In this document: positions 1-64,000 of the stretch, in pieces
Position numbering within the stretch: the stretch's first letter is position 1
Layout: every line of letters begins with the position of its first letter
DNA from: Sulfurimicrobium sp.
Lineage (GTDB): Bacteria > Pseudomonadota > Gammaproteobacteria > Burkholderiales > Sulfuricellaceae
Length of the DNA stretch: 64,000 bases
Direction: 5' to 3'
NCBI GenBank assembly: GCA_030652035.1
Contig: JAUSBJ010000009.1
Coordinates: 1 to 64,000, forward strand
Notes under the pieces: model-generated
What the model was told of the DNA's origin: nothing
What the model saw: the letters and a program-made list of their open reading frames with translations, nothing else
Database searches by the model: none
Position numbers and translations under genes: made by a program

Positions 1-318
1 CCGGATTTCGGCTATGACTTCCATAGATAACACTCCAGTTTCTCCGGCACAAATACCGGATGGTTACACACCCCGGGGTGGAAACTATTGGACGCTGTTT
101 ACCCCGGAAATCTGGAAAGTTTTGCACGCTGTTTTACAGGATAACGTGCGGAAGCACATTCTTGCCACACCCCCGTCTTCTCCTCAGGCCAAGTGCATTG
201 CCGCGATTTTCTGAAAGCGCGCTAGATACTATCCCCAGGAATGAGTGCTTTTAATGTTTCCGAATAGTCACTTCGAACGCGCATTGGCATTTCCATTTCT
301 TTCTCAATAATTGGATGA
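1..318. other. Window edge, no convincing gene
   Basis: No gene can be supported here. A short plus-strand frame (14-214, 66 codons) begins with ATG but has no Shine-Dalgarno sequence and no recognisable domain. The stretch could be the 3' flank of a gene lying outside the window or decayed mobile DNA. Confidence 0.4.
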
Positions 319-1689
319 TTACAGCGGCTTGAATATTGAAGCCCCGCTTGCCTTCAACCTGCTGTAGAACTCAACTGCGTAACGATCGGTCATTCCCGCA
401 ACAAAGTCGCAGACCAAGCGCATCCTATCGCTCGTTTTCTTTAGACTACGGTGCATCGCTTGCACGTCATCCGGAAGAAGTTCGTGTTCCGCGCTCAGCG
501 TCTTGAATAGTGTCTCCACAACCTCGTAACCTCGATACTCCACGACTTTAAGCCTTGGAGACATAATCGTCAGGAGGTAGTTAAGATGCTTTAGTGACTC
601 AATCCTGATTTTTACATCTCGTTCAACATCCAACTTCGCAAACTGAAGGTGCTGATTTGAGAAAACCTTGGCAGATACGCCTTGGATACAAGCCCCGACC
701 ATTTCAGATGAAAACTCCGTTCTCATCCGGCCATCTGTTGCAACCAATTTGGATTGCCGGTACGTCAGCAGGGGGTCGTCGTGATCGATATCGATAGGTA
801 GCATGTCGACGATAGAGTTAAATACTTCTTTCTTGGTGACATCTCGCACCTCGCCCTTCACTTTTTCCGTCAACCGTGATACCAAATCTTTGTCGCTCAT
901 GCGGTCAGCGAGTTCAAGTGGATGGGTGAATCCGCCTTTCATTGAATCTTCTAGATCGTATGTGGAGTAAGCTATATCATCGGCAATGTCCATGATTTGG
1001 CATTCTATAGTCTTGAATGGCACATTGCTGCCTGGTACATGGCCCACATTCTTCTTTATCTCTTGCACCAGTCTTTCTTCCGTTGCGTAGTAACCCTTGA
1101 CTAACTTTGCCTCCTCGTTGCGTTCTGCCGGTATCTTACAGTCATATTTCAATATGGAAGCCAGACTGCGGTAAGTTAGATTTAGGCCAAGCCGAAGATC
1201 CTTGCCCTTTGTGGAAATGCCACAAATATCTTGAGGTTTCGCGACGTTTTCCAGCGCTTTTTTTTCAACCCGTGCGAGGATCCGGAGCGTTTGCGCGTTA
1301 CCCTCGAAGCCTCCATAGGCCTTCATACAATCATCGAGTGCTTTCTCGCCATTATGTCCGAACGGCGGATGGCCCAAGTCGTGCGCCAAACCTGCGAACT
1401 CAACCAGATCCAAATCGATTCTAGATTCCTGAAACTCGGGGTGTGTGGCATTGAGCATTTGTGCAATACCTTTCGCCACTTGTGCGACCTCCAGAGAATG
1501 AGTTAGCCTGTTTCTGAAGAAGTCCGACTCATCCCCGGGGAAGAGTTGAGTTTTGCCCTGAAGTCGACGAAACGAAGGGGAGTGCAATAGGCGCCCATAA
1601 TCTCGCCTGAATGGCGAACGCCCGAGAGCAGAGTCTTCTTCCTCAGCTTTGGTTCTTTTAAAATCACCATCCCTATACAGCGTATTCAT
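319..1689 (-). CDS. dgt: Deoxyguanosinetriphosphate triphosphohydrolase-like protein (dGTPase)
   Basis: This is an HD-domain dNTP triphosphohydrolase, a family that cleaves dGTP or other dNTPs to the nucleoside and triphosphate in the cytoplasm. The metal-binding signature is visible as RLTHS (H64), then AHDLGHPPFGHNGE (H103-D104, H107) and a late MDIADDIAY aspartate pair. The arginine-rich N-terminus (FRRDYGRLLHSPSFRRLQ) is typical. The protein is 456 residues, within the family range. The ATG at 1689 was chosen because AAGGGG lies just upstream on the minus strand; a longer frame to 1752 runs through a terminator hairpin. A small ORF and that terminator lie directly upstream, so dgt may be read only by read-through. 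Some members of this family defend against phage by depleting dNTPs; that role here is speculation. Confidence 0.9.
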   Translation of the reverse strand: MNTLYRDGDFKRTKAEEEDSALGRSPFRRDYGRLLHSPSFRRLQGKTQLFPGDESDFFRNRLTHSLEVAQVAKGIAQMLNATHPEFQESRIDLDLVEFAGLAHDLGHPPFGHNGEKALDDCMKAYGGFEGNAQTLRILARVEKKALENVAKPQDICGISTKGKDLRLGLNLTYRSLASILKYDCKIPAERNEEAKLVKGYYATEERLVQEIKKNVGHVPGSNVPFKTIECQIMDIADDIAYSTYDLEDSMKGGFTHPLELADRMSDKDLVSRLTEKVKGEVRDVTKKEVFNSIVDMLPIDIDHDDPLLTYRQSKLVATDGRMRTEFSSEMVGACIQGVSAKVFSNQHLQFAKLDVERDVKIRIESLKHLNYLLTIMSPRLKVVEYRGYEVVETLFKTLSAEHELLPDDVQAMHRSLKKTSDRMRLVCDFVAGMTDRYAVEFYSRLKASGASIFKPL

Positions 1690-1705
1690 GGCACCCCTTC
1701 TAGAC

Positions 1706-1733
1706 ATAAAAAAAGCCACCCTACGGTGGCTTT
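1706..1733 (-). terminator. Rho-independent terminator between the 57-residue ORF and dgt
   Basis: AAAGCCACC (1712-1720) pairs with GGTGGCTTT (1725-1733) around a four-base loop, and the minus strand continues into a T run. It sits only about 20 bases before the dgt start codon, so it would act as a terminator for the upstream small gene and as an attenuator for dgt. Confidence 0.75.
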
Positions 1734-1748
1734 CCCTGTTCAGTGCGA

Positions 1749-1922
1749 TCACGCTGTTGGGACCGGCACTCCCTCAGCTGCGCGCTTACCTGTCTTGTGC
1801 TGCTTGGCTTTTTGTTCGTTCACCTTGGGGATTTTTGCGGCTCTCATTTCACGAAAGAAGCCCAATTGCCCTTCAGCTACAAGTCGAGCCTCAACGATGA
1901 CTTTAAAGTTAGATGCTTTCAT
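1749..1922 (-). CDS. Small unknown protein (57 residues) upstream of dgt
   Basis: An ATG at 1922 opens a 57-codon frame that ends in TGA at 1749-1751. The product begins MKASNFKVIVEARL and ends AAEGVPVPTA; it is basic, lysine-rich in its second half, and has no membrane segment or cysteine. A GAGG sequence lies about seven bases before the start, and a good terminator follows the stop, so the unit has the structure of a real monocistronic small gene. I do not recognise the family. It runs in the same direction as dgt, 59 bases upstream of it. The AT-rich DNA upstream (1930-2080) is a plausible promoter region. Confidence 0.55.
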   Translation of the reverse strand: MKASNFKVIVEARLVAEGQLGFFREMRAAKIPKVNEQKAKQHKTGKRAAEGVPVPTA

Positions 1923-2457
1923 AAGAACCTCGCAACAATGAGCAAAAATCGCACCATACCATATACCTCACTCTTCTAATATCATATAAAACTTAGACCA
2001 GCACAATGATATTAAGAGCCTAGAAACCCGATACAACTTTATCAAAGATTAGACCGTATAACAATCACATCTATTAATGGATCGTTGTGCTTCTCGTTCT
2101 TACTCCAACAGAGCATCGTTTGGAGGTCCAGTCAAAGGGATAATCAACGTTTTCGTCCGTCTGCTTTCTGGCGCTGGGCACCGACCGTGCCGCTTGAACC
2201 GAATGACCGCAATCGTTGCATTGTTGTCGCTCAAGCTTCAGGAATTGAATGCCTGCATAGGGTCGAGAGTACGTAGTCGCGTTGCGGAAAAGCGGCCCTT
2301 CGAGATGATTCCTGCGGCCTATGGCCGGTGAGTATTCCATTCCTGCCATTGGTCCATCCGGATGCCTCCGTCCGCTAAGGCCGATTAACAGACCATCGCA
2401 CCGCCAATCCTGCCCAGCGTGAGCGCCGCAAGAAATCCCCTCCGCAGGCCGCAGGTT
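1923..2457. other. Gene-poor stretch upstream of the small ORF
   Basis: The first 150 bases are AT-rich and probably hold the promoter of the minus-strand small gene. From about 2080 to 2450 the composition returns to GC-rich, and short frames exist on both strands (for example 2074-2349 minus and 2077-2331 plus), but none has a ribosome-binding site or a recognisable domain. It may be decayed DNA. Confidence 0.4.
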
Positions 2458-2469
2458 TCACGTGAAACG
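2454..2469. promoter_or_regulatory. parS-like centromere palindrome
   Basis: The perfect 14-base palindrome GTTTCACGTGAAAC occupies 2455-2468. Compared with the widely conserved ParB-binding site TGTTTCACGTGAAACA it matches 14 of 16 positions, differing only at the two outermost bases. It overlaps the last two codons and the TGA stop of the cupin gene. Chromosomal parS sites are usually found in the origin-proximal part of the genome and may lie inside genes. No parA or parB is in the window. Confidence 0.6.
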
Positions 2470-2838
2470 AGCGCCGCGAAGGGCTTGCCCGCTCTCCAGA
2501 TCCTCATAGGCGTCTTTCGTAAACCTCGGCGTGCAAACCGCCAGGAATACCAGATCGACCTCCCCGCTATTGGCAATGCGCTGGCTGTGCATGGCCGGGA
2601 TGGTGACCGTGTCGCCTGCCGCGACTTCTCTGGGCGCTTGTCCGCCCACTTCCACCCGGCCGCTGCCGGACAGGATGACGTATCTTTCCACGATGCCCCT
2701 GAGGCGGTGCAGGCGGGTGGTGACGCCGGGCGGGACGCGGGCGCGGGCGATGGAGACGTGCGGATCGTCCGGGGTGTTGAGCAGTTCGAGGATGTAGCAG
2801 CCTTCCTCGAAGAAGTATTCGTTTGTTTCGTCGGCCAT
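2458..2838 (-). CDS. Cupin-domain protein
   Basis: A 126-residue single-domain cupin, a small beta-barrel family whose members bind metals and act as dioxygenases, isomerases or sensors. Motif 1 is degenerate, with one histidine in TRLHRLRGIVERYVILSG. Motif 2 is clear: GDTVTIPAMHSQRIAN with the expected proline, histidine and asparagine. The substrate cannot be told. The ATG at 2838 has AGG ten bases upstream; an alternative TTG at 2862 has AGGTGA at good spacing and would add eight residues. It lies 43 bases (or 19 with the TTG start) after pbpC on the same strand and may be its last operon member. Confidence 0.75.
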   Translation of the reverse strand: MADETNEYFFEEGCYILELLNTPDDPHVSIARARVPPGVTTRLHRLRGIVERYVILSGSGRVEVGGQAPREVAAGDTVTIPAMHSQRIANSGEVDLVFLAVCTPRFTKDAYEDLESGQALRGARFT

Positions 2839-2881
2839 GGCGCTTTGCCTGATGTGGGTCAATACTGTCTCACCTAAAATT

Positions 2882-5182
2882 CTAGCGCACGCTCACGTTC
2901 ACCCGGTCGAAATGCCCGAAATCGTCCATGGCGGTGATGGACAGGCGGCCGGGATTTTCCGGGCGGTGGTGGAAGGGTTTCTTCCCGCTCTGGCGGGCGA
3001 GCATGCGGCCATTGACCAGCCAGTAGACCTCGCCTTCCGCGCCGCGGGTCTCCAGTTTGAGCACGGGCGGCATGTCCGGGCGCGGACGCTGGAGGATTTC
3101 GCCTTCGCTGATGCCGTGGATTTTCAGTCCGCTCAGCTGGCCTGCATGCGATTGGCACGCAGGGTGCCAGGCCGGGAGCCGGGCTTTTTCCCTGATTTCG
3201 CCTTCCAGCCAGGGTTCCAGCGCGGCGGGCCAGCGCGCGCTCTCAATGCTGCGCCGCGTGCCGCTGAAGCAGTCCGGGGCGACGCGCAACTCGCTGGCCT
3301 CGTCCACCTCGTAGGACAGGCGCACCGCGCCGCGCCGGATGCGGTCGGGGAAGGTGGGCGGGGCGGTATCGTTCAATAGCCAGGCGGTGCGCTGCTGGTG
3401 GCACAGGGCATCGTCGCCGGATTTCTGCAGCAATCCTAGCGGCCAGCATATCTTCGCCTGGCTGACCGAGGCTGGCGGGGTGCGATTGGTGCGCGGTTGC
3501 GGGCCCAGGGCGTCGAAAATATCGACCAGGAGGGGCGCGGCGATGTTGGCGCCGAAGAAGCCGGGATTGGGCGTGCCGTCGGGCCGCCCCACCCACACGC
3601 CGACCGTGTACAGGTCGGAAACGCCGACCGACCAGGCATCGCGGAAGCCGAAGCTGGTGCCGGTTTTCCAGGCGATGCCGCGCCTGAGTCCGGCCCCGCT
3701 TTCCACCGCGCGCCTGGAAGGGCCGCCGGATTCGAGCACGTCGCGCACGATATAGGCCGCGCCGGGAGACATCATGCGCTGCTCCTCGAAGGGCGTATCC
3801 GCGGTATAGCGCGGCTTGCCGGAGAGTCCCTGGCGGGCAAGCGCGCTATAGGCGCCGACCAGCTGTTCCAGCGAGGTGCCTGCGCCGCCCAGGATCACGG
3901 ACAGGTTGGGCGCTGCTCCCCTGGGAAAATCCAGTTTCAGACCGCCGCGCCGCAGCAGGGAGACGAAGCGCACCGGGTCGAGGCGCTCCAGCACTTCCAC
4001 CGCGGGCACGTTGAGCGAGAGGGTGAGCGCCTCCGACACGCTCACCGGGCCGTGGAAGGACTGCTGGAAATTGCCCGGCTGGTAGCCGGAGAAGGATTGC
4101 GGCACGTCCGCCAGCAGGGATTCGGAATGGATCAGCCCCTCGTCCAGCGCCAGCCCGTACAGGAAAGGCTTGAGCGTGGAGCCGGGGGAACGCGAGGCGC
4201 GCACCATGTCGACGTGGGAAAAGCGCTGCTGGTCGGTGAAATCGACCGAGCCCGCGTAGGCGCGCACTTCCAGCGTGGCATTGTCGACCACCAGCGCGGC
4301 CACGGAGACGCGCGGCGGCAGGGCGTTGAGGCGGCTGGCGAGGAGGAGTTCGACGTTCTGCTGGACTTGCGCGTCGAGCGTGGTGTCGATGCGCTGCCGG
4401 CCCTGCGCCTCCTTGCGCAGACGCTCCGCCAGCAGGGGGGCGAGCAGGGGGTCGCGCAGGGTGCGCGCCACTACCGGCTCCTGCCGGGCGTCGCGCAGGG
4501 CCGCTTCGCTCCACACGCCGCTCATGCGCTGCAACACCTTGTCGCGCGCCGCCCGGGCCCGCTCGGGATGACGGTCGGGCCGGTAGCGCGAGGGCGCCTG
4601 CGGCAATACCGTCAGCAAGGCCGCGTCGGCTTCGGAGAGGCGCTTCGACGGCTTGCCCAGATAGGCGCGGCTGGCCGCCTCCACGCCCTCCAGCACGCCG
4701 CCCATGGGGGCGTAGTTGAGATACAGGGTGAGGATCTCGTCCTTGGAGTAGCGCCATTCCAGTTGCAGGGCGCGGGCGATCTGCCTGGCCTTGCCCGCCA
4801 GGGTGCGCGGCGAGGGTTCGAGGATGCGCGCCACCTGCATGCTCAGGGTGGAGCCGCCCGACACGATCCGGCCATGGCGCAGCCACTGCCACCCCGCGCG
4901 CAGCAGCGCCACGGGATTCACCCCCGGATGCCAGCGGAAGGCACGGTCCTCATAGCGGATCAGGGCCTCGATGTAACGCGGCGAAACATCCGCCAGCGCG
5001 ACTGGATGGCGCCAAACGTGATCACGGTCCGGGAAGGCGCGCAAGGGCGTGCCGTCGCGCGCGACGATCAGCAGGGCATGCGGCGCGTTGCGCCCCGGCA
5101 CCGGCGGCGGGAACAGCCGGTCGAGGACGAGCAGCGCCAGGACGGCGGCCAGCAGCACGAACGGCCAGCGCCTGCGGATCAT
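2882..5182 (-). CDS. pbpC: Penicillin-binding protein 1C (bifunctional transglycosylase/transpeptidase)
   Basis: This class A penicillin-binding protein polymerises and cross-links peptidoglycan at the outer face of the inner membrane. Residues 7-21 form an N-terminal membrane anchor. The GT51 transglycosylase domain shows YEDRAFRWHPG with catalytic E78, then GGSTLSMQ (109-116). The transpeptidase shows SxxK at S335-K338 in SPGSTLKPF, SLN at 389-391 and KTG at 506-508. The C-terminal part fits the small beta domain of PBP1C. Its 766 residues match the E. coli enzyme in length. In many proteobacteria pbpC follows an alpha-2-macroglobulin gene directly; here a RAYT gene separates the two and its TGA overlaps the pbpC ATG. 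Confidence 0.95.
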   Translation of the reverse strand: MIRRRWPFVLLAAVLALLVLDRLFPPPVPGRNAPHALLIVARDGTPLRAFPDRDHVWRHPVALADVSPRYIEALIRYEDRAFRWHPGVNPVALLRAGWQWLRHGRIVSGGSTLSMQVARILEPSPRTLAGKARQIARALQLEWRYSKDEILTLYLNYAPMGGVLEGVEAASRAYLGKPSKRLSEADAALLTVLPQAPSRYRPDRHPERARAARDKVLQRMSGVWSEAALRDARQEPVVARTLRDPLLAPLLAERLRKEAQGRQRIDTTLDAQVQQNVELLLASRLNALPPRVSVAALVVDNATLEVRAYAGSVDFTDQQRFSHVDMVRASRSPGSTLKPFLYGLALDEGLIHSESLLADVPQSFSGYQPGNFQQSFHGPVSVSEALTLSLNVPAVEVLERLDPVRFVSLLRRGGLKLDFPRGAAPNLSVILGGAGTSLEQLVGAYSALARQGLSGKPRYTADTPFEEQRMMSPGAAYIVRDVLESGGPSRRAVESGAGLRRGIAWKTGTSFGFRDAWSVGVSDLYTVGVWVGRPDGTPNPGFFGANIAAPLLVDIFDALGPQPRTNRTPPASVSQAKICWPLGLLQKSGDDALCHQQRTAWLLNDTAPPTFPDRIRRGAVRLSYEVDEASELRVAPDCFSGTRRSIESARWPAALEPWLEGEIREKARLPAWHPACQSHAGQLSGLKIHGISEGEILQRPRPDMPPVLKLETRGAEGEVYWLVNGRMLARQSGKKPFHHRPENPGRLSITAMDDFGHFDRVNVSVR

Positions 5183-5871
5183 TTGGCTGGAACGCGGGCG
5201 TCCCGCCCGCTAATTTCTTTTTGAGGCGAGCAGGATGCTCGCGCTCCCCTAAGCTCCCTGCGCGCGCTGGAGTGCGGCCAGTCCTGCTCGTTTTGCACCA
5301 GTCCGGCCTTTACCGGATTGCCATGGATATAGGCGATGACGGCAGCGAGGTGAGGGTCGTCACGAATAAAGCGGTCAAAATAATCCCGCATCCATACCGC
5401 CCCTGTACGGCCAAGGTGCCGGTTGATCGCTTTTGCGGTAAAAGATTTCCAGCTATGCAAGACCTCCGGCAACGGCGAACCCGCGCGAGTTTCAATCAGC
5501 ACATGAACATGATTGGGGATGACGCACCAGGCCAACAAGCGATAGCGCTGCCCATCCCAATGCAACAGCGCATTCCTGACGATATCTGCAATGGATGGCT
5601 GTTTCAGCCAGCATGCCCCATGACCGGCATCGAGCAGGTTTTCGATGCTTGTTCGCCTCTGGGCATCATCGTCAACGTCCTTTTGCAAACGCTCCAGCAC
5701 GTCGGCTGGAAGGGCGTCTGCCAGGCGAAAAGTAATGGCCTGGAGCAGGCCGGGGGTATCGCAGTGGGGCAGATAACCACGGCTATGCCAGAATTTATGA
5801 TCAGGAACGCGGGCGTCCCGCTCGCCTTGTTGCATGGCCATTGCGGGCGGGATGCCCGCTTTCCTACTCAT
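5179..5871 (-). CDS. REP-associated tyrosine transposase (RAYT)
   Basis: RAYTs are single-copy Y1 HUH nucleases, related to IS200/IS605 transposases, that cleave REP palindromes. The HUH motif is PNHVHVLIE (H121, H123) and the nucleophile is the tyrosine of WMRDYFDRF (Y164). A conserved IHGNPVKAGLV block follows. The ATG at 5871 has AAGGA eight bases upstream, although that sequence belongs to the end of the preceding gene. The gene sits in the middle of an alpha-2-macroglobulin/pbpC operon and is translationally coupled to pbpC by an ATGA overlap. Its two ends encode similar peptides (GERDARVP and SGRDARVP) because REP sequences lie inside the reading frame at both ends. Confidence 0.9.
   Translation of the reverse strand: MSRKAGIPPAMAMQQGERDARVPDHKFWHSRGYLPHCDTPGLLQAITFRLADALPADVLERLQKDVDDDAQRRTSIENLLDAGHGACWLKQPSIADIVRNALLHWDGQRYRLLAWCVIPNHVHVLIETRAGSPLPEVLHSWKSFTAKAINRHLGRTGAVWMRDYFDRFIRDDPHLAAVIAYIHGNPVKAGLVQNEQDWPHSSARRELRGARASCSPQKEISGRDARVPAK
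5194..5242. repeat. REP pair at the 3' end of the RAYT gene
   Basis: Two small palindromes, each with a seven-base stem and three-base loop: GCGGGCG-TCC-CGCCCGC (5194-5210) and GCGAGCA-GGA-TGCTCGC (5226-5242). Their loops are complementary, so the pair is a REP and an inverted REP. An 18-base stretch beginning at 5189 is repeated exactly at 5804. Confidence 0.75.
5804..5859. repeat. REP pair at the 5' end of the RAYT gene
   Basis: A matching pair lies inside the 5' coding part of the RAYT gene: GCGGGCG-TCC-CGCTCGC (5809-5825) and GCGGGCG-GGA-TGCCCGC (5843-5859). Order, loop sequence and spacing mirror the pair at 5194-5242, as expected for REPs recognised by the enclosed RAYT. Confidence 0.75.
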
Positions 5872-5874
5872 GCA

Positions 5875-8800
5875 TCATTCCTTCCCGTCGCTTACCTTCA
5901 GGCTGCCTTCGCCCAGCGCCAGGCCGTAGACGTCGGGGCGGTACATGTCCTCGGCGTAGAGGGGCGGGAAGACAAAGTTGCCCGGGGTGACTACCCGTGC
6001 GCGGTAAAACAGGGTCAGGCGGCCGTGCAGGCGCGCGGCCACCACGAAGCGGTCATCGCGGAACTCGACATGCTGGATGCGCGGGTCGAGCATGGCCTGG
6101 GCCGGGTTGATGTTTTCGATGTTCACCCCGCCCATTCCTTCTCCCTGCACGATGTTGAGGTTCTCGATTTCCAGCCCGGCAGGGATGCGGTCCACCACCA
6201 TGCCGGTGGGGATGTGGCGGCGCGGATTCACGCTGACACGCACCATTACGGTTTCGCCCACACGCAGATTGCGGCTGCCGATGGGCTTGCCTTCCGCATC
6301 GAACAGCTCGCGCTTGAGTTCGATCATGTCGTCCCGCGCGGCGGGCATTTTGACGGGGTGGCCGGAGAGGCTGAGTTGCAGATACAGTTTTTCCTTGTGG
6401 GTATTCCTGATCCGCAGCCCGCCGGCGAGGTCGGACGCACTCAGGGACACGATGCGCGAGCCCTTTTCATTCATGGCATCGGGCTTGTCGCGCAGGGATA
6501 TTTCCGCGCTCCAGGGATTGCCTTCCTTGATGTTGACGAAATTGCGCCCAAGCAGGAACAGGGCAAGTTTCTCCTGCGTGCTGGTGTAGCGGTTCTTCTC
6601 CAGTTCGTCCGCCGCCAGGCCGACCAGGTTATCCTGGCCATCGAGCTTGATCTTGTGGCGTTCGAGCAGCACGTAGGACAAGGCGGCATCGCGCATCGGG
6701 CTGCCGTAGTCGCCCCACCAGTAGCCGCTGTCACGCGGCTTTTTGATGCCCTCGGCGAGCACTTCCATGGCGCGCTTGTCGTCGCCCATGAGCTTCAGCG
6801 CCAGGCCGAGGTGCACCAGCGCCAGGCCGGAATGCGCCTGGCCGCGCAGTTCGTACATCTGGCGCAGGGTGGAGAGCGGCGCCCTGGATTCGCGCGCCAG
6901 CACGTAGGCGCCGTAGGCCAGCACGCTGAAGCGCCCGCCGCCGGCATAACGGTAGTCCTGCCAGCCGCTTTCGTTGTAGCTCACCTTGCCGCTCGGCAGT
7001 CCGGCCACGCCTTCCTGCAGGTATTTGAGCAGGAAGTCGGAGGCGTTCTTGTGCATGTTTTCCGGCACCTTGAATCCCTGTTCGCGCGCATCCAGCAGGA
7101 AATTGCTCACATAGGCGGAAAGCCAGTACTGGTACTCGGCCACATTGCCCCACAGGCTGAATCCGCCGTTGGGCGCCTGCATCGCGCCCAGGCGGGCGAT
7201 GGCTTTTTCCAGCATGTCCGCGCGCTGGGCTTGGGTGTAGGGCTTGAGGCCGAACTGGCGCGCGGCCTCCTCGTCCACGAAGACGTGCGGGTAGGCCGTG
7301 CTGGTGGTCTGCTCGGCGCAGCCGTAGGGATAGGTGAGCAGGCCGCTGATGGCCGAGCGCACGTCGATCGGTGCCTTGTCGGAAATCTGCAGGTGGGCCT
7401 GCAGGGTGCTCTTCATCAGGCCGGACAGTTCTGCATCCTTGAGTTCCAGCGTGGCCCCCGGGTTCACGGTATAGCGCCGCACGATTTGTTGATTGGGGGT
7501 CGCCGCCTGTACTTGCAGGCCAAAACTGCGTTCCAGCTTGAATCCATCCTGCCCGCTCACGGCCAGCCTGACTTCGCCCAGGCCGAACGCGCTGCCGGAT
7601 TCGACGTTGAAACGCAGGGTCTGCTTCTGCTGGTCCTTGAGGGCGAGCTCGCGTTCGGCGTTGTGGATCTTGAGTCCGTCCCGGCTGATCAGCGCCACTT
7701 TCAGCTTTTGCGCGGCGCCGGACAGGTTTTGCAGGTCGAGCGCGATTACCGCCTGGTCGCCGATGGTGAGAAAGCGCGGCGTCAGCAGCTCGGCCACCAG
7801 CGGTGCCGCGACCACCACCTCGCTCTCGGCGTTGGCGAAGCGGTCGGGTGTCGCCACCACCGCCATGAGCCGCAGCGTGCCGTTGAAATCGGGCACGTCC
7901 AGCGCGATTTCGGCCTCGCCCTGCGCGTTGAGCGCCACCGGGCCGGAGAACAGGTCCACCAGGCGCACCTTCTTGGGCAGGCTGCGGGTGGCCTTGGGCG
8001 CACTGTCGCCGCCGAACTTGAGCTTGCCCTTCTGGCCGCCCAGCTTTTCGATCAGCCTGCCGTAGACGTCATACATGTCGGCGCCGTAGCGCAGCTTGCC
8101 GAAGAAATGCTCGAAGGGGTCCGGCGTGGCGAAGCGGGTGATGTTGAGAATGCCGACATCCACCGCCGAGAGGGTCACCACGGCCTGCTGTCCCTTGGCC
8201 TCTGGCACTTTCACGCGCACCTTGAGGGGGGAGGAGGGCAGCATTTTCCTGGGGGCTTCCAGCGTCGCGGTCAGTTTGCGGTCACTGCGCTCCAGGGGCA
8301 GATGCAGCAAGCCCAGCGCGCGCGCCGGCGTGACTTTTTCACCTTCGCTGCCGGGGCGCAGGACCACGGCGGAAATGTACAGGTCGTGGCGCTTCCATGC
8401 CTTGTCGAGCGGAATGTCCAGCGTGGCGCCATCGAGCGGGACCGGGATGCGCTTCACCCAAAGGGTCTTGTCGGCCTCCACGGTCACCAGCGCTTCGCCT
8501 GCATGCGGCGGGGTCAGGGTCAGGCGCACGGTCTCGCCCTCCTTGTAGGCGGGCTTGTCGAGCTTGAGCGCCACGCGGTCGGGGCGTATGCCCTGGGTTT
8601 CGTCCGCGCGCGCGCTCCAGCCGGCGTAGAAACGGTATTTCAGGGTCTGGCTGGTTTCCGGGTCGGTGATTTCCACGCGGTAACGGCCGTACTTGACCGG
8701 CACGCCGAGCTTGCCGCGTGCGCCTTTGGCAATGTCAACCTTGTAGGTGCCCACCAGTTCGTCGCTTTCGGCGAAGCCGGAATGCCAGCCGCGCTGGTCG

Positions 8801-11048
8801 TCGAAGCGCCAGTAATAGTCGCGGTTTTCGCGGAACAGGCGCACCGGCAGCGCATTCGCGCCGAACAGCCGGGCCTCGGCGTCGCTGCGCACCACCTCGA
8901 ACTGCGCCATGCTGCCCTCGCGCGCATAATCGCCCACGAACAGGGGACGGATGCCCACCAGCACCGGGGCGGGCCACAGGGTGCGCTCGATGCTGCGGAT
9001 CACCGGCCGCCCGTCGCTTTCCAGCAGGCTCAGGGTGGCGCGCACGGTGTAGGGCGAGCGCTTGCCGCCGGCCGGGCCGAGGTCGATGTCGATGTCGGCA
9101 TGACCCGCGTCGTCCAGGGTTCTTTCTTCCAGCTCGACGCGTTTTTTCTGGCTGTCCTCGTTGCTGTCGCCGAACTCGAAACCGGGTAGCTTCTGTGCCA
9201 GGGGGTTCTTGTTGCGCTCGAACTGCGCCACGCCCAGCAGGCGGTTGCCCGCCGCCGGCGCGCCGTACAGGTAATCGCCCTGCACGGCCAGCTTGAAGGG
9301 CTGTTCCGCTACCAGGGTTTTCTGGCTAGCAGCCAGGTCCAGCTTCATGCGTTCCGGCATGAACTCCTCCACGCCGAAGCGGAAGCTGGTTGTAGCCCGC
9401 TTGTCCGCCGGGTCTACGCGCAGCTCCAGGGTCCAGAAGCCGGTCGGTGCATCACCCGGGATTTCGATGAGGTGGCGGTAATAGCCGCCGAACTTCTGCT
9501 CCGGCTGCCAGGTCGCGGTGAACTGGTTCTTGCCGTCCGGCCGCTTGAGGATGGCCTGCACCGGCTGGGCAGGGATGGGCCGTCCATCCGCATCGCGTGC
9601 CAGGATGGAAAGGTCGAAGCTTTCGCCGGGGCGGTAGAGGTTGCGCCCGGAGTAGGCGAACAGGCTGACGGGCTTGCCCGGCGGGCCGCTGACCTCGTAT
9701 TCGGAAAGGTCGAGCGCCGGTTCCTTGAGCGCGATGAGCGAGAGTTCCGCGCCCTTCTTGGCCACGATCACGCGCGCCTGAGCGGGCCGTTCGGCAAAGG
9801 GCGCGCGGCCCTCGCCGTCGGTTTCGGCTCGGGCCAGCACCTTGGCGTTCTCGTCCAGCCAGCTCACCTCCACGCCGGAAACCGCCTTGCCGCTGGTCAG
9901 CGAGCTGACGTAGGCATCCGCCCCCTTGGTGAAGATGCGTGTAGTCAGGCCCAGGTCGCTGACATAGAAATAGGTGACCTGGTAGTCGTAGCGGAAGCGG
10001 TTGGGCTGGCTCATCACCGCGATGTAGATGCCCGGCTCGCGCAGTTCCTTAATGTCCTCGACCGGCAGGAAGGTGACATTGCGCTTGTTGACTTTCTGCT
10101 CGGTGAGGAAACGTCCGACGTACACGCTCTCGGTCAGTTTGTGCAGGGTATCCAGCGACCAGTTGTTGACCGCCCCCTTGAGGTCGGTGGCGCGCCAGTC
10201 ATGTTCCTCGTAATAGTCGCCTTCTTCGTCCGCATCATGCTGGCGCGGGGCGGGGCGCGGGCCGCTGATGACGCGGTCGAGAAAGCGCGGCAACTGGTCC
10301 GGCTTGACGCGCAGGAACTGCACGTCCACCTCGGGCACGTTCACCGTCACCACCGGCAGGCCGCCGTTCTGCCTGGCCGGCAGCACCATGCCGCGGCTGG
10401 CGAAATAATAGGCGGGGGAGACCGCGGCGGTGCGTATCGAGTAACGCGACTCGGCATCCAGTTTCTTGCCGCCAAGGTCTGGCAGGCCGGCGGCGATTTT
10501 CACTACATAACGGGTTTGCGGCTTGATGTGCGGGAAATACAGCAGGCGCGGATTTTCCCCCACCACCCAGGAACCCTTGACCAGCTTGCCGTCCTTGATC
10601 TCCACATCTTCGTCGCTGCTGCTTACCGAGGTGCCTGCTCCGCGGGGATCGCCGTCCTCCTCCATGCCTTCATCGGCGTTTTCATCGTGGCGCGGCTGGA
10701 CTTCACCCGGGCGGGCAGGCATTTCGAAAACCTGCACGAATTCGTCGTAGGACCGTTTCGGGTCCAGTGGCAAGGTAAAGGTTGCGGCCAGGGCGGGCGA
10801 GCCATCGAGATCCCGGTTGGCCACCTCCACCAGGGCGAAATGGCCTTCCGAATCCGCCATCGCCTCGCTTTTCCACGGCTGCTTCACCACCAGCACCGTT
10901 GCTGCCGTCGGATGTCGGCCTTTTGACTTGCCGGTAATGTTTTCCACGGCTGCTTCACCACCAGCACCGTTGCTGCAGCCGCCATGCCGATCAACACGAG
11001 CAGGGGAATCAGGCCAAAACCACGTCTGGCAAAGTGCGGCAGCTTCAT
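5875..11048 (-). CDS. Alpha-2-macroglobulin family protein, frameshifted near its 5' end
   Basis: Bacterial alpha-2-macroglobulins are large periplasmic protease traps that work with PBP1C. The thioester motif CAEQ is present in YPYGCAEQTTS, roughly two thirds along (around base 7315), and MG/bait-type beta domains fill the rest, about 1,700 residues in all. The natural start is probably the ATG at 11048: it has GGAG at ideal spacing and encodes a signal or anchor sequence (LIPLLVLIGMAAAATVLVV). That frame runs into a stop, however, and the main frame, open from a GTG at 10947 with no signal peptide, is offset. A 37-bp direct repeat lies at the junction; removing one repeat period of 71 bases joins the two frames perfectly. 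The gene is therefore either a recent pseudogene, phase-variable, or affected by a sequence error. Confidence 0.85.
10869..10976. repeat. 37-bp direct repeat causing the macroglobulin frameshift
   Basis: Two identical 37-base copies (10869-10905 and 10940-10976) are 71 bases apart. Both encode the peptide ATVLVVKQPWK on the minus strand. Because 71 is not a multiple of three, the second copy puts the signal peptide out of frame with the mature protein. Confidence 0.9.
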
Positions 11049-11266
11049 GGGTGTCTCCGGAATTTTTATTGAAGATAAACGGGAAAATGATTATGGCATG
11101 CGGCTATGGTTTTTTTATACATACACTACCTGGGCTATCCGAAAAAAAGCTTGAGGAATACTCAAAAATTGGGCATTGTGAAAAACCATTTCCTGCAAAC
11201 GTATTTGATCGTCCCTTGGAAAACAAAACAACCCAGACCGGCGTGGAAACTGTCCAGGAGTCCGGC

Positions 11267-11752
11267 ATGCGTGAAAAGTCGCTGGAAGCCCTGAAGCAAT
11301 TCCGCCAGATCGTCAGCTCGGCGCAGCAGCATTTCCGGAAAATCGAGGATCAATGCGGGCTGAGCGGGGCCCAGCTGTGGGCGCTGAGGGAGGTGGCAGG
11401 GCGGCCCGGACAGCGGGTTTCCGATCTTGCCAAGGCCATGTCCGTGCATCTTTCGACGGCCAGCAACCTGCTCGACAAGCTGAGCAAGCGCAAGCTGGTT
11501 CTCAGGGAGCGCAACGACCCCGATCAGCGTATCGTCCGCCTGTTTCTCACCGAAGAAGGGCTGAGAGTGGTCGCAAACGCGCCGGGACCGGCGCGTGGCG
11601 TGCTTCCTGAAGCCCTTAACCGGTTGCCGGACGAAGCGCTGGACGACCTCAACAGAAGCCTCTCCGTATTGCTCGATGCCATTGAGGTCAGGGACGAGAA
11701 AGCCGCGATGCAACCGCTTTCCGCCCTGATCCCTTCGGATTTGTCGCGCTGA
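11267..11752 (+). CDS. MarR-family transcriptional regulator
   Basis: A 161-residue winged-helix regulator. The recognition region (RVSDLAKAMSVHLSTASNLLDKLSKRKLV) and the wing (RNDPDQRIVRLFLTEEG) are typical of MarR, whose dimers bind palindromes in promoters and often sense small phenolics or oxidation. The ATG at 11267 has AGGAG seven bases upstream; a longer frame to 10817 would read through the divergent macroglobulin gene and is rejected. It is divergent from the macroglobulin/pbpC cluster across 218 bases, so it may regulate that cluster. The target is inferred from position only. Confidence 0.88.
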   Translation: MREKSLEALKQFRQIVSSAQQHFRKIEDQCGLSGAQLWALREVAGRPGQRVSDLAKAMSVHLSTASNLLDKLSKRKLVLRERNDPDQRIVRLFLTEEGLRVVANAPGPARGVLPEALNRLPDEALDDLNRSLSVLLDAIEVRDEKAAMQPLSALIPSDLSR

Positions 11753-11806
11753 CACTGGGCAGACCTCTCTAAGGACTCTAGCGCGCCCATCCCTTCCCGT
11801 TTTTTC

Positions 11807-11834
11807 TGGCGGCAGCGAGAAGCTGCCGCCTTTC
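11807..11834 (+). terminator. Probable terminator after the MarR gene
   Basis: GGCGGCAG (11808-11815) pairs with CTGCCGCC (11823-11830) around a seven-base loop and is followed by a short, imperfect T tract. It lies 55 bases after the regulator's stop codon. Confidence 0.6.
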
Positions 11835-12029
11835 TTGGGACTTCCCCAGAAAAATCTGGCATGCAGAAGAACCAATATGTGTTTTCAGTTTTCAAATTAT
11901 TGATGGTCATTCGCTATTCAATATCGCATTGATATGATTCTGGCGTATGCAATACGATGATAACAGCCGATAGAAATCCGAATTCGACGGGGTAAGAGCT
12001 AACGATACTGTCAGGGTGGGGCTCGGGTC

Positions 12030-12896
12030 ATGAAGAAAATCACTAAAGCAGTCTTCCCGGTGGCCGGTCTGGGCAGCCGTTTTTTACCCGCCACCAAGGT
12101 CAGTCCCAAGGAAATGATGCCGGTCGTGGACAAGCCGCTGATCCAGTATGCGGTGGAAGAAGCCGTAGCGGCGGGGATCACCGACATGGTATTCATCACC
12201 GGGCGCCACAAGCGCGCCATAGAAGACCATTTCGACATGGCATACGAGGTGGAGATGGAGCTTGCGGCACGCGGCAAGCATGCCTTGTTGCGCGAATTGC
12301 AGAGCGTTATCCCGCCACAAGTGAACTGCATCTATATCCGCCAGCATGAACCACTCGGACTGGGGCACGCTGTGCTGTGCGCACAACCGGTGGTACAGGA
12401 AGAAGCTTTCGCGGTCATTCTTGCGGATGACCTCATCGATGCCGAACCGCCGGTCACCAAGCAAATGGTCGATATTTTTGCGCTCCACCAGTGTTCCTTG
12501 CTGGGCGTGCAAGAGGTCCCCCGTTCGCAAACCGGCCACTATGGCATTGTCAGTACAACGCCCTTGGCGCCCGGACTGGAGCAGGTGCACGGACTGGTCG
12601 AAAAACCGCGCCCGGAAGATGCGCCTTCTACCCTGGCGGTGGTGGGGCGATATATCCTGACGCCAGGAATTTTCCATCACCTCGCGCAGCAACAGGCCGG
12701 TTCCGGGGGTGAAATCCAGCTCACTGACGGCATTTCCGCCTTGCTGCACGAAGAAAGACTGCTGGCTTATCGCTTCAGCGGGACGCGTTATGATTGCGGC
12801 TCCAAGCTGGGCTACCTCAAGGCGCAGGTGGCCTTTGGGTTAAAGCACGCGGAGTTGCATGAAGAGTTCTCCGCCTATCTTGCTACACGCCATTGA
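12030..12896 (+). CDS. galU: UTP-glucose-1-phosphate uridylyltransferase
   Basis: GalU makes UDP-glucose from UTP and glucose-1-phosphate in the cytoplasm. The nucleotide-binding N-terminus is clear ([21 protein letters not shown], then [13 protein letters not shown]), as are FVILADD-type ([11 protein letters not shown]) and VVGRYILTP segments. At 288 residues it is full length. It heads a plus-strand run with a phosphatase/glycerate-kinase fusion, two glycosyltransferases and a membrane channel. UDP-glucose is the expected donor for glucosyl-3-phosphoglycerate synthesis, so galU probably supplies this pathway. The preceding 195 bases are AT-rich and should hold the promoter, but I could not choose a convincing -35/-10 pair. 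Confidence 0.95.
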
Positions 12897-12929
12897 TGTG
12901 ATGCGAGCACCAGGCAGACTGGGGCGAAA

Positions 12930-15077
12930 ATGAAGAAAGTCATCCTGTTCAGCGATCTTGATGGCACCTTGCTCGACGCAAGGCGCTATTCCTTCAGTGC
13001 TGCAATGCCGGCCCTGCGCCTGGTGCAGGCGCAGGGCATTCCGCTGATACTGTGCTCCAGCAAAACGCGCGCGGAAATCGAAGCCTGCCGCCAGCGCATG
13101 AACAATAGCCATCCTTTCATTGCCGAGAATGGTGGCGGGATATTTATTCCGCAGGGCTATTTTTCCGTGCCACTGGAAGCAGCAATTTCTGACGGCTATC
13201 ACCTCATCCGGCTGGGCCTGCCTTACGTGGAAATCCGGAGCCGCTTTGTTGCGCTGCGGGAACAGTCTGGCGCAAAGGTACGCGGTTTTGCAGACATGAC
13301 TGCTGAAGAAGTCGCCGAGTTGACGGGGTTGGCCCGCGACGAGGCGGTGCTGGCCAAACAGCGTGATTTCGACGAGCCCTTTGTCTTCGATGGCGCACCC
13401 GATGCGCAATTTCTGCAAGCCATAGAAGACGCCGGCCTGCGCTGGACACAGGGGCGGATTTATCACATCCTGGGCCATCACGACAAAGGCCGCGCCGTGC
13501 AAATCCTCAAGGATCTCTATGTCCAGGAACATGGCGAAATATGCAGCATGGCGCTGGGCGATGGCCTGAACGACCTGCCCATGCTCCAGGCCGTCGATCA
13601 GCCGGTACTGATCCGGCACGAGGACGGGAGTTTCGATGCGCGCATCGATTTGGCCGGCCTGGTGAAAACGGACAACGCGGGGCCTTGTGGCTGGAACGAA
13701 GCGGTGCTGCAACTGCTGCCCCGCCAGAATATGGCGCAAGAGTCGCCATCAGCGGTAGTGGTGTCGATTTTCAATGCCGCCCTTGCTGCTGTCGATCCGT
13801 GCCAGGCCATAAGTAATGCTGCAAAGCGGGAAAAAGAGGTGTTGCTGGTGGACGGAGCGCGCTACCCGCTGAATGAATTCACCCAAATCCTGGTCGTTGG
13901 CGCAGGCAAGGGGACGGCGCGCATGGCCCTGAGCATTGAAGCCCTGCTCGGAGAGCGGATTGCTGCTGGCTTGATAGTCGTCAAGGAAGGCCACACAGCC
14001 CGGCTGAACAAGGTGATGCAGATCGAGGCTTCCCATCCCGTGCCGGATGCAGCCGGGGCGGCAGGAACGCAACGCATACTGGACGTGGTGCGGCAAGCGG
14101 ATGAAGGCACACTGGTGATCTGCCTGCTTTCGGGTGGCGCATCTGCTTTGCTGGTCGCGCCAGCCGGGGGCTTGACCTTGCAGGACAAGCAGACGGTGAC
14201 CGCCATGCTGCTGAATGCGGGTGCCAGCATCGGCGAGTTGAATGCAGTGCGCAAGCACCTTTCGGCCGTCAAGGGTGGCAGGCTCGCGCAGGCCGCCCAC
14301 CCGGCGCAGGTGCTGACGCTGATTCTGTCCGATGTAATCGGCGACCGGCTTGATGTCATTGCTTCCGGGCCGACTGCGCCGGATAGCAGCAGCTTCGCTT
14401 CCGCCTGGTCCGTAATCGAGAAATATGGATTGAAGCAAAAAATTCCCGCGCGCGTTTCTGATTACCTGCAAAGGGGTGTTTCCGGTCTCGAACCCGAGAC
14501 GGTGAAGGACGGCGACCCCTGTCTGCACAATACCCGCAACGTGATCGTCGGCGGCATCAGCCAGGCCCTTGCCGCAGCACAGGAAAAATGCAGCCAGCTC
14601 GGGGTTGCCGCGACGATCATCAGCGCCGAGCTTCAAGGAGAGGCGTGTGTTGCCGCACGCTTCATGGCGCATCGCGCACGTATTGTTCACAACGGGATGA
14701 AGGAAGGTGAGAGGCGTTGCCTGCTTTTTGGCGGTGAAACCACGGTCACGGTCAGGGGCCGGGGAAAGGGGGGCAGAAATCAGGAGCTTGCCCTGGCCTT
14801 CGCCCTGAAGATCGAAGGCCAGCAGGGCGTGACCCTGCTTTCCGCCGGAACCGACGGCAGCGATGGGCCAACCGATGCCGCCGGGGCACTGGTTGACGGC
14901 AACACGGTTGTCCTGGCGCGCAGGCATGGGATGGCACCAGCCGCATTCCTTGACGACAACAACGCCTACACATTTTTTCAGCAGCTTGATGTGTTGTCTG
15001 GGACTAAGAGCCATTTCAAGACAGGGCCAACCGGAACAAACGTCATGGATCTCCAGATCATCCTGCTGGAAAAATAA
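12930..15077 (+). CDS. Fusion: mannosyl/glucosyl-3-phosphoglycerate phosphatase and glycerate 2-kinase
   Basis: Residues 1 to about 265 are a HAD-IIB phosphatase of the mannosyl-3-phosphoglycerate phosphatase type: DLDGTLLDARRY (nucleophile DxD), LILCSSKTRAEIE, HPFIAENGGGIF and GHHDKGRAVQIL with GDGLNDLPML. Residues from about 267 to 715 are a complete MOFRL-type glycerate 2-kinase: VVGAGKGTARMA, LLSGGASALL, GELNAVRKHLSAVKGG, LSDVIGDRLDVIASGPT and, at the end, GRNQELALAFAL and SAGTDGSDGPTDAAG. The first activity would turn glucosyl-3-phosphoglycerate into glucosylglycerate; the second phosphorylates glycerate. No ribosome-binding site precedes the internal ATG at the junction, so it appears to be one polypeptide. 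It follows galU by 33 bases. Confidence 0.88.
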   Translation: MKKVILFSDLDGTLLDARRYSFSAAMPALRLVQAQGIPLILCSSKTRAEIEACRQRMNNSHPFIAENGGGIFIPQGYFSVPLEAAISDGYHLIRLGLPYVEIRSRFVALREQSGAKVRGFADMTAEEVAELTGLARDEAVLAKQRDFDEPFVFDGAPDAQFLQAIEDAGLRWTQGRIYHILGHHDKGRAVQILKDLYVQEHGEICSMALGDGLNDLPMLQAVDQPVLIRHEDGSFDARIDLAGLVKTDNAGPCGWNEAVLQLLPRQNMAQESPSAVVVSIFNAALAAVDPCQAISNAAKREKEVLLVDGARYPLNEFTQILVVGAGKGTARMALSIEALLGERIAAGLIVVKEGHTARLNKVMQIEASHPVPDAAGAAGTQRILDVVRQADEGTLVICLLSGGASALLVAPAGGLTLQDKQTVTAMLLNAGASIGELNAVRKHLSAVKGGRLAQAAHPAQVLTLILSDVIGDRLDVIASGPTAPDSSSFASAWSVIEKYGLKQKIPARVSDYLQRGVSGLEPETVKDGDPCLHNTRNVIVGGISQALAAAQEKCSQLGVAATIISAELQGEACVAARFMAHRARIVHNGMKEGERRCLLFGGETTVTVRGRGKGGRNQELALAFALKIEGQQGVTLLSAGTDGSDGPTDAAGALVDGNTVVLARRHGMAPAAFLDDNNAYTFFQQLDVLSGTKSHFKTGPTGTNVMDLQIILLEK

Positions 15078-15134
15078 GCGGGTGTCGCCATGGGCGACGG
15101 CTAAACATGCTTGTACGTCATAGGGTTTATCCAG

Positions 15135-16418
15135 ATGATGAATGCAGTTACCTTGAGAACCGAGGTGCATGAGCAGGTCGAGAAAATCGGCTCTGCCGAT
15201 ATTGTGGTCGGCATTCCGAGCTTCAATAATGCGAACACCATCAGTCATGTCGTCCGTGCGGTACAGGCCGGGCTGGCAAAGTATTTTCCCACCCGTCGCG
15301 CGGTGATCGTGAATTCTGATGGGGGCTCGAGCGATGGCACCATGGAAGTCGTGCGGAACGCCTCCATCGAGGATTTCAGCGCCATCCTCCTGCATCACAG
15401 GGTGGAGCCCATTTCCAGAATCGCTTTCCCATATTCAGGGATTCCCGGGAAGGGGAGCGCTTTTCGAAGCATTTTCGAGATTGCCCGGACGCTGGAAGCG
15501 AAAGCCTGTGTGGTGGTGGATTCGGATCTCAGAAGCATTACGCCGGAATGGATCGAACTGCTCGTGAAACCGGTGCTGGAAGATGGTTATGACTATGTGG
15601 CGCCGCTTTACCATCGCCACAAGTTCGACGGCACCATTACCAACAGCATCGTCTATCCGCTGACCCGCGCGCTCTATGGCAAGCGGGTGCGGCAGCCCAT
15701 CGGCGGGGATTTCGGTTTTTCCGGCCGGGTGGCCGGGTTTTACCTGAGCAAGGATGTCTGGGAGTCAGATGTCGCGCGCTTCGGCATAGACATCTGGATG
15801 ACCACGACGGCGATTGCAAATGGTTTCAGGATCGCCCAGTCTTTTCTTGGCGCCAAGATTCACGATGCCAAGGACCCGGGTGCCGACCTGAGCAGCATGC
15901 TCTACCAGGTAGTAAGCGCAAACTTCGATCTGATGGAAGAGTACGCGGGGGTCTGGATGCCTGTTCATGGCTCCGAGCCGGTCCCGACATTCGGCTTTCA
16001 ATATACCGTCGGGCTTGAGCATGTTCCCGTCAACACGGGCCGGATGTTGGGCCTGTTCCGTGAAGGCCTCAACAACCTGCGCGAGATATGGCTGGGCATA
16101 CTGGGGGCCGGCGATTTCAGGGAAGTAGAGCGGCTGGGCGCCCTGGCCGATGACGCATTCTGCTTCCCCATCGGCTTGTGGACACGGGTTATCTACGATT
16201 ACGCCATTGCCTTCCACCACAATAAACTTCCACCCGAACACCTGATCAAGTCACTGACACCGCTTTATCTGGGGAAAACCGCCTCGTTCATTCTCGCTGC
16301 GGCAAACATGGAAGGGGCAGAAGCAGAAGCCGAGATCGAAAAGCTTTGCAAGGCGTTTGAAGACAACAAGGAATACCTCGTAATGAGTTGGAGCAAGCAC
16401 AAAGGAGATCAAACATGA
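15135..16418 (+). CDS. GT-A fold glycosyltransferase of the osmolyte cluster
   Basis: A 427-residue soluble glycosyltransferase. It opens with a GT2/GT81-like nucleotide-sugar site (IVVGIPSFNNANTI, then VNSDGGSSDGT) and has a DxD motif in VVVDSDLRS at about residue 128, plus QPIGGDFGFSGR, a loop seen in glucosyl-3-phosphoglycerate synthase relatives. The ATG at 15135 has AGGG nine bases upstream; a TTG at 15111 is possible but weaker. The TGA overlaps the ATG of the next gene. It differs from the second glycosyltransferase downstream, so it could add a further hexose to glucosylglycerate or use a different acceptor. Exact specificity is unknown. Confidence 0.75.
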   Translation: MMNAVTLRTEVHEQVEKIGSADIVVGIPSFNNANTISHVVRAVQAGLAKYFPTRRAVIVNSDGGSSDGTMEVVRNASIEDFSAILLHHRVEPISRIAFPYSGIPGKGSAFRSIFEIARTLEAKACVVVDSDLRSITPEWIELLVKPVLEDGYDYVAPLYHRHKFDGTITNSIVYPLTRALYGKRVRQPIGGDFGFSGRVAGFYLSKDVWESDVARFGIDIWMTTTAIANGFRIAQSFLGAKIHDAKDPGADLSSMLYQVVSANFDLMEEYAGVWMPVHGSEPVPTFGFQYTVGLEHVPVNTGRMLGLFREGLNNLREIWLGILGAGDFREVERLGALADDAFCFPIGLWTRVIYDYAIAFHHNKLPPEHLIKSLTPLYLGKTASFILAAANMEGAEAEAEIEKLCKAFEDNKEYLVMSWSKHKGDQT

Positions 16419-17122
16419 TGGACTTTCTGAATCTGATATTCGAGCCCCTGCAAGCGGTATTTCAGACTTTCAGGGTTTTCTTGCCCAATTTCCTGGCCAT
16501 GCTTGTCATTATGCTGCTGGGTATTCTCGTGGCTTGGCTGATCAAATTCATCGTTGTGAAATCGCTGCATGCCGTTCACTTCGACAGCTGGTCCGACCGC
16601 ATGGGGTTTACAGCCCTGATCCGCAAGGGAGATGTCTGGTCCAGACCCTCCGCCATGCTGGGTTCCATCACCTTCTGGTTTTTGATCATTCTTACTCTGA
16701 TGATCGGTCTGGGCGCCCTCAAGATTCCCGCCATCGACAGCCTGGTCGAACAGGTTGTCGGTTACATGCCAAGAGCTTTTTCCGCCGCCGTGATTTTGAT
16801 TGTTGGCTATGTGGTCGCTGGCTTCGTCAGCCAGGGGGTGTTGATCGCGGCAGTCAACAGCGGTTACCACTACGCCAAGCTGATTGCCGGGGCCTTAAGG
16901 ATCTTGTTGATGGTATTGATTCTGGCGATGGCCATGGAACAGCTTCAGATTGCCCCCAGCATTGTGCTCGCCGCCTTTTCCATCATCTTTGGCGGCATCG
17001 TGGCGGCGCTCTCCATTTCCTTCGGTGTGGGCGGCATTGAGGCGGCGCGCCGGATGATTGAAAGGGAAACGGCTGAAAAGCCGGATGCGGGCAAGGCAAA
17101 GGATGAAATCGATCCACTTTGA
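16415..17122 (+). CDS. MscS-like small membrane protein (TM-helix repeat)
   Basis: A 235-residue integral membrane protein with about five hydrophobic segments. The helices LPNFLAMLVIMLLGILVAWL and AFSAAVILIVGYVVAGFV are the paired conserved TM-helix repeat found in mechanosensitive-channel relatives. The last helix is glycine/alanine-rich (IIFGGIVAALSISFGVGG) like the pore helix of MscS, but the cytoplasmic beta and vestibule domains are missing. AAGGAG precedes the ATG at 16415, which overlaps the stop of the preceding glycosyltransferase (ATGA). Its place between two osmolyte glycosyltransferases suggests a part in solute release or osmotic sensing; that is inference. Confidence 0.75.
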   Translation: MMDFLNLIFEPLQAVFQTFRVFLPNFLAMLVIMLLGILVAWLIKFIVVKSLHAVHFDSWSDRMGFTALIRKGDVWSRPSAMLGSITFWFLIILTLMIGLGALKIPAIDSLVEQVVGYMPRAFSAAVILIVGYVVAGFVSQGVLIAAVNSGYHYAKLIAGALRILLMVLILAMAMEQLQIAPSIVLAAFSIIFGGIVAALSISFGVGGIEAARRMIERETAEKPDAGKAKDEIDPL

Positions 17123-17136
17123 AGGAGGGAATGATC

Positions 17137-18345
17137 ATGTCGGATTTTTACCAGACAGGTGTCATCACAACGCTCCATCAACTCGGAAAAACGTCGCTCG
17201 AGCGGATCGAGGCAGAATTATGCGACTTTGCAAGAACCAGGCCGATCGCACTGGCCCTGCCGGCGCTCTATTCGGAATTCGAAGGGCCGGCGATGCCGGG
17301 CATTGTCCAGGAACTCGCCAAGGTCAAGTATCTGAATGAAATCGTGCTGGTCCTCGACAAGGCCTCAGAGGCGGAATTTCAGCGTGCCCGCGAGTTCATG
17401 TCGCCGATTTCGACGGAAGTCAGAATCATCCACAATGACGGCAAAAGAATCAGCGCAATCTATGAAACCTTCGCCCGCAACGGATTCAGTGTGGGTGAGC
17501 GCGGCAAGGGGCGCTCTGCCTGGATTGCTTACGGTTATGTGCTGGCGCGGGCACGTTCCGGCGTCATCGCCCTGCATGATTGCGATATCGTCACTTATAG
17601 CCGCGAGATGCTGGCAAGGCTGTGCTATCCCGTTGCCAATCCCAACCTGGACTATGCCTTTTGCAAGGGCTATTACAGCCGGATATCCAGCAAGATGAAC
17701 GGGCGTGTCACCCGTCTCCTGGTGACACCCATGATCCGGGCGCTGCAACAGCTGATCGGTCCACATGCGTTTCTCGCCTTCCTTGATAGTTTCCGCTACC
17801 CCCTTTCCGGGGAGTTCAGCATGATTACGGAGCTGGCCCGGGTGAACCGCATCCCGTGGGACTGGGGGCTGGAGGTCGGCTCCCTGGCAGAGGTGCACCG
17901 GAACTATTCTCCTCGCCGGGTTTGCCAGGTGGACATCGCGGCAAACTACGAGCACAAGCATCAGGTACTTTCTGCCGATGATGCCAGCAAAGGCCTGATG
18001 AAAATGACGGTGGATATCTGCAAATCCATCTTCAGGACCCTGGCTTCGGAGGGCGTGGTGTTTTCCGATGGCCTGTTCAAGTCCCTGCTCGTGTCCTACC
18101 TGCGCCAGGCCGAGGATACGATCATGAAATACGAAGCGGACGCAGCCATCAATGGCCTCAGGTTTGACCGGAACGAAGAGGCCACGGCAGTAGAGGCTTT
18201 TACCCGGGCCATCGCCATGGCGGCCCAGGCATTTGAGGAAAACCCGATGGCCACGCCGCTTATTCCGAACTGGAACCGGGTGAGCTCGGCTATTCCCGGG
18301 ATTTTCGATATGCTGAAACTGGCGGTGGATGAGGACAACAAATGA
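17137..18345 (+). CDS. gpgS: Glucosyl-3-phosphoglycerate synthase-like glycosyltransferase
   Basis: A 402-residue enzyme resembling GpgS, which transfers glucose from an NDP-glucose donor to 3-phosphoglycerate in the first step of glucosylglycerate synthesis. The N-terminal sugar-nucleotide region reads LALPALYSEFEGPAMPG and NEIVLVLDKAS; the metal site is ALHDCDIVTY; the acceptor-side block is YPLSGEFSMITEL followed by WDWGLEVGSLAEV. The ATG at 17137 is chosen because AAGGAGG ends eight bases upstream; earlier ATG and TTG codons sit too close to it. It follows the MscS-like gene by 14 bases. The specificity for glucose rather than mannose is inferred from the GpgS-like motifs and the presence of galU. 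Confidence 0.8.
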   Translation: MSDFYQTGVITTLHQLGKTSLERIEAELCDFARTRPIALALPALYSEFEGPAMPGIVQELAKVKYLNEIVLVLDKASEAEFQRAREFMSPISTEVRIIHNDGKRISAIYETFARNGFSVGERGKGRSAWIAYGYVLARARSGVIALHDCDIVTYSREMLARLCYPVANPNLDYAFCKGYYSRISSKMNGRVTRLLVTPMIRALQQLIGPHAFLAFLDSFRYPLSGEFSMITELARVNRIPWDWGLEVGSLAEVHRNYSPRRVCQVDIAANYEHKHQVLSADDASKGLMKMTVDICKSIFRTLASEGVVFSDGLFKSLLVSYLRQAEDTIMKYEADAAINGLRFDRNEEATAVEAFTRAIAMAAQAFEENPMATPLIPNWNRVSSAIPGIFDMLKLAVDEDNK

Positions 18346-18406
18346 TGGCCGGGCAAACCGGGACGCGCGCGATTCATTTTGCCGGTCAGGGGAACATTCC
18401 GGATTT

Positions 18407-18436
18407 TTGACGAATTCGGCGTGGTGGGACTATGAT
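18407..18436 (+). promoter_or_regulatory. Sigma-70-type promoter for the CBS/DUF294 gene
   Basis: TTGACG at 18407-18412 and TATGAT at 18431-18436 are separated by 18 bases. Transcription would begin near 18443, which supports the ATG at 18465 rather than the one at 18432 that lies inside the -10 box. Confidence 0.65.
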
Positions 18437-18464
18437 GATTTCAAGGTTTTCAATCGAGGATTTT

Positions 18465-20366
18465 ATGAATCATCCAAGTACGCCCCCCAATGCTCTCATC
18501 TTGGCCACGCTCGACCACCTGAGCCGCTTCGCCCCATTCGACCGGATGGAGCGCGGGCATCTGGAGTGGCTGGCAGCGCGTCTGGAGATTGGGTATTACG
18601 CCAAGGGCGAAGTCGTGCTCTCGCCAGAACAGGGCGAGGCACACAAGTTTTTCCTGATCAAGCAGGGCGTGGTGCAGGGAGAGCAGGGGGTCGTCCAGGC
18701 GCAGGAAGATGCGGCCTGGCTCGAACTCCACGAAGGCGAGTGCTTCCCGCTTGGCGCGCTGCTTTCCAAGCGGCCCGTCACCAGCATTTACCGGGCGCGC
18801 GAGGATGTTTTCTGCTACGAGCTCGGTGCGGCGGATTTCATCGCCCTGACGCACAAGAGCGAGGCGTTCCACGATTTCTGCACGCGCCGTATCGCGAATC
18901 TGCTCGAGCAATCCAAACACATCATCCAGGCCCAGTATTCCCAGTCCAGTTCCGAGCAGCAATCCATGTCCAGCCCGCTTGCTGCCATCATCCGGCGCGA
19001 GCCCATCGCCTGCGCGCCGGAGACGCCGCTGCGCGAAGTGCTGGAATCCATGCAGCGGCTCGGCATCGGTTCCATGGTCGCTGTTGATTCCAGCCACAAG
19101 CCGGTCGGCATTTTCACCCTTCACGATGTGCTTTCCCGTGTTGCCCTGCCTGGCCTGAGCCTGGATACGCCGCTGGCCAGCGTCATGAGCCAGAATCCTT
19201 TCACCCTGCCGCCGAATGCTCTGGTCCACGAGGCTGCGCTGGCGATGACGAGGCACGGCTTCCGCCATATCCTGATGGTGGAAAACGGCCGTCTCAAGGG
19301 CCTGATATCCGAGAAGGACCTGTTCAGCCTGCAGCGGGTCGGTCTGCGCCAGGTCGGCAGCGCCATTCGCAACGCAGAGCGGATCGAGTGCCTGCAGCAG
19401 TCGGCTCTCGATATCCGTGAGCTGGCTCACAATATGCTGGCGCAGGGCGTTGCCGCCGAACAGTTGACCCAGATCATCTCCACCCTGAATGACCTGCTTA
19501 CCAGCCGCATCATCGAACTGGAACTGCGCGACAATCCGCTGGGCGATATCGAATTCTGCTGGCTGGCGCTGGGTTCGGAAGGCCGTCTCGAGCAGACCTT
19601 GAACACCGATCAGGACAATGGCCTCATTTTCAGCTTACCGGCCGGCGCCAGCGCAGATGAGGTTCGTGCCCGCCTGTTGCCCTTCGCCAAGCGCATCAAC
19701 ACTGCCCTTTCCGACTGCGGTTTTCCCCTGTGCGGCGGCGATGTCATGGCATCGAATCCGAAATGGTGCCTTTCGCTTGACGAGTGGAAGAATACCTTCG
19801 ACAAGTGGATTTACCACGGCGCGCCGATGGATCTGCTTCACTCCACCATTTTCTTCGATTTCCGCCCCCTGTATGGCGCCGAACATCTGGCCGGGGCGCT
19901 GCGCGAGTGGTTGAGCGTCGAGGCTAGCAAGAACTCGCGCTTCCTGCACCAGTTGGCGGTCAATGCCCTGAAAAACCGGCCACCGCTGGGCATGGTGCGC
20001 GATTTCGTCATTGGCGAGGGGCACACGCTGGACCTCAAGCTCAACGGCATCACACCATTCGTCGATGCAGCCCGCATCTACAGCCTGGCGCATGGCATTG
20101 CTGCCACCAACACCCTGCAACGCCTGCGCGAGATTGCCGAGCCTCTAAATCTCAAGCCTCATGATGCCGAAGCTTATTGCGACGCATTCCTGTTCATCCA
20201 GCTGCTGCGCCTGCGCCTGCACCACAAACAGACCGAACACGGCGAGGCGCTCACCAACAAGGTGGACCCGGACAGCCTCAACAGCCTGGACCAGCGTATC
20301 CTGAAGGAAGCCTTCCGCCAGGCACGCAAGCTGCAGACCAAACTGGGCCTGGATTACCAGGTATGA
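18465..20366 (+). CDS. cNMP-binding / CBS / DUF294 nucleotidyltransferase-like protein
   Basis: A 633-residue soluble signalling protein with four parts: a cyclic-nucleotide-binding-like beta barrel (about 25-130), two CBS domains (about 165-290, including SMVAVDSSHKPVGIFTLHDVLSR and HILMVENGRLKGLISEKDLF), a DUF294 nucleotidyltransferase-like domain (LALGSEGRLEQTLNTDQDNGLI) and a helical DUF294 C-terminal domain. GSEGR and TDQDN are the conserved glutamine/aspartate motifs of the GlnD-like fold, so nucleotidyl transfer is possible but unproven. The start has GAGG upstream and suits the promoter at 18407. It overlaps the exonuclease gene by ATGA and is convergent with a DUF4212/ActP symporter, a pairing that recurs in proteobacteria. 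Confidence 0.88.
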   Translation: MNHPSTPPNALILATLDHLSRFAPFDRMERGHLEWLAARLEIGYYAKGEVVLSPEQGEAHKFFLIKQGVVQGEQGVVQAQEDAAWLELHEGECFPLGALLSKRPVTSIYRAREDVFCYELGAADFIALTHKSEAFHDFCTRRIANLLEQSKHIIQAQYSQSSSEQQSMSSPLAAIIRREPIACAPETPLREVLESMQRLGIGSMVAVDSSHKPVGIFTLHDVLSRVALPGLSLDTPLASVMSQNPFTLPPNALVHEAALAMTRHGFRHILMVENGRLKGLISEKDLFSLQRVGLRQVGSAIRNAERIECLQQSALDIRELAHNMLAQGVAAEQLTQIISTLNDLLTSRIIELELRDNPLGDIEFCWLALGSEGRLEQTLNTDQDNGLIFSLPAGASADEVRARLLPFAKRINTALSDCGFPLCGGDVMASNPKWCLSLDEWKNTFDKWIYHGAPMDLLHSTIFFDFRPLYGAEHLAGALREWLSVEASKNSRFLHQLAVNALKNRPPLGMVRDFVIGEGHTLDLKLNGITPFVDAARIYSLAHGIAATNTLQRLREIAEPLNLKPHDAEAYCDAFLFIQLLRLRLHHKQTEHGEALTNKVDPDSLNSLDQRILKEAFRQARKLQTKLGLDYQV

Positions 20367-21067
20367 GCCTGTTGCACAGGCTGTTCGGCGAAAAACCGCA
20401 GCTGACGGTCGCTCAGGAGGCCCGCTTGCGGGCCTGGCGTGCCTTGCCCGGGCCGGATGCGCGGCAGCCCTTCGATGCCAGCCGAATGGTTGTGGTGGAT
20501 GTCGAGAGCAGCGGCCTCGACGTGCGCAAGGATCACCTGATCGCCATCGGGGCGGTGGCCGTGGTGAACGGGAGGATTGCCCTGGCCGACAGCCTGGATA
20601 TCGTCCTGCAACAAAGCCAGGTGAGTCAGAAGGACAACATCCTGATTCACGGCATCGGTGGCGAGGCCCAGCGTCTGGGCATGCCCCCGGCCGAGGCCCT
20701 GCTCGCTTTTCTGGAATTCCTGGGTAAATCCCCGCTCATTGCTTTCCACGTCGCCTTTGACCAGGCGATGATCGGCCGGGCCTTGAAGGATTATCTCGGA
20801 TTCAGGCTCGAGCATGCGTGGGCCGATCTGGCTTACGTTGCCCCGGCTCTCTACCCCCAGCTGGCACGCCGTTATCGCTCACTCGACCAGTGGATGGCGT
20901 TTTTCCAGATTACTAACTACGCGCGTCATAGCGCCCTGGCTGATGCCCTGGCCACCGCTGAGCTGTTGCTTGCCCTGCGCCCTCAACTGGGTACACGAGA
21001 GGCGATGAGCTTTCAGGGCTTGCGTGATATGGAGCGAGAGCGCAGGCAACAGACGCACCCGGTCTGA
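20363..21067 (+). CDS. DEDDh 3'-5' exonuclease, DNA polymerase III epsilon-like
   Basis: A 234-residue stand-alone exonuclease related to DnaQ. The acidic residues appear as VVDVESSGLD (D and E), IAFHVAFDQAMIG (D) and HSALADALATAELL (H and D). The N-terminal 40 residues (LLHRLFGEKPQL, then LRAWRALPGPD) are typical of the subfamily linked to CBS/DUF294 genes, not of the replicative epsilon subunit. Its ATG overlaps the preceding stop codon (ATGA), which implies coupled translation. The substrate and role are unknown; RNA or DNA turnover linked to carbon signalling is a guess. Confidence 0.85.
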   Translation: MSLLHRLFGEKPQLTVAQEARLRAWRALPGPDARQPFDASRMVVVDVESSGLDVRKDHLIAIGAVAVVNGRIALADSLDIVLQQSQVSQKDNILIHGIGGEAQRLGMPPAEALLAFLEFLGKSPLIAFHVAFDQAMIGRALKDYLGFRLEHAWADLAYVAPALYPQLARRYRSLDQWMAFFQITNYARHSALADALATAELLLALRPQLGTREAMSFQGLRDMERERRQQTHPV

Positions 21068-21089
21068 CATTTGGCTGATACAAGGCAAC

Positions 21090-21117
21090 AAAAAACCCCG
21101 CCGCAGCGGGGTTTTTT
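21090..21117. terminator. Bidirectional terminator between convergent genes
   Basis: CCCCGC (21096-21101) pairs with GCGGGG (21106-21111) around CGCA, with A6 before and T6 after. It serves the exonuclease gene on the plus strand and the symporter gene on the minus strand. Confidence 0.9.
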
Positions 21118-21136
21118 GCATTCCGGAAAATCCGGC

Positions 21137-22948
21137 TTAGTGCGACTGGGCAGAGCCAGCGCCACGTGGGTAGCGGATGCCTTCCACCAGGTGCTGGATG
21201 TGATCCGGGCAAGGTGCAGTCATCTTCATCACGATGAACGAAACGGCAAAGTTGAGCAGCATGCCGATCACGCCGATACCTTCAGGGGAGATACCGAACA
21301 GCCACTGGCTGTCAGGTACTTTGTCCATGCCCAGCAATACGTCGCGCTTGAAGTACACGATGTAGGTCATGGTGAAGATCAGGCCGGTGAGCATGCCGGC
21401 GATGGCGCCGCCACGGTTCATCTGTTTGCTGAAGATGCCCAGTACGATGGTCGGGAACAGCGATGCGCAGGCAAGTCCGAAGGCGAACGCCACCACCTGG
21501 GCGACGAAGCCCGGTGGGTTGTACCCCAGGTAGCCTGCGATACCGACTGCCACGGCGGCAGCGATACGGCCCGCCAGCAGTTCGCCCTTTTCGGAGATGT
21601 TCTTGGTGAACACCCCCTTCAGCAGGTCATGCGAGATGGAGGAGGAGATCACCAGCAGCAGACCGGCGGCGGTGGACAGCGCGGCAGCGATACCGCCGGC
21701 AGCGATGAGCGCGATCACCCAGTTGGGCAAGCCAGCAATCTCGGGGTTGGCTAACACCATGATGTCGCGGTCGACCGTGCCGTCGAACTTGCCTTTCTTG
21801 TCGGAGCCCAGTTCATTACCCTTCCAGCCAGCAGCCTCGGCCTTGGCCAGGAAGGCCTCGTCCTTGCTCTTCTCGTTGTAGTACTGGATGCGACCGTCGC
21901 CGTTCTTGTCTTCCCACTTGATCAGGCCGGTTTTCTCCCAGCGCTTCATCCAGTCAGGACGGGTTTCGCCCTGGATGCTGGCTTCGGGAGCAAACACGTC
22001 GCCACCTGTGGCCACGGCGGTGTTCACCGTGGCATGCAGGTTGTAGCGCGCCATGGCGCCGACTGCCGGGGCTGCGGTGTAGAGGATGGCGATGAAGACC
22101 AGTGCCCAGCCAGCGGAGAGACGGGCATCATGCACCTTGGGCACGGTGAAAAAACGCACGATCACGTGTGGCAGACCCGCAGTGCCGGCCATCAGCGCCA
22201 AGGTGATGCAGATTACGTCAATCATGCTCTTGTTGCCCGAGGTGTAAGCGGCAAAGCCAAGATCAGTCACGGTCTTGTTCAGCTTGTCGAGGAAGTACAT
22301 GTCTCCCGTGTGGCCGCCCAGACCCAATTGTGGGAAGGGGTTGCCGGCAATCTGCAGGGAGATGAATACGGCCGGAATGGTGTAGGCGAAGATCAGCACG
22401 ATGTACTGTGCCACCTGCGTATAGGTAATACCCTTCATTCCACCGAGAACGGCGTAAAAGAACACCAGGCCCATGCCGATGATCAGGCCGGTGGTGATGT
22501 CCACTTCGAGGAAGCGGGAGAACACGATGCCGACGCCACGCATCTGGCCGGCTACATAGGTGAAGGAAATGAAGATCAGGCAGATCACCGCCACGATACG
22601 CGCTGTTTGCGAGTAATACCGGTCGCCGATGAATTGCGGCACGGTGAACTTGCCGAACTTGCGCAGGTACGGGGCCAGCAGCACGGCCAGCAGCACGTAA
22701 CCGCCGGTCCAGCCCATCAGGTAGACGGAGCCGCCGTAACCGAGGAAGGCGATCAGGCCGGCCATGGAGATGAACGAGGCGGCGGACATCCAGTCGGCGC
22801 CGGTTGCCATGCCGTTGACGATGGGGTGTACCCCACCGCCGGCGACGTAGAACTCCTTGGTGGTTCCGGCACGCGCCCAGATGGCAATGCCGATGTAGAG
22901 GGCGAACGACAGGCCCACCACGAGAAATGTTAAGGTTTTCAGTTCCAT
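21137..22948 (-). CDS. actP: Sodium:solute symporter, ActP-like large subunit
   Basis: A 603-residue inner-membrane transporter of the SSF family, with about 13 helices. The start (LVVGLSFALYIGIAIWARAG, then EFYVAGGGVHPIVNGMATGADWMSAASFISMAG) is the acetate-permease-like signature, and it carries the roughly 100-residue hydrophilic insert (around WMKRWEKTGLIKWEDKNGDGR) typical of the subfamily that pairs with a DUF4212 subunit. AAGGGG lies eight bases upstream of the ATG. Acetate or a related short carboxylate is the likely substrate. It follows the small subunit by 12 bases. Confidence 0.88.
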   Translation of the reverse strand: MELKTLTFLVVGLSFALYIGIAIWARAGTTKEFYVAGGGVHPIVNGMATGADWMSAASFISMAGLIAFLGYGGSVYLMGWTGGYVLLAVLLAPYLRKFGKFTVPQFIGDRYYSQTARIVAVICLIFISFTYVAGQMRGVGIVFSRFLEVDITTGLIIGMGLVFFYAVLGGMKGITYTQVAQYIVLIFAYTIPAVFISLQIAGNPFPQLGLGGHTGDMYFLDKLNKTVTDLGFAAYTSGNKSMIDVICITLALMAGTAGLPHVIVRFFTVPKVHDARLSAGWALVFIAILYTAAPAVGAMARYNLHATVNTAVATGGDVFAPEASIQGETRPDWMKRWEKTGLIKWEDKNGDGRIQYYNEKSKDEAFLAKAEAAGWKGNELGSDKKGKFDGTVDRDIMVLANPEIAGLPNWVIALIAAGGIAAALSTAAGLLLVISSSISHDLLKGVFTKNISEKGELLAGRIAAAVAVGIAGYLGYNPPGFVAQVVAFAFGLACASLFPTIVLGIFSKQMNRGGAIAGMLTGLIFTMTYIVYFKRDVLLGMDKVPDSQWLFGISPEGIGVIGMLLNFAVSFIVMKMTAPCPDHIQHLVEGIRYPRGAGSAQSH

Positions 22949-22960
22949 TGTATTTTCCCC

Positions 22961-23227
22961 TTAGTCTTCGTGAACGTCATGTTCGCGGTCGATTTTGTCC
23001 ATGCGCTTGGCGTACCAGAAAATCAGGCCAACGAAGACAAAGATGGAACCTTGTTGGGCGAACCAGAACCCAAGTGGGTAGCCTCCGAGGTGGATGCTAT
23101 CGAGGGCATCGCGGAACAGGATGCCGGCACCGAATGAAACGACGAACCAGATGATTAAGGTGGTGACAAGAAGCTTAAGCGTGGCGCTCCAATACGCTTT
23201 TGGATCAAAGCTTTGAGGACTAGACAT
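22961..23227 (-). CDS. Sodium:solute symporter small subunit (DUF4212)
   Basis: An 88-residue membrane protein with two helices (LLVTTLIIWFVVSFGAGILF and the following FWFAQQGSIFVFVGLIFWY), followed by a charged tail (RMDKIDREHDVHED). This is the DUF4212 family, always paired with an ActP-like large subunit. A strong GAGGGGG ribosome-binding site precedes the ATG. It is the first gene of the two-gene symporter operon. Confidence 0.9.
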   Translation of the reverse strand: MSSPQSFDPKAYWSATLKLLVTTLIIWFVVSFGAGILFRDALDSIHLGGYPLGFWFAQQGSIFVFVGLIFWYAKRMDKIDREHDVHED

Positions 23228-23307
23228 ATTTTCCCCCTCAGGAAATGAAGTTGATTTCGGCTAATTTTAAATTGCTCGAGGTTTTCTTGCTGCAACATGC
23301 GCGAATT

Positions 23308-23337
23308 AGTCTACACCCCAAAATAATCCGGCAGCAA
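23308..23337 (-). promoter_or_regulatory. Possible promoter of the symporter operon
   Basis: On the minus strand TTGCTG (23337-23332) and TAGACT (23313-23308) are 18 bases apart, about 80 bases before the DUF4212 start. The 295-base gap 23228-23522 otherwise holds no gene I can support. Confidence 0.4.
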
Positions 23338-23522
23338 TGTTTCTTTTGGCTCTGGACAAGGATTTCTGGATTCTTTTGTGGACACATCCGGACGCGCACA
23401 ACGCGAGTATGAGTTTGAGATCTTCCGCTCATAAATGTTGAATTCCGCGGTGTGGGGGGAAGAAGGGTGAGCCGTGTAATTATTGGATGCGCGTTAATCG
23501 GCGCGACCATATCCACAGTAAA

Positions 23523-23861
23523 TCAGGGCTGCAAGCGCTTGGCCCGCTGGGAGGCTAGTTGCAGTACAAAATAGTAAGTCCACAGCACGAAAGCCGCCAA
23601 ACCTGACCACGTCGTCAATCCCAGCCCCACTAACAAAACGGCAACGCCCACGCCCAGCAAGCCGGCACCGCAGAGAATGTTCACCACCAGGACGGTAGCT
23701 GCCCAGGTCATGCCTTCGCCAATTTTCCTGCCGCGCCAGTCGGCCACATAGCGATCATCCTTGCGCACGGCGATCGCCCAGGCACGAAAGAACATCCCGC
23801 CGGCCATGAGGAAAATGCCCAGGAACATCAGGCGTGCCAGCCACATAAACCATACTTCCAT
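23523..23861 (-). CDS. Small membrane protein of unknown function
   Basis: A 112-residue protein with three hydrophobic segments (FMWLARLMFLGIFLMAGGMFF; TWAATVLVVNILCGAGLLGVG; LAAFVLWTYYFVLQLA) and a short charged linker (RKDDRYVADWRGRKIGEG). I do not recognise the family. The ATG at 23861 has AGGAG ten bases upstream, overlapping the end of the preceding dioxygenase gene, from which it is 13 bases away, so the two are probably co-transcribed. Longer starts inside the dioxygenase gene are rejected. Confidence 0.7.
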   Translation of the reverse strand: MEVWFMWLARLMFLGIFLMAGGMFFRAWAIAVRKDDRYVADWRGRKIGEGMTWAATVLVVNILCGAGLLGVGVAVLLVGLGLTTWSGLAAFVLWTYYFVLQLASQRAKRLQP

Positions 23862-23874
23862 CTTGGTGGAGCTC

Positions 23875-24789
23875 CTATGCGCAGTACGTTGAGGACAGTT
23901 CCGTGCCCTTGATGTGGTCATAGTAGCGAGCGCGGTACAGCAGGCGGCGGCAATTTTCATCGTCGCTGAATGCGCTGCGATCATGTAGCACATTGTTGCA
24001 GATCAGGCCCATCCCAGGCTCCAGGCGAGCGTGGAATATGTAGGGCGAATCGCTATTCAGCAATTGATCAAGGAAGGCGACGGCCGCTTCAAGCTCGGGG
24101 GTTTTTTTCCAGCGAATACTGCGCGTGCGGGCAGTGTAGCGCATGTGCAGGTTGCCGTTTTCCGGATGCAGGGAAAACACCGGCCCGGTTTCATCCGGGC
24201 GTGCAATGCCGTCTTCATCCATGCGCGCGGGGATGGTCATGGCATCCGGCGCCATCAGGGCGCGAATATAATCCGGGTTGGCGTCGCGCAGCAGAATGTA
24301 GGCGATTTCATGGTCCAGAAGGCCATTGTCGCCACCGCTGGCCGCGTTGCACACACAGTGCAGCAGTACTGCCCTGATCTTGCGCTCAGGTGGGTTATAA
24401 TAGCCGTCGGTGTGCCATTTGATCGGCCGGTCGGTGTAAGGGATGTAATGCTGGTGTTCGCCACTGGCATGCACGGCGAGCGAAGTGATGCCGTCGTCGT
24501 CCGCGAGCATGTTGCGGTCGAGGCGCTCCAGGCCGAATTGCAGGCCCAGCTGGCGCGCGATTTCCTTGTCGGCTTCCTGCCCAGCCTTGCTGGCGTAAAT
24601 TGCCATGTTGGCCTTGCGGCACAGGGCCAGTATGGCATCGTGTTCGGACTGGGTCAGCTTTCGTGGATCGTTGACTTGAACGATCAGGTCAGTGAGGCTG
24701 GCGGGGTAGTTTTTAAGCTTGCGATTGCGCCAGTTTTGGTAATCGGTGTCGTTGTCGAGTGCGAAGGGATTGAAGCGGGGATGACTCAT
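23875..24789 (-). CDS. TauD/TfdA-like Fe(II)/2-oxoglutarate dioxygenase
   Basis: A 304-residue cytoplasmic oxygenase of the TauD fold, which hydroxylates a substrate while converting 2-oxoglutarate to succinate and CO2. The HxD iron ligands are in KWHTDGYYNP (H126, D128). The distal histidine is in ICNNVLHDRSAFSD, and the 2-oxoglutarate arginine is in the following ENCRRLLYRARYY. This C-terminal block and the EHQHYIPYTDRP segment are typical of a subfamily of unknown substrate. It is divergent from the 573-residue unknown gene and precedes the small membrane protein. Confidence 0.85.
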   Translation of the reverse strand: MSHPRFNPFALDNDTDYQNWRNRKLKNYPASLTDLIVQVNDPRKLTQSEHDAILALCRKANMAIYASKAGQEADKEIARQLGLQFGLERLDRNMLADDDGITSLAVHASGEHQHYIPYTDRPIKWHTDGYYNPPERKIRAVLLHCVCNAASGGDNGLLDHEIAYILLRDANPDYIRALMAPDAMTIPARMDEDGIARPDETGPVFSLHPENGNLHMRYTARTRSIRWKKTPELEAAVAFLDQLLNSDSPYIFHARLEPGMGLICNNVLHDRSAFSDDENCRRLLYRARYYDHIKGTELSSTYCA

Positions 24790-24923
24790 GGGAACCTCGA
24801 ATGGCGTGAATCTCGTCTGGCGGGGAGTATACCTTCCTTTCCCAGGGCGATAAAGAAACGCCGGACGGGCCGATTTGATGGAAATGGAAGAAAATTCATG
24901 TCAATCTTGATAACATTCAGATC

Positions 24924-24938
24924 TGGCATGATGATTGC
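24924..24938 (+). promoter_or_regulatory. Sigma-54-type (-24/-12) promoter
   Basis: TGGCATG (24924-24930), four bases, then TTGC (24935-24938), followed by a T run. The GG and GC are exactly ten bases apart, as RpoN promoters need. Transcription would begin near 24950, 26 bases before the downstream ATG. A weaker sigma-70 pair (TTGATA-N17-GATGAT) overlaps it. Confidence 0.65.
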
Positions 24939-24975
24939 TTTTTTAATTACTTATTAGTGTGTTATCGGAATCAGA

Positions 24976-26697
24976 ATGCTTGACTTTCTGCCTTTTGGCC
25001 GAAAAAAACAGACTCCAACAGACCCCTTGACCAATCTCAAGGGGGCTACTGTGTGGATGCAGGATCTGCCCATGGGAGATGCCTTCGCCGCGCACAGTGC
25101 CGTGGTGCAGGCGCTGCAAGAATTCAACGAAAAAGCCGATTTGCCGAGCTTCGACCGCTTGCAGGTGCTGATGCATATCGACGAGGGCGCTCAGGAATTA
25201 CAGCATAGCCTGGTCCAGCAATACCTTCTCAATCCCCGTATGCCTAGACAGATGGAGAGCCGTCTGTGGAATGCGATATTTGCCTTCAGCTGGCAGATGG
25301 CCCGCGCGTATCACACCTTTATCATGGCCTATGTGGGAGATCCTAATACCAGCGGGTTTCGACGCGAAATTCCGCTGATCACGGCACGCGCCATACGGCA
25401 CTTCGCTATGCAGGCCAAGTGGCACTATTTTCGTTATGAAAGCGTCGCCCCCAAGATGTGGAAGCATGTTCATAACCTCTATCGACTGGCCGAATATGAA
25501 GAATTCGACCGCAAGTCCCTCTCTGTTTATCCGAAATCTCCGCACAGCACCACCTGCGCAGAGGAATATCTGCAATTGCTGAGTCTCGATGTGCTCAATA
25601 CCAACAGCCTGTTTCCGAAGCAGGTCGAGATGGTGGATTTATGGCTTGATAGCTGGGCTTCCACACTGAAGTTGGAGCGTGCCTATGATCCTGAGCGTCA
25701 CGTGTTCTGCGTCAATCTGGGCGAGGACAAGGGCCCGCGAAGAGCGCGCAGGCCCGTGGCAGACGGCATGTTGCGTTACTGGGGAAGCGATGGGTTGATG
25801 GCGTTGGTTTCACAGACGAAGGATGCGCTACGGAGCGGGGAAATGCCGGCCAAGCTTGGCCTGGGCGAGGACTGTCGTTTGCCCGCGTGTCTTGAGTTTA
25901 TTGATCGGATCGCCCTGCAGTGGTCGCCTTCCGGCGAGGGCCGCGTAAGGCGAAAGCAGGAGCGGGTTGCCAAGGTCAAGCTGATTGACGTGATCAAGGA
26001 TTTTCTGGAAATTTGCGCCTCGGTCAAGCAGGATAATGAAGCGCTCTCTCCTTCACTGCAGGAGGATGACCAGAAAGTTGTAATTAGTTATGAGGAAATG
26101 CTCGACGTACGCCTGTATGGTTTTGTTACCCAACGCACTCAAGACAAATTGGAGCAGGCAAGGTTACAGTCTCAAGGCGCTGCCAAGCCGACACAGACTG
26201 CGGCGCATCATGAGCGCTGGTTGATGGAAAACGAAAGCGAGACCGGCTTTGGGGCAACCGTGGATGCCATGGAGAAAGACTGGGTTCGTCTCGGCAAGCT
26301 GGTTGGTCTGAAGCCGGAGCGCAGCCAGAACTGGGTGGTCGGCGTGGTGCGGCGCCTTGCATTACTTGAGTCTGGACAGCGCAATGTGGGTATCGAAGTA
26401 TTGTCCAGCAAACCGGTCACGGTCGCGCTCAGGGCGACGAAACCTCGTCATAGTGGTTATACCGTCGACGGTGTGGATGCGGTGGATGTCGTGCTGCCGG
26501 TCAGTGCGTTGTACCTGGCGGCCAGAGGTGAGGACAAAAGCGGCGTGAGCCTGATTCTCGACAGCGTGGAATATGCGCCCGGGCGCCGTTTTGAATTGAG
26601 CGCGCGCAGCCGCAGTTATTCCATAAGTTTAGGCAGGGTGATCGAGAAAGGGGACGACTGGCTGAGGACCAGTTTCGAGGTGCTAAAAAAGAATTAG
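24976..26697 (+). CDS. Large unknown protein, possibly PilZ-like at its C-terminus
   Basis: A 573-residue soluble protein without signal peptide or membrane segment. The N-terminal two thirds are helical and tryptophan/aromatic-rich (FAFSWQMARAYHTFIMAYVG; AIRHFAMQAKWHYFRYES). From about residue 450 the sequence becomes beta-rich (NWVVGVVRRLALLESGQRN, then VGIEVLSSKPVTVALRA), which resembles a PilZ-type barrel but lacks the full RxxxR/DxSxxG consensus. I do not recognise the family with certainty. It is transcribed alone, divergent from the dioxygenase gene, behind a sigma-54-type promoter. If the C-terminus binds cyclic di-GMP, a link to motility or surface behaviour would fit RpoN control; this is a hypothesis. 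Confidence 0.7.
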   Translation: MLDFLPFGRKKQTPTDPLTNLKGATVWMQDLPMGDAFAAHSAVVQALQEFNEKADLPSFDRLQVLMHIDEGAQELQHSLVQQYLLNPRMPRQMESRLWNAIFAFSWQMARAYHTFIMAYVGDPNTSGFRREIPLITARAIRHFAMQAKWHYFRYESVAPKMWKHVHNLYRLAEYEEFDRKSLSVYPKSPHSTTCAEEYLQLLSLDVLNTNSLFPKQVEMVDLWLDSWASTLKLERAYDPERHVFCVNLGEDKGPRRARRPVADGMLRYWGSDGLMALVSQTKDALRSGEMPAKLGLGEDCRLPACLEFIDRIALQWSPSGEGRVRRKQERVAKVKLIDVIKDFLEICASVKQDNEALSPSLQEDDQKVVISYEEMLDVRLYGFVTQRTQDKLEQARLQSQGAAKPTQTAAHHERWLMENESETGFGATVDAMEKDWVRLGKLVGLKPERSQNWVVGVVRRLALLESGQRNVGIEVLSSKPVTVALRATKPRHSGYTVDGVDAVDVVLPVSALYLAARGEDKSGVSLILDSVEYAPGRRFELSARSRSYSISLGRVIEKGDDWLRTSFEVLKKN

Positions 26698-26713
26698 CGC
26701 CTTGCGAACAGCA

Positions 26714-26741
26714 GTAAAAGAAAGGCCCCGCGAACGGGGCC
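26714..26741 (-). terminator. Terminator of the argS-dsbA-response regulator operon
   Basis: GGCCCCG (26724-26730) pairs with CGGGGCC (26735-26741) around CGAA. Read on the minus strand it ends in TTTCTTTT, so it terminates transcription arriving from the response-regulator gene; on the plus strand it is followed by AAAATATAT and is weaker. Confidence 0.75.
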
Positions 26742-26856
26742 AAAATATATTGAACAGAAACAAGCATCACACTTGCGAATTTAGTATAGCACAACATCCC
26801 GATAAAAATAGTCCTTTGTAACCAGACGGGATGGTCCTTATATGCCAGGGAAATCC

Positions 26857-27513
26857 TTAGCTCCCATCCGTACGTTTCGTCAGCCCATGCGCCAGAGCAA
26901 AAGTCGCTACCTGCACCCGATTGTCAAATTCAAGTTTTTCCAGGATGCTGCGCAGATGGTTGCGTACCGTGTTTTCGGAAAGCCCAAGAGAGTCGCCGAT
27001 GGCGCGATTGCTTAAGCCGCGAGCAACATAGCTGACAATTTCCAGTTCGCGCTGGGAAAGCCTGCTGGCGATGCTTGGCCCCAGTTCTCCGCGGGCGATT
27101 TTTTGCAGGATCCGGGCCGGGAAAATGCTGTTTCCCTGCGAAACGGCAATAATGGACTGGATGATCTGGTCGGGTTCGCTCGATTTGAGCAGGTAACCAT
27201 CCACTCCCTTTTCCATCGCATCGCGGATCTCGTGATCTTCCTCCGCCATGGTCAGCATGATGATTTTGATGTTGTGCTGACGCAACTCTGGCACCAAATC
27301 GAGACCATCCACTTCGCCCAGGGTGCGATCCAGCAAGGCTACGTCGGCATGGCCGCCCTGCTGGAGCCATTCTCGCACCTCGGCAGCGCTGGCGAGTTGC
27401 GCCGAAACCGTGATTTCCTGCCGGTTTTCCAGCAGGTGCAGCAGGCCCTTGCGAAACAGGGGATGGTCATCCACCAGAATGACCGAGAGAGGTATGGTGC
27501 GAAATTCGTTCAT
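26857..27513 (-). CDS. NarL/FixJ-family response regulator
   Basis: A 218-residue two-component regulator. The receiver domain has the acidic pair D15-D16 (VILVDDHPLFRKG), the phosphorylation site D62 (ALLDRTLGEVDG) and the lysine in GYLLKSS. The output domain is a LuxR-type helix-turn-helix (LSQRELEIVSYVARGLSNRAIGDSLGLSENTVRNHL). No histidine kinase gene is adjacent. It begins nine bases after dsbA and probably belongs to the argS operon, ending at the terminator at 26714. Confidence 0.9.
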   Translation of the reverse strand: MNEFRTIPLSVILVDDHPLFRKGLLHLLENRQEITVSAQLASAAEVREWLQQGGHADVALLDRTLGEVDGLDLVPELRQHNIKIIMLTMAEEDHEIRDAMEKGVDGYLLKSSEPDQIIQSIIAVSQGNSIFPARILQKIARGELGPSIASRLSQRELEIVSYVARGLSNRAIGDSLGLSENTVRNHLRSILEKLEFDNRVQVATFALAHGLTKRTDGS

Positions 27514-27522
27514 TTGGCTCGA

Positions 27523-28179
27523 CTAGCTCTTGCCGCCCCGTTCCTGACGCGCTTTTTTGATCAGGTCATCGAGCACGGGCAGCAACTTTTCGTTGCCTCC
27601 GGTCTGCGAGGCGGAGGTCATATATTTGCCATCCACCACCAGGGCCGGCACACCTGTAACGGCAAATGCGCGGGTAAGCTGCTTGGCGCGCTGCGCTTTG
27701 CCCTGAACGGCGAAGGAATTATAGGTATCCATGAATTTCTTGGCTTCTATGCCGTTCCTGCCAACCCATTCCTGAAGGGTTTTTTCGTTCGTCAGGTCAA
27801 GGCGGTCCACGTGCATGGCGTTGAAAATGGCAGGATGCAGCCTGTCCAGTTGGCCCAGCGCTTCGGCGGTGTAAAAGACGCGCGCAAGAACCAGCCATTT
27901 ATCGCTGAATACGGCAGGCATGCGGCGGAATGTGACATCGCCTGGCAGTTTCTTGACCCAGGGGTTCAATACCGGCTCAAGTTCGTGGCAGTGCGGACAG
28001 GCATAGGAGAAGAATTCCAGCACTTCAACGTTCTTGCCGCTTTCTGTCTGCTGAACGGGAGAAACCAGAACATACTGCTTGCCCAGCTCAAGTTCTGCCC
28101 GAGCCGATGCGCTCCACAACAGGCTGAGGCAAAGGGTGGCAAACAACATACGCAGAAATGCAAGATTCATTTTCTTCAC
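27523..28179 (-). CDS. dsbA: Thiol:disulfide interchange protein DsbA
   Basis: Periplasmic oxidase that puts disulfide bonds into exported proteins. A signal peptide (residues 1-28, ending WSASARA) precedes the thioredoxin-like fold with the CPHC active site (C61, C64) in FFSYACPHCHELEP. The cis-proline loop is TGVPALVVDGKY. The GTG at 28179 is chosen because AGGAGA lies seven bases upstream; an ATG three codons later is the alternative. It follows the SPOR gene by 32 bases. Confidence 0.93.
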   Translation of the reverse strand: MKKMNLAFLRMLFATLCLSLLWSASARAELELGKQYVLVSPVQQTESGKNVEVLEFFSYACPHCHELEPVLNPWVKKLPGDVTFRRMPAVFSDKWLVLARVFYTAEALGQLDRLHPAIFNAMHVDRLDLTNEKTLQEWVGRNGIEAKKFMDTYNSFAVQGKAQRAKQLTRAFAVTGVPALVVDGKYMTSASQTGGNEKLLPVLDDLIKKARQERGGKS

Positions 28180-28211
28180 TGAAAGTCTCCTAAAATTGAA
28201 TATACGAATGA

Positions 28212-28808
28212 TTATCGTGCTGCTGCCTGGTCATGCACCTTGACCAGGCTGGAGGTAATGCCGTTCTGCGTCAGGATGCTGCGAACCCGGTTCAAATCAT
28301 CCACGTTGTCATAGGGCCCGACACGCACCCGATGCCACACTCCCTTGTCTGGAAGGTCCGCAGTCTGGATGCTGGCCTCGATCCCCATCAAAGCCATTTT
28401 GGCTTTGAGATTGTCAGCATCGGCTTCTTTCTGGAACGCTCCTGCTTGCAGGTAATACTGGCTTTTGGTCGCACTTGCCGGATCCTGCTGTTTGATGTCC
28501 TTTTCGGTCGCGGGTTCCTCGGTACCGGGCAGAATGGTATAAAAATCGAAGCGCGGTTTTTCAGCGCTCTTTGGTTTTTCTGTGTTTAGATCTGCCGTGG
28601 CGGCAGGGGCTGGCGCGACCTGCTCACTGCCATTCACCGTTGGGGGTTTGATGCGTTCCACGAATGGGCTTGGGCTTCCCTTGATGAAGATCGCCACAGC
28701 GAGTGCGATGGCTAGGCCGATGAACGTGCCGATGACGATGCCGGTCAGCATCGGGCTGCCGGATTTTTTTGCATTCCCCCTGGGGGTGGGTTTGTAGTCG
28801 CGGCTCAC
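28212..28808 (-). CDS. SPOR-domain membrane protein (FtsN-like)
   Basis: A 198-residue bitopic protein: a short cytoplasmic tail, one membrane helix (about residues 20-43, LTGIVIGTFIGLAIALAVAIF), a proline-rich periplasmic linker and a C-terminal SPOR domain (about 115-190; YYLQAGAFQKEADADNLKAKM, then WHRVRVGPYDN). SPOR domains bind denuded glycan strands at the septum, so a role in division is likely. The GTG start overlaps the argS stop by one base (TAGTG). Gene order argS-SPOR-dsbA recurs in betaproteobacteria. Confidence 0.88.
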   Translation of the reverse strand: MSRDYKPTPRGNAKKSGSPMLTGIVIGTFIGLAIALAVAIFIKGSPSPFVERIKPPTVNGSEQVAPAPAATADLNTEKPKSAEKPRFDFYTILPGTEEPATEKDIKQQDPASATKSQYYLQAGAFQKEADADNLKAKMALMGIEASIQTADLPDKGVWHRVRVGPYDNVDDLNRVRSILTQNGITSSLVKVHDQAAAR

Positions 28809-30568
28809 TACATTTTCTCCGGGCTGTTCACGCCGAGCAGGGTCAGGCCATTGCGTATCACTTCGCGCGTTGCGGTAATCAGGGCCAGGCGCGCCAGCTT
28901 GATGGCCTCGTCCTCGACCAGGAACTGTTGGGCATTATAGTAGCTGTGCAGTTCTCCGGCCAAATCCTTGAGGTAGTACGCAATGTAATGCGGCGCAAAT
29001 TCCCGCGCCGCATTCTCCAGCGTTTCGGGATATGCTTCCAGTCGTTGCAACAGAGCCAGTTCGTGCGGCAGATGGAGGCATGTCAGGTCGGCCTGGGCGA
29101 GATCGTTCAGGTCGCCACCCCACTGCGCGAGCACGCTGCAGATGCGGGCATGGGCATACTGGATGTAGTAGACAGGGTTGTCGTTGCTTTGTGATTTGGC
29201 CAGTTCGAGATCGAAATCCAGGTGCTGGTCGCTCTTGCGCAACACGTAAAAGAAACGGCAGGCATCGTTGCCTACTTCATGGCGCAGTTCGCGCAGGGTG
29301 ACGAAATCGCCGCTGCGGGTCGACATGGAAACTTTTTCCTCGCCGCGGTAGAGCACGGCAAATTGCACCAGCGCCACTTCCAGGCGCGAATCATCCAGCC
29401 CCAGCGCCTTGAGTGCACCCTTGACGCGCGGGATGTAGCCATGATGGTCGGCGCCCCAGACGTTGATGATGTGATCGAATCCGCGCTCGAATTTGTTGAG
29501 ATGATAGGCGATGTCGGACGCGAAATAGGTGTATTGCCCGTTCTCGCGCTGCACCACGCGGTCCTTTTCGTCGCCAAAGGCGGTGGAACGGAACCATAGT
29601 GCCCCGTCCTGCTGGTAGAGGTGGCCGTTATTCTGCAGGGTTTCGACCGCACGCTGCACCAGGCCGCTGTCGAACAGCGACTTTTCCGAAAACCAGATGT
29701 CGAAGGTGACGCCGAATTCCATCAGGTCGTTGCGGCCGTCGCCCAACTGCTCGGTGAGGGCGAAATCATGGATGTAGGCGTAATCATCGCCGAGCAGTTT
29801 CTTGGCATTGGCGATCAGGCCGTCGAGATGCAGTTCATTCTGCTGCTTGGCCCACTTTTCGTCTTCTTCCAGCTCTTCTTCCGAGGAGCGCGGCGGCACG
29901 CCTTCCAGCAGGGTCCAGGGCTGATGCACATAACGGTCGCCATGCAACCGCCTGATTTCTCCTGCCATGTCACGTACATATTGTCCCTGGTAGGCATTGG
30001 CGGGGAAGGGCACGCTGATGCCGTTCAGTTCCAGGTAACGCAGCCAGGTGGACAGCGCCAGGATATCCATCTGCCGCCCGGCATCGTTGATATAGTACTC
30101 GCGCTTGACCTCGAATCCTGCCGCCGCCAGCACGTTTGAGAGGCTCATGCCGAAGGCGGCGCCGCGGCCATGGCCAACGTGGAGCGGGCCGGTCGGGTTG
30201 GCGGAAACGAATTCAACCTGGGCCTTTTTGCCTTTTCCGACCTGGCCGCGGCCGAATTCGGGGCCCTGTTGCAGGATCGTGCCGACGACGCGCTGTTTGG
30301 AAGCCGCACTGAGAAAAATATTGATGAATCCGGCACCGGCAATTTCGGCCTTCTCCACCCAGGGCGAGGCGGGCAGCGCGTCCAGCAGAGCGACGGCGAT
30401 TTCGCGCGGATTGCGCTTGAGCGCGCGCGCCAGTTGCATCGCCAGGTTGCAGGCGTAATCGCCATGCTGCGCCTGCTTGGGGCGCTCCAGAATGATGCTG
30501 GCATCGTTCGCCTCCGGAGCGACGGTGCGCAGGGCCTGGGCGAACAAATCGGTCAGATGTTGTTTCAA
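28808..30568 (-). CDS. argS: Arginyl-tRNA synthetase
   Basis: A class I aminoacyl-tRNA synthetase charging tRNA-Arg. The HIGH motif appears as NPTGPLHVGHGRG (124-136) and the KMSKS-region equivalent as EEKVSMSTRSGDFVTL, without the second lysine, as is usual for ArgRS. The N-terminal additional domain and the C-terminal anticodon-binding DALR domain (ending LTLLGVNSPEKM) are both present; 586 residues is full length. It leads an apparent four-gene operon with the SPOR gene, dsbA and a response regulator. Confidence 0.97.
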   Translation of the reverse strand: MKQHLTDLFAQALRTVAPEANDASIILERPKQAQHGDYACNLAMQLARALKRNPREIAVALLDALPASPWVEKAEIAGAGFINIFLSAASKQRVVGTILQQGPEFGRGQVGKGKKAQVEFVSANPTGPLHVGHGRGAAFGMSLSNVLAAAGFEVKREYYINDAGRQMDILALSTWLRYLELNGISVPFPANAYQGQYVRDMAGEIRRLHGDRYVHQPWTLLEGVPPRSSEEELEEDEKWAKQQNELHLDGLIANAKKLLGDDYAYIHDFALTEQLGDGRNDLMEFGVTFDIWFSEKSLFDSGLVQRAVETLQNNGHLYQQDGALWFRSTAFGDEKDRVVQRENGQYTYFASDIAYHLNKFERGFDHIINVWGADHHGYIPRVKGALKALGLDDSRLEVALVQFAVLYRGEEKVSMSTRSGDFVTLRELRHEVGNDACRFFYVLRKSDQHLDFDLELAKSQSNDNPVYYIQYAHARICSVLAQWGGDLNDLAQADLTCLHLPHELALLQRLEAYPETLENAAREFAPHYIAYYLKDLAGELHSYYNAQQFLVEDEAIKLARLALITATREVIRNGLTLLGVNSPEKM

Positions 30569-30808
30569 CTCGGTATCTCAAGACAAGCTATAAAGCCGCA
30601 TATTCTAAAGCTTTCTGTGTGCAGCGGCTAGAAATCGAGCAGATACTGAATCTTCCGTTTTTATACGACAAATCGTTCCAGTACGAGGCCGCTATCTGCT
30701 ATCCCGGGAGCCAGGGCCCATACCGTATTGAAAAATAGTATGGAAGGGCTGTTTCAAAGCGGGCGCTTGGGGCAGCAGTTTGTTCTGTCAGGCTGGTGGG
30801 TAACACCC

Positions 30809-31765
30809 TTATTTACTGCGCAACCTGCTCATCATGATGTTGATGCTGGCGCTGATGCGCTTGATGGACAGGGCGAGTTGGTGGATCTCATTGCCGGATT
30901 TCTCGTCAATGACGAGGTCATTCAAATCCACTTTCCGCCCAGTCGATACCTGCTCAGCCAGCTCGGTCAGTACCCTGACCGGCTTCACCACGGCCGACCT
31001 TACAAACAGGATAGGCAACACGATCACGAACACCAGCAGCGATAATGCGACCCAGGTTTTGCTGCTGACGCCCTTTGCCAGGGTCAGGGGAGAAAACTCT
31101 ACCGGCACTCTGACGCTAATGATGCCCGCCACTTCTCCGGCCTTGAAGCCGAAACCATTGGCGCTGCCGTAGCGGTCGATTACATCCCTGGGTGCGCTGC
31201 TCGCCTCGCCGTGACATTTCAGGCAGGAATCCTTGACGAGAAGGGTGCGTGCGTAGCGGTATTCAGTCTGACTGAACTCGCCATATTCATCAAGTTTGCC
31301 GGCCTTGATGGCGCGTATCGCTTCCTTCTCGAAACTATCCGGCTGATTGGCAGGATTCATGTAATTATCGGAAGTCATGCGAAACTTGGCCTTGGATTCC
31401 GATTTTGCGACCACTTCCGAAAATTCCCGCTGCGCGAGTGCTGGATTTTTCGAGTAAAAGGTGGCGACCTTGCCCAGATCTTCCTCGGCCAGTATCTCTC
31501 CGACCGGCTTGATATTCTTGAGTTCGACATATTTCTGTTCGCTCAGATGGCTGCCGCTGTCCGTGTCCTTGACCCAGACCCGGCCATATTGTGAAACCCA
31601 GGCGCCGAAATCATTGACATTGTCAGACACGGTCCTTGCCCGGTTCTGGACTTCCGACTTGTAGACGTCAAGCGACAGCATATACAAAGCTCCGGACGCC
31701 AGGGTCATCGAGAGCAATACGAGCAGCGTAAAACGAAACGAAAGCGAACTCTTGTCAAACATCAA
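30809..31765 (-). CDS. Membrane sensor with DUF3365 (Tll0287-like) haem-type domain and HAMP
   Basis: A 318-residue sensor. A membrane helix (residues 10-31) is followed by a periplasmic DUF3365 domain ending with CLKCH (C181, C184, H185), a c-type haem attachment motif, a second helix (about 236-252, TWVALSLLVFVIVLPILFV) and a HAMP-like linker (VVKPVRVLTELAEQVSTGRK). There is no kinase, cyclase or methyl-accepting domain after the HAMP, so signalling must pass to a partner. It is 16 bases downstream of the receiver-domain gene, an obvious partner. Haem binding suggests redox or gas sensing. Confidence 0.85.
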   Translation of the reverse strand: MMFDKSSLSFRFTLLVLLSMTLASGALYMLSLDVYKSEVQNRARTVSDNVNDFGAWVSQYGRVWVKDTDSGSHLSEQKYVELKNIKPVGEILAEEDLGKVATFYSKNPALAQREFSEVVAKSESKAKFRMTSDNYMNPANQPDSFEKEAIRAIKAGKLDEYGEFSQTEYRYARTLLVKDSCLKCHGEASSAPRDVIDRYGSANGFGFKAGEVAGIISVRVPVEFSPLTLAKGVSSKTWVALSLLVFVIVLPILFVRSAVVKPVRVLTELAEQVSTGRKVDLNDLVIDEKSGNEIHQLALSIKRISASINIMMSRLRSK

Positions 31766-31781
31766 CTAACTCCCAGCATTT

Positions 31782-32372
31782 TCATAAAGTAAGAAACAGG
31801 TCCAGAAATCGCTGCCGCCCGGCTGCATTCGGGATGTGCCGCGCCAGTTGCTCGGCATAGGCATCCGGTGCCAAGGCGTTTTTCTTCATCAGCATCAATC
31901 TTGTTTCCTCCGACAAAATGAACGCGACTGGACCGAGTTCTTTGCACAACGCCTCGTCAATCTCGTTGAGCCTGGCGATATCGACTCTGCCTGACTCATC
32001 GCGGGGGACGATATGCGACAGTGCTTGATGGCGGCTGATAATGATCTTGTGCACCATGCCGGGATTGCATTCGATGACGCCATTCGCGCCTTGTTTCTTC
32101 GCCCAGAGCGCATCGGATTCGTTGGCGTTGCGCGACATCAGGTAGACATCGGTTTCGCAGGACCCTTTCTCGTTAGTGATGGTCTTTGCAATTCGGAAGC
32201 CACTGATGTCTGGCATGGTCGTATCGCAAAAAACAAGACCTGGTTTCTCTGCCCGCCAGTATGCCAGCCCCTTCTCGCCTGAATCGAAAATCCAGGAACT
32301 CGCGTTTAGGATCAGGCTGGAAAACTCCCTCCTGAACTCGTCGGCTGATTTGGTAATTACAGCAACGTTCAT
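31782..32372 (-). CDS. Receiver-domain protein with unrecognised C-terminal domain
   Basis: A 196-residue protein whose first 120 residues resemble a CheY-type receiver (phosphorylation site D50 in LVFCDTTMPDISGF). The usual N-terminal acidic pair is missing (VAVITKSADEF), so phosphorylation may not occur normally. The C-terminal 70 residues (LNEIDEALCKELGPVAFILSEE and on) form a helical domain I do not recognise; no DNA-binding motif is seen. GAGGT precedes the ATG at 32372; a longer frame to 32468 is less likely. It is 16 bases upstream of the DUF3365 sensor gene. Confidence 0.75.
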   Translation of the reverse strand: MNVAVITKSADEFRREFSSLILNASSWIFDSGEKGLAYWRAEKPGLVFCDTTMPDISGFRIAKTITNEKGSCETDVYLMSRNANESDALWAKKQGANGVIECNPGMVHKIIISRHQALSHIVPRDESGRVDIARLNEIDEALCKELGPVAFILSEETRLMLMKKNALAPDAYAEQLARHIPNAAGRQRFLDLFLTL

Positions 32373-32476
32373 TGCACCTCTGCCAATCGGATGTCCTTGT
32401 TCACAAATAAGAGGAAAATACCTGCGTGAATTCCTCGCTATTGCCACGTTCCATGTCTTTTTCCGCAAGCTTGAGG

Positions 32477-33184
32477 TCAGGATTTTCCGAGATTATCCTC
32501 AACGTAGCGCCAGTTCATGAGTTTATCCAGAATGGCCGTAGCGTAATCGAGGCGCCGGTTCTGATAGTCGAGGTAATAGGCGTGCTCCCAAACGTCGAGT
32601 ACCGCCAACGGCACGTGCATGTCGCCCGAGATAGGGGTGTCCGCGTTACCTGTCTTGATCAGCGATAGCTTTTTGCTGCCCTTGTCCAGGACCAGCCAGA
32701 CCCAGCCGGAGCCAAACTGGCCAGTCGATGCCGTCAGGAATGCCCTGCGGAAGTCGTCGAACGAGCCGAATGAATCATCGATCCTGCTAACCAGTTCCGC
32801 CCCCGGCTTGCCGCCGCCTTTAGGTGACAGGCTGTTCCAGTAAAATGTGTGATTCCATGTCTGTGCCGCGTTATTGAAGATGGCTGCCTTGTCGGCCTTG
32901 CCAGCGGATTCGCGCACGATCTCGACGAGAGACCGGCCCTCGAGGGGCGTGCCCGCGATGAGCTTGTTCAGGGCATCCACGTAACCCTTATGATGCTTTG
33001 CATAGTGGAAACCCACTGTGTTGCCCGAAATAACCGGATCAAGCGCACTCTGCTCCCAAGGGAGCTTGGGCAATTCGATTAAACTCGCGCCACCCGCCGC
33101 ATTGGCGGCCAGTATGCCGCCACTCAATGAAGTCGCTCCGAGTGCGGCAGCAGCCACCAGAAAACCTCTACGATCAATGTTCAT
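32477..33184 (-). CDS. sodB: Tat-exported iron superoxide dismutase
   Basis: Superoxide dismutase of the Fe/Mn family, 235 residues with an extra N-terminal Tat signal (RRGFLVAAAALGATSLSGG, RR at 5-6) before the usual start of the enzyme. All four metal ligands are present: H60 (FHYAKHH), H112 (TWNHTFYW), D197 and H201 (VLDVWEHAYYLDY). AQTWNHTFYW with glutamine points to iron. Export folded through Tat would put it in the periplasm, unusual for a Fe-SOD. AGGAGA lies upstream of the ATG. Directly downstream are the haem-type sensor genes. Confidence 0.9.
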   Translation of the reverse strand: MNIDRRGFLVAAAALGATSLSGGILAANAAGGASLIELPKLPWEQSALDPVISGNTVGFHYAKHHKGYVDALNKLIAGTPLEGRSLVEIVRESAGKADKAAIFNNAAQTWNHTFYWNSLSPKGGGKPGAELVSRIDDSFGSFDDFRRAFLTASTGQFGSGWVWLVLDKGSKKLSLIKTGNADTPISGDMHVPLAVLDVWEHAYYLDYQNRRLDYATAILDKLMNWRYVEDNLGKS

Positions 33185-33599
33185 TTTTCTGCTCTCCTGT
33201 TGAAAACAGCCGCAATTCGGCTGAACCTGGCATGGACAATATGAGACTGCAAATACGGGCAGAAAACTGGAGTGCGCGAACTGAGATCATCACCTGTCCC
33301 TGCCCAACATCAAAAACCATGCGGCCAAATCTCCCGGGTATTTTCCGACACGCCCCCTGCCTTGACCGATCTCTGAACACGGATTCGCGCAACCGCTCCT
33401 TGCAGGGACGGTCAATGCCCAATCTTTGCCGATGAGATATCAAAACAGGGAGAGTTATGGATTTTTAATGGAGTATTATTTCTAACGCTTAATCAGGCAT
33501 TATATAGAAAATCCATATATACGGATAAATAAAATGAATGGGCGTTGGCCTCGTTTCGTACCATGGGCCATGGAAAAATGCGGTGCCTGATTCCGAGAT
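33185..33599. other. Intergenic region between sodB and priA
   Basis: The first 250 bases lie upstream of sodB and should hold its promoter, but no pair of boxes stands out. The remainder (about 33440-33560) is AT-rich with a run around ATATATACGG and no frame with a ribosome-binding site. No gene is supported. Confidence 0.45.
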
Positions 33600-35795
33600 T
33601 CAGAAATCGAGCGGGTCCACATCCAGAGACCAGCGCACCTGACGGGCCTTGAGTCCCATCAGCGCGGCATTCCAGTGTTGCAGGAAATTCTGCAAATCGC
33701 GGCGTGAATCTGCCTGCACCAAGAGTTGGGCGCGTTCGCGCCCGGCAAGGCGGGCCATGGGGGCAGGCACGGGGTCGTAAAGCGTGATCTCGGCAGTGTT
33801 CGGCGCGGCCAGTTTTTTTGCCTGACGCAGGAAGAGCAGTGCCGTTTCCAGATGGGTTGCCTCTGCTCGCAGCAAGGCCTGGTGGCAGAACGGCGGGAAG
33901 CCGGCCTGCTTGCGCTCGGTTAACTGGTCTTTGGCGAAGGCCTCGTAATCCTGGTGGCGCAGCGCCTCGAACAGGGGGTGATCGGGGAACTGGGTCTGGA
34001 TCAGTACTGTGCCCGGTTCGGCGGCGCGCCCTGCGCGTCCCGCAACTTGCATCAACTGAGCAAAGAGGCGCTCTGCAGCGCGGAAATCGGCACTGTACAG
34101 CGCACCATCCACGTTGAGCGCCCCAACCAGGGTGAGGCGCTTGAAATCATGGCCCTTGGCAAGAATCTGGGTGCCGACCAGGATGTCCACGCGCTCCTCG
34201 TGCACTTCCTGCAGCATTTCCTTGAGGGCGTGCTTGCGGCGCGTGCTGTCGCGATCGATGCGCAGGATGCGGGCGGCTGGAAAATGCTGCGCCAGGCTAT
34301 CTTCCAGCCGTTGTGTGCCATGCCCCAGTGGGGCGAGGTCAGGATTGCCGCAGTCCGGGCAGGCGCGCGGAATGCGTTCTTCGTGGCCGCAGTGGTGGCA
34401 GCGCATGCGCCGCTCGCGCAGATGAACCACCAAACGGCTGGAGCAGCGCAGGCAGGGCGCCAGCCAACCGCACTGGTTGCACATCAATACCGGGGCATAA
34501 CCGCGCCGGTTGATGAATACCAGGCTTTGACGGCCATGTTCGAGGTTTTCAGCCAGGGCATGAAGCAGTGTGGCAGACAGTCCATCATCTGGTTTTTCAC
34601 TGCGCATGTCGACGCAGCGGATGGTGGGGAGTTGCGCTTCTTCTACCGCGCGTTTGGTCAGGCGTAGCAGGCGGTAACGACCGGACAGGGCGTTATGGTA
34701 GCTTTCCAGTGCCGGCGTGGCGGAGCCCAGCAGGATGGGTATGTTGCGCTGTTTGGCGCGCGCCGCCGCCATGTCGCGCGCACTGTAGCGCAGCCCATCC
34801 TGCTGTTTGAACGAACTGTCGTGCTCTTCGTCCACGATAATAAGCCCAAGCTCCGGTAGCGGGGTAAAGATGGACAGGCGCGTGCCGAGAACGATGCGGG
34901 CCTGCCCGGATTGGGCCAGCAGCCAGTGGTGAAGGCGCTCGCTGTTATTGAGGCTGCTGTGCAGGCTGACCACGGGCACGTCGGGGAAGCGGCTCTGAAA
35001 GCGTGCTTCCAGTTGCGGCGTGAGATTGATTTCCGGTACCAGCACCAGCACTTGCCGGCCCAGTTCCAATTGGGTGGCAGTCAGGCGCAGATAAATCTCG
35101 GTTTTGCCGCTGCCGGTGATGCCCAGCAGCAGCGAGGCCGAAAACCCTGCGGGGGCAGATGCGAATCGTTCAATCACGGCGGCCTGTTCCGGGTTGAGCG
35201 TGGGCAGCTCTGGCGCGGTGCCAGATATGGCTGGAACAAGGATTTTCGGGTGTGAATCCTGCTGTTCTGTAATCCAGCCCGCTGCGAGCATTTCCTTCAG
35301 ATACTTGCCTGCGCTGGGCGAGAGGGCAAGGAGGGTTTCGCGTGCCGTGGTTGTTCCCCGGGCCAACTGGTGGAGCAACTTGCGCTTTACAAGTGCGCGC
35401 GCGGGTAGATCATCCAGCTGTGGCGCTGTTTCGTTGAGGACGTAGCTGGTCTGGCAGAAAAGCGAAGATGTCTGGTCGGAGCGTAGCCGCTGAGGCAGAG
35501 CGGTGAAAATTACCTCACCCAGTGGATGATGGTAGTAATCGGCGCAAAATTTCAACAGCCTGAGAATGTCCGGCGAGAGCGCGGGCGTATCCCGGAAAAC
35601 TTTCAATACCGGCTTGATCTGTGCAGCAGGGTAATCGGAATGGCCGGCGAGGGCGACAATCATGCCCACCATTTTTCTGCGCCCGAAGCTCACCAACACC
35701 CGTCGACCGACATCCTCCGCATCGACATCTTCTGCCCTGTAATCAAACAGGGTATCGAGAGGGACATCTAGCGCGATCTTGAGAATCCGGGTCAT
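33600..35795 (-). CDS. priA: Primosomal replication protein N' (PriA helicase)
   Basis: PriA restarts stalled forks by loading the replicative helicase. The 731-residue protein has the N-terminal 3'-DNA-binding domain (start ILKIALDVPLDTLFDYR), Walker A LLLGITGSGKTEIYLRL, a DEEH box (IIVDEEHDSSFKQ), and the zinc-binding insertion with paired cysteines (CNQCGWLAPCLRC and CHHCGHEERIPRACPDCG). The final helicase motif QVAGRAGRAAEPG is intact. It lies downstream of hemE, separated by an unusual 410-base gap. Confidence 0.96.
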   Translation of the reverse strand: MTRILKIALDVPLDTLFDYRAEDVDAEDVGRRVLVSFGRRKMVGMIVALAGHSDYPAAQIKPVLKVFRDTPALSPDILRLLKFCADYYHHPLGEVIFTALPQRLRSDQTSSLFCQTSYVLNETAPQLDDLPARALVKRKLLHQLARGTTTARETLLALSPSAGKYLKEMLAAGWITEQQDSHPKILVPAISGTAPELPTLNPEQAAVIERFASAPAGFSASLLLGITGSGKTEIYLRLTATQLELGRQVLVLVPEINLTPQLEARFQSRFPDVPVVSLHSSLNNSERLHHWLLAQSGQARIVLGTRLSIFTPLPELGLIIVDEEHDSSFKQQDGLRYSARDMAAARAKQRNIPILLGSATPALESYHNALSGRYRLLRLTKRAVEEAQLPTIRCVDMRSEKPDDGLSATLLHALAENLEHGRQSLVFINRRGYAPVLMCNQCGWLAPCLRCSSRLVVHLRERRMRCHHCGHEERIPRACPDCGNPDLAPLGHGTQRLEDSLAQHFPAARILRIDRDSTRRKHALKEMLQEVHEERVDILVGTQILAKGHDFKRLTLVGALNVDGALYSADFRAAERLFAQLMQVAGRAGRAAEPGTVLIQTQFPDHPLFEALRHQDYEAFAKDQLTERKQAGFPPFCHQALLRAEATHLETALLFLRQAKKLAAPNTAEITLYDPVPAPMARLAGRERAQLLVQADSRRDLQNFLQHWNAALMGLKARQVRWSLDVDPLDF

Positions 35796-36205
35796 GAGAG
35801 CGCTGGTTTAAACCTTGATTAAAATGGATTTAGAAAGCAGAGTCCCTTTGACGTGAAGCCGTCCAGGAAAAAAAATTACGCTCAAGTCATGAACGAAATT
35901 TTCATATAACCCAGCAAAGAGTTGAGGATAACTTTATCTTCTTGGCGTAACTGCCTGTCATGATTAGGGAATCCGAGTTACTCACAGAATCTGTGGATAA
36001 CTCTGTGAGTAATGCGCCGCCAAGTAGAATAATTGCTTGGCGGGAAACAACTTTTTGCTTATGCGCAGTCCTTGGGCGATTGTGCAAAGTATAACAAATA
36101 CAATCGGTTACCGAAAAACTCAAATAATCATGGTACGTTCCTATTGACGTCAGGAACTTTACCGGAACTGTGCATAAATCATCGTATATTCAGCCCTGTG
36201 CACGC
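35796..36205. other. Long priA-hemE gap with DnaA boxes and inverted repeats
   Basis: This AT-rich 410-base gap holds two adjacent inverted repeats. The first (TTACTCACAGA at 35978-35988, TCTGTGAGTAA at 36002-36012) encloses TGTGGATAA (35992-36000), the exact complement of the consensus DnaA box. The second pairs CCGCCAAG (36017-36024) with CTTGGCGG (36036-36043). A further DnaA-box variant TGTGCATAA lies at 36169-36177, and a one-mismatch copy at 35923-35931. No gene is seen. The elements could regulate priA or bind DnaA. Confidence 0.55.
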
Positions 36206-37273
36206 TTAATTGTGGTATGGGCGGCTTAGGTCATGCACCGCTTCGACCAGTGCGGCTGCATTCTCTGGCGGGGTGAACTGTGAAATGCCGTGGCCGAGGT
36301 TGAATACATGGCCGGAACCCTTGCCGTAGGAAGCCAGAATCTTGCCTGTTTCAGTGCGAATGACTTCCGGATTGGAGAACAGCACGGTTGGATCGATATT
36401 GCCCTGCAGGGCTACCTTGTCGCCCACGCGGCGGCGCGCTTCGCCGATATCAATCGGCCAGTCCAGGCCAACCGCATCGCAGCCGATATTAGCGATGCTT
36501 TCCAGCCATAAGCCGCCGCCCTTGGTGAATACGATGGCAGGAATCTTGACGCCATCTTTTTCGCGCGTCAGGCCGCTGACGATTTTTTCCATGTAAGCCA
36601 GCGAAAACTCATGGTAGGCCGCGTGGCTAAGCGCACCGCCCCAGGAGTCAAATATCATCACTGCCTGCGCGCCGGCCTCGATCTGGGCGTTGAGGTAGGT
36701 GGTAACGGCCTGGGCGTTGATATCGAGGATGCGGTGCAGCAGATCAGGACGGCTGTAGAGCATGGTCTTGATCAGGGTGAAGTCGCTGCTGCTGCCACCC
36801 TCCACCATGTAGCAGGCCAGCGTCCAGGGGCTGCCGGAGAAGCCGATCAGGGGCACCGAGCCATCCAGCGCCGAGCGGATCTGGCTCACGGCATCCATCA
36901 CATAGCGCAGATGCACATTGGGATCGGGAACGGTCAGGTCGCGGATTTCCCATTCGTCGCGCAACGGGCGCTCGAATTTCGGGCCTTCGCCCTGGGAAAA
37001 ATACAGGCCCAGGCCCATGGCGTCAGGGATGGTCAGAATGTCGGAAAACAGGATTGCGGCATCGAGCGGGAAACGCGCCAGCGGTTGCAGTGTCACCTCG
37101 GTGGCCAGATCAGGGTTTTTGCATAGCGACATGAAGTCACCAGCACGCTCTCGCGTCTTGTTGTACTCGGGCAGGTAGCGCCCAGCCTGGCGCATCATCC
37201 AGATCGGGGTGTATTCGGTGGGCTGGCGCAGCAGGGCGCGCAGGAAGGTGTCGTTTTTCAGTTTGCTGTGCAT
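36206..37273 (-). CDS. hemE: Uroporphyrinogen decarboxylase
   Basis: HemE removes four carboxyl groups from uroporphyrinogen III to give coproporphyrinogen III. The N-terminal substrate-binding signature [15 protein letters not shown], the [13 protein letters not shown] block, [17 protein letters not shown] and the C-terminal [15 protein letters not shown] are all intact. GAGGG lies eight bases before the ATG at 37273; a longer frame to 37297 is not needed. It follows gltD by 57 bases on the same strand. Confidence 0.97.
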
Positions 37274-37330
37274 CTTGTAACCCTCTTTAATCCCCAAGCC
37301 GTCGCCTACAAGCGATTCGAGGGGGGTAAA

Positions 37331-38767
37331 TTACCTGGGTAAATCGGAAGACCCCATCAGGTATTCATCGACGGCACGCGCAGCCTGTCGCCCTTCGCGG
37401 ATGGCCCATACCACCAGTGATTGACCACGGCGCATATCGCCGGCGGCGAATACCTTCTCCACCGAGGTTTTGTAGCAGCCCGCGCCATCTGTCACGGCTT
37501 TGGCATTGCCGCGGCCGTCCTTTTCCACCCCGAATGCGTCCAGCAGTTTTTGCACCGGACTGACGAAGCCCATCGCCAGCAGGACCAGATCAGCCTGCAA
37601 TTCGAATTCGCTGCCGGGGATTTCGACCATCTTGCCCGCGCTCCATTCCACGCGCACGCAATTCAGCTTCTCGACCTTGCCATTGGCGCCAAGGAATGCC
37701 TTGGTGGTGACGGACCAGTCGCGCGTGCAGCCTTCTTCCTGCGAACTGGACGTGCGCATCTTGAGCGGCCAGTTGGGCCAGGTCAGCGTCTTGTCTTCCT
37801 GCTCGGCAGGGCGCGGCATCACCTCGATCTGGGTGACCGAGCGTGCGCCCTGGCGAATCGAGGTACCCACGCAGTCGGAGCCGGTATCACCGCCGCCGAT
37901 CACCACCACGTGTTTGCCTGTGGCCAGAATCTGCTGCGGCAGTGTATCTCCGGCCACCACCTTGTTCTGTTGCGGCAGGAATTCCATGGCGAAATGCACG
38001 CCGCCCAGATCCCGTCCGGGCACCGGCAGATCACGCGCCTGCTCGGCGCCGCCGCTCAGCACCAAGGCATCGAACCCATCCCTGAGCTGCTGCGCGGGCA
38101 CTTGCTCGCCAACCTGCTGATTGACGCGGAATTCCACGCCCTCCGCGCGCAGCTGTTCGAGGCGGCGGTCGATGTGTGATTTCTCGAATTTGAAATCGGG
38201 GATGCCGTAGCGCAGCAACCCGCCGACGCGGTCGTTCTTTTCGAACACCACTACGTCATGCCCAACGCGCGCCAGTTGCTGCGCGCAGGCCAGGCCAGCC
38301 GGGCCGGAGCCGACGATCGCGACTTTCTTGCCGGTTTTTTTCCCTGCCGGCTGCGGCACGACCCAGCCCTGCTCCCACCCCTTGTCGATGATCGCATGCT
38401 CGATGGATTTGATACCCACCGCATCATTGTTGATATTCAGCGTGCAGGCGGCCTCGCAGGGGGCGGGGCAGACGCGGCCGGTGAACTCGGGGAAATTGTT
38501 GGTAGAGTGCAGCACGTCCAGCGCCCTTCTCCAATCATCTCCGCTGCCTCGGTACACCAGGTCATTCCAGTCCGGAATGATGTTGTTGACCGGGCAGCCG
38601 CTGGTGCAGAAAGGAATGCCGCAGTCCATGCAGCGGGCGCCCTGGATGGCGGCTTGCTCATCGCTCAGGTGTTGTACGAATTCGCGGTAGTCTTTAATGC
38701 GTTCCGCGACCGGAAGGCTCGCCTCGTTCTGGCGGCTCAATTCCATGAATCCGGTAGGCTTGCCCAT
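37331..38767 (-). CDS. gltD: Glutamate synthase (NADPH) small subunit
   Basis: The FAD- and iron-sulfur-containing beta subunit, which feeds electrons from NADPH to GltB. Cysteines for the 4Fe-4S clusters are in [17 protein letters not shown] and [11 protein letters not shown]; the FAD-binding loop is [17 protein letters not shown] and the NADPH-binding loop [13 protein letters not shown]. 478 residues is the usual size. Its ATG abuts the gltB stop codon (TAAATG). Confidence 0.96.
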
Positions 38768-41700
38768 TTATGCAATCTCCTTTGCCTTGGCCTGCTGAGC
38801 CGCGATTTCCTGCAGGGCGCGTCGATATTCGGTCGGCATGACCTTGACGAATTTCGGCAGATAGCTTGCCCAGTTATCCAGTATTTCCTTCGCGCGCGCG
38901 CTGCCGGTGTAGCGCAGATGTTTTTCGATCTTGCCGCGCAGCGCCGCTTCATCGGCCTTGCCCAGATGGTTGAAGTGCACCCGGCCATGGGCTTCCACTT
39001 CACCGGTCTCGCTGATGGCCGCTTCTTCGGGGATCGGCTCCAGCTGCACCATGGACATATTGCAGCGGCGCTCGAAGCTGCCGTCCTCGTCGAGCACGTA
39101 AGCCACTCCGCCCGACATGCCCGCGGCAAAGTTGCGCCCGGTCTGGCCGAGCACGATCACCATGCCGCCGGTCATGTATTCGCAGCCGTGGTCGCCGAGG
39201 CCTTCCACCACCGCGACGGCGCCTGAATTGCGCACCGCGAAACGCTCGCCCGCGACGCCGCGGAAATAGCATTCGCCGCTGGTCGCGCCGTACAGCACGG
39301 TGTTTCCGACAATGATGTTCTCTTCCGCAACAATCTTGCATTCGCTGGGCGGCATTACCACGATGCGCCCGCCGCACAAGCCCTTGCCGACATAGTCGTT
39401 GCCCTCGCCGGTCAGTTCGAAGCTGACGCCGTGAGCGAGGAAGGCACCGAAGCTCTGCCCCGCCGTGCCAGTCAGCTTCACCGTGATAGTGTCGTCCGGC
39501 AGGCCGGCCTGGCCGTAGCGTTTCGCCACTTCGTGCGACAGCATGGTGCCGGCGGTGCGGTTGACGTTGCCGATGGTGCTGTTGATCACCACTGCCTGCC
39601 GGTTTTCCAGCGCGGTCTTGGCTTGTGCAATAAGCTGATGGTCCAGCGCCTTGTCCAGGCCGTGATCCTGCGTTTCGTTGTGCAGGCGCGCCACGCTGGA
39701 TGGCATGGCGGGCTGGTGGAAGACTTTGGAAAAATCCAGTCCCCTGGCTTTCCAGTGTGCGATGCCCTGCTTCATGTCGAGCAGGTCGCTGCGGCCGATC
39801 AGGTCATCGAACTTGCGGATGCCCATCTGCGCCATGAGTTCGCGTGCTTCCTCTGCGACAAAGAAGAAATAGTTCACCACGTGCTCGGGCTGGCCAGTGA
39901 ATTTCCGGCGTAGCACCGGGTCCTGTGTCGCCACGCCCACGGGGCAGGTGTTCAGGTGGCACTTGCGCATCATGATGCAGCCTTCCACCACCAGCGGCGC
40001 GGTGGCGAAGCCGAATTCATCCGCGCCCAGGAGGGCGCCGACCAGCACGTCGCGCCCGGTCTTGAGTTGCCCGTCCACCTGCAGGGCAACGCGCCCGCGC
40101 AACTGGTTCAGCACCAGGGTCTGCTGGGTTTCCGCCAGGCCGAGTTCCCACGAGGTGCCGGCGTGCTTGATGGAAGACAGCGGCGAGGCGCCGGTGCCGC
40201 CGTCGAAGCCGGATACCACGATGTGGTCCGCCTTGGCTTTGGATACGCCAGCGGCCACCGTGCCCACGCCCACTTCGGAAACCAGCTTGACCGAGATGGA
40301 GGCGCCGGGATTGGCGTTTTTCAGGTCATGGATCAGCTGTGCGAGATCCTCGATCGAATAAATGTCGTGGTGCGGCGGCGGGGAAATCAGGCCCACGCCG
40401 GGCACCGAGAAACGCAACTGGGCGATGTATTCGGACACCTTGTGGCCGGGCAGCTGGCCGCCCTCGCCCGGCTTGGCGCCCTGCGCCATTTTGATCTGGA
40501 TCTGGTCGGCGCTCGACAGGTATTCCGCCGTCACGCCGAAGCGGCCGGAGGCCACCTGCTTGATGCGGGAGCGCAGCGAATCGCCTTCCTGCATCACCAG
40601 GTCGCGCTCGATGCGGCCCTTGCCGATGATCTCGGAGAGCTTTTCTCCACCCTTCACGGCCTTGAAGCGGGCGGCATCTTCGCCACCTTCTCCCGTATTG
40701 GACTTGCCGCCGATGCGGTTCATCGCGATGGCCAGCGTGCTATGCGCCTCGGTGGAAATGGAGCCGAGCGACATCGCGCCGGTCACGAAACGCTTGACGA
40801 TTTCCTTCGCCGGCTCGACTTCGTCCAGCGGCACCGGCGCACCCGCCGGCTTGATATCGAACAACCCGCGCAGGGTCTTCAGCTGCGTGCCCTGATCGTT
40901 GATCAGCTTGGCGTATTCCTTGTAACTCTGAGCATTGTTGGCGCGCGTGGCGTGTTGCAGCTTGGCGATGGTTTCCGGCGTCCACATATGGGCTTCGCCG
41001 CGCACGCGGTATGCGTATTCGCCACCCGCTTCGAGCGCATTGGAAAGCACCGGATCCTTGCCGAACGCGGACTGATGGGTGCGCACGGCTTCCTCGGCAA
41101 TCTCGCCGATTCCGACGCCCTCGATCTGGGTGGCCGTGCCGGTGAAATACTGCGCGACAAAGCCGGCGTTAAGGCCGACCGCCTCGAAAATCTGGGCGCC
41201 GCAGTAGGACTGGTAAGTGGAGATGCCCATCTTGGACATGACTTTCAACAGCCCCTTGTTGATGGCCTTGATAAAGCGCTTGCCGGTCTCCTTGCTGCTC
41301 AGTTCACCAGGCAGGGAACCGGTCAGGGATTCAACGGTCTCGAAGGCCAGCCACGGGCATACCGCCTCGGCGCCATAGCCGGCGAGCAGCGCGAAGTGAT
41401 GTACTTCACGGGCCGAACCGGTGTCCACCACCAGGCCGGCGCTGGTGCGCAGGCCTTCGCGTACCAGGTGATGATGCACGCCGGCGCAGGCCAGCAGTGC
41501 CGGAATGGCCACACGGTCACTTGATACTGCACGGTCGGACAGGATCAGCACGTTATAACCGCCCGCCACGGCTGCGTCGGCAGCCTCGCACAGCGTCGCA
41601 ATCGCGGCTTCGCAGCCTGCCGCGCCTTGCGCAGCCGGGTAGGTGGTATCCAGCACCCGGGCCTTGTAGCGCCCCTGGGTAAGCTGGTCGATAGCGCGCA

Positions 41701-43450
41701 GCTTCGCCAGGTCTTCACTGGACAGCACCGGCTGGTGAACTTCCAGGCGCAGCGGCGGATCGGTCTCGTCGATGCCGAGCAGGTTGGGCTTGGGCCCGAT
41801 GAAAGAGGTCAGCGACATCACGATCTCTTCGCGGATCGGGTCGATCGGCGGGTTGGTTACCTGGGCGAAGAGTTGCTGGAAATAATCGTATAGCGACCGG
41901 TTCTTGTTGGAGAGCACCGGCAGGGCGGCATCGCTGCCCATGGAACCGGTGGCTTCCTCGCCCGCCGCGGCCATGGGCGCGAGGATGAACTTGAGGTCTT
42001 CCTGTGAATAGCCGAAGGCTTGCTGGGTGTCGAGCAGGGTTTCCTGGAGCGCGGGCTTGCCCTCCACGGCGGGCAGGTCGCCGAGGAAATAGCGTGATTT
42101 CTCGATCCACTCGCGGTAGGGCTTGGCGGTGGCGAGCTGCTGTTTCAGTTCGGCGTCGTCCACGATACGGCCTGCCACGAGGTCGATGAGGAACATCTTC
42201 CCGGGCTGCAGGCGCCATTTTTTCACGATCTTGTGCTGCGGAATGTCGAGCACGCCCATTTCGGACGCCATCAGCACGACGTCATCGTCAGTGATCAGGT
42301 AGCGCGCCGGGCGCAGGCCGTTGCGGTCCAGCGTTGCGCCGATCTGGCGGCCATCGGTGAAGGCCACGGCGGCGGGGCCGTCCCAGGGTTCCATCAGGGC
42401 GGCGTGGTATTCGTAAAAGGCGCGACGTTCCTCGTCCATCAGGGGGTTGCCCGCCCAGGCTTCGGGGATCAGCAGCATCATCGCGTGAGGCAGCGAGTAA
42501 CCGCCCGCCACCAGCAGTTCGAGGGCGTTGTCGAAGCAGGCCGAGTCGGACTGGCCGTCCACGATCAGGGGCCACAGCTTTTCCAGGTCTTCGCCCAGCA
42601 GTTTCGAGGACATTGCCGCATGGCGCGCCGCCATCCAGTTCACGTTGCCGCGCATGGTGTTGATCTCGCCGTTGTGGGCGATCATGCGGAAGGGGTGCGC
42701 CAGATCCCAGGTGGGGAAGGTGTTGGTGGAGAAGCGTTGATGAACCAGCGCCAGCGCGCTGATCACGGCCTCATTCTGCAGGTCGAGGTAATACTTGCCG
42801 ACCTGGTCAGCCAGCAGCATGCCCTTGTAGACAATGGTGCGCGCGGACAGGGAGGGGATATAGAAGCCCTTGCCTTGTTCGCCCGGCAGCTTGGAGATGG
42901 CATGTTCGGCCGTCTTGCGGATGACAAAGAGCTTGCGTTCGAAGCTGTCTGCATCCAGATTTTGCGCGCCCCGCCCGATGAATACCTGGCGTACGACCGG
43001 TTCCACCGCCTTGACGCTTTCGCCCAGGCTGGCGTTGTCTACCGGCACATCGCGCCAGCCCAGCAGGGTCTGGCCTTCCGCGGCGATTTTTTCGGCGATC
43101 GCACCTTCGCAGGCGGCACGCGCCGCCGTATCGCGCGGCAGAAAGATCATGCCGACGCCGTACTCGCCTGCTTCCGGCAGGTTCAAGCCCTGTGCGGAGC
43201 AGGAAGTTCGCAAAAATGCGTCGGGAATCTGGATCAGGATGCCGGCGCCATCGCCTTCCAGCGGGTCGGCGCCCACCGCGCCGCGATGGGTGAGGTTTTC
43301 CAGAATCTGCAGGCCCTGGCGGACCATGGTGTGGCTCTGCTTGCCCTTGATATGCGCGACAAAACCCACGCCGCAAGCGTCGCGCTCCTGGCGCGGATCA
43401 TACAAGCCCTGTTGTACCGGCAACGAAGGATGGCTCACGTTGTTCCTCAT
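38768..43450 (-). CDS. gltB: Glutamate synthase (NADPH) large subunit
   Basis: GltB converts glutamine and 2-oxoglutarate to two glutamates. The glutaminase nucleophile is the cysteine of [12 protein letters not shown], exposed after removal of a short propeptide; the FMN-binding central region includes [13 protein letters not shown] and [13 protein letters not shown]; the 3Fe-4S cysteines are in [15 protein letters not shown]; the C-terminal GXGXG-type beta-helix domain is complete. The ATG at 43450 is listed; a GTG four codons later (about 43438), with GAGGA just upstream, may be the true start. About 1,560 residues, full length. Confidence 0.95.
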
Positions 43451-43592
43451 CAAATCTGTACAGCTTTATGTGTGAAATTGTTGGTCTCAAGCACCAATAT
43501 ACCCAAGTAAAATCAGTGCGAAAGGGCGGAAATGTTACCCCGTCTGGAGCGGGATGGCAACCTTGTAGCAGTGGGTACGCGTATAGAGCGTT

Positions 43593-44951
43593 TCAGGGGG
43601 CGGCCTTGACCGGCACGGGCATTCTTTTCAGGGCAGCCAGATTTTGCCGCGCCCGGTCGTAGTCAGGTTTCAGATGGATGGCCTGCTGGTAGGCCTGTAG
43701 CGCCCGCGCGGGTTCGCCGGCAAGCGCATAGGCGTATCCCAGATTGTTCCACGGACGCGCCTTGGCGGGGGATTGCCTGACGGTGTTTTCCCACAGGGCG
43801 ATTTCGTTGCGGTAATCGTGGTTACGGGCCAGCGTTGCCGTGACCAGCAACAGCAGCCACCCGGCCAGCGCGCCGTTCAGCCTATGGCGCCGGGCCGGAT
43901 GGAGCGCGGCAAGTCGACGAAATATATTTCCGGCAATCAGGCATATGCCGATGCTGCCCAGATAGAGCTGGCGCTCGTTGGCGATGTCGAGGCGCGGCAG
44001 AATCGAGTTGGTCGGCAGCAGGTGCAGCGCCAGCCACAGAATGCCAAAGCCCAGCCAGGGCCTGAATTTTAGTTGCCTAAAACCAAGAATCAGAAATCCG
44101 CCCAGGAACAGCATTTCTGCCAGCAGCAGCGGTTCCCATTGGCTGAAGAGCGGCAGATCCGGGTCGATGTTATGCCCCCACAGCGCTAACAGGCGGGTCA
44201 GCAGATAAGTGACGGCATGAATCTGGGTCAGCAGGTTGTCGCCACTGGAACGCAGCGAAAAACTGAAAGCGAACAGCCCGGCATAGTCGCGTAGGGATAG
44301 CAGCAGCAGCGCTGCCACGGCAAACAGGAACCAGTGAGGCGCGGCACGCCGTAGCGCCAGGCGGGCAGGCGTGCCATGCGCTTTTTCCCACAACAGCAGG
44401 GCGAGCGGGAGGGTCACGGCGACTTCCTTGACCAGCAGGGCGGCGAGGAACAGCAGCGGGGAAACCACGGTGCGCAACGGGCTGCTGTGTTGTTCCAATC
44501 CGCGTGCATATGCCAGCAGGGCGGCGAGGTAGAACAGGGTCATGAGCGAGACCGAGCGTCCGCTGATATACGTGACTGCTTCGCTTTGCACCGGCAGCAC
44601 GGCAAACAGCAGGGCGGCGACAAACGCGGTGTTTCGCGCCGTGTCCGCATCGGCGGCGGGCAAGCGCTGGAGCAGCAGATACACAAGCGCCGCATTGCTG
44701 CCGTGGATGATGAAGTTGACGGCGTGGAAGCCGCTCACGCCCAGCCCGGAAATCCAGTTCAGGGTATAGGAGAGCTTGAGCAGCGGCCGGATGCCGACGA
44801 TATGCTGCCACCATGCCGTCAGGCTGTGCACATTGGGATTGTTGACGATGACGTTGTAGTCATCGAACTGAAACGCTGCATGGAAGCTGTTGCCGTAGGC
44901 TGCCAGGGCAAGCAGCAGCAGAATGGCGATTCGCACCGGGTCACGGTGCAT
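43593..44951 (-). CDS. Polytopic membrane protein with C-terminal TPR
   Basis: A 452-residue protein with around ten hydrophobic segments and two TPR-like units at the C-terminus (ARPWNNLGYAYALAGEPARA, then YQQAIHLKPDYDRARQNL). The N-terminal FDDYNVIVNNPNVH and FHAVNFIIHGSNAALVYLLL resemble TMTC/O-mannosyltransferase-like membrane proteins with an acidic DD near the first loop. It may transfer sugars from a lipid donor in the periplasm, but this is not proven. The ATG at 44951 overlaps the upstream carboxypeptidase gene by 11 bases. Confidence 0.75.
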   Translation of the reverse strand: MHRDPVRIAILLLLALAAYGNSFHAAFQFDDYNVIVNNPNVHSLTAWWQHIVGIRPLLKLSYTLNWISGLGVSGFHAVNFIIHGSNAALVYLLLQRLPAADADTARNTAFVAALLFAVLPVQSEAVTYISGRSVSLMTLFYLAALLAYARGLEQHSSPLRTVVSPLLFLAALLVKEVAVTLPLALLLWEKAHGTPARLALRRAAPHWFLFAVAALLLLSLRDYAGLFAFSFSLRSSGDNLLTQIHAVTYLLTRLLALWGHNIDPDLPLFSQWEPLLLAEMLFLGGFLILGFRQLKFRPWLGFGILWLALHLLPTNSILPRLDIANERQLYLGSIGICLIAGNIFRRLAALHPARRHRLNGALAGWLLLLVTATLARNHDYRNEIALWENTVRQSPAKARPWNNLGYAYALAGEPARALQAYQQAIHLKPDYDRARQNLAALKRMPVPVKAAP

Positions 44952-45777
44952 GACTTGACGCCTGCACGGGGGCTGTTTCGGCGAAAGCGCGGTCCAGCAT
45001 GGCGCTGGCCGTCCACCAGCGGTCGGGCGCATTCAGCAGCACCAGCAGCACGCGCCGCTCGCCACGCACCGCCAGCGCGATCAGGCATTTTCCCGCCTGC
45101 CGGGTATAGCCGGTCTTGACGCCGATGGCACCGGGGTAGCGGCCAATCAGCTGATTGGAATTGATGAGGCGATGGCGGCGGCCAGCGGTATCCAGCACAT
45201 CGACTTCGACCTGCGCCACCAGGCGCGCGAATCCCGGGTGGCGCAGGGCCAGTTCGGCGAGGCGGGCCAGATCGCGCGCGCTGGATCGATGGGCCGGGTG
45301 ATCGTGGCCACAGGCGTTGGCAAAGCGGGTGTCGTGTAAGCCCAGCTCGGACGCGCGCCGGTTCATGAGGGCGACAAAGGCTTGTTCGGAAGCGGCAACA
45401 TGCTCGGCCAGTGCATGGCAGGCATCATTCGCCGATTGCAGAATGGCTGCCGCGAGCAGTTCTGCGACACGCATTTTCTCGCCTGGCTTAAGGCCCAGCC
45501 GGCTGCCGCTCTCCCGGCTGGCGGCTGGGGAAATGCGCACCACCCGCTGCAGGTTACCGTGTTCCAGTACCAGCAATGCAGTCATGATCTTGGTCAGGCT
45601 GGCTGGCGGCAGCGATTGTTCAGGCTGGTGTGCCCAGAGCGGGGTGCCGTTCACGCTGACGAAATAGGCGTTTGATGCGGCAGCGAATGGTCCGGCGAGC
45701 GCGTCCGCCCTCGCCGGACCGGCCCAGGCTGCGAAGAGAAGATACACCGCTGGCACTAATAGCCGCGCGGGGTTCAT
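44941..45777 (-). CDS. D-alanyl-D-alanine carboxypeptidase (peptidase S11)
   Basis: A low-molecular-weight penicillin-binding protein, 278 residues, that trims peptidoglycan stem peptides in the periplasm. A signal peptide (1-24, ending GPARA) precedes the three active-site motifs: SxxK at S60-K63 (PASLTKIMT), SxN at S115-N117 (QSANDAC) and KTG at 220-222 (IGVKTGYT). It lacks the long C-terminal membrane anchor domain of DacA/DacC and is closer to the PbpG/DacD short form. It overlaps the TPR membrane protein gene. Confidence 0.9.
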   Translation of the reverse strand: MNPARLLVPAVYLLFAAWAGPARADALAGPFAAASNAYFVSVNGTPLWAHQPEQSLPPASLTKIMTALLVLEHGNLQRVVRISPAASRESGSRLGLKPGEKMRVAELLAAAILQSANDACHALAEHVAASEQAFVALMNRRASELGLHDTRFANACGHDHPAHRSSARDLARLAELALRHPGFARLVAQVEVDVLDTAGRRHRLINSNQLIGRYPGAIGVKTGYTRQAGKCLIALAVRGERRVLLVLLNAPDRWWTASAMLDRAFAETAPVQASSHAP

Positions 45778-45792
45778 GGCGAGACAAACCTT

Positions 45793-47055
45793 TTATAAGC
45801 CGAATATGCCCTTGATCGATTTGAGCGGATTTTCGAGCACCTCCGAACCGCCCTTCTTGCGTGGCTGCGAGGTGTAGTCACGTCCGCCGCTAGCCCCAGC
45901 GCCAGCAGCGGCTTTTTCGCGCGGGTCCTGGCCCAGCATGGTCATGGTAGTGGATTTCAGGCGCACCTTGGTATTCCAGTCTGGCATCCAGCCTTTGGGC
46001 GGGTTTTTCGGCCGGGCCGGATGTGACAGGTCGAGATCCTGTCCATAGGCGATGAACTGCAGCATGGCGCCAGCATCCTTGAACACGCCCTGGGGGATTT
46101 TGCATTCGGTATTTGAAGGCGGCATGATCACGCGCTCCTTGATGAGTTTGCGCACTTCGCCGGTCGGCACGTAGTCCATCAGGCTCCAGCCCATGTGCGA
46201 TGCTTCGCTGGAGACCCAGATCACCATTTCATTATCGCCCTGGCCGCCCATGGCCATGCTGAAATAGCCGGTCGCGTTGGGAATGGGTTTCCAGTGGAAG
46301 GGCACGGCTTTGGTCAGATCACTGCCCATTTCGGTGAATACCACTGGATCGAGGAAGTCCTGCTGGCGGGGAATGTCGAAACGGATTTCAGGCGCATAGT
46401 TGGCCTTGATCGTCTGCGGTCCGACCAGGGAGCTGTCTTTCGGGACGGACTGGCTGTCTTTTTCATTCGGCCAGCGGGCATAGGTCCAGCCATTGGCCGG
46501 GCGCGGCCCGCGCGGGGCGCTAACATTAAAAGCCTTGAAGAAGGCGGCATACTGTTGCGGCGTAGCGGTCGCCATATCCAGCACCTTGGGCTGGCTGGCG
46601 CGTATTTTATCTCCGCAGCCCCAGTACATCAGGATCTTGCCCTTGGGTTTTTCCGGCTCCTGCGCTTCATCCGGGGCTTCGTGGCGGGAGAGCTTGCCCG
46701 CGCGCGGTGAAATCAGGGGGAGGGACTCGCCCATGTTTTGGCCGGGGGGGATGAAATGATCGGCCTTGGGGTCGGGTGGTGTTTCCGCGCCGCTCAGTTG
46801 CAGCAGGACGGAGCGGCGGGCGCCGCCGGCGTCGCTTGGGCTGGATTTGCTGCTGCCGCCGAAAATGCCGCCCAGCAGCCCTTCGGTGACCATTTCGCCG
46901 ACACTCGGCATGGCCATGCCGCCCATGCCGAACGCGCCGCCCACTTCGGTGGAAACGCTCATCCAGTAAACGGCCGGGGGCTTGTCCGCCGCCTGCACCG
47001 AAGTGATTGCGCCACACATCAAGGAAGCAGCAAAAGCGAATTTGGTTTTTGTCAT
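45793..47055 (-). CDS. Exported protein of unknown function
   Basis: A 420-residue protein with a signal peptide (KTKFAFAASLMCGAITSVQA). A glycine-rich stretch (GGAFGMGGMAMPSVGEM, then GLLGGIFGGSS) and a proline-rich, charged linker follow. The central part has a conserved-looking globular domain (ILMYWGCGDKIRASQPKVLDM, then PFHWKPIPNATGYFSMAMG) that I do not recognise. GGGGG precedes the ATG at 47055; a longer frame to 47271 would cross the promoter of the divergent gene and is rejected. It lies just upstream of the carboxypeptidase gene on the same strand. Confidence 0.75.
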   Translation of the reverse strand: MTKTKFAFAASLMCGAITSVQAADKPPAVYWMSVSTEVGGAFGMGGMAMPSVGEMVTEGLLGGIFGGSSKSSPSDAGGARRSVLLQLSGAETPPDPKADHFIPPGQNMGESLPLISPRAGKLSRHEAPDEAQEPEKPKGKILMYWGCGDKIRASQPKVLDMATATPQQYAAFFKAFNVSAPRGPRPANGWTYARWPNEKDSQSVPKDSSLVGPQTIKANYAPEIRFDIPRQQDFLDPVVFTEMGSDLTKAVPFHWKPIPNATGYFSMAMGGQGDNEMVIWVSSEASHMGWSLMDYVPTGEVRKLIKERVIMPPSNTECKIPQGVFKDAGAMLQFIAYGQDLDLSHPARPKNPPKGWMPDWNTKVRLKSTTMTMLGQDPREKAAAGAGASGGRDYTSQPRKKGGSEVLENPLKSIKGIFGL

Positions 47056-47169
47056 GATTTCCCCCGTTATCCGTTTAGAACGACCGAAACCTGCGTACCG
47101 AAATGATATGCCATTTTCATCCCTCTGGAAATTGCGATGAATGATCCCATTTATGATGAGGTCGCATGA

Positions 47170-47198
47170 TTGGCGCGACCCCGGTTCTCGGTTATGAT
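47170..47198 (+). promoter_or_regulatory. Sigma-70-type promoter of the DUF971-ubi operon
   Basis: TTGGCG (47170-47175) and TATGAT (47193-47198) are 17 bases apart. The start codon of the DUF971 gene follows 30 bases after the -10 box, with AAGGA as ribosome-binding site. Confidence 0.6.
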
Positions 47199-47227
47199 TC
47201 ACCACTATTGAAAAGGAACACCCCGAA

Positions 47228-47683
47228 ATGAGCGGTTTAAACTCCGATACGCCCCGCCCCACTGAAATCAAGCTGCACCAGAAATCGAACGAACTGGAGC
47301 TGGCTTTTGATAATGGCAGCAGCTTCCGCCTGCCGAGCGAGTTCCTGCGCGTCTATTCGCCCTCCGCGGAAGTGCGCGGTCACGGCCCCGGGCAGGAAAC
47401 CCTGCAGGTGGGCAAGAGAGATGTCGAAATCAAGGGCATCGAGCCGGTCGGCAACTATGCCGTGGTGCTGCAGTTCTCCGATGGCCATGATTCCGGGATC
47501 TATTCCTGGGATTATCTCTATGATCTGGGCATGAACCAGGACGCCCTGTGGCAGAGCTATCTGGCCCGCATGGCCGAAGCCGGAGCCAGCCGGGAGCCGC
47601 TGATACATGAAGCCATCGCCAAGAAATCGGGCGGTTGCGGTTCTGGCGGCTGCGGCACGGGCGGCTGCGGCAGCAAAGGCTGA
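47228..47683 (+). CDS. DUF971 protein with glycine-cysteine tail
   Basis: A 151-residue protein. Residues 10-105 are a DUF971 domain (the fold also found in gamma-butyrobetaine hydroxylase N-termini), with [19 protein letters not shown] and [17 protein letters not shown]. The C-terminus ends in [17 protein letters not shown], three evenly spaced cysteines in a flexible glycine tail, suited to binding metal or an iron-sulfur cluster. It is the first gene before ubiE, 16 bases away, a conserved arrangement. A part in ubiquinone biosynthesis or iron-sulfur handling is inferred only from position. Confidence 0.88.
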
Positions 47684-47699
47684 TTCGAAAGAGAAACTC

Positions 47700-48437
47700 A
47701 TGACTGACAAGACCACCCACTTCGGCTTCAAGACCGTCGCCGAGGAAGAAAAAGCGGCCAAGGTCGCGGAAGTGTTTCATTCCGTGGCGAGCCGCTACGA
47801 CCTGATGAACGATGTCATGTCGGTAGGCCTGCACCGGCTGTGGAAGATCTTCGCGATCGAGCAAAGCGGCGTGCGGACAGGAGGCCGGGTGCTGGACGTG
47901 GCCGGCGGCAGCGCCGACCTGTCCTTGCAGTTCGCCAAAAAGGTCGGTCCGGGCGGCCAGGTGATCCTGACCGACATCAACAGCTCCATGCTGACCGTGG
48001 GGCGCGACCGCCTGCTGGACGGCGGTTTCAACCCCACCGCAGTGCAGTGCGATGGCGAGAAGCTGCCTTTCCCCGACAACTATTTCGATTGCGTGACGGT
48101 GGCCTTCGGCCTGCGCAACATGACCCACAAGGATGCGGCGCTGCGCGAAATGCGCCGCGTCATCAAGCCCGGCGGCCGGGTGCTGGTGCTGGAGTTTTCC
48201 AAGGTCGCCGCGCCGCTGCGTCCCCTCTACGACCTGTATTCGTTCAAGATTCTGCCGGCCATGGGCAAGATGATCGCCGATGACGAGGAAAGCTACCGCT
48301 ACCTGGCTGAATCCATTCGCATGCACCCCGACCAGGATACCCTCAAGCAGATGATGGAAGAGGCCGGTCTGGAGCGGGTCGAATATTTCAACCTCACGGG
48401 TGGCGTGGTGGCGCTGCACAAGGGCTTCAAGCTCTGA
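47700..48437 (+). CDS. ubiE: Ubiquinone/menaquinone biosynthesis C-methyltransferase
   Basis: An S-adenosylmethionine-dependent methyltransferase for the ring C-methylation step in ubiquinone (and menaquinone) synthesis. The SAM motif I is [18 protein letters not shown]; UbiE signatures [19 protein letters not shown] and [13 protein letters not shown], and the C-terminal [14 protein letters not shown], are complete in 245 residues. The ATG at 47700 follows an AAGAGA-type site. It is followed four bases later by ubiJ. Confidence 0.96.
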
Positions 48438-48441
48438 GCCT

Positions 48442-49065
48442 ATGGCGTCCGAAACCGAAACACCCGAACCCCGCCGCCCGCTGACTGCCCAAGCCTTCGC
48501 GGCGACATTCAATCATTTGCTGCAGCAGCAGCCCTTTGCCCGGCAGCGCTTGCAGCGCCATGCCGGAAAAACCTTGCAGCTCAACCTGCCGCCCCTGTCC
48601 TTCCTGCTGACGGTCGATTCCGACGGGCAAGTGGAAGTGGCGGCAGAGGGCAGCCTGGCGGACGCCACGCTGGGCGTTTCCCCCTTGTCCATGCTGCATG
48701 TGCTGGCGGGCAGTCCGATGCCTTCCGAACTGGTGCATACGGCTGGCGACTCCACCATGGCGGTGGATTTCGGCAATGTCCTGCAGAACTTGCGCTGGGA
48801 TGCGGAAGAAGACCTGAGCAAGGTGTTCGGCGATGTGCTGGGTCATCGCCTCGCCCGTTTCGGCGCCGGCCTGTTCGCGCAGCAGAAGCAGGCCGCCCTC
48901 AGCCTGGCCGCGAATTTCACCGAATACTGGACCGAGGAGCGCCCGCTGCTCGCCAAGCGGCAGCAGATCGCCGGCTTCGTGCAGCAGGTGGACCTGTTGC
49001 GCGATGATGCGGAGCGCCTGGAAAAACGCGTAGCCCGATTGCATCAGCGGACAGACGCCCGATGA
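48442..49065 (+). CDS. ubiJ: Ubiquinone biosynthesis accessory factor UbiJ
   Basis: A 207-residue protein with an SCP2 lipid-binding domain (about 20-125, [20 protein letters not shown]) and a C-terminal helical segment with heptad-like character ([21 protein letters not shown]). UbiJ holds the hydrophobic ubiquinone intermediates in the Ubi metabolon. The position between ubiE and ubiB settles the identity, since sequence conservation in this family is low. The stop overlaps the ubiB ATG. Confidence 0.9.
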
Positions 49066-50600
49066 TGCGTCTCCTGCGGTTGTTCAAGATACTGCATGTG
49101 GGATTCCGCTTCGGGCTGGAGGAGTTTTTCCTCGGCCACGAGCGTTTCCGCATTCTTCGCCCCATCGTCAAGCTGGCCCTGTTCTGGCGCCCCATCCACG
49201 CGCCGCGCGGCGAGCGCCTGCGCCTCGCGCTGGAAGCGCTGGGGCCGATTTTCGTCAAATTCGGCCAGCTGCTGTCCACCCGCCGTGACCTGATCCCGCT
49301 CGACATTGCCGACGAGCTGGCCAAGCTGCAGGACCGGGTGCCGCCCTTCCCCACCGAGGCGGCCCTGGCTGCCCTGCAGCGCGAATATGGCAAGCCGGTG
49401 CAGGAAGTCTTTGCCGAATTCGACATGCAGCCCATCGCCTCTGCCTCGGTGGCGCAGGTTCACCGAGCGGTGCTGAAGAACGGCCGCCAGGCCGCGGTCA
49501 AGATCCTGCGCCCCGGCATTGCGCCGCTGATCTCCAAGGATATCGCCCTGCTGTATGTCGGCGGCGGCCTGATCGAGACCCTGTGGTCCGACGGCAAGCG
49601 CCTCAAGCCGCGCGAAGTGGTGGCGGAGTTCGAGAAGCATCTGGCCGACGAACTGGACCTGATGCGCGAGGCGGCCAATGCCTCGCAACTGCGGCGCAAT
49701 TTCGAGGGCTCGGACCTGTTGCTGGTGCCAGAAGTGTTCTGGGATTACTGCGGCACCCATGTGATGGTGATGGAATGGATGGACGGCACGCCCATCAGCC
49801 AGATCGAGCGCTTGCGCGAGCAGGGCATCAACATCCCGAAACTGGCCAGCGCCGGGGTGGAGATCTTCTTCACCCAGGTGTTCCGCGATGGGTTTTTCCA
49901 CGCCGACATGCACCCCGGCAATATCCTGGTGGCGCCGGACGGGCGCTACATCGCGCTCGATTTCGGCATCATGGGCACGCTCACCGACGTGGACCGCAAT
50001 TACCTGGCGCAGAATTTCCTCGCTTTCTTCCGCCGCGACTACAAGCGCGTGGCACAGGCCCATATCGAATCCGGCTGGGCGCCGAAGGACACCCGCGAGG
50101 ACGAGTTCGAGTCGGCCATCCGCGCGGTGTGCGAATCGGCTTTCGACCGGCCGCTCAAGGAAATTTCCTTCGGCCGGGTGCTGATGGGTCTGTTCCAGGC
50201 CTCGCGCCGCTTCAACGTGGAAATCCAGCCGCAACTGGTGCTGCTGCAGAAAACCCTGCTCAACATCGAGGGCCTGGGGCGTGAGCTCGACCCGGAACTC
50301 GACCTGTGGCAGACCGCCAAGCCTTACCTGGAGCGCTGGATGTCGGAGCAGCTCGGCTGGCGCGGGCTGGTGAATGCGCTCAAGACCGAAGCGCCGAACT
50401 GGGCTTGCATCCTGCCGCAGTTGCCGCGCCTGGCCCATGCCTACCTGCGAAGCGACAGCGGAAGCGATCTCCTGCGCCTGCGCACCGAGATGGCGGCCCG
50501 CGAGCGCCGCGAGCAGCGCCGTTTCTGGTTGCTGGCCGTGCTGCTGGCCCTGGTTCTGCTGTCGCAGACGCTGCCGTGGGCCATGCTGTTGCTGGAATAA
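49062..50600 (+). CDS. ubiB: Ubiquinone biosynthesis regulatory kinase-like protein UbiB
   Basis: An atypical ABC1/ADCK kinase-like ATPase needed for ubiquinone synthesis. The KxGQ extension is [16 protein letters not shown], the alanine-rich loop that replaces the glycine loop is [13 protein letters not shown], and the kinase residues appear as [23 protein letters not shown] and [10 protein letters not shown]. Two membrane helices form the C-terminus ([20 protein letters not shown]). 512 residues, full length; ATGA overlap with ubiJ. Confidence 0.96.
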
Positions 50601-50609
50601 GAATAGACG

Positions 50610-50653
50610 GGATTAACTGGTCTGACAGGACAAAACCCCAATCCGGTTAATCC
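50610..50653. repeat. Inverted repeat between ubiB and the symporter gene
   Basis: GGATTAACTGG (50610-50620) and CCGGTTAATCC (50643-50653) are complementary at 10 of 11 positions around a 22-base spacer. It is not followed by T's, so it is not a classical terminator; it may be an intergenic repeat or operator. Confidence 0.45.
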
Positions 50654-50705
50654 TTGAATAGCATGTAAGCCTGTTTGTTTAACACTAAACGTGGAAACGC
50701 CCTCC

Positions 50706-52184
50706 ATGCTGATGTGGTTTATTACGCTCTACCTGCTCGTTTCCATCGGCATCGGCCTGTATGCCGCCACCCGGGTTCACAATGCCCGGGATTACGTGGT
50801 CGCCGGCCGCCACTTGCCGTTGTATATCGTCACCGCCACGGTGTTCGCCACCTGGTTCGGCTCGGAAGCGGTGCTGGGCATTTCCGCCAAATTCGTGCAG
50901 GACGGCCTCAAAGGCATCGTCGAAGATCCTTTTGGCGCCAGCATGTGCCTGATTCTGGTGGGCATGTTCTTTGCCGCCAAGCTCTACAAGATGAATCTGC
51001 TGACCATCGGCGACTACTACCGTCAGCGGTACAACCGCACGGTGGAAATCCTGACCGGCATCGCCATCGTGATTTCCTACCTGGGCTGGGTTTCGGCCCA
51101 GATCATCGCCCTGGGGCTGGTCTTTTCCATAGTCTCGGGCGGCGCGATTTCAAACAGCGAGGGCATGGTGCTCGGGGCCTCGATCGTGCTGGTTTATACC
51201 TTGTTTGGTGGCATGTGGTCGGTCGCGCTGACGGATTTTTTCCAGATGAGCATTATCGTGGTGGGCCTGCTGTACATCGCCTATCTGGCCAGCGACATGG
51301 CGGGCGGCGTTGGCAGGGTGGTGGAGCACGCTCACACGGCAGGTAAGTTCGAGTTCTGGCCGGCACTCGAGACGCGAGACGTGCTCGCCTTCATCGCCGC
51401 GGCGGTCACCATGATGTTCGGCTCCATTCCCCAGCAGGACGTATTCCAGCGCGTCATGTCGGCACGCAACGAGAAAACCGCCGTGGCAGGATCGATCCTG
51501 GGCGGCAGCCTGTACTTCGCGTTTGCCTTTATCCCCTTGTATCTTGCCTATTCGGCCAGCCTGATCGATCCGGCCATGGTCTCAGGGTTGATGGAAAAGG
51601 ACCCGCAACTCATCCTGCCCACCCTGATTCTCGACCACATGCCGGTTTTTGCCCAGGTGATGTTTTTCGGCGCCTTGCTTTCAGCCATCATGAGTACGGC
51701 GAGCGGCACCCTGCTTGCTCCCTCGGTGACCTTTACCGAGAACATTCTGAAAAATGTGATTGGCCAACAGAGCGACCGCCATTTTTTGTGGACCATGCGC
51801 CTGGTGGTGGTGTGCTTTGCGGTGATCGTCACCCTGTTTGCGCTTAAATCAAATGCGAGTATCTACGAAATGGTGAGCAATGCTTACAAGGTGACACTGG
51901 TGGTGGCTTTCGTGCCCCTGGTGTTCGGCCTGTACTGGAAGCGCGCCAATACCCAGGGCGCCCTGTTCGCCATTACCGCCGGACTGGCAAGCTGGCTGCT
52001 GCTGGAGAGCTTTAATCCTCAGGGTTTGTGGCCGCCGCAACTGGTCGGCCTCTTGGCCAGCGTCGCTGGCATGGTGACCGGCTCCCTGCTGCCTCACTTC
52101 GTCGGCAAACCCACGCCGCTGTCGCATCCGCATGCCGAACTGCATCACCATGCGGCGCATCCGCAGCATCACGTGGAAAAGTGA
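50706..52184 (+). CDS. Sodium:solute symporter (SSF family)
   Basis: A 492-residue inner-membrane transporter with about 13 helices. SSF signatures include YVVAGRHLPLYIVTATVFATWFG near the N-terminus, SYLGWVSAQIIALGLVF and the proline-rich GSIPQQDVFQRVMSARNE loop. A histidine-rich C-terminal tail (SHPHAELHHHAAHPQHH) could bind metal or be a regulatory tail. The substrate is not known. The ATG at 50706 is listed; a GTG at 50691 is possible, and neither has a strong ribosome-binding site. It follows ubiB by about 105 bases and is probably a separate unit. Confidence 0.85.
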   Translation: MLMWFITLYLLVSIGIGLYAATRVHNARDYVVAGRHLPLYIVTATVFATWFGSEAVLGISAKFVQDGLKGIVEDPFGASMCLILVGMFFAAKLYKMNLLTIGDYYRQRYNRTVEILTGIAIVISYLGWVSAQIIALGLVFSIVSGGAISNSEGMVLGASIVLVYTLFGGMWSVALTDFFQMSIIVVGLLYIAYLASDMAGGVGRVVEHAHTAGKFEFWPALETRDVLAFIAAAVTMMFGSIPQQDVFQRVMSARNEKTAVAGSILGGSLYFAFAFIPLYLAYSASLIDPAMVSGLMEKDPQLILPTLILDHMPVFAQVMFFGALLSAIMSTASGTLLAPSVTFTENILKNVIGQQSDRHFLWTMRLVVVCFAVIVTLFALKSNASIYEMVSNAYKVTLVVAFVPLVFGLYWKRANTQGALFAITAGLASWLLLESFNPQGLWPPQLVGLLASVAGMVTGSLLPHFVGKPTPLSHPHAELHHHAAHPQHHVEK

Positions 52185-52340
52185 TCCAACCGAGCTGGAA
52201 TCAGCCTCTTCGGATGGGAGGGGGAATGTCTCCGTTGTGCGGGAGGATGCAAGCAAGCTGGCAAACATGGGGCCAGAAAACGGACGTTTGCCACTTTGCT
52301 GGCGATGATGGCCAGCGATCTGGCGGGTCGTAAGCGCGCT

Positions 52341-52592
52341 TTAGCGCGCCCCGCTTGATGGATGGGTCGTGGCGGATTTTTCAAGACGTTCGGCAAGCCA
52401 CACCTTGATGATAGATTGTCTGGTTACACCAAGTCTCCCTGCTTCCCGGTCAAGAGACTCAATCATCCACGTTGGAAAATCGACATTCACGCGTTTTTGC
52501 TCTTGCAATACGCGTTTTGCCTTTGATAAATCCAACGAAGCGGTAAGATCAACATCATCATCAAACTGATGTTCGAAATCTTTAGCTTTCAT
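52341..52592 (-). CDS. brnA: BrnA-type antitoxin (ribbon-helix-helix)
   Basis: An 83-residue antitoxin and DNA-binding repressor. After an acidic N-terminus it has a ribbon-helix-helix domain: RVNVDFPTWMIESLDREAGRLGVTRQSIIKVWLAERL. GAGGAGG lies at ideal spacing. The start overlaps the 3' end of a truncated BrnT toxin frame by 11 bases, the usual brnT-brnA arrangement. The toxin is cut by the adjacent insertion sequence, so the antitoxin no longer has a full partner and has lost its normal operon promoter upstream of the toxin. Confidence 0.85.
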   Translation of the reverse strand: MKAKDFEHQFDDDVDLTASLDLSKAKRVLQEQKRVNVDFPTWMIESLDREAGRLGVTRQSIIKVWLAERLEKSATTHPSSGAR

Positions 52593-52731
52593 ATAACACC
52601 ACCTCCTCGGTGCGTGAGCGACGAACGGAAATAAGCCGAATTTTTGCGCACCTGTATGTGTATGTAATAACGGCTGACCAGTGTTTTTCGTTAATCAGGC
52701 CTATCATGATAAATCGTGGTCTGAAAATCAT
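52582..52731 (-). pseudogene. brnT: BrnT-type toxin, 5'-truncated by IS element
   Basis: A 49-codon minus-strand frame preserves only the C-terminal half of a BrnT ribonuclease toxin: IGLINEKHWSAV, then KIRLISVRRSRTEEVVLYES, the typical strand and catalytic-arginine region. The N-terminal half, with the other catalytic residues, is absent; the homology stops a few bases from the left inverted repeat of the IS1111-type element. The missing part was not found on the far side of the element. Confidence 0.8.
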
Positions 52732-52813
52732 CTAGCCGGCCCCACCTCCCACCGCGGTGAGGCGGTGGGGTTAAAGTGAGTTTGCGAACTTGCTTAACCA
52801 CAGGAGGCCGAAG

Positions 52814-53827
52814 ATGAAATATAGCGGAATTGACCTGCACTCGAACAACAGCGTGGTGACCGTGACGGACGAGGAAGATCGGGTGGTAGCGGAGAAGCGG
52901 ATGCCCAACGACCTGGCGAAGATTCTGGGCCTGCTTGAGCCCTGGCGAAAAGAGATCGCTGGAGTCGTGGTCGAATCGACGTTCAACTGGTACTGGCTGG
53001 TCGATGGCCTGCAAGCAGCCGGGTTCAACGTGCATCTGGCGAACACCACGGCAATCAAGAAGTACGAAGGACTCAAGCACAGCGGCGATGAAGCCGATGC
53101 CCGTTACCTTGCCCACCTGCTGCGGCTGGGAATATTGCCGACGGGCACGATCCTGCCGCCGGAACAGCGGGCGGTACGCGATCTGGCCCGGAAGCGCATG
53201 CAGTTGGTGCGCAGCCGGACCACGCACATCCTCGCCGTCGAGAACATCACCGCTCGCCAACACGGTAGCCGGATCAGTAGTAACCAGGTCAAACGCCTGA
53301 CGCCGGAGAGTATCGATCAGATGGCGCTGCCCGACGATGTGGCGTTTGCCATCAAAACCAACGTCGCAGTCATCTCCACGCTTTCCGTGCAAATAGACCT
53401 TCTTGAAAAGCGTCTTCAGGAAAGAATTGCGGGGCGACCGGAGTATGGACTCCTCACCAGCGTGCCGGGCATCGGTCGCGTGCTGGCGACCACGGTCCTG
53501 CTGGAAACTGGGCCGATCGACCGTTTCACCGCGCCCGGCAACTTTGCTTCCTACGCGCGCTGTGTCGATAGTGTGCGCACCAGTAACGGCAAGAAGAAGG
53601 GTGAAGGGAACGCCAAAAACGGCAACAAGTACCTGGCTTGGGCCTTCGTCGAGGCGGCCAACTTCGCGCTGCGCTACTGCGTCGAGGCCAAGCGTTTCTA
53701 CGAACGGAAGAAGGCGAGGACGAACAACGTGGTGGCGATCAAGGCGCTGGCGCACAAGCTGGCGCGGGCCTGCTTCCACATTCTGAAGGAGCGCAAACCG
53801 TTTGACGTGACGCGCTGTTTTGCATGA
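52814..53827 (+). CDS. IS110-family (IS1111 group) DEDD transposase
   Basis: A 337-residue recombinase: the N-terminal RuvC-like DEDD domain begins GIDLHSNNSVVTV (D7), with GDEADARYLAHLLR further on, and the C-terminal Tnp_20 domain contains LLTSVPGIGRVLATTVLLE and the serine-containing YARCVDSVR. AGGAGG lies six bases before the ATG at 52814. It looks intact. IS110 enzymes cut and join donor and target DNA guided by an element-encoded RNA. Confidence 0.93.
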   Translation: MKYSGIDLHSNNSVVTVTDEEDRVVAEKRMPNDLAKILGLLEPWRKEIAGVVVESTFNWYWLVDGLQAAGFNVHLANTTAIKKYEGLKHSGDEADARYLAHLLRLGILPTGTILPPEQRAVRDLARKRMQLVRSRTTHILAVENITARQHGSRISSNQVKRLTPESIDQMALPDDVAFAIKTNVAVISTLSVQIDLLEKRLQERIAGRPEYGLLTSVPGIGRVLATTVLLETGPIDRFTAPGNFASYARCVDSVRTSNGKKKGEGNAKNGNKYLAWAFVEAANFALRYCVEAKRFYERKKARTNNVVAIKALAHKLARACFHILKERKPFDVTRCFA

Positions 53828-54228
53828 GTTACGACGGCGGCCGGCAAGCCCGGATATGGGGACTGGAGCGACAGCCATTTGGTCTGAATGGGATGCCGTG
53901 CCGCCGTCACCGATTTGCAGTACAAGCGGATCGCCCGCAACGCGAGCCACCAAGGGATTGGCGCCTGAGAATCGGCAGCCACGGGTCTGTGATGAACCCA
54001 TTGGACGCGTTGCGGCACCAACGTTCTTCTGGGGCGGCAACGCCGCCAGGGCGAAAGGCAGCATCATCGCCGCTCGCTTGATCCTGATGGGTGTCTGGCG
54101 CGATTCGTCGCAGCCATGATTTGAAGAAACGGGCGTGATCGGCAACTGCAAGCGGTAGTTTGGAGGGATTGGAAATGGGCGGCTGGCGCCGCAGGGGAAT
54201 TGTTTGCTCGCTTGACACGGGCCGGCTA
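53828..54228 (+). ncRNA. Candidate bridge/seek RNA region of the IS1111 element
   Basis: The 400 bases between the transposase stop and the right inverted repeat contain no protein gene. In the IS1111 group the guide RNA is encoded in this right-end segment. A long stem is visible: GACGGCGGC (53833-53841) can pair with GCCGCCGTC (53900-53908), and further inner pairs are possible. The exact RNA ends and the target- and donor-binding loops cannot be fixed by eye. Confidence 0.55.
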
Positions 54229-54250
54229 ATGGATGTCCCCTATGTTCGTC

Positions 54251-54274
54251 CCCTACCGTTCGCCCTACCGTTCG
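54251..54274. repeat. Two tandem copies of a 12-base unit
   Basis: CCCTACCGTTCG is present twice in direct tandem, just outside the right end of the IS element. Too short to interpret. Confidence 0.5.
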
Positions 54275-54307
54275 ATTTTTCATGTTTGTTTTCTGGTTAA
54301 GGGAGCG

Positions 54308-57300
54308 TCAAGCATCGTCAATGGCATCTCTGGTTTGTAGGCGCTGAGTTTGGCCACTTTCGAGTTCCTGGCGGATGGCCCCGAAACGCAGATACAGCGC
54401 CGGCACGACGATCATGTTGAGCAGCGTGGAACTGGCCAGCCCGAACAGAATGACGATGGCCATCGGCGACTGGATTTCGCTGCCCGGTTGCCCGGCGGCC
54501 AACGCCAGCGGAATCAGGGCGAGACCGGCGGCCAGGGCGGTCATCAGGATGGGTACCAGACGCTCCTCGGCACCGCGTTTGACGGCCTCTGCTGCATCGC
54601 GCACCCCCTCGTGTTCCACCAGGTGATGGATGTGGGCGATCATCATCACGCCGTTGCGGGTGGCAATGCCGAACAGCGTGATAAAGCCGATGATAGAGGC
54701 CACCGACAGCACGCCACCCGCGACAAATACGCCAATCACCCCGCCGATGATGGCGAGCGGCAGATTGAGCATGACCAGCAGCGCATCGCGGGCGGTACGG
54801 AAAGCGACGAAAAGCAAAAGAAAGATGCCGACGGTGACTGCGAGGCCCAGAAACAGCAGGATGCGGCCAGCCTCTTCGGCGCTCTCGAACTGGCCACCGT
54901 ATTCCACGTGATAGCCCTGCGGCAACTTCACCTCCGCGGCCACCTTGCGCCGAATGTCGTCTACTACGCTCGCCAGATCGCGCCCGGCGACGTTAGCCAT
55001 CACCACCATTTTGCGCTGCACGTTCTCACGGGAGATGGAGTATGGCGCCCGGTCGTTGCGGATATCGGCCAGCGCGGAGAGCGGCAGGCGCGCACCGCTC
55101 TCCGTGGTGACCAAGGTGGCGCGGATGGCGTCGAGGCTGGCTTTCGCCGACGGATCGAAGCGCACCGCCAGGTCGTAGCTTGCCTGGCCCTGCTGGATGC
55201 GGCTTACTGCCATGCCAGAAAACGCCACCTCGATGGTTTCCGCCACCTGTCGGATAGAAATACCGTGCCGGGCCAGGGCGTCCCGCTTGAAGCGAATGGT
55301 CAGGAAGGGGATATCGCTTTGCTGCTCGTCGGTAACGTCCACAGCGCCTGCCACGGTCTGCACCAGCGCCTTGATTTCCCCGGTCAGGCGACGCAGTTCA
55401 CCAAGATCAGGACCTAAAATCTTCACCGCGATGTTGGAGCGACTGCCCGAGAGCATGTGGTCGATACGGTGTGAAATCGGCTGGCCGACCACGATCTGGG
55501 TACCGGGCACGGTCGAGAGGTCATCGCGAAGGGCGGCAAGGAAGTCCTCCTTGCTGCGTTCGCCCATCTTCAGCGTTACCTCCATTTCGGAAGCCGATAC
55601 ATCCATGGCATGCGGGTCGCCCTCGGCACGACCGGTGCGGCGGGCCGTAGCTACCACCTCCGGATGTGAAAGCAGGATCTGCTCGACCATTTGGCCCAGG
55701 CGGTCGGACTCTTCCAGTGCGGTGCCTGGCAGCGTAGCGGTGCCAATGGTCAGCGTGCCTTCGTTGAAATTCGGCAGGAAAGCGCGGCCGGCGAAAGAGA
55801 GTGCGATCAGCGCGACGGCCAACGCGACGACACTCACCGCAGTCACCGTTTGCCAGCGTGTGACCGTGGCTTCCAATATCCGTCGATAGGTCGTGTGCAG
55901 GAAATGGATGAAGCGCGGTTCGACGTTCTCGCGGACGATCTTCGAGCGAGGCAGAAACAGCGCTGCCAGCACCGGCGTCACCGTGATCGCCACCACCAGT
56001 GACGCAGCCAGCGACACCACGTAAGCGAAGCCGAGCGGCGCCATCAGCCGACCCTCCACGCCCGAGAGAAAGAAGAGTGGAATGAATACCAGAATGATGA
56101 TTAGCGTCGCGAAGACGATGGAGCCCTGAATTTCCTTGGTCGCCCCCAGCACCACTTGCGCCGCAGCTCGTTGTTCGCTTTCCGGTTTCGCGAGATTCTC
56201 GCGCAGTCGCCTGACGATGTTCTCGACTACGATAATCGCGTCGTCCACCAGTGCGCCGAGGGCAATAGCCATGCCGCCTAGCGTCATGGTGTTGATGGTG
56301 GCACCGAGGGCCTTCATCGAGAGGATGGCCGCCACCAGCGACAGCGGAATGGCAACCAGGGTGATTGCCGTGGCCCGCGCCGAAAGCAGAAAGGCGAAGA
56401 CGATTGCGATCACCAGGACAGCCCCCTCGCCCAAGGCGGTAAGCAGGTTGTCGATGGAAACGCGAATGAAGTCCGCCTGGCGAAAGATATGGCTTTCGAT
56501 CTTCATCCCTGCCGGCAGGCCGGACTGGATGTCCGCCAGTGTGCGGTCGAGCCGGTCGGTCAGTTCCAGGGTATTGGCGCCAGGCTGTTTCTGGATGCCC
56601 AGCACCACGGCCGGCTTGCCGTTGTGGGAACCGACACCGCGCTTGGGCGCTGCGCCGATGCTCACGTCGGCCACGTCACGGATGAGTATGGGTTGGCCTT
56701 CACGTACTTTGATCACCGTGTCGGCGATGTCGTTCAGCACCGTGACGCGGCCCTGGCCCTGGATCAGGTATTCCTGACCGGATTCGACGTAAAAGCCGGC
56801 AGAGGTGTTCTGGTTGGACTCGCGTAGCGCCTGCGTCACCTCGTCCAGGGTGAGCTGGTAGGTCGCCAGCCGGTCGGGTTTCACCGTCACCTGGAACTGC
56901 TGGGTGTCGCCGCCGATTGGCAGCACTTCGGCCACGCCGGGGACGGCCAGAATCCGGCGCTTCAGCACCTGTTCGGCAGCGTTCTTCATCTCCATGCCGC
57001 TATGCTTGTCCGAAGTCAGGGCGATGAACAGAATTTCGCCCATGATAGAAGACGCTGGTGTCATCGCCGGCGCGGGTATATCCGGTGGCAGACTTGCGCG
57101 CGCCAGTTGCAGACGTTCGGATACGATCTGCCGGGCGATATAAAGGTCGGTTCCCCACTCGAATTCGACCGTCACCACGGACAGCCCGATCTTGGTGGCG
57201 GAACGTACCCGCCGCACATTGGGCGCGCCGTTCAGGGCCGTTTCAATGGGGAATGTGACCAGGCTTTCAACATCCGTCGGCGCCATGCCGTGAGCCTCGG

Positions 57301-57451
57301 TCACCACGGTCACCGCAGGCGCTGTGAGGTCGGGAAAAACGTCCACCGGGGTGCGCGCTGCCTGCCAGCCGCCCCAAGCCAACAGCAGCACGCCAGCGAG
57401 GACAACGAAAAGTTTGTTGCGTAGCGACCACGCAATGATGTGTCCGATCAT
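54308..57451 (-). CDS. czcA: Heavy-metal efflux RND permease (CzcA/CusA family)
   Basis: A 1,047-residue inner-membrane proton antiporter that moves metal ions into the CBA channel. Twelve helices and two large periplasmic loops are apparent; the HME-RND signature is GGMAIALGALVDDAIIVVEN in helix 4. The N-terminal RNKLFVVLAGVLLLAWGGWQA and TPVDVFPDLTAPAVTV are typical of this family. The exact metal (Co/Zn/Cd or Cu/Ag) cannot be decided from this alone. It is the last gene of a czcI-C-B-A-like operon. Confidence 0.92.
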   Translation of the reverse strand: MIGHIIAWSLRNKLFVVLAGVLLLAWGGWQAARTPVDVFPDLTAPAVTVVTEAHGMAPTDVESLVTFPIETALNGAPNVRRVRSATKIGLSVVTVEFEWGTDLYIARQIVSERLQLARASLPPDIPAPAMTPASSIMGEILFIALTSDKHSGMEMKNAAEQVLKRRILAVPGVAEVLPIGGDTQQFQVTVKPDRLATYQLTLDEVTQALRESNQNTSAGFYVESGQEYLIQGQGRVTVLNDIADTVIKVREGQPILIRDVADVSIGAAPKRGVGSHNGKPAVVLGIQKQPGANTLELTDRLDRTLADIQSGLPAGMKIESHIFRQADFIRVSIDNLLTALGEGAVLVIAIVFAFLLSARATAITLVAIPLSLVAAILSMKALGATINTMTLGGMAIALGALVDDAIIVVENIVRRLRENLAKPESEQRAAAQVVLGATKEIQGSIVFATLIIILVFIPLFFLSGVEGRLMAPLGFAYVVSLAASLVVAITVTPVLAALFLPRSKIVRENVEPRFIHFLHTTYRRILEATVTRWQTVTAVSVVALAVALIALSFAGRAFLPNFNEGTLTIGTATLPGTALEESDRLGQMVEQILLSHPEVVATARRTGRAEGDPHAMDVSASEMEVTLKMGERSKEDFLAALRDDLSTVPGTQIVVGQPISHRIDHMLSGSRSNIAVKILGPDLGELRRLTGEIKALVQTVAGAVDVTDEQQSDIPFLTIRFKRDALARHGISIRQVAETIEVAFSGMAVSRIQQGQASYDLAVRFDPSAKASLDAIRATLVTTESGARLPLSALADIRNDRAPYSISRENVQRKMVVMANVAGRDLASVVDDIRRKVAAEVKLPQGYHVEYGGQFESAEEAGRILLFLGLAVTVGIFLLLFVAFRTARDALLVMLNLPLAIIGGVIGVFVAGGVLSVASIIGFITLFGIATRNGVMMIAHIHHLVEHEGVRDAAEAVKRGAEERLVPILMTALAAGLALIPLALAAGQPGSEIQSPMAIVILFGLASSTLLNMIVVPALYLRFGAIRQELESGQTQRLQTRDAIDDA

Positions 57452-57463
57452 GTCATTCTCCAG

Positions 57464-59020
57464 TTAGTGTGCATGACCATGGCCGATTTCGCCGGTCTTG
57501 GTGGCTGCGAGCTTGACCAGATAGGCACCGCGCGAAACCACGCGCTGCCCCGGCTCCAGCCCCTCGACGACCTCCAGCCAATCGCCATCCCGGGTGCCGA
57601 TGCGCACCGGCCGCCGTTCAAAGGACTCGCCAGTGGTCATAACAAACACCGTCGGCACGCCGTTTTCATCGAGTACAGCGGATGCGGGAACGGCTACCGC
57701 TTCGCGCGCGGCGCCGGCGAAGACTTGCGCCTTGACCGCCATGCCGATACGCAGACGCTCGTCCGGTTGCGCGAATTCGAAGAGCACCGGCACGGTACGT
57801 GTTACCGCATCCACTGCGCCGCCGATGGCTATCAGGCGACCGTTCTTGCCAAGGATGACTTCGAAGCCTTGTTCGACCCCCTCCACACGGAACGTCGCGC
57901 CGTTCGGCGAGATCAAACGGGCCGCCTCCGACTCGGGCACGCGCAATTCCAGCCACAGGACGCGCCGGTCGGCGATGTGAAAGAGCAAGGCGCCTTCCTG
58001 CACAAAGGCGCCCGTTGAGACGCGGACATCGGCAATCGTGCCCGACACCGGTGCGCGCAGCGGCACGCCGCCGGCACCGCCGCCATATTGGCTTTGGCGC
58101 CCCTGGGCAGAGTCAAAATCGGCGCGGGCCGATTCCTCGGCAGCGCGGGCGGTCAGCAGCCGCTTCTCCGGCACAGCCTCGTCCTTGAACAGGCTTTCCA
58201 TGCGGGAGCGCTCACGCACGGCCAGGTCTAGCGCCACCCTGGCTTTGCGCGCCCCGGCCTGGAGCGAAGCCATATCCGTATCGCCACCGAGACGCGGCGT
58301 GAAGTAGGCGAGGATGTCGCCCTTCTTCACAACCTGTCCGAGTTGGGGGAACTTGCCGGACGTCTGCACCTGTCCCGGTGCCGGTGCGGTCAGCAATGCC
58401 TCGCCGTCGGGTCGGGCGCGAAGCGTGCCGGTGGCGGCGATGGCGGCGCGGATGGGACGCCTGACGACCTCGGCGGTGGCGAAGTCCACCTTCCACTGTT
58501 GCTCCTTGGTGAACCCAATGCCGCCCTCGTCGTGTTCGCCGCTTGCAGCATCGGCAGCCTTTTGATCGGCATAGACTGTTACCGGCCCGAGCAAATGGCG
58601 CACGGTGAATTCCGGGGTGGCCACCTCGATCGCCAATTCCCGCTCGCCAGCCTGCTTCGGCAAGGCTTCTGGCCGGAAGATGCCGGGCTGGGTCGGTGTC
58701 TCGGTGGAAAACACCTCGTCCGGCTGGCTACCGCCGGTAAGAACGACGCTCACCTTGCCGGCAGCCAGCGCCCTGAAGTCGGCAAGCCGTGTGAGGTGCG
58801 CGGCGAAGGCGGATTTTTCCCCGGCCACCAGACGAGGGAACTCGACGAAGAGCTCGGTCTTGTCGGTAAAGTGGGTGAGTTTTTCGCCACCGGCCCCGTG
58901 GCCATGGCCGGCGTCGGCCGTGGGCGCGTGGCTATCGTCCTTGGCTTGTTGTTGGACAGCGTCGCCGCAAGCGGTAAGAAACAGTGCGGCACAAAGCGTT
59001 GCAATCAGATTTTTGTTCAT
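57464..59020 (-). CDS. czcB: RND efflux periplasmic adaptor lipoprotein (CzcB type)
   Basis: A 518-residue membrane-fusion protein linking the RND pump to the outer-membrane channel. A lipobox (ALFLTACG) ends the signal sequence, so it is lipid-anchored. A histidine-rich segment (DAGHGHGAGGEK) and a C-terminal GHGHAH can bind metal. The barrel-sandwich hybrid parts are APAPGQVQTSGKFPQLGQVVKKGD and LRAPVSGTIADVRVSTGAFVQEG, flanking a helical hairpin. It follows czcC with a four-base overlap. Confidence 0.9.
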   Translation of the reverse strand: MNKNLIATLCAALFLTACGDAVQQQAKDDSHAPTADAGHGHGAGGEKLTHFTDKTELFVEFPRLVAGEKSAFAAHLTRLADFRALAAGKVSVVLTGGSQPDEVFSTETPTQPGIFRPEALPKQAGERELAIEVATPEFTVRHLLGPVTVYADQKAADAASGEHDEGGIGFTKEQQWKVDFATAEVVRRPIRAAIAATGTLRARPDGEALLTAPAPGQVQTSGKFPQLGQVVKKGDILAYFTPRLGGDTDMASLQAGARKARVALDLAVRERSRMESLFKDEAVPEKRLLTARAAEESARADFDSAQGRQSQYGGGAGGVPLRAPVSGTIADVRVSTGAFVQEGALLFHIADRRVLWLELRVPESEAARLISPNGATFRVEGVEQGFEVILGKNGRLIAIGGAVDAVTRTVPVLFEFAQPDERLRIGMAVKAQVFAGAAREAVAVPASAVLDENGVPTVFVMTTGESFERRPVRIGTRDGDWLEVVEGLEPGQRVVSRGAYLVKLAATKTGEIGHGHAH

Positions 59021-60243
59021 TCGGTGACACTCCCAGTCAGCAGGTCATATTCGATGCGGGCTTCACGCGCTTTCCATTCGAGATTGAGTGCCGTGATTTC
59101 AGCCTCCAACGCACCGCGGTAGGCATCGAGCAGTTCAAGCAGGGTGGATTCGCCGCCCTGGTAGGCGGCTTCGGCGATACGCAGCAGCTCGGACGACTCG
59201 GCTACCGCATTGGTGCGGTAATCGCTAGCCGCCGTGGTCAAGCGTTCCACCTGACGATGCAGACCGCGCAGGTCGCCCTCGGCGCGGGAGCGGGTCAGGC
59301 TGTACTCGGCGCGGGCGTTGAGCGCCTCGGCCAGCGCGCGTTTCTCTCCGGCTTGCTGGCGATCGAAAACCGGCAAGGGAATCGAAAACGTGACGAGCGT
59401 GCCGTTCTCCCGTGTGATGCCGTTGTCCGTGAGTTTCGGACCAACGCCCAGCGTCACATCCGGCACCCAGCCGCGCGACGCGGCCCGGCCTTCAAGTTCG
59501 GCAGCCTCGGCGCGCCGCGACAGCACTTGCAGGTCCGGTCGCTGTTCCAGCTGGGGCAGCGCTTTATCGAGTGGTGGCGGGGTAGTGGGCGGCAAGACGC
59601 CAGTGACGCTTGCGGCGGCTCTGCCGGGGAGGCCAATCAGTGCTGCCAGGCGTTCTGCGGCACGATCGAGATCGGCCTGTTCGGTGCTCAGCCGCGCTTG
59701 TGCCGTCTGCCGCTCACGGGTGAGCCGGCGCCGGTCGTAGCCGGATGCTTCCCCGGCCTTGGCAAGTCTTGCGACCAGACTTTCGACGCGGATGAAGCGC
59801 TGGGTCCAGGTTTTGGTCGCCTGGACGGATTCCTGCTTGAACAGCGTTTCGTGGAAGCGGTGGCGGATTTCTGCGGTGATTTCGCTGCGTCGCAAGGTGT
59901 TGCCGGCATTCGCGGCATCGACGCGGCGGTCAGCCGCCTCGCGCCGCAGTCCCCGACGACCAGATATGTCAAAGGTCTGGGAGATTTGCCAGGTTTCTTC
60001 GGTGGAGCCAAGCGTTCCCCGGTTGCGGTCTCGGCTATAGCCGAGGGTGGGATTGGGAAGAAGTCCGGCGGCCAGAGCATTGGCCTCTGCCGCCTCGACA
60101 GTTCCGCGCTCCAGGTCGGACAGGTCGGTGCGCGCCAGTCCAAGGCGGACGGCCTCGGCTTCGGTGAGCGTCTGTATTGGATCGGCTTGCGCCCACGCGG
60201 CCAGCGGCAGCGCGAGCAGAACTACGGATAATAGGTGTCGCAT
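59017..60243 (-). CDS. czcC: Outer-membrane efflux protein (TolC/CzcC family)
   Basis: A 408-residue outer-membrane channel subunit. A signal peptide (LLSVVLLALPLAAWA) is followed by two OEP repeats with long helices (EAEAVRLGLARTDLSDLERG; EYSLTRSRAEGDLRGLHRQV) and the conserved LPNPTLGYSRDRN. GAGGA lies upstream of the ATG. It is the first pump gene after the histidine-rich czcI-like gene and overlaps czcB. Confidence 0.9.
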   Translation of the reverse strand: MRHLLSVVLLALPLAAWAQADPIQTLTEAEAVRLGLARTDLSDLERGTVEAAEANALAAGLLPNPTLGYSRDRNRGTLGSTEETWQISQTFDISGRRGLRREAADRRVDAANAGNTLRRSEITAEIRHRFHETLFKQESVQATKTWTQRFIRVESLVARLAKAGEASGYDRRRLTRERQTAQARLSTEQADLDRAAERLAALIGLPGRAAASVTGVLPPTTPPPLDKALPQLEQRPDLQVLSRRAEAAELEGRAASRGWVPDVTLGVGPKLTDNGITRENGTLVTFSIPLPVFDRQQAGEKRALAEALNARAEYSLTRSRAEGDLRGLHRQVERLTTAASDYRTNAVAESSELLRIAEAAYQGGESTLLELLDAYRGALEAEITALNLEWKAREARIEYDLLTGSVTE

Positions 60244-60342
60244 CGGATTCCTCGTGACGAAAAAATAGGGTCGAGGTCACCGGCAGGCAACGAGGCCGAT
60301 TCGCTGCTTTATGCAGCTTAGGCTAAGGCAGTCCCGCCGGCT

Positions 60343-60717
60343 CTAGAGGAGAGCCGACGGAGGCCAGTCAAACAGGAGGGGGATATGGGACGTAAAAGAA
60401 GCAGGCGATCTGATGGGTGGCCCGTTGGGTGATGCTTCGCTCAGTTTCAGGTAAGGCTCGAAGATCAGCATGCTGAAGACGGGATGATAATGGCCGTCAT
60501 GGTGCCCGTCGTTATTATGTCCGTCAGGAGTGCCACCGGCTGCAAAAATGTCATGATCGACAGTATCGGCATCATGATGATCATGGTCGTCATCGTGAAA
60601 GTGGAATCCAGATGCCGATTCTTCGTTGCTCAGATGACCATGCAGGTTCTGCGTCGCCGACCAGGCGAACTGGAGCGGAACGATGAGCAGGAGAAGGATG
60701 GCTATGAGGCGACGCAT
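60343..60717 (-). CDS. czcI: Histidine-rich exported protein (CzcI-like)
   Basis: A 124-residue protein with a signal peptide (LIAILLLLIVPLQFAWSA) and about 16 histidines in clusters (GFHFHDDDHDHHDAD; HNNDGHHDGHYHPVF). This pattern matches CzcI-type proteins that precede czcCBA and bind or sense metals in the periplasm. It is 99 bases upstream of czcC and probably heads the operon. Sequence-level identity to CzcI is judged by composition and context. Confidence 0.75.
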   Translation of the reverse strand: MRRLIAILLLLIVPLQFAWSATQNLHGHLSNEESASGFHFHDDDHDHHDADTVDHDIFAAGGTPDGHNNDGHHDGHYHPVFSMLIFEPYLKLSEASPNGPPIRSPASFTSHIPLLFDWPPSALL

Positions 60718-60848
60718 CGACGCATTGTAGCTGAAAGTATTCTGAGGTTGGGGGCTGGTTTAAGTGAAAGGCTAATCAACTCAATGACACCTTTCGATTA
60801 GAAGCAGGAAAACGGACATGCGTAGAGCGCAATGCGATCTCGGTTAGC

Positions 60849-60863
60849 TGGCACGGATGTTGC
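60849..60863 (+). promoter_or_regulatory. Sigma-54-type (-24/-12) promoter
   Basis: TGGCACG (60849-60855), four bases, TTGC (60860-60863): an exact match to the core RpoN consensus with the GG-N10-GC spacing. The predicted start (about 60875) is 26 bases before the ATG of the downstream small gene. Confidence 0.75.
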
Positions 60864-60900
60864 GATAGCCTGTGCATTAAACACCATCGAGGAGATTTCC

Positions 60901-61089
60901 ATGTTGAACTGGTTCACCGAAAGGACCTCGCCCAGCAAACAAAATCCACAGGCCAAAATGCCCCGAATCACCGGGGTGCCCCCGGAGGCTGAGGAATGTC
61001 TGAGTTATTCGTCCTACCGTCCCGATCAAGGCATCGAGGTGCAGGAACTGAGCATGGAGGAATTTCTCCGGGTTTATAAACAAGGGTGA
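60901..61089 (+). CDS. Small unknown protein (62 residues) under a sigma-54-type promoter
   Basis: A 62-residue soluble protein beginning MLNWFTERTSPSK and ending MEEFLRVYKQG, with GAGGAG at ideal spacing. The middle contains GVPPEAEECLSYSSYRPDQG and a single cysteine. I do not recognise the family. It is transcribed alone, divergent from the metal-efflux operon and convergent with the sulfurylase-like gene. The promoter makes it a likely member of an RpoN regulon (nitrogen, motility or envelope functions). Confidence 0.7.
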   Translation: MLNWFTERTSPSKQNPQAKMPRITGVPPEAEECLSYSSYRPDQGIEVQELSMEEFLRVYKQG

Positions 61090-61310
61090 CGAAAAATCGA
61101 CAAAGGTGGCGGCTTTTGTCTTGCCTGGGCGCGTACCCTCTTCAGTCGAGTGATCCATTTCCCCGCAAGCATCCCTTCCTCAGCACGTGCAGGGCGCATT
61201 GCGCCGCATGAAAAAGCCGCAACACTTCCGCCATACCCGATTGTCGACACGCCAGCCATATTGTTTACCTGGCCCCCTCTCCTTTCTGGGAGAGGGCAGG
61301 GGAAGGGAAA
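61090..61310. other. Intergenic region between convergent genes
   Basis: No gene is supported in these 221 bases. A palindrome (CCCTCTCC at about 61275 pairing with GGAGAGGG) lies near the end of the sulfurylase-like gene but is not followed by T's on either strand. Confidence 0.4.
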
Positions 61311-63008
61311 TCAGACCAGGTAGCCGTCGGCCCTTAACCGGCTGACTATCCGCTCCATCGCCTCGGCGACATGGAGATTGCCGGTGTTGATGCTCACTTC
61401 TGGCGCATGGGGCGTTTCATAAGGGGCGCTGATGTCGGTGACATCCTTGATGATGCCTGCTCGGGATCGGGTGTAAAGGCCTTTGGCGTCGCGTGTTTCG
61501 CAGATCCCCAGCGGCATGGAGACATGCACTTCAAAAAACCCGCCTAGCGGCTCGATCATGTCGCGCACCGCCTGCCGTGTTTCGCGGTAGGGAGCGATCG
61601 GCGCGCAAATGGCGATGCCGCCCTGCCGGGTGATTTCGGCAGCGACGAAGCCGATGCGGCGGATGTTCAAGTTGCGGCCGGTTCTGGAATTAGCGGGCCC
61701 GCTGGCTAGCAGGGTGTGCGCCATGTCTCCAGCCAGCAGTGTGACCGGCCGGCCGGTCAGCTCCATCAGTTTTGCCTCCAGCGCAAGCGATAGCGTGGCT
61801 TTCCCGGCACTGGAAAGCCCGGTGAAGAAAATGGTAAAGCCGCGTTTGTTCCTCGGCGGGTGGCGTATTTGCAACTCCTCTACCACTTCAGGGAAAGACG
61901 CCCATTGAGGGATGGATTCGCGGCCGTCGAGAATGCGCTGCTTCAGCTCCCGCGAGGAGAGGCTTTGCGTGTCCTGGCCGGGTGGCAGGTACTCCTCCGG
62001 CATGTACTGTTCCAGTTCCGGGACATAAACCATGCGCGGAAAAGTAATCGGCTCGACGCCGATGGTGGCGAAATGTTCGGCCAGGGGCTGAACCCGCCCG
62101 GGAGCGAGCGCATCGCTGCCGCGACGAATTTCGCCCGCACCCGCGTCGCCGCCGATGATGTAATGGGAACAGCCATGATTGCGCGCCACGATGGCCTTCC
62201 AAAGCACTTCGCGCATCCCCGCCTGGCGCGATGCCAGGGGCAGCAGCCCGAGCTGGGCCGTATTTTCGGGGTAGCGCGGCAGCAGCGCCTGGAGGCAGCG
62301 GATACGGGTAAAGTAATCCGGGTTCGACGCTTCGCCCGCGATGGCCTGGATCAACAGCCCGGCATCGTTATCCTCGGTGCAATGGCGGGTGAATTCGAAT
62401 TGGGCGCGGTGCATGACGTGGCAGGGCTGGAAGGCGATCGCCCGGCTGTGGCCTAGCCGTTTGAAATTTTCTCGCGCCATTGCAGGGGTCAGGCGCAGTG
62501 CGGCGAAATCCCCGTGCCGCGGCAGGGATAGTCCCTCCAGACGGCCACCAGCATAATGGCTGCCCAGTTGGTCGAGGTAATCCAGGCCGGCCTGGGCTGG
62601 CAGTTCGCAGCCATAAATCTGGCGTGCCTCCAGCGCCCTGTCGGCAGCCCACACGTCGCTTACGGCGAGAATGGCGAGTTTCTCGCCCGAGGCGTCGCAC
62701 AGCGCGATACGTGTTCCCGGCTGCATCGCCATGGCCTGCACCGCGCCGATATCGAGGACGATGGGCAGGGGCCAGAAAGTGCCGTTCGCGAGCAGCATTT
62801 CCGCCCCTACACGGTCAAAATCCGCGCGCTCCATGAAGCCCTGCAAGGGCGACAGGGCGCCGCTCAGCAGTAGTTCCAGGTCGCACAGCTGGCGCATGTT
62901 CAGGGTCAGGGTGGGAAGGGTGGCGGCTTCGCGCTGCAAATCTTCACGGTGTGCGCCTTCGGCCATGAGATCTACCAGTTTGCCGCCATAGGGAGAAATC
63001 AGGCCCAT
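61311..63008 (-). CDS. ATP sulfurylase/APS kinase fusion homologue with degenerate active sites
   Basis: The 565-residue protein has the full layout of the bifunctional Sat-CysC enzyme: PUA-like N-terminus (LTLNMRQLCDLELLLSGALSPLQGF), sulfurylase domain to about 380 and APS-kinase domain from 388. Signature residues are altered in both. The sulfurylase QTRNPxHRAH motif reads QPCHVMHRAQ (194-203), losing the Arg, Asn and second His; GRDHAG reads GGDAG (286-290). The kinase P-loop GLSGSGKST reads GLSSAGKAT (397-405), and LLDGD reads LLAGD (424-428). The remaining fold is well conserved (NLNIRRIGFVAAEITRQGGIAICAPIAPY), so this is a maintained paralogue, not a decaying gene. It overlaps the DHH gene stop by one base. 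A new substrate or a regulatory role is likely. Confidence 0.85.
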   Translation of the reverse strand: MGLISPYGGKLVDLMAEGAHREDLQREAATLPTLTLNMRQLCDLELLLSGALSPLQGFMERADFDRVGAEMLLANGTFWPLPIVLDIGAVQAMAMQPGTRIALCDASGEKLAILAVSDVWAADRALEARQIYGCELPAQAGLDYLDQLGSHYAGGRLEGLSLPRHGDFAALRLTPAMARENFKRLGHSRAIAFQPCHVMHRAQFEFTRHCTEDNDAGLLIQAIAGEASNPDYFTRIRCLQALLPRYPENTAQLGLLPLASRQAGMREVLWKAIVARNHGCSHYIIGGDAGAGEIRRGSDALAPGRVQPLAEHFATIGVEPITFPRMVYVPELEQYMPEEYLPPGQDTQSLSSRELKQRILDGRESIPQWASFPEVVEELQIRHPPRNKRGFTIFFTGLSSAGKATLSLALEAKLMELTGRPVTLLAGDMAHTLLASGPANSRTGRNLNIRRIGFVAAEITRQGGIAICAPIAPYRETRQAVRDMIEPLGGFFEVHVSMPLGICETRDAKGLYTRSRAGIIKDVTDISAPYETPHAPEVSINTGNLHVAEAMERIVSRLRADGYLV

Positions 63009-63982
63009 CAGGGGGTGCTCCCGGCGGGCTGGAATGCGCTTGCAAAACAGGCGAGGAAACGCTCCAGTTCATTTTCCGGCAAATGGTTGATCCCGGCGGC
63101 ACCCTTGCGCCCGCCGCCGCTTTCGAACTGACGGCACAGTTCGTCGGCGCCGGTCGGATTTTGGCGCGGGGCGCGCACGCTGACAAGGTAGCCGCCATGT
63201 GCCTTGCGGGTCAGCACGGCGTGGGCGAGGGCGGGTTCGGCGCGCGCCAGGTGATTGCCGAAAACCCCGCTGACACGTCTGCTCCAGGGCTGGTCGGGCA
63301 GGACGTAGGTGCAGCCGCCGGGGTGTTCCCATTCCGGCGTCAGCGCTTGTGCCAGCGCCATGTCATCCGCGTAGCCCTGTTTCAGGAGCGGGAAAGCAGA
63401 ATCATGCGCGATAAAATCCAGCGGGTCGGCATAAGGGTGCAGGCGGCGGTAAAGCTCGGCGGGATGGAAATACAAATCGTCCACGCTTTCGCCATAGGCG
63501 TTGTAGTTGAGGTATTCACCCAGCTCGCGCAAGGCGTCGAGCTGCCGTGGCGTGAGATCCAGAGGTGCGGCGGCGCGTGCCGCGGCTTGGTGCAGGTTGT
63601 CGCCAAAAGCCGCAACCACCGCCCAGGCACGGAATCGCCCTTGCAGCATGCGGTCGACCAGCAGGCTGGTGCAGACTTCAGGGTCCGGATCGATCAGCGC
63701 CCGCAGCAGAGGGTGGGCAGGAATTTCCCCGGCGTAGTGGTGGTCCACGTAAGTCACGCTCGCGCCTGCATCCAGCAGGCGCAGCAGGGCGGCGCGGTTT
63801 TTGTCGAGCGAGATATCCAGCGCGGTGACCTGGTCGCCGGTGCCGGCCTCTACCTGCTGCAACAGTGCAATGTCGCGCTTGATGCCGGTAACCAGGGTGC
63901 CGTCACAAGGTTCGGCGAGCCTGAGTTGATGAAGGGCGCAGATGCCGTCGGCATCGCCATTGAAGACGTCAAATGTGCTCAT
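63008..63982 (-). CDS. DHH-family phosphoesterase
   Basis: A 324-residue phosphoesterase of the DHH superfamily (RecJ/NrnA relatives). Metal ligands are visible in FNGDADGICALHQ (D10, D12), ALDISLD (D56) and the DHH motif VTYVDHHYAG (D80-H82); the C-terminal glycine-rich substrate loop reads QFESGGGRKGAAGINHLP. NrnA-type members cleave short RNAs and 3'-phosphoadenosine 5'-phosphate; which substrate applies here is unknown. It is translationally coupled to the sulfurylase/APS-kinase homologue, which hints at an adenylyl-phosphate type substrate. The start ATG is at 63982, 18 bases from the window edge, so upstream partners cannot be seen. Confidence 0.85.
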   Translation of the reverse strand: MSTFDVFNGDADGICALHQLRLAEPCDGTLVTGIKRDIALLQQVEAGTGDQVTALDISLDKNRAALLRLLDAGASVTYVDHHYAGEIPAHPLLRALIDPDPEVCTSLLVDRMLQGRFRAWAVVAAFGDNLHQAAARAAAPLDLTPRQLDALRELGEYLNYNAYGESVDDLYFHPAELYRRLHPYADPLDFIAHDSAFPLLKQGYADDMALAQALTPEWEHPGGCTYVLPDQPWSRRVSGVFGNHLARAEPALAHAVLTRKAHGGYLVSVRAPRQNPTGADELCRQFESGGGRKGAAGINHLPENELERFLACFASAFQPAGSTP

Positions 63983-64000
63983 GGGCTGATATGATACACA

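Follow-up and report, generated by a model that had tools for sequence, protein, structure and literature searches.

A predicted DHH-family PAP phosphatase encoded with a fused ATP sulfurylase/APS kinase homologue that appears non-catalytic in both halves

What does a fused ATP sulfurylase/APS kinase homologue (Sat-CysC) do once the catalytic motifs of both its halves have been replaced, and why is it encoded together with a DHH phosphoesterase? We addressed this question in a 64,000-nucleotide stretch of DNA from Sulfurimicrobium sp. (hereafter the window), in which the DHH ORF (63982-63008) and the fused Sat-CysC ORF (63008-61311) both lie on the minus strand. As the first-pass annotation had stated, the start of Sat-CysC overlaps the stop of DHH: they share one base within TGATG (63006-63010), the stop TGA occupying 63010-63008 and the ATG 63008-63006, an arrangement that makes translational coupling of the two genes likely. 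The fused protein (565 aa, 61311-63008) carries PUA_2, ATP-sulfurylase and APS_kinase domains in one chain, each above its Pfam cut-off, and its best NCBIfam match is NF004040 (bifunctional PAPS synthetase) at 639.9 bits, under the curated cut-off of 669. The replaced motifs announced for its two halves, QPCHVMHRAQ, GGDAG (286-290), GLSSAGKAT and LLAGD (424-428), were all present in the protein, which is predicted to be non-catalytic in both. A structure model of Sat-CysC built from five sequences had a pLDDT of 50 and was left out of use. Upstream of DHH, at and past the window end, lies a small divergent plus-strand gene (L006 3974-4357), also present in the genus mates G002 and G005, whose product looks by eye like a MazG-type pyrophosphohydrolase.

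The losses of the Sat site and of the kinase site have different histories. In the pseudo-ATP-sulfurylase half (residues 1-385, 61854-63008), QPCHVMHRAQ (194-203, 62400-62429) replaces QTRNPMHRxH and GGDAGAGEIRRG (62118-62153) replaces GRDHAGVGDYYG, and of the 131 columns invariant in 18 canonical Sats, 74 are altered in this half, among them R196, N197, H203, R287 and H289. Among 399 genomes of the order, 30 fused proteins matched the window Sat-CysC at E <= 1e-100, and 24 of the 30, window included, were immediately preceded by DHH in the same orientation, mostly at a spacing of -8 to +51 nt. The Sat site was degenerate in all 24 DHH-linked proteins, with HRAQ, QRMH, FRPQ etc. for HRxH and GGE/GGD...RRG for GRDHAG; fused proteins without an upstream DHH, G002 excepted, were of other kinds (HISKPMHRLH, HTSKPMHRLH, QPDRPMHRAH), and in the tree the DHH-linked proteins of several families grouped together. 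The best solved-structure match of Sat-CysC, the two-domain APS kinase of Thiobacillus denitrificans (Tbd_0210, PDB 3CR8), has the architecture of the window protein and a dead Sat half of the same kind (QARQPMHRAQ, GGE...RRG). It was reported to have no ATP-sulfurylase activity (Gay et al. 2009, cited in PMC3734648), and its Sat-like domain was predicted to stabilise the hexamer (2026 paper, PMC13213808). Two proteins 85-86% identical to 3CR8 (L161, L162) also have DHH upstream. Since the degenerate Sat is found in all DHH-linked proteins, including the kin of 3CR8, a dead Sat beside DHH is an old, shared trait and not a novelty of the window.

Loss of the kinase half was far more restricted. 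The 3CR8 kinase half has canonical motifs (GLSGAGKST, LLDGD) and was published as an APS kinase, whereas the window kinase has lost key residues; the intact motifs of the T. denitrificans type (GxSGxGKS/T, LDGDxxR) are missing in the window but present in the genus mates G004 and G005 (GLSGAGKTT and LLDGDVVR) and nearly all kept in G003 and G001 (LLDSD; GLPGAGKTT). In the pseudo-APS-kinase half of the window (residues 386-565, 61314-61853), the P-loop reads GLSSAGKAT (397-405, 61794-61820), the Mg2+ ligand Ser/Thr having become Ala404; LLAGDMAH (61716-61739) replaces LLDGDVVR (D426A, V430A, R431H), and the lid, RDAKGLYTRSRAGIIKDVTDISAPYE (61416-61493), is altered at conserved columns (A513T, K514R, A515S, F523V, G525D, D528A). 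In M. tuberculosis CysC, Ser457 is a Mg2+ ligand, Asp478 holds a Mg2+-bound water and Arg483 contacts the APS phosphate (PMC4373884); their counterparts by alignment are Ala404, Ala426 and His431. From these residues we infer that the fused protein would have lost its kinase activity, although retention of the P-loop Lys403, the base Asp428 and the lid Lys509, together with Arg445 and Asn448, leaves room for residual activity. The broken kinase half is confined to the window and its sister G002 (100/99 support), in which Lys403, Asp428 and Arg431 are all lost, and because both carry Ala404, Thr513 and Val523, their common ancestor is the most likely starting point of the loss. The idea that a broken kinase recurs with DHH across the order was ruled out by the canonical kinase half of every DHH-linked fused protein outside the genus.

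Selection, too, differed between the halves. With omega estimated from a purpose-written branch codon model on nine sequences, the Sat half gave 0.22 in the window, 0.17 in G002 and 0.16 elsewhere, a non-significant difference, and the kinase half gave 0.25, 0.21 and 0.08, respectively (p=2e-4), a relaxation of about threefold; each of the four combinations of half and branch departed significantly from omega=1 (p from 0.005 to 9e-12). When conserved columns were defined as those kept in >=95% of 33 homologues, the window had changed 0/36 in the Sat half versus 13/67 in the kinase half (p=0.004) and G002 2/36 versus 30/67 (p=2e-5), the other genus mates having changed 2 to 6 of about 68 kinase-half columns. 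The window kinase changes were not enriched at active-site loops (10/41 versus 3/26 in the rest of the domain, p=0.23), so we make no claim that they target the active site; those of G002 were (23/41 versus 7/26, p=0.025). Sat-CysC had no stops and no frameshifts in the window genome or in G002, where it carries in-frame deletions. Thus, the kinase half is relaxed yet non-neutral and the Sat-like half is fully kept, which casts doubt on simple decay. The DHH gene evolved on the window branch at an omega of 0.098, similar to the value of its relatives, with neutrality rejected (p=8e-7). Taken with the recurrent linkage and a DHH/Sat-CysC single ORF in one genus mate, this purifying selection bears out the earlier claim that the pair is coupled and under selection. 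The claim that the pair had been repurposed stood to that extent only: the halves did not undergo such a change together, the Sat half being dead order-wide and the kinase lost only in the window and G002. Likewise, the degenerate motifs did recur with a DHH neighbour in the Sat half, but not in the kinase half, which is intact almost everywhere.

The DHH partner (324 aa, 63008-63982), a DHH-DHHA1 phosphoesterase, is a predicted PAP phosphatase. Its metal ligands were indeed intact, as proposed: D10 and D12 in motif I (NGDADG, residues 8-13, 63944-63961), D56 in motif II (63815-63817; Asp57 of MtPAPP by spacing), H81 and H82 in motif III (Asp80-His81-His82, 63737-63745) and D128 in motif IV (63599-63601; Asp127 of MtPAPP by spacing). 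These ligands, the four motifs, R270, G289-G291 and the substrate-side DHHA1 motif GGGR (289-292, 63107-63118) were invariant in 57 homologues, as was Asn8, the first motif-I position, which is neither His nor Asp. The family is broad, extending over Proteobacteria and their neighbours; no NCBIfam model covers it, and the window protein scores under the Pfam gathering cut-offs (PF01368, 16.2/28.1 bits; PF02272, 16.8/25.9 bits), so its membership of the DHH superfamily is assigned from fold and motifs. The predicted structure (pLDDT 95.6) has the DHH-DHHA1 fold. Foldseek ranked the PAP phosphatase of Methanothermococcus thermolithotrophicus (MtPAPP, 8a8k; E 3e-13, equal length) first among its matches, and VIA-align tied it with RecJ-type and archaeal RecJ/Cdc45 structures (Z 23.5 versus 24.3). 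Sequence searches gave no match below E 0.2 to a DHH protein of solved structure; MtPAPP itself could reportedly not be aligned with other DHH proteins (PMC10322725). The M. thermolithotrophicus enzyme and the P. yayanosii pApase hydrolyse PAP and have their genes together with those for ATP sulfurylase and APS kinase, and G285/K287 of the P. yayanosii enzyme, the counterpart of GGGR, are required for activity (PMC10322725, PMC8268124). The window DHH resembles these two PAP phosphatases (8A8K and that of Pyrococcus yayanosii) in fold, length, metal-ligand spacing and ATPS/APSK neighbourhood, and matches by spacing their metal ligands (motifs I-IV), Arg (VI) and Gly-Gly (VII). It differs from the archaeal enzymes in being bacterial, in having GGGR at the motif-VII site and in showing no detected sequence relationship beyond the DHH motifs. 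We infer from these likenesses that PAP is its substrate.

The distribution of DHH is consistent with such a substrate. In about 15 of 80 fetched DHH loci, the neighbouring gene encoded an APS kinase in the same orientation, in most cases preceding DHH, the opposite of the window order; in more distant bacteria DHH stood beside APS kinase in a different gene order (L028, L029, L037, L044, L050, L052, L054, and further L060, L064, L071, L074, L078, L086). In G004, DHH, pseudo-Sat and APS kinase form one uninterrupted ORF of about 905 codons (L092 463-3180). Within the genus, DHH was found in all six genomes that hold an intact APS kinase anywhere (G000, G001, G003, G004, G005, G006; that of G001 is cut by a contig end and was counted as present) and was absent or deleted in 2/2 without one (G002, G007; Fisher p=0.036 for eight genomes that are few, phylogenetically dependent and in part drafts). 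G007 has neither gene. G002 has no PF13469 sulfotransferase either, and its DHH (L168, G002:C7, around 80820-81050) is an in-frame remnant of about 77 codons that retains motif I, the DHH motif and the C-terminus only; it nevertheless still ends in TGATG where Sat-CysC begins, as though ribosomes still had to pass through it. Such tracking of APS kinase by DHH agrees with a PAP phosphatase that is required in PAPS-producing genomes. The association was weaker among 61 relatives than within the genus (20/8/12/21, p=0.0098), and in 12/61 DHH was present while no APS kinase was detected, so sulfate-derived PAP is perhaps not the only substrate of DHH. Acyl-carrier-protein synthesis also yields PAP, which could account for DHH in genomes without APS kinase. 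Moreover, the gene directly upstream looks by eye like dihydroorotate dehydrogenase (pyrD) in 14/80 DHH loci, e.g. L025, and the presence of this or other upstream genes indicates that the family is not bound to sulfate genes everywhere. G003 carries a second DHH copy (G003:C247:2803-3750, L172), 64% identical and distant from Sat-CysC, an identity level similar to that of sister genus copies. A literature search that reached few subscription journals found no description of a bacterial DHH-APS kinase pair, and one for pseudoenzyme and ATP sulfurylase gave no match.

We then considered the remaining sulfate-activation genes of the window genome (3.27 Mb, 51 contigs, about 90% complete), in which a second, canonical sat/cysC had been suggested as a check. 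Both functions were found separately. A canonical stand-alone sat belongs to a sat-aprBA operon (L008), as would be predicted for a sulfur oxidiser, and a second APS kinase (L007 7576-9141, minus strand, G000:C41) has intact GLSGSGKST and LLDGDNVR, is fused to a CysN-like half with lost GTPase motifs (GSAGSGKRT, LDAGEQ) and adjoins an asparagine-synthetase-like gene and EPS-type genes. The genome thus has, in this CysN-like half, a second pseudo-domain joined to an APS kinase, and ORFs sized like the L007 fusion that carry an APS kinase domain are also present in G001, G003 and G006. No CysH-type PAPS/APS reductase was found in the window genome and a sulfotransferase of family PF13469 was present, which suggests that PAPS, if made, would more likely serve sulfation than cysteine synthesis. 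Two FIG-superfamily phosphatases were also present, one of them CysQ-like but under the CysQ cut-off, so DHH need not be the sole PAP phosphatase; PF00459 matches occurred in every genome and do not separate CysQ from SuhB and others.

On balance, we favour with moderate confidence the reading that DHH acts as a PAP phosphatase associated with PAPS synthesis, and that its fused partner, once an APS kinase with a dead Sat-like domain, is now non-catalytic in this species. The ancestor of the pair would be a widespread bacterial PAPS module, in which an APS kinase bearing a catalytically dead Sat-like domain was co-translated with DHH. APS supplied by sat or AprBA would be converted to PAPS by APS kinase and the PAPS consumed by a sulfotransferase, and the leftover PAP, the toxic product of sulfate donation, would be hydrolysed by DHH. 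In most relatives the fused protein would perform the kinase step with the support of its Sat-like half. In the window/G002 ancestor the kinase half would have lost its Mg2+ ligand and later other active-site residues, leaving the window fused protein most likely non-catalytic in both halves and the kinase duty passed to the second APS kinase; as the latter can still make PAPS, DHH would be retained in the window genome. Since selection still keeps the fused protein, above all its Sat-like half, it is probably a structural or ligand-binding partner. What a Sat-like domain can do is illustrated by the Entamoeba histolytica APS kinase, in which, as in the window family, a non-catalytic Sat-like domain is fused to the kinase and its removal lowers the kinase kcat about 100-fold; that enzyme differs in being an active kinase of a separate lineage with no DHH partner described (PMC13213808). 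A kinase-independent function of the pseudo-Sat half itself, as a non-catalytic APS/PAPS-binding or scaffold protein derived from sulfate-activation enzymes, is a tentative proposal that we regard as possible, because the GG-E/D...RRG residues are held after both sites were lost and, in G002, after DHH was lost too.

The rival explanations divide over the fused protein and over DHH. A kinase half that is still active, slowly or with another metal or acceptor, Ala404 and Ala426 merely weakening Mg2+ binding, would agree with the five retained residues and with a kinase-half omega below 1 (0.25, p=0.005); we judge it improbable, given that three direct or second-shell Mg2+/APS residues and six lid positions are replaced, that the sister G002 is without the P-loop Lys, Asp428 and Arg431, and that the genome has another APS kinase. 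Even less probable is a functionless pseudogene at an early stage of decay: the threefold relaxation of the kinase half in the window and G002 (p=2e-4), and the in-frame deletions and gutted DHH of G002, would be expected of it, but neutrality was rejected for each half in the window and in G002 alike, the Sat half was kept at 36/36 conserved columns in the window and 34/36 in G002 against kinase-half losses of 13/67 and 30/67, and in both genomes the ORF is free of stops and frameshifts and TGATG is kept.

A sensor or regulator, whose halves would bind APS, PAPS or ADP and regulate either the coupled DHH or a different enzyme, has an analogy in fungal ATP sulfurylase (1I2D, 1M8P). There the dead kinase half, an allosteric domain with a published PAPS-binding role, is altered in alignments at the P-loop and LDGD sites that are altered in the window (GKD for GKS, LLLGD for LLDGD); the fungal enzyme differs in that its own Sat half is active, whereas the window Sat motifs are lost. 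The Sat-like half kept after kinase loss and the DHH/Sat-CysC fusion of G004 would also suit such a role. However, G002 keeps Sat-CysC without DHH, so control of DHH cannot be the whole role, and we consider a sensor rather unlikely; DHH, which the first-pass annotation saw as repurposed with Sat-CysC, perhaps to sense or process a metabolite, fits a PAP phosphatase accompanying PAPS synthesis better than it fits a sensor's partner. That DHH is instead a nanoRNase or another phosphodiesterase in an incidental APS kinase neighbourhood seems to us similarly doubtful. Its fold is tied with RecJ and near NrnA relatives, it adjoins other genes in many genomes, and APS kinase went undetected in the 12/61 relatives noted above; against this stand its recurrent occurrence next to APS kinase on the same strand, in either gene order, the gene fusion in G004, the loss of DHH where APS kinase is lost, and a PAP phosphatase as the best Foldseek E-value.

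DHH as a PAP phosphatase tied to PAPS synthesis would represent a candidate bacterial family that travels with APS kinase, in parallel to the archaeal pApases. Its fused partner would illustrate the stepwise loss of two enzymes in one protein whose fold is still under selection. The genus offers a natural series, from G004 and G005, in which the kinase is intact, through the window, in which its site is damaged, to G002, in which the site is gone and DHH gutted, and this series makes the role of the Sat-like pseudo-domain directly testable.
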